This document shows, piece after piece, positions 1 to 26,866 of a stretch of 26,866 bases of DNA. The stretch lies in the NCBI GenBank assembly GCA_946478895.1, contig CAMLDY010000030.1, positions 1 to 26,866 of the forward strand, in the 5' to 3' direction. The stretch's first letter is position 1. Each line of letters opens with the position of its first letter. The stretch comes from an uncultured Gemmatimonadota bacterium. Lineage in GTDB: Bacteria > Gemmatimonadota > Gemmatimonadetes > Gemmatimonadales > Gemmatimonadaceae. A model generated the notes under the pieces. The model did not search any database. It was not told the origin of the DNA and saw only the letters and a list, made by a program, of their open reading frames with translations. The position numbers and the translations under genes are program-made.

Positions 1-2
1 CC

Positions 3-233
3 GACTGCTACGCCGGGATCTGGGCTCACTCGACCGATCAGCGGCAGATGCTGCAAGCCGGCGACGTCGATGAGGCGTTGAATGCCGCCGCCTCGGTCGG
101 CGACGACCGCATCCAGCAGGAGACGACGGGACGGATCAACGTCGATTCCTTTACGCACGGCTCCGCGGCGCAAAGATCAGCGTCGTTCAAGCGCGGATTT
201 CAGTCAGGCGATCCCCGGAGCTGCACACTCTGA
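3..233 (+). CDS. YpfJ-type neutral zinc metallopeptidase, C-terminal fragment
   Basis: This is the 3' end of a gene that begins before the window. The visible 76 residues start DCYAGIWAHS and run through DEALNAAASVGDDRIQ, DSFTHGSAAQR and FKRGFQSGDP to a TGA. This matches from memory the C-terminal part of the putative neutral zinc metallopeptidase family (YpfJ/KPN_02809 type, Pfam PF04228), where an ELQADCYAG segment follows the zinc-binding HEXXH. The HEXXH itself, and any membrane anchor, lie upstream and cannot be seen. The substrate of this family is poorly defined. The gene is convergent with the DinB-like gene, with a palindromic repeat element in the gap. Confidence 0.82.
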   Translation, partial: DCYAGIWAHSTDQRQMLQAGDVDEALNAAASVGDDRIQQETTGRINVDSFTHGSAAQRSASFKRGFQSGDPRSCTL

Positions 234-240
234 CGCGCTT

Positions 241-433
241 AACTGTAACGGAACGGGTGCGAGATGTGAGTAGCATAGTGGCCAGTTTGAGGGTTCAGGG
301 ACGTCGGGACGTTACCGGCGCATCCACGGTACCGGCAACGCTTTTGCCCTACTCCACTTGGAAACGTCCCGACGTAGTGAACCAATCACTTGCATCGACG
401 CTACTGACGTCTCGCACCCGTTCCGTTGCAGTT
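241..433. repeat. Intergenic palindromic repeat element, copy 1 (193 bp)
   Basis: The left end begins AACTGTAACGGAACGGGTGC (241-260). The right end is its inverted counterpart, finishing at 433. Over the outer 34 positions the arms match at 31; two of the three differences would be U-G wobbles in RNA. Further in, ACGTCGGGACGT (301-312) is inverted exactly as ACGTCCCGACGT (364-375), with GTTCA two or three bases outside each. The 51-nt centre between them is unrelated to that of copy 2. The element lies between the convergent ends of the metallopeptidase and DinB-like genes. No clear target-site duplication is visible. The short ORFs across it have no recognisable protein character. Confidence 0.85.
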
Positions 434-483
434 GTTCGCGGCGGGTTCGATGATTCCACGGAAAACCGAGGTGGGGCGGAGTT

Positions 484-1023
484 TTACAGGTAGCGCGCCG
501 AGAGAATCGCCCGGTGGTGCAGCTCGTGTCCGGCGATGATGTAGGCGAGCGCTCGCACTGACACTTCGGCGTTGTTGGCAATGCCACGCCGCATCCATGC
601 GGCGTCGTCCATGTGCCTGAACAGAAACACCGTCGACTGTCGAACCGCCTCGAGCTCCGACGCGAGATCCGCCAACGGATAAGCGTCGAAGTTGGCGTTG
701 CGGACGTAGTCATCCTGCTCAAAGCCGGGAACAGGTGCCGCGTCGTTGCGCGCGAATCGGAGGGCTCGGAAAGCAAACTGTCGCTCGCTGTCGATCAGAT
801 GGCCGACGACCTCGTTGACGCTCCACTTGTCGGGCGCGTAGCGGTAGGTCGCAACGGACGCGGGTAGACTTCGCAACAGCTCCTGGGTCTCGTTCATCTG
901 GGTAACGAGGTTTGCGACTACGTCTCCTTCCGGTACGAGGTCGATGTATCGCTCGTAGTAGGGAAGGAACTCCGATTTCTCCGGCCTCGTCGCGCCCGCT
1001 GTCGTCAAAGTTGCGCTGCTCAC
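484..1023 (-). CDS. DinB-family putative metal-dependent protein
   Basis: A 179-residue protein of the DinB/YfiT four-helix-bundle superfamily. The typical metal-binding histidine triad is visible: His75 in VVGHLIDSER, and His166 and His170 in the C-terminal AGHELHHRAI segment. Members include uncharacterised hydrolases and thiol-dependent enzymes; nothing in the sequence fixes the reaction or cofactor. The longer open frame extends 48 codons upstream, but the GTG at 1023 is preferred because AGGAGG stands five bases before it on the minus strand and the upstream residues are arginine-rich and unlike the family. No signal peptide, so probably cytoplasmic. It is divergent from the MFS gene. 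Confidence 0.8.
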   Translation of the reverse strand: MSSATLTTAGATRPEKSEFLPYYERYIDLVPEGDVVANLVTQMNETQELLRSLPASVATYRYAPDKWSVNEVVGHLIDSERQFAFRALRFARNDAAPVPGFEQDDYVRNANFDAYPLADLASELEAVRQSTVFLFRHMDDAAWMRRGIANNAEVSVRALAYIIAGHELHHRAILSARYL

Positions 1024-1098
1024 GTTCGCCTCCTGGAGACGCCTGACCCACCGCAGTCTAATAAAATGGAGCGCGCGATGGCGCGCTACGGGTACTGA

Positions 1099-1127
1099 TT
1101 GCCGCCGTCGACCGTGCTGGGTATCAT
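1099..1127 (+). promoter_or_regulatory. Sigma70-type promoter for the MFS gene
   Basis: TTGCCG (1099-1104) and TATCAT (1122-1127) are separated by exactly 17 bases. The -10 matches the consensus at five of six positions and the -35 at four. The predicted transcript start is near 1134, giving a 5' leader of about 18 bases before the ATG at 1153. Confidence 0.55.
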
Positions 1128-1152
1128 CCGGCTTCCCGTTTCCGTCTGAGGA

Positions 1153-2385
1153 ATGGCCGAGCGACACGACCCGTACATATCGCTGCGCATCGCGAGTTTT
1201 CGGTGGTACCTTGCCAGCCTGGTAGTGTTGACGCTCGGAACCCAGATCCAGGCCACGGTCGTGGCGTGGCAGGTTTATGCACTGACCAAGGACCCTCTCT
1301 CGCTCGGCCTCGTTGGACTCGCGGAGGCGTTACCGTTCATCACCGCCGCACTTTACGCCGGTCACATTGCCGACCGCCACGACCGAAAACTGCTGTCGCT
1401 GGTCGCGATCGGAGTGCAGCTCCTTTGCGGCGCCGCGTTGCTCGTGCTCGCTATGTATCCGCGGCGATTTCTGACGGGCACCGTCATGCCGATCTACGCG
1501 GTCGTCTTTGTCAGCGGCCTCGCGCGCAGCTTCCTGTCACCGGCGCGCACGGCACTGGGCGCCGAAATCGTCCCACGAAAGGTTTACACCAACGCGATTA
1601 CGTGGCGTTCTTCCCTGTGGGAGTTCGCGGCGGTCGTTGGACCGGCAACCGGCGGAATGCTGTACGCTTTCTCGGGGGCTCGTCTCGCCTACACCGTCGA
1701 AGCAGTCTTTTGCGCGCTGGCGCTGGGGCTATTCGCGCAGGTCGCCTACGTTCGACAACCTCCCGTCATCAGCGACGCGACGATCGCCCAGAACCTGACG
1801 GTTGGAATTCGGTTCCTTATCACTCAGCCGGAGCTGCTCGGCGCGCAGGTGCTGGACCTGTTCTCGGTGCTGTTCGGCGGTGCACCGGCGCTGCTGCCGA
1901 TCTTCACTTCGGACATCCTGCATACTGGTCCCGAGGCGCTTGGCGTCCTCCGCGCGGCTCCAGCGGCGGGCGCTGTTCTGATTTCCCTGTTGCTCGTTCA
2001 CCGGAGGCTCCGGAATGCCGGTCTGACCCTATTTGCCTGCGTCGGGGCGTTCGGGTTGTGCTGGATCTTCTTCGCGCTCTCCCGATGGTTCTGGCTGTCG
2101 CTGACGCTACTGGTGATCAGCGGGATGGTCGACAACGTCAGCGTCGTGATTCGATCCACCCTCATGACCTTGCGCACACCGCCTCACTTGCTGGGCAGGG
2201 TCTCCGCCGCCAATCAGATCTTCATCGGCTCGTCGAATGAGATTGGCTCGTTCGAGTCGGGTGTCGCGGCGCGGCTCCTCGGGACAGTGAGGTCAGTCGT
2301 GCTCGGCGGCTTCGTCACGCTTGGCGTAGTCGGACTCACCGCGGCCACCATCCCGAGTCTGCGGGCGCTCGACGAATTGAATTAG
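1153..2385 (+). CDS. MFS transporter (EntS/MFS_3-like exporter)
   Basis: A 410-residue polytopic inner-membrane protein of the major facilitator superfamily. The hydrophobic segments fit 10-12 membrane helices. The loop between helices 2 and 3 carries the family signature as GHIADRHDRK (residues 70-79). The overall pattern (short N-terminus, FRWYLAS, YALTKDPLSLGLVGLAEALP) resembles the MFS_3/enterobactin-exporter-like group, which expels small molecules using the proton gradient; the substrate cannot be read from sequence. The ATG at 1153 is the first possible start because a TGA lies in frame two codons upstream. A GAGGA abuts the ATG, closer than a normal ribosome binding site. It appears to be transcribed alone from its own promoter. 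Confidence 0.85.
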   Translation: MAERHDPYISLRIASFRWYLASLVVLTLGTQIQATVVAWQVYALTKDPLSLGLVGLAEALPFITAALYAGHIADRHDRKLLSLVAIGVQLLCGAALLVLAMYPRRFLTGTVMPIYAVVFVSGLARSFLSPARTALGAEIVPRKVYTNAITWRSSLWEFAAVVGPATGGMLYAFSGARLAYTVEAVFCALALGLFAQVAYVRQPPVISDATIAQNLTVGIRFLITQPELLGAQVLDLFSVLFGGAPALLPIFTSDILHTGPEALGVLRAAPAAGAVLISLLLVHRRLRNAGLTLFACVGAFGLCWIFFALSRWFWLSLTLLVISGMVDNVSVVIRSTLMTLRTPPHLLGRVSAANQIFIGSSNEIGSFESGVAARLLGTVRSVVLGGFVTLGVVGLTAATIPSLRALDELN

Positions 2386-2500
2386 GGGAGCCGGACCCAA
2401 ATTCCTTCTGTCCGTCTCCCGCGCCGGATGCGAAATTAGGGCGGCCAGCGCGCATCGGCGCGCGACCCGTCCACAGGCTCACTCGTACGATGGAGCTGTC

Positions 2501-4633
2501 ATGGCGCGCCTAACCACTTCAGGCGATACGACAATGCTCACGCCAACCGACCCTGTGCCGGGCTGGACGGCTGAATACGCGGTGCCGCTCGGCGGCCCGG
2601 GCCACCTTCTCCTTGCGACCTTCGAGCAGGCCGCGATCGGCATCGCCCACCTCACTCTCGACGAAGAGTGGATCTCGGTCAATCAGCGCTACTGCGACAT
2701 CACCGGATACTCGCGCGAGGAGATCCTCCAGTTCAAGGTCGAGCAGCTCACCCATCCGGAAGATGTGCCTGCGAGTCTCGAGTTCATTCGCCGCATTCGC
2801 GATGGCGAGCTGCCTGAGTACCGCATGGAGAAGCGCTACATCCGAAAGGACGGCCGCGTCATCTGGGTGAATCTCACCGTCTCAATCGTTCGGTCCGTCG
2901 AGGGGCAGCCATTGTACCTGGTTGGGTTCATCGAGGACATCACCCTGCGCCGCGAGGCGGAGGCCGAGGCGAGCCGGTCCCTTTCGTTGTTGCGCGCGAC
3001 ACTGGAATCCACGGCTGATGGGATCCTCGTCGTCGATTTGAACGGCAAGATTCTGAGCTTCAATCAGAAGATGGCGGACATGTGGGAGATTCCGGCGGAG
3101 ATCTTCGCCTGCGGTGACGATCAGCGCGCGATCGACGCGGCGCTCGACAAGCTCGTCCACCCCGAGGAGTTCATGTCGAAGGTGATCGAGCTCTATCGGC
3201 ATCCGGACGAAGCCAGCTACGACGTGCTCGAGCTCAAGGACGGTCGCACCTTCGAGCGATATTCCCAGCCGCAGCGCATCGACGACCTGCCGGTCGGACG
3301 GGTCTGGAGCTTCCGGGATGTCACGGCGCGCCGTCGCGCCGAGGAGCACGCGCGGGCGCTGGCGCGCGAGCAGGCGGCCCGCGCCGAAGCGGAGCACTCC
3401 CAGAAACGCGCCGCGCTGCTCGCGGAAGCGAGCAGAGTGCTGAGCGCTTCGTTCGACTATCAGACGACCCTCGCAGCGCTGGTGCGACTCGCCGTTCCGG
3501 CGCTCGCCGACTATTGCGCGCTGGACATTGTCGAAGCCGAGGACAGGTTCGAGCGCATCGGTGAAGCGCACGTCGACCCTGCAAAGTCCCAGCTGTTGCG
3601 GGAGGTCGCGACATTCCCGAAAAGCGCGCTCACCGACCGTCATCCGCTCATTCGCGTGATGAACACGGGCGCGCCGGTGCTTGAGGCGGACATCACATCT
3701 GCCTTCATTCGCGCTTCGTTTGCCGAGCCGGGCCAGCGAAAGATCGTCGAAGCGCTTGGGCCTCGGTCCCTGATCTGCGTGCCACTCGTGACGTCCGGAA
3801 GGCCGATTGGAGCGCTGACCCTCGTTACGTCCGGCTCCGGCCGGCGCTTCGAGGTCGCCGACCTGTCGCTGGCGGCGGACCTCGCCCGGCGCGCGGCGGT
3901 GGTGGTCGAGCACGCCCGACTTTTCCACGAAGCGCAGCAGGCGACGCGCGCGCGCGATGACGTGTTGGCCGTCGTCGCGCATGATCTGCGCAATCCGTTG
4001 AACACGGTCACCATGGCGGTCAGCCTCATGCTCGAGACCACGCCGCCGGAGCGCGTCCAGGAGCGCCGTCAGGCGGAAATTGTGCGCAGAGCGGCCGACC
4101 GCATGAACCGGATGATCCAGGATTTGCTGGATGTGAAGCGCATGGAATCCGGCCGTCTCACCATCGATCCGCGGCCTGAGCACCCGGGTGCGCTCATCAA
4201 CGACACGGTCGATATGCTCCGGCCCCTCGCGGTGGGGAGCACCATTCGGATGGAGACCAACGTCGAGGACAATCTGCCGCTCGTCATCGCGGACGCCGCC
4301 AGAGTTCAGCAGGTGCTGTCGAATCTCGTCGGAAACGCGGTCAAGTTCACGCCGCGCGCGGGCACGATCACCGTCTGTGCCGAGCGCATCGACGGGGAGG
4401 TGCGATTCTCGGTGATCGACACCGGACCCGGCATTCCAGCCGAGCAGCTGCCACACATCTTCGGTCGATTCTGGCAGGCAAAGACGTCCGATCGCCGCGG
4501 TATCGGGCTTGGTCTCGCCATCGCCAAGGGCATCGTCGAAGCCCACAACGGCCGCATCTGGGTGGAGAGCAGCGTCGGGCTTGGGAGCACTTTTTACTTC
4601 ACGCTTCCCACCGCGAACGGCGCGACCAGCTAG
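2501..4633 (+). CDS. PAS-PAS-GAF sensor histidine kinase
   Basis: A 710-residue soluble sensor kinase. Order of domains: PAS about 37-150 (ending VGFIEDITLRREAEAE), a second PAS about 160-275 (ending WSFRDVTARRRAEE), a short charged coiled coil about 276-310, a GAF domain about 315-470, HisKA with phospho-acceptor His494 in VVAHDLRNPL, and HATPase_c with the N box (LSNLVGNAVKFTP, Asn612), G1 box DTGPGIP (640-646) and G2 box GIGLGLAI (667-674). There are no membrane helices, so it senses a cytoplasmic signal; ligands of the PAS and GAF domains are unknown. GGAG at five to eight bases before the ATG supports this start. No receiver domain is fused and no response regulator is adjacent, so it is an orphan kinase. 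Its stop codon overlaps that of the convergent lipoprotein gene. Confidence 0.93.
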   Translation: MARLTTSGDTTMLTPTDPVPGWTAEYAVPLGGPGHLLLATFEQAAIGIAHLTLDEEWISVNQRYCDITGYSREEILQFKVEQLTHPEDVPASLEFIRRIRDGELPEYRMEKRYIRKDGRVIWVNLTVSIVRSVEGQPLYLVGFIEDITLRREAEAEASRSLSLLRATLESTADGILVVDLNGKILSFNQKMADMWEIPAEIFACGDDQRAIDAALDKLVHPEEFMSKVIELYRHPDEASYDVLELKDGRTFERYSQPQRIDDLPVGRVWSFRDVTARRRAEEHARALAREQAARAEAEHSQKRAALLAEASRVLSASFDYQTTLAALVRLAVPALADYCALDIVEAEDRFERIGEAHVDPAKSQLLREVATFPKSALTDRHPLIRVMNTGAPVLEADITSAFIRASFAEPGQRKIVEALGPRSLICVPLVTSGRPIGALTLVTSGSGRRFEVADLSLAADLARRAAVVVEHARLFHEAQQATRARDDVLAVVAHDLRNPLNTVTMAVSLMLETTPPERVQERRQAEIVRRAADRMNRMIQDLLDVKRMESGRLTIDPRPEHPGALINDTVDMLRPLAVGSTIRMETNVEDNLPLVIADAARVQQVLSNLVGNAVKFTPRAGTITVCAERIDGEVRFSVIDTGPGIPAEQLPHIFGRFWQAKTSDRRGIGLGLAIAKGIVEAHNGRIWVESSVGLGSTFYFTLPTANGATS

Positions 4634-5070
4634 GGCAGAGAGGCCAGGTTGGTGACCGTGATGGTGTAGCCGGTATCGGGCACGTTCGAGCCGGACGTGA
4701 TGCTTTCCGGGAAGCCCAGGGCGGCGTTGTACTGAACGCGGATGCCGTTGGACGGATGCGCGATGAGCGATGACACGCGCGCAAAGAGCGAATCGACAGT
4801 CGGATTTCCCGCGTTCATCAAGATCTCTCCGGTGACGCGGTCGGTGACGCGGTTCACCGTGTCGGCCCGGACCTCGATGTGGAGCGGCTGCGTCTGAATC
4901 ATTGCCGCGAAATCGTAGTCAAATGAGTAATCATGGATGCCCTTGCTCTGCCATCGCTCGCGATTCGTGCCGAGCTGCAGCAGCGCGGTGTTGGTCGCGC
5001 TGTCGTTGATGCTGGAGCAGGCACCAGCAACGAGCAGCGACAGAAGTGCGCTGACGAAAAGAGTCTTCAT
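4630..5070 (-). CDS. DUF6174-like putative lipoprotein
   Basis: A 146-residue secreted protein. The N-terminus MKTLFVSALLSLLVAGACSS is a short signal peptide ending at Cys18; the lipobox is slightly atypical (Ala at -3), so lipidation is likely but not certain. The mature part has a Trp-x9-YSFDYDF start, a V-x-DTV turn, TVDSLFARVSSLI and a near-terminal YNAALGFPESIT segment, the pattern I associate with DUF6174 proteins, which have no assigned function. The start was placed at 5070 rather than the longer frame (5127) because GGAGG stands eight bases upstream and the signal peptide begins there. Convergent with the histidine kinase; both stops use the same CTAG. Confidence 0.72.
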   Translation of the reverse strand: MKTLFVSALLSLLVAGACSSINDSATNTALLQLGTNRERWQSKGIHDYSFDYDFAAMIQTQPLHIEVRADTVNRVTDRVTGEILMNAGNPTVDSLFARVSSLIAHPSNGIRVQYNAALGFPESITSGSNVPDTGYTITVTNLASLP

Positions 5071-5236
5071 ATCGTTTTCCTCCGGCAATGCGCCGCGATC
5101 GCGGTGCGACAAATCGGGTCGCCTCACCGAAAACTAGGAAAAGGACCTGGCTGACGGCACCGAGGAGGGCGCGACAGCAAACGGTCATGATGCCGGGCGC
5201 GCTTCGGGGTTTTCGCCGTGTGGGCTCGCAATAGGA

Positions 5237-6544
5237 GTGTTCGGGGCCCTTAAGGCAGCCCCGACGTTGCCGCCGGCCGTGCCTCTCGTCCATATCGCGA
5301 CGCCCCGCCTCAGCCGTAGCGGCCAGGCGTGTCCACAGTGCGCGCAGTCGGGAGGATTTCTGGGACAATCAGTCTCACGTGAATACATCGGGTCCGCGGT
5401 CGCCGCGGGACTCAGATACGTTACCGACGCGATGCCGGGAATCCGCCGGCACCGCCACGGTCGCGGCTTCACGTACGTCGGACCCGACGGAACCGTCATC
5501 AGATCCACCGAATCCCTGAAGCGTTTTCGGTCTCTCGTGATACCGCCCGCGTGGACGGAGGTCTGGATTTGTCCGCACGAGGATGGCCACCTCCAGGTCA
5601 CCGCGCGCGACGCGCGCGGGCGAAAGCAGTACCGCTACCATCCGCAGTTCAGACAGCACCGCGACGGAACCAAGTTCGAGCGCATGTTCGAGCTGAGCGA
5701 TGTGCTCTGGAAGATCCGCGAACGAGTCGAATCGGACATCGCGCTGCCCGGTCTCGCCCGCGACAAGATCATGGCGACCGTGGTTTGGCTGCTTGAGACG
5801 ACGCTGATCCGCATTGGCTCGGACGAGTATCGCAAAGCCAACAAGTCGTTCGGCCTCACGACCCTGCGGCGCCGGCACGTCGCGGTGGTCGGCTCAGAGC
5901 TTCGCTTCGAGTTCCGCGGGAAGAGCGGAATTCAGCACGCCGTCTCGGTTACTGACAAGCGCATCGCGAGGATCGTCCAGCGCTGCCAGGAGCTGCGCGG
6001 CGAGGAGCTGTTCAAGTACCTCGATGACGAAGGCAAGCGTCAGGAAGTAGACGCCGAAGACGTCAATGCGTACCTGCAGGAGATCACCGGGCGCGACATT
6101 ACCGCCAAGGATTTCCGTACCTGGGCGGGAACGATGCTCGCCGCCGAAGCGTTGCGCGCCATGGGCCCCGCAAAGACCAAGCGCGAGGCGGAGCGAAACA
6201 TTGTCGCTGCTGTCGACATGACGGCGAAGAGACTCGGCAACACCCGCAGCGTCTGCCGCAAGTACTACATCCATCCCGCGCTGATCGAGGCCTACCTCGA
6301 TGGTTCGGTGCTGCCGCCGATGCCCGAACGCCGGTGGAACAAGCGCAAATCGAAGGGACCGACGCTGCGTCAGCATGAGATGGATGTGCTCGCGTTCATC
6401 AAAGCGCGTCTCAAGGGCAAGTCCCGACGCGCCGCTAATCCGCGCCCGATTAAGCTCGTCGAATCGGAAGCGGCGACGGAACCATCGCAGCCAGCCACGG
6501 AGCCGGCTCAGGCGGCTGCGGCAGACGGCGAAACCGACAGCTAG
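5237..6544 (+). CDS. Bacterial DNA topoisomerase IB
   Basis: A type IB topoisomerase of the short bacterial/poxvirus-like class, which relaxes supercoils by making a transient 3'-phosphotyrosine nick. The active-site set can be followed in order: Arg192 (LIRIGSDEYRKANKSFG), Lys229 (FRGKSG), Arg294 (TAKDFRTWAGT), Asn335 in place of the poxvirus His (GNTRSVCR), and nucleophile Tyr344 in RKYYIHP. The Asn-to-Tyr spacing of nine equals that which I recall for Deinococcus TopIB. The catalytic domain ends near 358 and a basic then Ala/Glu/Pro-rich tail follows. The start is uncertain: the family homology begins near residue 52, the GTG at 5237 has an AGGA touching it, and there is no ATG in frame before the domain. 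It ends on a CTAG shared with the HNH gene. Confidence 0.9.
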   Translation: MFGALKAAPTLPPAVPLVHIATPRLSRSGQACPQCAQSGGFLGQSVSREYIGSAVAAGLRYVTDAMPGIRRHRHGRGFTYVGPDGTVIRSTESLKRFRSLVIPPAWTEVWICPHEDGHLQVTARDARGRKQYRYHPQFRQHRDGTKFERMFELSDVLWKIRERVESDIALPGLARDKIMATVVWLLETTLIRIGSDEYRKANKSFGLTTLRRRHVAVVGSELRFEFRGKSGIQHAVSVTDKRIARIVQRCQELRGEELFKYLDDEGKRQEVDAEDVNAYLQEITGRDITAKDFRTWAGTMLAAEALRAMGPAKTKREAERNIVAAVDMTAKRLGNTRSVCRKYYIHPALIEAYLDGSVLPPMPERRWNKRKSKGPTLRQHEMDVLAFIKARLKGKSRRAANPRPIKLVESEAATEPSQPATEPAQAAAADGETDS

Positions 6545-6996
6545 TCGAGGTAGGGGTAGTCGGGGTCCGCGAGCCGCGCGGCGCGCGCGGCAGCCTCGGG
6601 CCCGGCAATCTCTTTCGCGAGATCGAGGAGCATCGGGCTCAGGTGCCCTCCGTACCGCAGCAGGCTCGCCGCGCGTGCGCGCCGCGCCAGCAGAAACGCC
6701 AGGAACGGCTGGTCCGCCTTGAGCGCGTTGCATGCTGGACACGCCAGCACGAGGTTGTCGCGGCGGTCGTACGCTGTCTTTCCCTTGCGGGGAGTAACGT
6801 GATCCATGGTGATCGCCTTCGCGCTCACCCGGCGCTCACAGTAGGCGCAGACAGGCCCGTGCCGATCGAGCAGCCACTGGCGCGTTTCCATGTACGCGTT
6901 GCGACTCGTCGGAAGCGAGGTGTGCTGATGGGTTGGCCGGCGTCGGGCGGTTTTTTTCGCCTTAGCGGGCCTTCTTCTTCTTCGTGATGGACTCAA
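6541..6996 (-). CDS. HNH endonuclease
   Basis: A 151-residue HNH nuclease of the McrA-like zinc type. The domain holds CAYC (50-53), the catalytic MDHVTPR (Asp65, His66), RRDNLVLACPACNALK (Asn81, Cys86, Cys89, Asn90), giving four zinc-binding cysteines and the His-Asn-His arrangement. The first 35 residues are Arg/Lys-rich and low in complexity. The first start in the frame is a TTG at 6996 with no good ribosome binding site; ATG at 6891 would give a 116-residue protein that keeps the whole domain, so the start is unsettled. Small solitary HNH proteins are common in GC-rich bacteria, and the target is unknown. Convergent with topoisomerase IB. Confidence 0.82.
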   Translation of the reverse strand: MSPSRRRRRPAKAKKTARRRPTHQHTSLPTSRNAYMETRQWLLDRHGPVCAYCERRVSAKAITMDHVTPRKGKTAYDRRDNLVLACPACNALKADQPFLAFLLARRARAASLLRYGGHLSPMLLDLAKEIAGPEAAARAARLADPDYPYLD

Positions 6997-7131
6997 AGTG
7001 GACGGGTTTACTCAATGCTATCCCTGAAACCGTTGGGGCAGCAATGTGTCTTCATAACTTAGTTTGACCGGAGCATCAGCGACACCAAGCCGCTAGATGC
7101 GGATTCCGCTGGCGGTTAGCTTTTCGCATCC

Positions 7132-8682
7132 ATGACGATGCGAGAGAAGCTCGAGCTGCTCGAGCGGCGGCGGGCCGAATCGGAGCTTGGCGGCGGTGAA
7201 GCCCGGCTCCAGGCGCAGCACGAAAAAGGAAAGCTGTCGGCGCGCGAACGACTCGAGCTGCTGCTCGACGAAGGTTCGTTCGTCGAGCTCGATCGATTCG
7301 TAGTACACCGCTCCACCGATTTCGGTCTCGAAACGCAGAAGTTCTATGGCGACGGGGTCATAACCGGATACGGCAAGATCGATGGCCGGCTCGTTTACGT
7401 CTTTTCTCAGGACTTTACCGTATTCGGCGGCTCGCTCTCCGAGGCGTTCGCAGAGAAGATCGTAAAGATCATGGACCTGGCGATGCGGAACGGCGCGCCA
7501 GTCATCGGACTCAACGACTCAGGCGGTGCGCGCATCCAGGAGGGCGTCGTCTCGCTCGGCGGATACGCGGAGATCTTCCTCCGCAATACACTCGCGTCTG
7601 GTGTGGTGCCGCAGATCTCGGCGATCATGGGCCCGTGCGCGGGCGGCGCGGTCTATTCGCCGGCGATCACCGATTTCACTTACATGGTGCGCGGCTCTTC
7701 CTACATGTTCGTCACCGGGCCGAACGTCGTTAAGACCGTGACCCACGAAGACGTGACGATGGAGGAGCTGGGTGGCGCCGACACCCACGCCGGGAAGTCG
7801 GGCGTCGCGCACTTCGCGGCGGATTCCGAGCCTGAATGCCTGCAGCAGATCAGGGATCTGTTCCGTTTCATTCCGTCAAACAACCTCGGCGACCCGCCGC
7901 GCGGTCCTGGTACCGACTCCCGCGACCGCCGCGACGAGTCCTTACTCGAGATCGTCCCCGACAACGCCAACAAGCCGTACGACATGCGCGAGGTAATCAG
8001 GCGCGTGATCGACGATGGCGAGTTCTACGAGGTGCAGAGCGACTACGCGATGAACATTCTCTGTGGGTTCGCGCACCTCGGAGGTTACAGCGTCGGGATC
8101 GTGGCAAACCAGCCGGCAGTGCTGGCCGGAGTACTGGACATCAACGCCTCGCTCAAGGCGGCGCGATTCATTCGCTTCTGCGACGCGTTCAACATCCCGC
8201 TGGTGACTTTCGAGGATGTGCCGGGATTCCTGCCCGGCGTCGCCCAGGAGCACGGCGGTATCATCAAGCATGGTGCGAAGCTCCTGTTCGCCTACTGCGA
8301 GGCGACGGTGCCGAAGCTGACCGTGATAACGCGCAAGGCGTATGGCGGCGCGTACGACGTCATGAGCTCCAAGCACATTCGGGGCGACTTCAACGTCGCG
8401 TGGCCGACGGCCGAAATCGCGGTGATGGGCCCGAAGGGTGCGGTCGAGATCCTGTTCCGGAAAGAAATCTCGGAGAGCAGCGACCAGGCGGCAGCGACTG
8501 ATGCAAAGATCGAGGAGTACCGGGACAAGTTCGCGCACCCCTACATCGCCGCCGGCCGCGGATACGTCGATGACATCATCGATCCACGCGATACCAGGCC
8601 GTCGTTGATCAGCGCGCTCGAGACGTTGCAGACCAAGCGCGACAAGAATCCGCCCAAGAAACACGGCAACATCCCGCTCTAG
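7132..8682 (+). CDS. pccB: Acyl-CoA (propionyl-CoA type) carboxylase, carboxyltransferase subunit
   Basis: A 516-residue carboxyltransferase beta subunit that moves CO2 from carboxybiotin to an acyl-CoA. Both crotonase-fold halves are present: the N-half with [17 protein letters not shown] (166-182) and the C-half with [23 protein letters not shown] and [17 protein letters not shown]. The residue in the second half reported to set chain-length choice in the Streptomyces enzymes is Asp409 here (GAYDVM), as in propionyl-CoA carboxylases rather than the Ile of acetyl-CoA ones; this points to methylmalonyl-CoA formation. Length is usual. ATG at 7132 is used, with ATG 7138 also possible; no strong ribosome binding site precedes either. 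First gene of a four-gene operon with accC, an RNA methyltransferase and the carrier protein. Confidence 0.92.
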
Positions 8683-8688
8683 CCGGCA

Positions 8689-10230
8689 GTGTTCAGGAAA
8701 GTTCTGATTGCAAACCGCGGCGAGATCGCCCTGCGCGTCATCCGCGCCTGCAACGAGCTTGGCGTAAAGACGGTTGCCGTGTACAGCGAGGCCGACGCGC
8801 GCGCGCCGCACGTACGTGAGGCAGACGAAGCCGTGTTGATCGGGCCGCCGCCGTCGACGGAGAGCTACTTGCGCGGCGACCGGATCATCGAGGCCGCGCG
8901 GACCACGGGCGCAGATGCCATTCATCCCGGCTATGGATTCCTGTCCGAGCGCGAGTGGTTCGCGCGCGCCGTTCGTGACGCCGGCGTTGTATGGATCGGC
9001 CCGCCCGCCGAGGCGATCGCGGCGATGGGGAGCAAGACCGCCGCGCGGACGCTGGCGGTTGCGAACAACGTTCCCGTTGTCCCGGGCACGACCGAGCCGC
9101 TCGCCGATGCCGCGGTCGCGGCGAAGGTCGCCACGAGCTTCGGCTATCCGATCCTGCTCAAGGCCGCGGCTGGGGGAGGTGGGAAGGGCATGCGAGTGGT
9201 GTCTGATCCCAAGGATCTCGCCAGCGCTTTTGGCGCAGCGCAGCGGGAGGCGAAGGCCGCCTTCGGCGACGATGCGATTTACCTCGAGAAATTCATCTCG
9301 CGGCCGCGTCACGTCGAGATTCAGGTGCTCGCCGATGCGCATGGCAACGTACTCTCACTCGGCGAGCGCGAATGCTCGGTCCAGCGCCGGCACCAGAAAA
9401 TGATCGAAGAGTCGCCCAGCGTCGCGGTGAATCCCGAATTGCGCAGGAAGATGGGCGAGACAGCGGTGCGCGCGGCGCGCGCGGCCGGTTACGTGAACGC
9501 CGGTACCTGCGAGTTTCTGCTCGACCAGAGCGGCGACTTCTATTTCCTCGAGATGAACACCCGCCTTCAGGTCGAGCACCCCGTGACCGAGCTTGTGACG
9601 GGCATCGACCTCGTGCAGTGGCAGCTGCGGATCGCGTCGGGAGAGAGGCTTCCGTTCAGTCAGGCGGAGATAGTTCCCCGCGGATGGGCGATGGAGTGCC
9701 GGATTACCAGTGAGGACGCGTCCAACAATTTTCTGCCCTCCACCGGACGCGTGGAACACCTGCATTTGCCGAGTGGTCCGGGGGTTCGCTGGGACGGCGG
9801 CATCGAGCAGGGAAGCGAGGTCAGCCTCTACTATGATCCGATGCTGGCGAAGCTGATCGTCTGGGGGGCGGATCGCGAGCAGGCCGTCACCCGCATGCGG
9901 CGTTCGCTGGTCGACCTGATCATCCAGGGCGTGGAAACATCGCGCGATTTTCACATTCGCCTGATGGACGACGAAGAATTTCGTCGCGGTGACATCGACA
10001 TCCAGTGGCTCGAGCGGCGTCTTGCGTCGATCCTGGAGCGAAAGCCGCCGGCTGACACGGTGCGGGTCGCAGCCATCGCCGCGGCGATGCTGGCGGATCG
10101 CGACCGGCGAGCTCGCTCGGTGTCGACGGGCGGGTTGCCATCGCCGGGTACGGGAGGATCAACTGGTCCCGCGACGAGCGCCGTAGATGGGTGGAAGCAG
10201 GCGGCCCGGATCGAGGGGCTCAACAACTGA
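8689..10230 (+). CDS. accC: Biotin carboxylase subunit of acyl-CoA carboxylase
   Basis: A 513-residue ATP-grasp enzyme that carboxylates biotin on the carrier protein using ATP and bicarbonate. It starts MFRKVLIANRGEIALRVIRA as expected, has the glycine-rich lid AGGGGKGMRV (161-170), the ERECSVQRRHQKMIEESPS block (227-244) and the catalytic EMNTRLQVEHPVTE (288-301, Glu296 and Arg292). The tail beyond about 450 is 60 residues longer than E. coli AccC and contains a Gly/Ser/Pro linker before a final WKQAARIEGL helix; there is no attached biotinyl domain, which is instead the separate gene two places downstream. It starts with GTG six bases after the pccB stop and its TGA overlaps the next ATG. 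Confidence 0.93.
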   Translation: MFRKVLIANRGEIALRVIRACNELGVKTVAVYSEADARAPHVREADEAVLIGPPPSTESYLRGDRIIEAARTTGADAIHPGYGFLSEREWFARAVRDAGVVWIGPPAEAIAAMGSKTAARTLAVANNVPVVPGTTEPLADAAVAAKVATSFGYPILLKAAAGGGGKGMRVVSDPKDLASAFGAAQREAKAAFGDDAIYLEKFISRPRHVEIQVLADAHGNVLSLGERECSVQRRHQKMIEESPSVAVNPELRRKMGETAVRAARAAGYVNAGTCEFLLDQSGDFYFLEMNTRLQVEHPVTELVTGIDLVQWQLRIASGERLPFSQAEIVPRGWAMECRITSEDASNNFLPSTGRVEHLHLPSGPGVRWDGGIEQGSEVSLYYDPMLAKLIVWGADREQAVTRMRRSLVDLIIQGVETSRDFHIRLMDDEEFRRGDIDIQWLERRLASILERKPPADTVRVAAIAAAMLADRDRRARSVSTGGLPSPGTGGSTGPATSAVDGWKQAARIEGLNN

Positions 10231-11468
10231 TGGCGGTCGTCAGCTTATCCATCGACTCGATCGCTGTTGGCGGCGACGGTGTCGGCCGCAGCGCGGGCCT
10301 GGTGGTTTTCGTTCCGCGCACCGCTCCAGGCGATGTCGTCACGGCGCAGATCGCGAGCAAGGGTCAATTCGCGCGCGGCAAGCTCGCCGACGTCGTCAGT
10401 CCCGCCGCGGTGCGCATCGAGCCGCCGTGCCCGCACTACACCCGCGACAAATGTGGCGGCTGCCAGCTGCAGCACATGACCTACGATTCACAGCTTATCG
10501 CCAAGCAGCTGATCATCCGCGATTCCATCCAGCGAATCGGAAAGCGAATCGTGGACGCCCCACTCGTCGAGCGGAGCCCGAAGGACTGGCGCTATCGGAC
10601 CAAGCTGACCCTGGCGATGCGCCGGCGCGGAGCGCGCTGGATAGCGGGTCTGCATCCCTACGACGATCCCGCGCGCGTTTTTGCTCTCGCCGACTGTCCG
10701 ATCACCGATCGTCGCGTCGTCGCGGCGTGGCGCGAGATCATGGACGCCGATGCATTTTTCCCGGACGCCAGGGAGCTTCGTGGCAGCGTCCGGATCACGA
10801 GCGGGGGTCCGACCTTCGTGATGATCGGCGGCGCGAAGTGGAGCGCGAGCAAAGAATTTGTTGCTGCCGTGCCATCGATATCGGCACTCTGGTGGCAGCC
10901 GGCGGGTGAAATGCCGCGCCGGTTGCTCTTCGACAGGCGTGACGATCGCTCGCCAAGTGCCTCGTTCGCGCAGGTGAACGCGGAGATGGCGGAGGTGATG
11001 CGCCGATATCTCCTGGAGCGCGTGACGTCGTATGAGCCGCGAACGGTTGTCGATGCCTATGCAGGCGCCGGGCACACCGCGATCGCGCTGAGCGAGCAGG
11101 GGATCCGCGTCACTGCGATCGAGCTCGATTCGGATGCGTCGGCGTGGTCCGCTGCGCGGATCGGCGTCGAGTCTCGCGCGATTGCCGCGCGCGTCGAAGA
11201 TGCGCTCCCCGGCGTCCTGCCCGCCGATGTAGTGCTGCTCAATCCGCCGCGCGCCGGCGTCGACAAGCGCGTTACTGAAACGCTCGAGGCGGAGGCTGCA
11301 CACCTGCGCGCGATCGTCTATGTGAGCTGCAACCCCGCCACTCTGGCGAGAGATCTGGCGCGACTCCCGAGCTACAGGATCGAATCACTCCGCGGGTTCG
11401 ACATGTTCCCGCAGACGGCGCACGTCGAGACCGTCTGCGAGCTGCGGCCCGACATCGCCGCCGCATGA
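10230..11468 (+). CDS. 23S rRNA/tRNA (uracil-5-)-methyltransferase, RumA/RlmD/TrmA family
   Basis: A 412-residue SAM-dependent RNA m5U methyltransferase. It has an N-terminal TRAM RNA-binding domain (about 1-60, with SIAVGGDGVGR), a 4Fe-4S site with Cys67, Cys75, Cys78 (CGGC) and Cys156 (ALADCP), the SAM motif VVDAYAGAGHTAIAL, the base-recognition LLNPPRAGVDK, and catalytic Cys367 in YVSCNPATLARDL. The target could be 23S U747/U1939-like sites or tRNA; sequence alone does not decide, so no symbol is given. The ATG at 10230 overlaps the accC stop (TGATG) and GAGGGG lies upstream; a 13-codon longer frame inside accC is less likely. Its own stop overlaps the carrier-protein start (ATGA), so it is translationally linked on both sides. 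Confidence 0.9.
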   Translation: MAVVSLSIDSIAVGGDGVGRSAGLVVFVPRTAPGDVVTAQIASKGQFARGKLADVVSPAAVRIEPPCPHYTRDKCGGCQLQHMTYDSQLIAKQLIIRDSIQRIGKRIVDAPLVERSPKDWRYRTKLTLAMRRRGARWIAGLHPYDDPARVFALADCPITDRRVVAAWREIMDADAFFPDARELRGSVRITSGGPTFVMIGGAKWSASKEFVAAVPSISALWWQPAGEMPRRLLFDRRDDRSPSASFAQVNAEMAEVMRRYLLERVTSYEPRTVVDAYAGAGHTAIALSEQGIRVTAIELDSDASAWSAARIGVESRAIAARVEDALPGVLPADVVLLNPPRAGVDKRVTETLEAEAAHLRAIVYVSCNPATLARDLARLPSYRIESLRGFDMFPQTAHVETVCELRPDIAAA

Positions 11469-11968
11469 AGTACATCGTCGAGCTCGATGCCGAGCGGCAC
11501 TCGGTGGCAATGGATGGCGCGGCTGTCCAGTTCGAGGCTGACGCGGCCGTGCATGCCGAGCTGGCTGAGGTCGAGGGTAGCCCGGTACGGACGGTCAAGC
11601 TCGGAAGTCACGTTTATCGGGTGGTTGTCCGCAAGCAGCCGGGCAAGGGCCGATACACCTTGTGGGTAGACGGGCATCGCTTCGAGGCGGAGGCGCTGGA
11701 CGAGCGGACCCGCGCGATTCGAGACATCTCCGCCGCCAACGCAGCGCCGGCGGGGCCGGCCCCGATTCTGGCGCCGATGCCCGGCCTCATCATCAGGATC
11801 AACGTCAGTCCCGGCGATCGTGTCGAGGCCGGCGACGGCGTGGTGGTGATGGAAGCGATGAAAATGGAGAATGAGCTGCGGGCGACGAGCTCAGGCACGG
11901 TCAAAGCCGTCAAAGTGTCCCCGGGAACCGCGGTCGAGCGAGGTGCCTTGCTCGTGGAAATGGAGTAG
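11465..11968 (+). CDS. Biotin carboxyl carrier protein of acyl-CoA carboxylase
   Basis: A 167-residue biotinyl protein. The C-terminal 70 residues form the biotinyl/lipoyl hammerhead fold with the biotin attachment site EAMKMENEL, target Lys133. A PAGPAPILAPMPG linker stands before it, and the N-terminal 80 residues (with a YRVVVRKQPG and YTLWVDGHRFEAE beta pattern) resemble the BT-like part found near the biotinyl domain in propionyl/methylcrotonyl-CoA carboxylase alpha chains. This suggests a split version of a PccA-type chain. The ATG overlaps the methyltransferase stop. It completes the carboxylase set with pccB and accC. Last gene of the operon; the rplM promoter follows. Confidence 0.9.
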   Translation: MKYIVELDAERHSVAMDGAAVQFEADAAVHAELAEVEGSPVRTVKLGSHVYRVVVRKQPGKGRYTLWVDGHRFEAEALDERTRAIRDISAANAAPAGPAPILAPMPGLIIRINVSPGDRVEAGDGVVVMEAMKMENELRATSSGTVKAVKVSPGTAVERGALLVEME

Positions 11969-11989
11969 GCTGCGCCGGAGCGCCCGCGG

Positions 11990-12018
11990 TTGACATGACT
12001 GCTCGTGCCGGATACCTT
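11990..12018 (+). promoter_or_regulatory. Promoter of the rplM-rpsI-rpsB operon
   Basis: A perfect TTGACA (11990-11995) is followed after exactly 17 bases by TACCTT (12013-12018). The -10 matches consensus at only three positions, but the -35 and spacing are ideal. The predicted transcript start is near 12025, leaving a leader of about 85 bases before rplM. That leader has no Shine-Dalgarno close to the ATG and holds a possible weak hairpin around CCCT...AGGG (about 12060-12077). Confidence 0.65.
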
Positions 12019-12110
12019 AAAAGGCTGTCGCAAAACCACTTAGTCGCAATTAACCGCTTGGACCCTACTCGAACGAAAGGGGGCCGGCACTTTCATACGT
12101 TCTGCTTCAC

Positions 12111-12560
12111 ATGAAGACATACTCCGCGACCCCGCGGGATATCGAGCACCAATGGTATATCGTCGACGCTGAGGGCATGGTCCTCGGCCGTCTGGCGACC
12201 GAGGTCGCCAGGATCATCCGTGGCAAGCACAAGCCGATGTACACGCCCCACATGGACACGGGCGACAACGTCATCGTGATCAATGCAGCGAAGGTTCGCG
12301 TCACGGGCCGAAAAGCAGAGCAGAAGCGGTACTTCAGACACACCGGCTACATGGGTCACGAGCGCTTCATGCCGTTCGAGACCATGCTGGAGAAGCACCC
12401 CGAGCGCGTGATCGAGAAGGCCGTCTACGGCATGCTGCCCAAGACCGCCCTCGGCCGTCAGAAGCTCCGCAACAAGCTCCGCGTCTTTGCCGACGCAAAG
12501 CACACCCATGCCGCGCAGCAGCCGAAAGTGCTCGACCTCAACAAGAAGAGTGAGAAGTAA
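12111..12560 (+). CDS. rplM: 50S ribosomal protein L13
   Basis: A 149-residue L13, an early-assembly protein of the large subunit. Recognised by WYIVDAEGMVLGRLATEVAR, the VIVINAAKVRVTGRK block, RHTGYMGHERFMPFE and the AVYGMLPKTALGRQ segment near the end, all in the family order and at the usual length. It begins MKTYSATPRDIEHQW. No ribosome binding site is visible near the ATG. The stop overlaps the rpsI start (TAATG), the usual rplM-rpsI coupling. Transcribed from the promoter at 11990. Confidence 0.97.
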   Translation: MKTYSATPRDIEHQWYIVDAEGMVLGRLATEVARIIRGKHKPMYTPHMDTGDNVIVINAAKVRVTGRKAEQKRYFRHTGYMGHERFMPFETMLEKHPERVIEKAVYGMLPKTALGRQKLRNKLRVFADAKHTHAAQQPKVLDLNKKSEK

Positions 12561-12952
12561 TGGCGTCTGACAACACCCATACGATCGGCCGGCGCAAGGA
12601 AGCCGTCTGCCGTCTCTACATCAAGCCGGGCTCGGGCAAGTGGTCGGTCAACGGCCGCACCCTCGGAGATTATTTCCCGCGTCCCGCGCACGTCTCGGCG
12701 ATCCAGCAGCCGTTCACCATCACGGACACGCTTGGCCGCTATGATGTAAAAGCGAAGGTCGAAGGCGGTGGGCTCACCGGACAGGCAGGCGCGCTGCGTC
12801 TTGCCGTTGCCCGCGCCCTCGTCAAGATCGATGAAGCGCACCGTCGGAAGCTGCGCGATCTGCAGCTCCTGACCCGCGATGCACGCGCTGTCGAGCGCAA
12901 GAAGCCCGGCCGTCCGAAGGCAAGAAAGAAATTCCAGTTCTCGAAGCGTTAA
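12560..12952 (+). CDS. rpsI: 30S ribosomal protein S9
   Basis: A 130-residue S9, whose C-terminal tail reaches the P-site tRNA. Key features are the early [19 protein letters not shown], the [19 protein letters not shown] core and the universal C-terminus [14 protein letters not shown] ending in Lys-Arg. The start shares one base with the rplM stop. The next gene, rpsB, follows after 19 bases. Confidence 0.97.
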
Positions 12953-12971
12953 CCGAAGGAATCACTACTTA

Positions 12972-13865
12972 ATGGCTCAGCCAAACCTGGAGCAGCTACT
13001 CGAAGCCGGTGTCCACTTCGGACACCAGACCCGCCGCTGGAACCCGAAGATGCGTCGTTTCATCTTCGCCGAGCGCAACGGCATTCACATCATCGACCTG
13101 CAGAAGACGCTGCGTCAGCTGGAGCTGGCTCAGAAGCTCGCCCGCGAAGTCATCCTTCGTGGCGACAACGTCCTCTTCGTCTGCACCAAGCGCCAGCTCG
13201 TCAATATCGTGAAGAGCGAGGCCGAGCGTTGCGGAGCGATGTACGTGACCGAGAGATGGCTGGGTGGACTGCTGACCAACTTCCAGACGGTGAAGAAGCA
13301 GGTTCGCCGCCTGAAGGAGCTGGAAGCTGGGTCCGAGGCCGGCGGTGATTTCGAGAACTACACCAAGAAAGAGCAGCTGATGATGTCACGTCAGCGCGAC
13401 AAGCTTTCAAAGAACCTTGCTGGTATCAAGAACCTTACGAGACTGCCCGGACTCATGTTCGTGATCGACTCCAAGAAGGAGCGCATCGCGGTCAACGAGG
13501 CCAACAAGCTGAACATCCCGATCATCGCGCTGGTCGACACCAACGCCGATCCCGATCTGATCACCGTTCCGATCGCCGGCAACGATGACGCGATCCGCTC
13601 CGTCGAGCTGATGACCAAGGCGATTGCCGATGCGATCGTCGAGGCTCGGAGAGAGGCACCGGTACGCGAGGAAGTCGAGGAGGCCGAATCGTACACCTAC
13701 AGCTCCGATCGCGGCGCGGAGCCCGAGGGCGAGGGCGACAAGAAGAGAAAGAGACGGCCACGCAGGCGACGGGCGAAGCCCGAAGCGATTGCCGCGCGGC
13801 TCAAGACAGGCGGCGACGAAGGTGGCGGAGCAGAGGAAGCCACCGAGACCGAGCAGGAAGGTTAA
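12972..13865 (+). CDS. rpsB: 30S ribosomal protein S2 with an extended charged tail
   Basis: A 297-residue S2. The core starts [20 protein letters not shown] and contains [39 protein letters not shown] and the [24 protein letters not shown] region. The core ends near residue 232, where E. coli S2 also ends; the last 60-odd residues are an added low-complexity tail with a Lys/Arg-rich patch ([14 protein letters not shown]) followed by Gly/Glu-rich sequence. The start at 12972 fits the family and has AAGGA upstream; the longer open frame into rpsI is not used. A hairpin terminator follows directly. Confidence 0.96.
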
Positions 13866-13870
13866 CTTTC

Positions 13871-13899
13871 ACGCCGCCGGAGAACTCCGGCGGCGTTTT
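13871..13899 (+). terminator. Rho-independent terminator (possible attenuator) between rpsB and tsf
   Basis: ACGCCGCCGGAG (13871-13882) is followed by AA and then its exact inverse CTCCGGCGGCGT (13885-13896), and the run of T ends at 13899. A 12-bp GC-rich stem with four T is a good intrinsic terminator. It stands five bases after the rpsB stop and 15 before tsf, so it may end most transcripts from the rplM promoter and leave partial read-through into tsf. Confidence 0.78.
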
Positions 13900-13914
13900 A
13901 ACGAGATACGATAT

Positions 13915-14526
13915 ATGACAATGACCAAAGAGAAGTTCACCGCGAAGGATGTCCAGTCACTGCGCCAGAAGACCGGCGCGGGGATGATGGAATGCAAGAA
14001 GGCGCTCGAGGAAACCAATGGCGACATGGACAAGGCCGTCGAGTACCTTCGCGCCAAAGGAATCGCCAAGGCGGAGAAGCGCGTCGGCAAGCAGACCAGC
14101 GAGGGCGTGATCGGCAGCTACATCCACCACAACGCGAAGGTCGGCGTGATGGTGGAAGTGAACTGCGAGACGGACTTCGTCGCGCGCACCGACGACTTCA
14201 AGCAGCTGGTGAAGTACATCGCCGAGCACATCGCGGCCGCGGCTCCGGTTGCGGTCGACAAGGATCAGGTTCCGGCCGACAAGGTCGAGAAGGAGAAGCG
14301 CATCTTCGTCGAGCAGGTCAGGGAGAGCGGCAAGCCCGATCACCTGATCGAGAAGATCGTCGCCGGCAAGATCGAGGCGTACTACAAGGATGTCGCGCTG
14401 GTCCACCAGGCCTGGATCCGGGAGCCGAAGAAGACGATCGGCGATCTGATCAAGGAAGCGTCGGCGAAGGTTGGAGAGAACATCCAGGTGAGAAGGTTCG
14501 TCAGGTTCCAGATGGGGGAAGAGTAG
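13915..14526 (+). CDS. tsf: Elongation factor Ts
   Basis: A 203-residue EF-Ts, the nucleotide exchange factor for EF-Tu. The N-terminal UBA-like domain contains VQSLRQKTGAGMMECKKALE and KAVEYLRAKGIAKAEKR; the core has the invariant NCETDFVARTDDFK and ends in IGDLIKEASAKVGENIQVRRF. It is of the short form (about 200 residues, as in Thermus) with one core subdomain, against about 280 in E. coli. ATG at 13915 is used; ATG at 13921 is also possible, and the ribosome binding site is weak. The gene lies between a terminator hairpin and a palindromic repeat. Confidence 0.96.
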   Translation: MTMTKEKFTAKDVQSLRQKTGAGMMECKKALEETNGDMDKAVEYLRAKGIAKAEKRVGKQTSEGVIGSYIHHNAKVGVMVEVNCETDFVARTDDFKQLVKYIAEHIAAAAPVAVDKDQVPADKVEKEKRIFVEQVRESGKPDHLIEKIVAGKIEAYYKDVALVHQAWIREPKKTIGDLIKEASAKVGENIQVRRFVRFQMGEE

Positions 14527-14557
14527 AACCAGGCAACTCGAGCCACTCCGGCTTGCC

Positions 14558-14751
14558 AACTGCAAACGAACGGGTGCCAGACGTCAGAGAGCGCAGATGT
14601 CAGTTATCCGTTCACGACGTCGGGACGTCACCAGAACGATTGACGCTACAAGCAGCTGCATGTGCCGTAAGTCGAGTAGTGACATCCCGACGTCGTTAAC
14701 TAACAGCGCGCAACTACGCTACTGACGTCTGGCACCCGTTCAGTTGCAGTT
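14558..14751. repeat. Intergenic palindromic repeat element, copy 2 (194 bp)
   Basis: The left end begins AACTGCAAACGAACGGGTGC (14558-14577) and the right end is its inverse, ending at 14751; the outer 30 positions of the arms match at 28. Inside, CACGACGTCGGGACGTC (14614-14629) is inverted as GACATCCCGACGTCGT (about 14680-14695) with one change. Ends, inner module, spacing (59 bases from end to inner module, 60 in copy 1) and total length agree with the element at 241-433, while the centre differs. Copy 1 has GCGAGA in both arms where this copy has GCCAGA in both. It fills most of the 255-bp gap between tsf and pyrH. Confidence 0.85.
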
Positions 14752-14781
14752 TATTTCCTAGACCGTTCACCCAACTCCGAC

Positions 14782-15495
14782 TTGCCCGACCTCAAGTACA
14801 ACCGCGTCCTCCTCAAAATTTCCGGCGAAGCCCTCGCCGGGAAAAAGGCCACCGGTTTCGACTTCGAGATTCTGAAACGGCTCGCCACCGAGATCAGTGA
14901 CATCGCCAAGATGGGCGCGAGCGTGGGGCTGGTGATCGGGGGCGGCAACATCGTCCGCGGGGTGCAGCTGTCGAAGATGGGAATGGAACGCGCCGGCGCC
15001 GACTACATGGGGATGCTCGGCACCGTCATCAACGCGCTCGCGCTGCAGGATGTGCTCGAGAAGGCGGAGCTCGAGACGCGCGTCATGACTGCGATCGCGA
15101 TGGAATCGATCGCCGAGCCGTTCATCAGACGCCGCGCGATGCGGCACTTCGAAAAAGGACGCGTCGTCATCTTCGCCGCCGGGACCGGCAACCCCTATTT
15201 TTCCACCGATACAGCGGCCGCGCTGCGAGCGATCCAGATCCACGCCGACGTCATCATCAAGGCGACGAGCGTCGACGGCGTTTACAGCGCCGACCCCAAG
15301 CGCGATCCGGATGCGACGCGCTTTACCGAGATCAGCTACCGCGATGTCATGGTCAACGAGCTAGGTGTGATGGACCAGACGGCCATCACTCTCTGCAAGG
15401 AGAACAAGCTCCCGATCATCGTACTCAACATTCACCGTCACGGAGAGGTTGCGAAGGCGCTGCTGGGCGAGCGCGTCGGAACGATCGTACAATGA
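14782..15495 (+). CDS. pyrH: UMP kinase
   Basis: A 237-residue bacterial UMP kinase (amino-acid-kinase fold) that makes UDP for RNA, DNA and cell-wall precursors. It has YNRVLLKISGEALAG at the start, the phosphate-binding GGGNIVRGV (53-61), FAAGTGNPYFSTDTAAALRA (131-150) and the KATSVDGVYSADPK segment (160-173). The only usable start near the conserved N-terminus is a TTG at 14782 with no clear ribosome binding site; the palindromic element ends 30 bases upstream. Its stop overlaps frr (ATGA). Confidence 0.95.
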   Translation: MPDLKYNRVLLKISGEALAGKKATGFDFEILKRLATEISDIAKMGASVGLVIGGGNIVRGVQLSKMGMERAGADYMGMLGTVINALALQDVLEKAELETRVMTAIAMESIAEPFIRRRAMRHFEKGRVVIFAAGTGNPYFSTDTAAALRAIQIHADVIIKATSVDGVYSADPKRDPDATRFTEISYRDVMVNELGVMDQTAITLCKENKLPIIVLNIHRHGEVAKALLGERVGTIVQ

Positions 15496-16046
15496 CGACA
15501 ATTCCTCAGATCACCAAGGACTGCCGGACCGCGATGGAGAAATCACTCGAGTCGTCCAAGCGCGAGCTGGCGTCGATTCGAACTGGCAAGGCGACGGTCA
15601 ATCTTCTCGACACCATCCGCGTCGATGCCTACGGACAGCAAATGCCGATCAACCAGGTCGCCAGCGTCTCGGCGCCGGAGCCGCGGCTGCTTACCGTGAC
15701 GCCGTGGGACAAGGGGCTGACCCATGCAATCGAAAAGGCACTGCGCGAATCCGACCTCGGCCTCAATCCCCAGACCCAGTCGGGGGTGATAAGAGTTCCA
15801 TTGCCCGCGTTGAACGAGCAGCGGCGCAAGGAGCTGGTGAAAGTGGTACACAAGCTGGCCGAGGAAGCCCGCATCGGAATCAGGCACGCCAGGACCGGGG
15901 CACGAGACCAGCTCAAGCATCTCGAGAAGACTTCAGAGGACGAGCAGAAGCGCGCGGAGAAAGAGCTTCAGAAACTCCACGACGACTACATCGGCAAGAT
16001 CGATGAGCTGCTGAAGGCGAAAGAAGCAGAAATCATGGAAGTCTGA
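15492..16046 (+). CDS. frr: Ribosome recycling factor
   Basis: A 184-residue ribosome recycling factor, which splits post-termination ribosomes together with EF-G. Recognised by SLESSKRELASIRTGKATVNLLD, the VASVSAPEPRLLTVTPWDK segment, LGLNPQTQSGVIRVPLPALN and the C-terminal EKTSEDEQKRAEKELQKLHD helix. Length is standard. The ATG overlaps the pyrH stop by four bases, the usual coupling. The cdsA gene follows after three bases, without the uppS gene commonly found between them. Confidence 0.96.
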   Translation: MTTIPQITKDCRTAMEKSLESSKRELASIRTGKATVNLLDTIRVDAYGQQMPINQVASVSAPEPRLLTVTPWDKGLTHAIEKALRESDLGLNPQTQSGVIRVPLPALNEQRRKELVKVVHKLAEEARIGIRHARTGARDQLKHLEKTSEDEQKRAEKELQKLHDDYIGKIDELLKAKEAEIMEV

Positions 16047-16049
16047 GCC

Positions 16050-16904
16050 GTGTCCGAGCTGACACGGCGCGTTTTATTCGCGGTTATTGCCGCGCCGATC
16101 GCGATCGCAATCGTGTATTTCGGTGACTGGGCGCTCGCAATTCTGCTCTCCGTTCTGGCCGCGCTCGCGGCCTGGGAGCTGTATCGCATGGGACGTGAGT
16201 CCGGGGTGATGGCGCTCGAGCCGGCGGGAATCGCCCTCGCTGCGCTGTTGCCGATCGCGGTGCATGCGCAGCGGCTGGGAGTGTATACGCTTTCGCTGAC
16301 GGTGATTGTGGCGATGGCACTTCTGCTCTTTGCGAGCACCATCTGGCTGAGGGGACCGGCGGGGAAGCCGCTCGCATCGGTTGCGATCACCATCTTCGGC
16401 GTCATGTACGCGGGACTGTTCTCGTACATCTACGCGCTTCGCTACCACAACTACGCCGTCGGCGCTGCCGCGGGAACGGCACTGGTGCTTCTTCCCGTGC
16501 TGCTGACCTGGGCGACCGACATCGGCGCCTACATGTTCGGGCGCACCTTCGGGCACAAGAAGCTCATTCCATCGATCAGCCCCGGTAAGACCGTAGAAGG
16601 TGCGGTGGGAGGTCTCGGTCTCGCGATAGTGATCTGTCTGCTCTACGTCCGATTCATTCTGATGCCGTACGCCCAGCTCGGACTCACGATCCAGGGCGCA
16701 GTCTTGTTCGCGATCGTGGTCAGCGTCGCCGCACAGACGGGCGATCTCGCCGAGTCGCTGCTCAAGCGCGAAGCGGGCATCAAGGACAGCTCGCGCATCA
16801 TTCCCGGTCACGGCGGGATTCTCGATCGGTTCGACAGTCTGCTGTTCGTGATGCCGATCGCATTCCTGTTGCTGGGGCGGCTGCTGCTGCCGGTCCCGCG
16901 ATGA
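16050..16904 (+). CDS. cdsA: Phosphatidate cytidylyltransferase
   Basis: A 284-residue inner-membrane enzyme that makes CDP-diacylglycerol from phosphatidate and CTP, the entry to phospholipid synthesis. It has about eight hydrophobic segments; the C-terminal signature runs through GDLAESLLKR, GIKD, and PGHGGILDRFDS (231-263), with metal-binding aspartates. LTWATDIGAYMFGRTFGHKK and SPGKTVEGAVGG also match the family. It starts with GTG three bases after frr and its TGA overlaps the dxr ATG. Confidence 0.95.
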   Translation: MSELTRRVLFAVIAAPIAIAIVYFGDWALAILLSVLAALAAWELYRMGRESGVMALEPAGIALAALLPIAVHAQRLGVYTLSLTVIVAMALLLFASTIWLRGPAGKPLASVAITIFGVMYAGLFSYIYALRYHNYAVGAAAGTALVLLPVLLTWATDIGAYMFGRTFGHKKLIPSISPGKTVEGAVGGLGLAIVICLLYVRFILMPYAQLGLTIQGAVLFAIVVSVAAQTGDLAESLLKREAGIKDSSRIIPGHGGILDRFDSLLFVMPIAFLLLGRLLLPVPR

Positions 16905-18049
16905 CGCCGGCCGCCGCGCACCAGAAAGGTGTGGCGGTGCTCGGGTCGACGGGCTCCATCGGAACGACAGCGCTCCGGGTTCTCGACCGACAGCGCCAGC
17001 GCTTCAGCGTTCGTGCGCTCACCGCGAACAGCAATGGGGCGCTGCTGCGCGAACAGGCTCGGCAATTTTCACCGGCATTTGTCGGAATGGTCGAGTCCCA
17101 GCCCGACGCCGATGATGCGTGGCAGAGTGGCACCGAAGCGCTGATCACCGCCGCGACCCGCGACGACGTCGACATCGTGCTGAACGCGATCGTCGGCGCG
17201 GCGGGACTGGACGCCACGCTCGCCGCCCTGGAGGGCGGGAAGCGCGTGGCGCTGGCGAACAAGGAGACGCTGGTCATCGCCGGCGACCTCGTGCGCAAGG
17301 CATGCGGCACGGGGAGCGGGGAAGTGGTGCCCGTCGACAGCGAGCACAGCGCGATCCTGCAATGCATCACCGGTCACCCGACGGCGCAGGTGCGACGCGT
17401 CGTGCTCACCGCATCCGGTGGACCTTTCCGCGACTGGAGCGACGAGCGACTGGCTTCGGCGACCGTGGAAGACGCGCTGCGTCACCCGACGTGGCGGATG
17501 GGAAAGAAGATCACCATCGACAGCGCGACGCTCGCCAACAAGGCGCTCGAGGTAATCGAGGCGCATTTTCTGTTCGGTCTGCCGTACGAGAACATCGAAG
17601 TCGTAGTCCACCCGCAGAGCGTAGTTCACTCTTTCGTCGAGTTCATCGACGGCAGCGTCGTGGCGCAGATGAGCGTCCCGACGATGGAGCTGCCGGTGCT
17701 TTACGCACTCACCCATCCGGAGCGAGTACCGGACAACGGGGTACCAGCCTTCGACCCCGTCAAGCTTTCACCGATGACCTACGAGCCCGTGAATCACGAG
17801 CGTTTTCCGGCGCTGCGGCTGGGAGTTGCGGCTGGAATCGCGGGCGGAGCCGCGCCGGCGGTATTCAACGCCGCCAACGAGTGCGCCGTTGCTGCCTTCC
17901 TCGGCGGCAGGATCCGCTTCGCCGACATCCCGCGCGCGATTTCGTCGGCGCTCGACAGGCTCGGCGCTTTGCCCGGTGGCTCGCGCGAGGAGCTGCTCGC
18001 CGCCGATGCTTCCGCGCGGCGTCATGTGAAGGAGATGTTCGGGTGCTGA
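16901..18049 (+). CDS. dxr: 1-deoxy-D-xylulose 5-phosphate reductoisomerase
   Basis: A 382-residue NADPH-dependent enzyme forming MEP in the non-mevalonate isoprenoid pathway. The NADPH loop is GSTGSIG (15-21). Metal ligands are Asp146 and Glu148 in VPVDSEHSAI and Glu327 in NAANECAVAAFL. ASGGPFRDW, PTWRMGKKITIDSATLANK and VVHPQSVVHSFVEF complete the active site. The start overlaps the cdsA stop (ATGA) and the stop lies inside the start region of rseP, so the three are co-translated. Its presence shows isoprenoids come from the MEP route here. Confidence 0.96.
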   Translation: MTPAAAHQKGVAVLGSTGSIGTTALRVLDRQRQRFSVRALTANSNGALLREQARQFSPAFVGMVESQPDADDAWQSGTEALITAATRDDVDIVLNAIVGAAGLDATLAALEGGKRVALANKETLVIAGDLVRKACGTGSGEVVPVDSEHSAILQCITGHPTAQVRRVVLTASGGPFRDWSDERLASATVEDALRHPTWRMGKKITIDSATLANKALEVIEAHFLFGLPYENIEVVVHPQSVVHSFVEFIDGSVVAQMSVPTMELPVLYALTHPERVPDNGVPAFDPVKLSPMTYEPVNHERFPALRLGVAAGIAGGAAPAVFNAANECAVAAFLGGRIRFADIPRAISSALDRLGALPGGSREELLAADASARRHVKEMFGC

Positions 18050-19227
18050 GCTGGCTCGCTCCGATCATCGTCTTCGGGCTCGTCGTATTCGTGCACGAGC
18101 TCGGACACTTCATTGCGGCAAAGCTCACCGGCGTCTACGCGCCGAGGTTTTCGATCGGATTCGGGCCGGCGCTGCTCAAGAAGCGCTGGGGGGAGACCGA
18201 GTACGTGCTCGCGGCGCTGCCGCTCGGCGGATACGTGCGCATGGCTTCGCGCGAGGACGAAGCGACGGCGTTCCTCGAGGGCGGAAGCGAGAATTCCGCA
18301 ACGGTGGCCACCCAGAAAGACGATTTCGATCCGAACGCGATGATTCCATTCGGGCCGAAGCCCATTCCTGAATCGCGCTGGTTCGAGTCCAAGCCGCTGG
18401 TGCTGCGTCTCGTAATCATGCTTGCGGGTGTCACCATGAACGCCTTGCTCGCATACGTGATCTACGCCGGCCTGCTGCTCCACTCGGGGATGCCGACGCT
18501 GGTGCCGGTCGCTGCTGCCGTCACACCCGGCAAGCCCGCCGCTGCGGCGGGAATCCAGGTCGGTGACAGCATCGTCTCGTTGAACGGGCACCCGCTACAG
18601 GGCTGGGAGACGCTCCTCGACAGCATCGGTGCGGCAGCCGGACGGCCGATCGATCTCGGAGTGATGCGCAAAGGCCAACCCGTCCACATCACGGTCACCC
18701 CCGCCCCCGAAGCGGTGGTCGATCCGGCGACGGGGAGGAAGGAAAAGGTGGGGAGAATTGGTGTGATGGCCACCGAGGCATTCACGCCGATCTCCGCCGG
18801 CGCAGCGCTCGGCGCGGCGTGGGGCCTCACGATCGACAACGGCAGCAAGATTTTTTCCGCCCTCGGAGCACTCGTCCACGGCGTGGGAGTCAAGGATCTC
18901 GGCGGACCAATCGCGATCGCCCAGGTCTCGGTGCAGGCGGCTCGCAACGGCATCGAGACACTGCTGCTGCTGGTCGCGCTGATAAGCATCAACGTCGCGG
19001 TATTCAACCTTCTGCCAATTCCGATTCTTGACGGCGGTCAGATTCTTCTCAACGTTGCGGAGACCATCAAGGGGAGCGCGTTCAGCACCCAGACGCGCGA
19101 ACGGATTCTCAAGGGTGGATTGCTGATCATCGGCCTGCTCTTCGTGACGGTGATGTTCAACGACATCAGCAGAAACATGCAGAACATCGTGAAACTGCTG
19201 GGTCGACTGTTCGGACGCTCTGGCTGA
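18043..19227 (+). CDS. rseP: RseP-type site-2 intramembrane metalloprotease
   Basis: A 394-residue inner-membrane zinc protease of the RseP/site-2 family, which cuts membrane-spanning anti-sigma factors and signal-peptide remnants. The zinc motif is HELGH (18-22) in the first helix; a PDZ domain occurs about residues 150-230 (PAAAAGIQVGDSIVSLNGHP); the second zinc motif is NLLPIPILDGGQ with Asp330. GTG at 18043 is the start, with AAGGAG eight bases before it; the open frame extends far upstream into dxr but that part has no protein character. Only one PDZ is visible, against two in E. coli. No anti-sigma factor gene is nearby. Confidence 0.94.
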   Translation: MLSWLAPIIVFGLVVFVHELGHFIAAKLTGVYAPRFSIGFGPALLKKRWGETEYVLAALPLGGYVRMASREDEATAFLEGGSENSATVATQKDDFDPNAMIPFGPKPIPESRWFESKPLVLRLVIMLAGVTMNALLAYVIYAGLLLHSGMPTLVPVAAAVTPGKPAAAAGIQVGDSIVSLNGHPLQGWETLLDSIGAAAGRPIDLGVMRKGQPVHITVTPAPEAVVDPATGRKEKVGRIGVMATEAFTPISAGAALGAAWGLTIDNGSKIFSALGALVHGVGVKDLGGPIAIAQVSVQAARNGIETLLLLVALISINVAVFNLLPIPILDGGQILLNVAETIKGSAFSTQTRERILKGGLLIIGLLFVTVMFNDISRNMQNIVKLLGRLFGRSG

Positions 19228-19281
19228 ACACATTCCTGCAGCTGCGGCGTAGTGTAAGGGACTTTCATTCCCCGGGCCGGC

Positions 19282-19779
19282 ATGAGCGAATACAACCCGG
19301 AAGACTATCGCTTGACGGGTCGGGCGTCTGATCCCGCGTCGGCGTATTCGGCGGGCGGGCTGACTCAGCCGCGCTCGGCAGCGGGCGTTGTGTCTTTTCT
19401 CAGCAGCAACGAAAGGAAGGGACGCTGGGAAATGCCGCGTCAGTTTCGCGCGCTGGCGGTGCTCGGCAACGTCGAGCTCGATCTCAGAGACGCGGAGATT
19501 GGCTATGGCCTCTCGGTGGTCGAGGCCGTCGCGGTGATGGGCGGCATCGATCTCATCATTCCCCCGCATGTCACGGTCGAGTGCGATGGCGATTCACTGC
19601 TCGGCAGTTTCACCCTCAAGTACGAGGGAAAGGCGAGCCCGTCGGTGGCAAGCCGGGAGCGGGTGATTCGGGTTACGGGGACGGCGTATCTCGGCGCGGT
19701 GAACGTGAAGGTCAAAGGTCCTGACGAGCGGATACTCGACCGGTTGGCGCGAACGTTTGGCATGGACCGTCAACCGTAG
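19282..19779 (+). CDS. LiaF C-terminal-like (DUF2154/DUF1707-group) protein
   Basis: A 165-residue soluble protein. The first 45 residues are polar and probably disordered. From about 46 it has the repeating beta pattern FRALAVLGNVELDLRDA, VEAVAVMGGIDLIIPPHVTV, GDSLLGSF and IRVTGTAYLGAVNVKV, which I associate with the C-terminal domain of LiaF and with cell-wall-active-antibiotic response proteins. LiaF proteins carry N-terminal membrane helices; here they are missing, so a direct role in envelope stress sensing is only a guess. No good ribosome binding site is seen before the ATG. It lies 54 bases after rseP. Confidence 0.65.
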   Translation: MSEYNPEDYRLTGRASDPASAYSAGGLTQPRSAAGVVSFLSSNERKGRWEMPRQFRALAVLGNVELDLRDAEIGYGLSVVEAVAVMGGIDLIIPPHVTVECDGDSLLGSFTLKYEGKASPSVASRERVIRVTGTAYLGAVNVKVKGPDERILDRLARTFGMDRQP

Positions 19780-19809
19780 CTCCAAGTCGTTGGCGCATCG
19801 TGAGATGAA

Positions 19810-19838
19810 TTGAACGCGGGCGCGCGAGCCGCTAAATT
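19810..19838 (+). promoter_or_regulatory. Promoter of the yggS-divIVA-ileS run
   Basis: TTGAAC (19810-19815) and TAAATT (19833-19838) are 17 bases apart; each hexamer matches consensus at four positions. The expected transcript start is 19845-19847 and the yggS ATG is at 19847, so the message would have almost no leader. Confidence 0.5.
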
Positions 19839-19846
19839 CCACAGCT

Positions 19847-20530
19847 ATGGCTTTTCCCGGCCTGGCGGAGCGCGTCGCCGAAGTCAGAAGCAGAATCGAC
19901 GCGGCCGTGGCGCGGGGCGGGCATCGTCAGCAGGTGCGGATCGTTGCTGTGACGAAGACCCACGGACCTGATGCTGTTTCCGCCGCCTACAGCGTCGGGC
20001 TGCACGACGTCGGCGAGAACAAGGTTCAGGAAGCGTTGAAGAAGATGGCCGGTGTCGAAGTGCCGGTGCGCTGGCATTTGATCGGGCATCTTCAGCGCAA
20101 CAAGGTGAAAGCGCTCGAGCAGTTCGTGCTGCTGCATTCACTCGACAGTTCGCGGCTCGCCGACGCCGTCTGTGCATTCGGCATAGCGCGCGGGCGGGCG
20201 GTCGACGCACTTCTCGAGCTCAACCTTTCGGGCGAAGAGTCGAAGGGCGGCTACAGTCTCTCCGAGCTATTGCCGGAAGCGGAACGGCTCGTATCGCTTT
20301 CGGGCATCCGGATTCGGGGAGTCATGACAATGGCTAGCTTTACTGCGACTGAGTCACAGCTCCGGCGGACTTTTGCGGATGCGCGGGAAGCGCGCGCGGC
20401 GCTGGTTGGCGTTGGCCATCCGGCCGAGGAGCTTTCGATGGGAATGTCGAACGATTACGAGATCGCTGTAGAAGAAGGCGCGACAATGGTACGAATTGGA
20501 ACCACCCTCTTCGGAGCGAGGGAGAAATGA
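19847..20530 (+). CDS. YggS-type PLP homeostasis protein
   Basis: A 227-residue protein of the YggS/PLPBP family, which binds pyridoxal phosphate and buffers its supply; it has no known catalytic activity. The PLP lysine is Lys37 in VAVTKT. GENKVQEALKK, RWHLIGHLQRNKVK, LHSLDSSRLA, GVMTMA and the phosphate-binding SMGMSNDYEIAVEEGATMVRIG follow in family order and length. No ribosome binding site is seen before the ATG. Its stop overlaps the divIVA-like start (ATGA). The yggS-divIVA neighbourhood is common in Gram-positive division clusters. Confidence 0.93.
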   Translation: MAFPGLAERVAEVRSRIDAAVARGGHRQQVRIVAVTKTHGPDAVSAAYSVGLHDVGENKVQEALKKMAGVEVPVRWHLIGHLQRNKVKALEQFVLLHSLDSSRLADAVCAFGIARGRAVDALLELNLSGEESKGGYSLSELLPEAERLVSLSGIRIRGVMTMASFTATESQLRRTFADAREARAALVGVGHPAEELSMGMSNDYEIAVEEGATMVRIGTTLFGAREK

Positions 20531-21048
20531 TCGACGAAGCCTTTCATCTCACACCACTGGACGTGCGGCGCTACGACTTCGGTCGCGCGCTGCGCGGCTA
20601 CAATCCGGCGCGCGTCGATCAGTTCAGGGATCAGGTCGCGGAAGAGATGGAGCGACTTACCCGCATCAACCAGGATCTCGACGCCAAGGCGCGGAGCTTT
20701 CACGAGCAGCTGCGTGCGTTTCGCGAGCGCGACAAGGCGCTCAATGACGCGCTCATCGCGGCGCAGCAGCTGCGGGGCGAGGTGCGTGAGCAAGCCGAGC
20801 GCGAGGCGCAGCTGATTCTGCGCGAGGCGCAGGCCGAGGGCGAGCGCATCGTCGAGTCGGCGCGCGCGGACGTGCGGCGGATGGAAGAGGAGCTGGACAA
20901 TCTCGATCGTTCACGCCGCACGTACCTGGCGCAGATGCGCACCCTCATCGCCCGCCAGCTGTCGGAGGTCGAGGCGTCCGACTCGCAGGTGGTGGCGAGC
21001 ACGCTCCGGGGCGCGGGCTCGAACTCCTCGGGATCGTCCCAGGAATGA
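20527..21048 (+). CDS. DivIVA-like coiled-coil protein
   Basis: A 173-residue protein with the DivIVA N-terminal membrane-curvature-binding motif: LTPLDVRRYDFGRALRGYNPARVDQFRDQV (residues 8-37) is the typical start, with the F-x-x-ALRGYN core. From about 38 to 150 it is a continuous heptad coiled coil rich in Glu, Arg and Ala; the last 20 residues are Ser/Gly-rich. DivIVA proteins gather at poles and septa and recruit division or growth factors. Coupled to yggS and to ileS by four-base overlaps on both sides. Confidence 0.88.
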   Translation: MIDEAFHLTPLDVRRYDFGRALRGYNPARVDQFRDQVAEEMERLTRINQDLDAKARSFHEQLRAFRERDKALNDALIAAQQLRGEVREQAEREAQLILREAQAEGERIVESARADVRRMEEELDNLDRSRRTYLAQMRTLIARQLSEVEASDSQVVASTLRGAGSNSSGSSQE

Positions 21049-24000
21049 CCGCAGTTCGCCCCGCGCGACCCGCGGCGGGGGCAAGCGGAGAAGGCAAGGC
21101 AGGTGACAGATCCGGTCACTTTCGCCTGCTTCCAACCGATCGCTCGCCCGACGACCTCGAGCAGGAGATGCTGGCTCTCTGGAAGGAGGAGAAGCTCTTC
21201 GAGCAGACGCTTTCAGCCAGCGAAGGCAAGCCGGAGTTCGTCTTCTTCGAGGGGCCGCCGACGGCCAACGGCAAGCCCGGAATCCACCACGTCTTCGCGC
21301 GCACTGTAAAGGACTTGTTCTGCCGCTATCGCGCGATGCGCGGGAATCACGTCGCGCGCAAGGCCGGTTGGGATACCCAAGGCCTCCCGGTGGAGATCGA
21401 AGTCGAGAAACGGATCGAAAGCGATTTCGGGATCCGCACCGCCAAACAGCAGATCGAGAAGATCGGCGTCGCGCGCTTCAACGAGATGTGCCGCGAGAGC
21501 GTGTGGACGTACCGCGCCGACTGGGAGGAGCTCAGCGAGCGCATCGGGTACTGGCTCGACTACAGCGATCCGTACGTCACCTACTCCAACGATTACATCG
21601 AGAGCGTTTGGTGGGCGCTGGCGACGATGTTCCGGCGCGGCAGGCTTTACCGCGGCTACAAGGTGCTGCCCTACTGCGCCCGCTGCGGGACGACTCTCTC
21701 CAGCCACGAAGTCGCGCAGGGCTACAAGGACGTCAAGGATCCGAGCGCGTACGTCGCGCTCGATCTGGTGGAGGAAAAGTCGGCCGCGACGCGGCGTCGG
21801 ATCCTGGTGTGGACCACCACTCCGTGGACGCTGGTTTCCAACGTTGCGCTCGCGATCAACCCGGACCTCGAGTACGTCGAGCTCCGCAAGCGCAAGGGCG
21901 CAGACGACGAGACGATCATTCTCGCGATCAGCCGCGCGGCGGGTGTGCTGGGCGACGACTTCGCCGACCGCTGGGAAGTCGTGCGCTCGTTCCGTGGCTC
22001 GCAACTGGTCGGAAAGCGCTACAATCGTCCGCTCGATTGGGTCGAGTACCCGAAGGGCAACCACGAGATCATCGTCGGCGAGTCGTTCGTTTCCGCCGCG
22101 GAAGGGACGGGCGTCGTGCACATGGCGCCTGCGTTTGGCGCCGATGATTACGCGGCCGGCCAGAGGCACGGCCTTGCATTCCTGCAGCCCGTAGATCTTC
22201 GCGGTGAGTTTCCGGCCGACACGCCGCTCGTCGGCGGGATGTTCGTGAAGGACGCGGACCCGGTCATCCTCGAGGAGCTCAAGCGGCGCGGAATCCTCTG
22301 GAAATCATCGCTCCACGAACATTCCTATCCCCACTGCTGGCGCTGCGAGACGCCGCTGCTTTACTACGCGCGGACGTCGTGGTTCATTCGCACCACCGAG
22401 TTCAAGGATGCGATGCTCGTCCGCAACTCGCGCGTCGACTGGCATCCGGTGGAAACCGGTGCGGGTCGTTTCGCCGGTTGGCTGACTGACAACATTGATT
22501 GGGCGGTGTCGCGCGACCGGTACTGGGGCACGCCACTCCCGATCTGGCTCTGCGACCGTGACGCCTCGCACGCGGAGGCGGTCGGCGGCTACGCCGAGCT
22601 CGCGGAGCGGACTGGTAAATCGCTGCCCGCTGATTTCGACCCACACAAGCCCTTCATCGACGACTACACCTGGAAATGCAGCTGTGGCGGCACCATGTCG
22701 CGCACGCCCGAGGTGATCGACGCCTGGTTCGATTCGGGATCGATGCCGTTTGCGCAGTGGCACTTTCCGTTCGAGAATCGCGACAAGTTCGAGCGCTACT
22801 ATCCGGCCGACTTCATCGCCGAAGGCATCGACCAGACGCGAGGCTGGTTCTATTCGCTGCTCGCGATCGCGACGGGTCTGGGCGAGGCGTTGCCCAACAA
22901 CGTTCTGACGCACGAATCACATTCTGAAAACGCGGTCGACACCGCACCTTATCGCGCAGTCGTCGTCAACGACCTCGTCCTGGACGCTGAAGGTCGGAAG
23001 ATGTCGAAGCGTCTCGGCAACATCATCGACCCCAAGTCGGTGATTCCGCGCTATGGTGCAGACGCAATCCGCCTATTCCTCACGACGTCGAGCCAGATCT
23101 GGACATCGCGCCGCTTCGACGAGGCGGGAATTCGCGATACCGCCGGCAGATTCCTGCTGACGTTCAAGAACGTCTACACCGGCATCTTCGCCGAGTACGC
23201 CAATTTCGGGTGGGCGCCATCGAAGGACGATCCCGCACCGAGCGAGCGGCCGGCTCTGGACCGCTGGATCCTTTCTCGCCTGGCGACGATCGAGGCGGAG
23301 GCGGATCAGCAGCTCGAGAGATACGAGGCGACCAACGCCGCCAAGGCGGTCATGACCTTCTTCGACGACGACGTCTCGAAATGGTACGTCAGGCAGAGTC
23401 GGCACCGCTTCTACGACGTGGACCGGCCGGACAACCGCGCCGCGTTCGCGACCCTGCACGAGGTCATTTCAGTCACCTGCCGGCTGTTGGCGCCCTTTGC
23501 GCCCTTCGTCACCGACTGGGTGCACCGCGAGCTGACCGGGACTTCGGTTCATCTTGCGCCCTTCAAGCGCGAGGATCCGGGACAGATCGATGTCGATCTC
23601 GAGCGCGCGATGTCGCACATTCGGACCATTGCCACTCTCGGGAGGGCCGCGCGGGAAGAGGCGGGGGTGAAGGTGCGTCAGCCGCTGTCCCGAATGGTGT
23701 GCGTCGTGCCCGTCCCGGGAGTGCTTTACCGGGGCGCCGCCGAACGCGCCGAAGCCCTTTTCGAGGAGCTGAGCCCTCTCCTGGCCGCCGAGCTGAACAT
23801 TAAGAAAATCGAGTTCATCTCAAGCGCCGCCAACCTAGTAACTTTAAAGGCTAAGCCGAATTTCCGTTCGCTGGGTAAGAAGTTCGGCAAGGACACGCCG
23901 TTGGCAGCGGAGGCGGTGCAGGCTCTGGGCAGCGACGCACTCCGTGATTTCGAGGCTGGCAAACCGCTGTATGTCTCGGTTGGAAATGAATCGCGCGAGC

Positions 24001-24374
24001 TGAGTCCGGAAGATCTGACGATCGTGCGGAGTGCGTCCGGCGATTTGGTGGTGAAGGAGGAGGCCGGCTATTTTGCCGCGCTCGATCCAACGGTGTCACG
24101 CGAGCTGAGACTGGAAGGTCTGGCGCGGGAGCTGGTGAGCCGCGTTCAGCGGCTGAGGAAAGAATTGGGTTTCGCGGTGAGCGATCGAATTACGCTCTCC
24201 GTCGCAGGCGGTCAGGAAATTCAGGACGCGGTGAACGCGTTCGAGAAGTGGATAGCGGCAGAAGTGCTGGCGGTGAAGATCACCGTCGGCGAAAAAATCG
24301 ACGAAACACACGCGACGCACTCGTTCGACCTTGATGGTCAGAACGTTGAAGTCGCCCTGGAGAGGGTTGGTTAG
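21045..24374 (+). CDS. ileS: Isoleucyl-tRNA synthetase, type 2, with GIHH in place of HIGH
   Basis: A 1109-residue class I synthetase that charges tRNA-Ile. It is the long eukaryotic-like (type 2) form by its length, its GPPTANGKPG start motif and its C-terminal region (DUF5915-like). The HIGH signature reads GIHH (79-82); first and third positions are swapped. The CP1 editing domain shows WTTTPWTLVSN and GTGVVHMAPAFGADDY; Cys pairs occur at 211/214 and 431/434; KMSKR is at 652-656. The anticodon-binding helical domain follows. The first 25 residues are an unconserved Ala/Gly-rich lead. The start overlaps the divIVA-like stop. Being inside a housekeeping operon, it is probably the cell's main IleRS, though a second one elsewhere cannot be excluded. 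Confidence 0.95.
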   Translation: MTAVRPARPAAGASGEGKAGDRSGHFRLLPTDRSPDDLEQEMLALWKEEKLFEQTLSASEGKPEFVFFEGPPTANGKPGIHHVFARTVKDLFCRYRAMRGNHVARKAGWDTQGLPVEIEVEKRIESDFGIRTAKQQIEKIGVARFNEMCRESVWTYRADWEELSERIGYWLDYSDPYVTYSNDYIESVWWALATMFRRGRLYRGYKVLPYCARCGTTLSSHEVAQGYKDVKDPSAYVALDLVEEKSAATRRRILVWTTTPWTLVSNVALAINPDLEYVELRKRKGADDETIILAISRAAGVLGDDFADRWEVVRSFRGSQLVGKRYNRPLDWVEYPKGNHEIIVGESFVSAAEGTGVVHMAPAFGADDYAAGQRHGLAFLQPVDLRGEFPADTPLVGGMFVKDADPVILEELKRRGILWKSSLHEHSYPHCWRCETPLLYYARTSWFIRTTEFKDAMLVRNSRVDWHPVETGAGRFAGWLTDNIDWAVSRDRYWGTPLPIWLCDRDASHAEAVGGYAELAERTGKSLPADFDPHKPFIDDYTWKCSCGGTMSRTPEVIDAWFDSGSMPFAQWHFPFENRDKFERYYPADFIAEGIDQTRGWFYSLLAIATGLGEALPNNVLTHESHSENAVDTAPYRAVVVNDLVLDAEGRKMSKRLGNIIDPKSVIPRYGADAIRLFLTTSSQIWTSRRFDEAGIRDTAGRFLLTFKNVYTGIFAEYANFGWAPSKDDPAPSERPALDRWILSRLATIEAEADQQLERYEATNAAKAVMTFFDDDVSKWYVRQSRHRFYDVDRPDNRAAFATLHEVISVTCRLLAPFAPFVTDWVHRELTGTSVHLAPFKREDPGQIDVDLERAMSHIRTIATLGRAAREEAGVKVRQPLSRMVCVVPVPGVLYRGAAERAEALFEELSPLLAAELNIKKIEFISSAANLVTLKAKPNFRSLGKKFGKDTPLAAEAVQALGSDALRDFEAGKPLYVSVGNESRELSPEDLTIVRSASGDLVVKEEAGYFAALDPTVSRELRLEGLARELVSRVQRLRKELGFAVSDRITLSVAGGQEIQDAVNAFEKWIAAEVLAVKITVGEKIDETHATHSFDLDGQNVEVALERVG

Positions 24375-24377
24375 AAC

Positions 24378-24800
24378 ATGGCAACAGCAGCTAAGGGCAA
24401 AAAGCCGAAGGCTATGCCGAAGAAGAACCTGCAGCACTTCGAGAAACGCCTACTCGAGGAGAGGAAGCGTGTTCTGAAGGAGCTCGGGCATTACGACGAG
24501 ACTTTCGGATCGACTCCGCAGGGTGCGGACGGCGATCTCAGCGCGTACTCGTTCCACATGGCGGATCAGGGCACCGACGCAATGGAGCGCGAGAAGGCGT
24601 TCCTGTTCGCGAGTCAGGAAGGTCGCTTCCTCTGGCACATCGACGAAGCCCTGCGCCGGTTGTACCGGAACCCCGAGCAGTTCGGCAAGTGCCACAACTG
24701 TGGAAAGGATATCAGCTTCGAGCGACTCGACGCGCTCCCCCACGCCAGATACTGCATCGAGTGTAAGCAGCGCGAAGAAGATGGAAAGCGCCAAGCCTAA
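24378..24800 (+). CDS. DksA/TraR-family zinc-finger regulator
   Basis: A 140-residue protein with an N-terminal basic lead, a long helical hairpin (about 20-95) and a C4 zinc finger with CHNC (105-108) and CIEC (126-129). Members bind in the secondary channel of RNA polymerase and change promoter response, often with ppGpp. The hairpin tip of true DksA normally has a DxxDxA motif; here the region around ADQGTDAMEREKA (62-74) is the counterpart and differs, so an exact DksA function is not assured. It starts three bases after ileS and overlaps lspA by 20 bases. Confidence 0.88.
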   Translation: MATAAKGKKPKAMPKKNLQHFEKRLLEERKRVLKELGHYDETFGSTPQGADGDLSAYSFHMADQGTDAMEREKAFLFASQEGRFLWHIDEALRRLYRNPEQFGKCHNCGKDISFERLDALPHARYCIECKQREEDGKRQA

Positions 24801-25314
24801 CCCGCCTCTTTTCTGGGGCACCCTCGTCACAGTGGTGGCGCTCGATCTGGTTACCAAACTGATCGCCGCCGCCACCCTGGCGCCGCAGCACATTCCTCAC
24901 GAGATAATCGGCAATCACCTCCGGCTGACGCTCGTTTACAATCCGGGCGCGGCGTTCGGGCTCAACCTTGGCGTTTACTCGCGCTGGATCTTCATGGCCC
25001 TCACTGCAGGTGCCCTCATCATCCTCGGCAGGCTCTACAAGGCGACGAGGCAGGGCGATCTTCTTCGCGTGCTTGCGCTCGGTCTGGTGTGCGGGGGAGC
25101 GGTTGGGAATCTGATCGACCGAGTGCGATCGGCAGCAGGGGTGGTGGATTTCATCGACGTAGGCATCGGCGACCTGCGTTGGCCGACCTTCAATGTCGCG
25201 GACATGGCCGTCAGCGTTGGAGCCTTCCTGCTGGCGTGGGTGCTCTGGGGCGAAGAAAGGTCGTCTGCGGCCGTAGTTGCCACTCCCGTCTCGGATACGC
25301 CGGCGGAGAGCTAG
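24781..25314 (+). CDS. lspA: Lipoprotein signal peptidase (signal peptidase II)
   Basis: A 177-residue inner-membrane aspartyl protease that removes signal peptides from prolipoproteins. Four membrane helices fit the hydrophobic pattern. Conserved parts are LDLVTKLIA near the start, LVYNPGAAFGLNLG, GGAVGNLIDRV, then the catalytic pair Asp123 (VVDFIDVG) and Asp141 (FNVADMAVSVG). The ATG at 24781 lies inside the end of the dksA/traR-like gene; the longer frame is that gene's shadow. The ileS-dksA/traR-lspA order is common in bacteria. The tail from about 160 is polar. Confidence 0.94.
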   Translation: MESAKPNPPLFWGTLVTVVALDLVTKLIAAATLAPQHIPHEIIGNHLRLTLVYNPGAAFGLNLGVYSRWIFMALTAGALIILGRLYKATRQGDLLRVLALGLVCGGAVGNLIDRVRSAAGVVDFIDVGIGDLRWPTFNVADMAVSVGAFLLAWVLWGEERSSAAVVATPVSDTPAES

Positions 25315-25317
25315 CCC

Positions 25318-26289
25318 CTGAGCGACAGCAAAGAGTTTCCCGTCGAGGCGGACAGCAATGTCCGCCTCGATCTCTTTGTTGCCCAGCGGGCCGACCTGTC
25401 GCGGACCCAGGCGGCGACCCTGATCGCGCTCGGGAACGTGCTGGTGGATGGACGGCGGGAGAAGGCGAGCTACCGGCCCGAGCCGGGTGAGGTCGTACGG
25501 GTCGAGATACCCAAGGTCGAAAAGCGGACCATCACCGGCGAGGACATCCCGGTCAGCGTCATCTACGAGGACGAGGCGCTGATGGTGGTCGACAAGCCCG
25601 CTGGAATGGTGGTGCACCCGGCGCCGGGGAACTGGTCCGGAACTCTGGTGAACGCGCTACTGGGACGGGGGGGACAGCTGTCCGGCGAGGGAGAGCCGGA
25701 GCGCGCCGGGGTCGTCCACCGGCTCGACAAGGAGACATCGGGGCTCCTGATCGTCGCCAAGACGGACCGCGCCCATCGGCTCTTGAGCGCCGCGATCGCG
25801 GCGAGGCGGGTCACGCGGCGCTATGCGGTGATGATCTGGGGACACCTGTCACAGGACAAGATCACCATCGACAAGCCGTTAGCCCGCGATCCGCGAGACC
25901 GGAAGCGCATGGCAATCGTCAATAATGGTCGGCCGGCCAGGACCGACCTCATACGCCTTGCTCGGTTCGATGCGGGGGACCTTCTTCGTGCCCATCTCCA
26001 TTCCGGACGGACTCACCAGATCCGCGTTCATCTCGCGTCTATCGGCCATCCTGTCATGGGCGATGACACGTATGGCGGAGGCGGAGGACGTCGTGTGGCC
26101 GGACTTCCTCCCAAGCGGCATTTCCTGCACGCGGCCTGGCTCGCATTCAATCATCCCGTGACCGGCAAGCCGCTCGATTTTCGTTCGCCGCTTCCCCCCG
26201 ATCTGCGCAACGCGTTGGCGGTCGTGGCCGGCGAACACGCCCAGCCCCCGGAGATCGACGCACTCACCGCGCTCGGATTCTATGAGTGA
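25318..26289 (+). CDS. rluD: 23S rRNA pseudouridine synthase RluD-type, probable CTG start
   Basis: A pseudouridine synthase that modifies 23S rRNA. Catalytic Asp137 lies in HRLDKETSGLLIVAKT; VVDKPAGMVVHPAP and the C-terminal GRTHQIRVHLASIGHPVMGD are also typical. The N-terminal S4 domain is read from 25318: SDSKEFPVEADSNVRLDLF, then SRTQAATLIALGNVLVDGR. No ATG, GTG or TTG is in frame between the lspA stop (25312) and the GTG at 25438, and starting at 25438 would cut off most of the S4 domain. CTG at 25318 gives the family's usual MSD-like N-terminus, a 323-residue length, and GGAG at nine bases upstream. The end overlaps cheW by eight bases. Confidence 0.86.
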   Translation: MSDSKEFPVEADSNVRLDLFVAQRADLSRTQAATLIALGNVLVDGRREKASYRPEPGEVVRVEIPKVEKRTITGEDIPVSVIYEDEALMVVDKPAGMVVHPAPGNWSGTLVNALLGRGGQLSGEGEPERAGVVHRLDKETSGLLIVAKTDRAHRLLSAAIAARRVTRRYAVMIWGHLSQDKITIDKPLARDPRDRKRMAIVNNGRPARTDLIRLARFDAGDLLRAHLHSGRTHQIRVHLASIGHPVMGDDTYGGGGGRRVAGLPPKRHFLHAAWLAFNHPVTGKPLDFRSPLPPDLRNALAVVAGEHAQPPEIDALTALGFYE

Positions 26290-26779
26290 TGCGGTAGAGG
26301 CGCCGCCGCCCCCAGATCAGGACCTGGTCAACGAGGAGCCGAATGTCCCTACACGGCGGCTGCTGCTCTTCAACGTTGCGCGTGGCTCCTTTGCCTGCGA
26401 CATGGACGCCTTCCGCGAGATCGTCCCTCCGCCGCAGATGACCCGTCTGCCCGGCGCGTCGGACGCCGTTTGCGGGCTCATCAATCTCCGCGGAACTATC
26501 GTGACGGTAATTGACGGCGGGAGAGCTCTGGACCTGCAGCCCTTCGTCCGCGACGAGGGGCTCATACTGATTGTCGATTACTTCGATCGGTGGATTGGCA
26601 TCGGCGTCGACGACGTGCGGGACATTCAGGACGTTCCGATCGATCAATTCGTGAGCACCGACGGCTCGGAGCTCCCGGTTCCGGGCGTGGTCACTGCCGT
26701 GGTCGAACTCGAAGGCAAGCGGGTGATAGTGTTGGACATCAAGACGGTAATTCAGCAAGTCATCGGACAAGGGAGGTAG
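26282..26779 (+). CDS. CheW-like chemotaxis coupling protein
   Basis: A 165-residue protein with a single CheW domain from about 25, after a proline-rich, acidic lead. RLLLFNVARGSFACDMDAFREIV, CGLINLRGTIVTVIDGG and GIGVDDVRDIQDV match the family in order, and VIVLDIKTVIQ closes it. CheW links chemoreceptors to the CheA kinase. Its start overlaps rluD, and a receiver gene follows after one base, so this appears to open a chemotaxis operon that continues past the window. Confidence 0.9.
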   Translation: MSDAVEAPPPPDQDLVNEEPNVPTRRLLLFNVARGSFACDMDAFREIVPPPQMTRLPGASDAVCGLINLRGTIVTVIDGGRALDLQPFVRDEGLILIVDYFDRWIGIGVDDVRDIQDVPIDQFVSTDGSELPVPGVVTAVVELEGKRVIVLDIKTVIQQVIGQGR

Positions 26780-26780
26780 G

Positions 26781-26866
26781 GTGAGCAGCACTGTGCTGGT
26801 TTGCGACGACGCCGTATTCATGCGGACGATGGTGAGTGACATCCTCTCCCAGGCCGGGTTTACGGT
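26781..26866 (+). CDS. CheY-like response regulator, N-terminal fragment
   Basis: The gene runs off the end of the window. The 28 visible residues, beginning VSSTVLVCDDAVFMRTMVSD, show the first beta strand with the acidic pair (CDD) and the FMRTMV helix of a CheY-type receiver domain. The start is GTG at 26781 with GGGAGG just upstream. Whether it is a lone CheY or has an output domain cannot be seen. Confidence 0.85.
   Translation, partial: MSSTVLVCDDAVFMRTMVSDILSQAGFT

What the first reader, a model, noticed from the sequence alone, without database searches (positions are those of the whole stretch)
241..433. Unrecognised family of about 193-bp palindromic intergenic elements
The two copies (241-433 and 14558-14751) agree in length, in terminal inverted repeats (AACTG-AAC-GAACGGGTGC-AGACGTCAGTAGC pattern), and in an inner inverted ACGTCGGGACGT at 59-60 bases from the end. 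They carry no credible ORF. I know no named repeat with these ends. They could be non-autonomous mobile elements (MITE-like), paired REP-like units, or a structured RNA family. Two copies in 27 kb suggest many in the genome.
Basis: seen in the sequence. Interest (0 to 1): 0.72.

Follow-up and report, generated by a model that had tools for sequence, protein, structure and literature searches.

The report
Hairpin repeats tied to S23 genes
These 193-base hairpin repeats are gene-less siblings of scattered DNA elements that carry, in their loop, a gene long known only as a mysterious passenger of bacterial ribosomal RNA genes, which makes the old question of whether those passengers can move testable.

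Summary
Confirmed: both copies exist (241-433, 14558-14751), are 193/194-bp imperfect palindromes, and far exceed chance. They belong to a dispersed repeat found in 8 of 148 sampled genomes of one Gemmatimonadales family. The key find lies outside the window: long members of the same repeat carry in their loop a gene for the S23 / '23S rRNA intervening sequence protein' (PF05635). In Gemmatimonadota, cyanobacterial plasmids and IMG/VR contigs, 61 of 72 tested S23 genes lie between inverted repeats (E<1e-5) against 0 of 276 shifted controls. In 1.19 Mb of one genome all 4 arm families with a coding copy have gene-less 170-200-bp siblings; 0 of 8 families without one do. Copies are present/absent between relatives and recently dispersed, without target duplication. 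REP transposase and reverse transcriptase were each found in 1 of 8 carriers. Best reading: MITE-like derivatives of S23-coding palindromic elements, intergenic kin of rRNA intervening sequences. That S23 moves them is inferred. The listings of nine open-access literature searches showed no paper making this link.

The parts
241..433 (.). copy 1: ORF-less 193-bp palindromic element, intergenic, next to a DinB-family gene (484-1167, minus strand)
   Evidence: DinB by Pfam; left neighbour not identified
241..275 (+). copy 1 left terminal arm (AACTG...GAACGGGTGC...AGTAGC)
   Evidence: inside pair I1
301..316 (+). copy 1 inner arm, left
   Evidence: I2, 94% complementary to 360-375
360..375 (-). 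copy 1 inner arm, right
   Evidence: I2
399..433 (-). copy 1 right terminal arm
   Evidence: inside pair I1
14558..14751 (.). copy 2: ORF-less 194-bp palindromic element between tsf and the next co-directional gene (pyrH-like)
   Evidence: element also present at this site in G001 and G136, absent in G005
14558..14587 (+). copy 2 left terminal arm
   Evidence: I2, 93% complementary
14590..14631 (+). copy 2 middle and inner arm, left
   Evidence: I1, 74% complementary
14679..14720 (-). copy 2 middle and inner arm, right
   Evidence: I1
14722..14751 (-). copy 2 right terminal arm
   Evidence: I2
13624..14526 (+). tsf (elongation factor Ts), upstream neighbour of copy 2; the start codon is a mechanical call
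   Evidence: PF00889 E=1.9e-37
14782..15495 (+). downstream neighbour of copy 2, recognised by eye as pyrH (UMP kinase), not tested
   Evidence: ORF; reading

Best explanation
The 193-bp palindromes are non-autonomous, MITE-like members of a mobile palindromic element. Its full-length form is about 570-600 bp: the same two arms of roughly 75-80 nt, with a gene for an S23/IVP four-helix-bundle protein (PF05635) in the loop. SHOWN: coding siblings share the arms; S23 genes in the samples tested usually lie between inverted repeats; in the stretch of G005 examined, ORF-less siblings occurred only for arm families whose coding copy is in that genome; copies are present, absent or replaced at orthologous sites and some have dispersed recently; the hairpin pairing is conserved. 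INFERRED: S23 (an oligomer, by analogy with its relatives; recalled) recognises the arms as an extruded DNA hairpin and lets them be copied or inserted in trans, with host replication or repair enzymes supplying the DNA chemistry, because S23 shows no known nuclease or polymerase fold. When the element lies in an operon such as tsf-pyrH, the transcript hairpin is probably cut by RNase III, as for rRNA intervening sequences, which would keep insertions nearly harmless.
For: Coding siblings with family ends: L148 (G005) and L168 (G001), PF05635 E=1.1e-30 and 3e-29, TIGR02436. Inverted repeats around S23 genes at E<1e-5: 24 of 25 in the carriers, 22 of 28 phylum-wide, 8 of 10 cyanobacterial plasmid loci, 7 of 9 IMG/VR loci; shifted controls 0 of 99, 0 of 110, 0 of 39, 0 of 28. 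Census of 1.19 Mb of G005: 48 palindromic loci; the only 2 with loops of 280 nt or more are the only 2 S23 places found there. ORF-less siblings in that stretch for 4 of 4 arm families with a coding copy in G005 and 0 of 8 without. Arm family and protein clade go together (identity 0.714 within, 0.406 between, 24 loci; 0 of 5000 permutations). Mobility: 16 comparable G005 sites, by eye 4 empty (one with a remnant), 4 with the same family, 4 with another palindrome, 4 unassigned; three 94-96% identical copies in G136 at sites without flank homology. Hairpin covariation above both controls.
Against: No direct evidence that S23 does anything to DNA. No target-site duplication. One carrier, G061, has no PF05635 match, and 11 of 72 S23 loci lack an inverted repeat at E<1e-5. 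The coding copies L148 and L168 look orthologous, so that copy has stayed put. The left arm of the G001 coding copy is no closer to G001 short copies (0.757) than to G005 ones (0.768). Shifted windows, not other small genes, were the controls of the inverted-repeat test; only the census covers other genes. Resident IS transposases other than PF01797 were not searched. Covariation and the arm/protein association could partly reflect common descent or arm-to-arm copying.
Confidence: 0.5

Rival explanations
1. S23 is a passenger or RNA-binding helper. The palindromes spread by another route (host replication slippage and template switching at palindromes, or a resident IS enzyme), and S23 only protects or processes the hairpin transcript.
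For: S23 shows no known catalytic fold. Its structural relative Avd is part of a ribonucleoprotein reverse transcriptase (PDB titles). At the C5:317.6k site G005 keeps only the outermost hexamers (AACTGC|TGCAGTT), as slippage deletion would leave. Arms built of tandem 7-8-mers suggest slippage. The Coxiella IVS authors hypothesise that the RNA is more relevant than S23p there (Discussion read).
Against: Slippage alone does not place near-identical copies at unrelated sites. ORF-less families track the presence of a coding sibling in the stretch examined.
Confidence: 0.3
2. REP/BIME/REPIN-type elements moved by a RAYT (Y1 transposase).
For: Intergenic palindromes, no target duplication, uncommon between divergent genes (6 of 62).
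Against: PF01797 in 1 of 8 carriers, while 5 of 14 control genomes gave a match. Ends AACTG/CAGTT; unit of 185-200 bp, not the 20-40 bp given for REPs in the abstract of PMC3733652 (listing).
Confidence: 0.04
3. Structured RNA family or attenuator conserved between genes.
For: Strong fold and covariation; 35 of 62 copies between co-directional genes; copy 2 shared at tsf-pyrH by the window, G001 and G136.
Against: G.U to A.C mismatches on the transcribed strand 61 to 60 in 35 co-directional copies; empty orthologous sites; copies also between convergent genes (21 of 62); no Rfam match.
Confidence: 0.08
4. Retro-mobile elements copied by a reverse transcriptase with S23 as an Avd-like cofactor.
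For: The S23 model resembles Avd of the DGR reverse-transcriptase complexes (8ub7, 4dwl; TM about 0.7 by query, 0.8 by target, E 0.02-0.1).
Against: PF00078 in 1 of 8 carriers.
Confidence: 0.07

Closest known systems
23S rRNA intervening sequences (IVS) with an S23p ORF (Coxiella, Leptospira, Xanthomonas, Brucella; PMC4990558, abstract, passages and Discussion seen)
   Same: Stem-loop with an S23/PF05635 gene in the loop; inverted repeats at the ends; the Coxiella paper reports heptameric repeats upstream of the IVS, as in the arms of many S23 loci here.
   Different: Here the elements are intergenic, several to many per genome, and accompanied by ORF-less about 190-bp siblings; fate of the RNA untested.
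MITEs
   Same: Short, ORF-less, terminal inverted repeats, dispersed, sharing ends with a longer coding element.
   Different: No target-site duplication; the coding sibling encodes S23, not a transposase; the whole element is palindromic, not only its ends.
REP / BIME / REPIN elements with RAYT (PMC3733652, PMC3116915, listings only)
   Same: Intergenic palindromes with no gene of their own.
   Different: About 190 bp, other ends; Y1 transposase in 1 of 8 carriers.
Cyanobacterial short tandemly repeated repetitive sequences (STRR; description recalled, name in the listing)
   Same: Short tandem repeats between genes; here such repeats flank S23 genes in inverted orientation in the cyanobacterial plasmid loci (10 of 10 at E<=0.001, 8 of 10 at E<1e-5).
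   Different: STRRs are, to my recollection, described as direct tandem repeats without a gene; identity with STRRs was not tested.
DGR accessory protein Avd (4DWL, 8UB7; PMC10053308, two passages seen)
   Same: Similar fold; PMC10053308 states homology of Avd with PF05635.
   Different: PF00078 in 1 of 8 carriers; no retroelement parts were looked for beside the S23 elements.

Membership tests
23S rRNA IVS elements | located inside a 23S rRNA gene | tested here: not met
   window copies lie between protein genes and no Rfam rRNA match occurs in the window; flanks of 62 of 64 copies hold ORFs
23S rRNA IVS elements | stem-loop with S23/IVP ORF in the loop of the long form | tested here: met
   L148, L168: PF05635 1.1e-30 and 3e-29 between family arms; 61 of 72 S23 loci have inverted repeats at E<1e-5
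23S rRNA IVS elements | excision of the transcript by RNase III without ligation | not testable with these tools
   needs RNA work
MITE | short, ORF-less, terminal inverted repeats, dispersed copies | tested here: met
   64 copies of 185-200 bp in 8 genomes and the window (selection by end spacing limits the range); 94-96% identical copies at unrelated sites
MITE | target-site duplication | tested here: not met
   61 copies, mean longest flank repeat 2.31 vs 2.19 +- 0.13 in mispaired flanks, 57 of 300 controls as high
MITE | ends shared with an autonomous element encoding its transposase | tested here: inconclusive
   a coding sibling with shared ends exists, but it encodes S23, whose role in movement is unproven
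REP/BIME with RAYT | Y1 (REP-associated) transposase in the genome | tested here: not met
   PF01797 in 1 of 8 carriers (G124); drafts, so absence is not certain
REP/BIME with RAYT | 20-40-bp unit with a tagged end (GTAG or CGTC, from the title and abstract of PMC3733652) | tested here: not met
   unit 185-200 bp, ends AACTG/CAGTT; listing of PMC3733652
Structured RNA (Rfam) | match to a curated family | tested here: not met
   0 matches in the window at gathering thresholds
Structured RNA (Rfam) | RNA-strand selection (G.U tolerated more than A.C on the transcribed strand) | tested here: not met
   61 vs 60, p = 1, 35 co-directional copies, automatic gene calls
Diversity-generating or other retroelement | reverse transcriptase present | tested here: not met
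   PF00078 in 1 of 8 carriers (G145); drafts, so absence is not certain

The most novel reading that the evidence does not exclude
S23/IVP proteins are the dedicated mobility factors of a widespread class of palindromic mobile elements that use no recognised recombinase, transposase or reverse transcriptase. rRNA intervening sequences, the inverted heptamer repeats around S23 genes in cyanobacteria and Gemmatimonadota, and MITE-like palindromes such as the two in this window would all be products of that one system.
Probability: 0.35. Interest if true: 0.92.

Novelty: new variant of a known kind. Interest (0 to 1): 0.8.

Why it matters
S23/IVP genes have been known for decades as unexplained passengers of rRNA genes. 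A 2016 paper says that the functionality and origin of the elements remain unclear, a 2024 paper calls the protein functionally uncharacterized, and mobility with the ORF as helper was proposed in 1993 (cited in PMC4990558). Here are dispersed intergenic elements, coding and non-coding pairs with matching arms in one genome, empty sites and recent copies: what is needed to test mobility and to assay S23 against a defined nucleic-acid substrate. It may also give a common origin to heptamer repeats and palindromic MITE-like repeats in more than one phylum.

Tried and rejected
REP/RAYT: rejected, PF01797 in 1 of 8 carriers. Reverse transcription: disfavoured, PF00078 in 1 of 8. Structured RNA: disfavoured, no strand asymmetry, no Rfam match. 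Target-site duplication: none. Palindrome extending beyond the ends: no (2.57 vs 2.57 +- 0.16 in controls). Viral contigs with the strict end pattern: 0; plasmids with element DNA: none; annotated phages with S23 protein: none.

Concerted evolution of coding-copy arms with the genome's own short copies: holds for L148 (0.82 own vs 0.71), not for the left arm of L168 (0.757 vs 0.768; its right arm is masked in part), so not claimed.

Exchange of arms at orthologous sites was read by eye and not modelled. The ~450-510-bp palindromes without S23 in G005 showed no obvious shared ORF by eye and were not pursued.

A first motif scan returned nothing because my pattern had one N too many; corrected. 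In the inverted-repeat test one of the 30 places (L202, the second half of the gene at L200) was dropped, 4 carrier loci and 1 phylum locus were too near a contig end, and 6 of 16 plasmid records were not fetched.

Literature: one search was about short tandem repeats; some searches asked about S23/IVP or four-helix-bundle genes with repeats, palindromes or mobility. None of the papers listed makes this link by title or abstract, nor in the passages I saw; two searches listed only 20 of 263 and 20 of 159 papers. The library is an open-access subset only. Papers: PMC4990558 (abstract, passages, Discussion in full), PMC11270868, PMC10053308, PMC4679880 and PMC10910872 (passages only); all others listing only.

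Full report
OBSERVATION. Copy 1 has arms of 53 nt, 79% complementary (they reach 7 bases beyond each end), and inner arms of 16 nt, 94%; copy 2 has terminal arms of 30 nt, 93%, and middle arms of 42 nt, 74%. Each folds as one long hairpin, with z-scores of -9.8 and -12.3 and 0 of 200 shuffles as good. The end motif is found four times in the window, against 0.00 expected. The four arms align along their whole length, so the element is a single palindrome of about 190 bp rather than two unrelated ends. No Rfam family matches in the window.

DISTRIBUTION. No whole genome is held for the window. One scan of the 84,980 species genomes for exact matches to the end pattern hit 6 stretches, all in one assembly, Gemmatimonadales bacterium UBA4718 (handle G001). 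A BLAST search of that genome gave 76 matches, many of them the two orientations of one palindrome, and the motif with up to 3 mismatches 62 matches against 4 for the reversed pattern. Within its family, 8 of 148 sampled genomes carry the element (at most 5 candidates scored per genome); these hold 12 to 92 end motifs each, controls 0 or 1. I extracted 64 copies (window included), all 185-200 bp. The extraction required both ends at an outer spacing of 160-200 bp, so the length range is partly built in. Mean pairwise identity is 0.68.

THE LONG FORM. Reading 27 G005 stretches and 13 G001 stretches with the motif showed two cases with an opposed pair of ends about 580-590 bp apart (L148 in G005, L168 in G001). 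Both have the family arms, and an ORF in the place of the loop. Both ORFs are PF05635, '23S rRNA-intervening sequence protein' (E=1.1e-30 and 3e-29), and TIGR02436, 'four helix bundle protein'. Both sit next to what looks by eye like the same neighbour (a tatA-like gene), so this copy is probably orthologous in the two genomes. An AlphaFold2 model of the L148 protein (14-row alignment, mean pLDDT 92.3) matches the S23 structures 2GSC and 2RLD and, more weakly (E 0.02-0.1), Avd of diversity-generating retroelements. PMC10053308 (two passages seen) also treats Avd and PF05635 as homologous.

S23 GENES AND PALINDROMES. For PF05635 places I asked whether the flanks form an inverted repeat (blastn of left flank against reverse-complemented right flank, up to 350 bp each side). 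At E<1e-5: carriers 24 of 25 testable of 29 loci; phylum-wide best-scoring loci 22 of 28 testable of 29; cyanobacterial plasmid loci 8 of 10, being 10 of the 16 records found; IMG/VR loci 7 of 9 (L307 and L308 look alike). Total 61 of 72. The same test on windows shifted by 1.0-1.1 kb in the same loci, with the S23 region masked, gave 0 of 99, 0 of 110, 0 of 39 and 0 of 28, total 0 of 276. At E<1e-2 the figures are 68 of 72 and 10 of 276. The loci are not independent, the phylum set is the best-scoring one, and the shifted windows are not themselves small genes. As a check that does not start from S23, a de novo palindrome census of 1.19 Mb of G005 found 48 palindromic loci; exactly two have loops of 280 nt or more, and they are the only two S23 places found there. 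PF05635 occurs in 131 of 249 sampled Gemmatimonadota genomes (130 above the curated cut-off), up to 14 matches each in the rows shown, and in 0 of 14 control genomes.

ARMS. In the phylum-wide and cyanobacterial loci the arms are, by eye, mostly inverted tandem repeats of about 5-8-bp units. ORF-less palindromes of similar make fill the tsf-pyrH gap of some relatives that gave no match to our family (L086, L087, L089, L096). In two of these four genomes the repeat unit is also found in the arms of the one S23 locus I fetched from the same genome (G081: GATCAGT in L086 and L222; G040: CAGGTAT in L089 and L231); in the other two (G062, G007) it is not (read by eye). The Coxiella IVS paper also reports a variable number of heptameric repeats upstream of the IVS (Discussion read in full). 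In four of the ten cyanobacterial plasmid loci the S23 element sits inside a recognisable gene cluster: between cas6 and cas4, between cas10 and cmr3, and between ribonucleotide reductase genes, there on the opposite strand.

CODING AND NON-CODING SIBLINGS. The arms of 25 carrier S23 loci fall into 12 families; for the 24 with a protein in the comparison, protein identity is 0.714 within and 0.406 between families (0 of 5000 permutations), and 0.709 against 0.549 in the classic subfamily alone (0 of 5000). Common descent contributes to this. In 1.19 Mb of G005, all 4 arm families that have an S23 gene in G005 also have ORF-less palindromes of about 170-200 bp (10, 3, 1 and 1); none of the 8 families without an S23 gene in G005 has a hit there. 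Against a simple master-copy picture: the left arm of the G001 coding copy is not closer to G001 short copies (0.757) than to G005 ones (0.768), although the arms of the G005 copy are closer to their own (0.82 against 0.71); and G061 has short copies but no PF05635 match.

MOBILITY. Of 57 element sites compared with the 1.19 Mb of G005 (4 of them G005's own sites on other contigs), 19 had both flanks there, representing 16 sites. By eye: 4 are empty in G005 (tsf-pyrH, i.e. the site of window copy 2; L109; L127; and L015/L133, where only AACTGC|TGCAGTT remains); 4 hold the same family (L035, L045/L129, L058, L067); 4 hold a different palindrome (L016, L022, L110, and L028 with a non-S23 type, from the coordinates); 4 could not be assigned (L009, L021, L061, L161). 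In G136 three copies 94-96% identical lie at sites without flank similarity over up to 600 bp each side. In G141 two 95% identical copies share an outer palindrome as well, so a nested composite seems to have dispersed as a unit (by eye). Nesting is common: 17 of 63 copies have extra end words within 80 bp outside, against 2 in stretches 540-700 bp upstream (number of stretches examined not printed, at most 63). Ends are sharp: the first base is A in 48 of 61 and the last T in 54 of 61, with no target duplication.

WHAT KEEPS THE HAIRPIN. On the 64-copy alignment with a 68-pair hairpin, 88.6% of cells pair (shuffled 84.7, slid 32-40), and 210 cells have compensating changes on both sides (shuffled 109 +- 8, 0 of 500; slid 44-62). 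The structure was derived from the same alignment, which favours it on paired cells, and the outer ends were part of the selection; inner pairs 66-150, 68-147 and 73-142 also compensate. RNA-level selection would favour G.U over A.C on the transcribed strand; in 35 copies between co-directional genes (automatic gene calls) the count is 61 to 60. Pairing is therefore more likely kept at the DNA level or by copying between arms. Copies lie between convergent (21), co-directional (35) and divergent (6) genes, 62 of 64 called.

MECHANISM. With PF00078 found in 1 of 8 carriers and PF01797 in 1 of 8, neither a reverse transcriptase nor a Y1 transposase looks like the general mover; other transposase families were not searched, and the genomes are drafts. 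The one protein tied to the arms is S23. I infer that S23 recognises the arm hairpin and acts in trans on the short copies, with host replication or repair doing the chemistry; this step is unproven. The rival that S23 is a passenger or RNA helper stays open.

NOVELTY. IVS elements as possible mobile elements, with the ORF needed for mobility, were proposed in 1993 (cited in PMC4990558). IVP ORFs are reported in 16S and 23S rRNA insertions of CPR bacteria and called functionally uncharacterized (PMC11270868, passages only). In the listings (open-access subset; two of them capped at 20 rows) I saw no paper placing S23 genes in intergenic palindromes or linking them to MITE-like repeats. The window itself holds only two short copies; the finding matters because of what they led to.

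Noticed in passing
G005 C12:579208-579682 (L271); C5:426758-427270 and 436838-437280 (L298), 502634-503129 (L302): A separate family of about 440-510-bp palindromes (GTCCTCTTCGGCTCC...) without S23 and without an obvious conserved ORF by eye; one of them occupies the orthologous site of a G001 element (L028).
   Followed up: partly
tsf-pyrH gap in L086, L087, L089, L096, L085; window 14527-14781: The tsf-pyrH gap holds unrelated palindromic repeats in different Gemmatimonadota genomes, as if it were a favoured landing site.
   Followed up: partly
L234, L236, L237 (cyanobacterial plasmids): S23 genes with inverted tandem repeats lie inside CRISPR-cas gene clusters (cas6-cas4, cas10-cmr3).
   Followed up: partly
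L180, L194, L199, L203, L197: A divergent S23 subfamily with its own long arms (up to 123 bp, 96% complementary), some built on GACTGCGGACTAACTGC-like units, in several carriers.
   Followed up: partly
L016, L059, L034, L061 (G001), L066 and L075 (G136), L111 and L127 (G141): Elements nested inside or beside parts of other palindromes that carry the same outermost ends, a Russian-doll arrangement.
   Followed up: partly
window 5237-6544: Bacterial topoisomerase IB gene (PF01028, PF21338).
   Followed up: no
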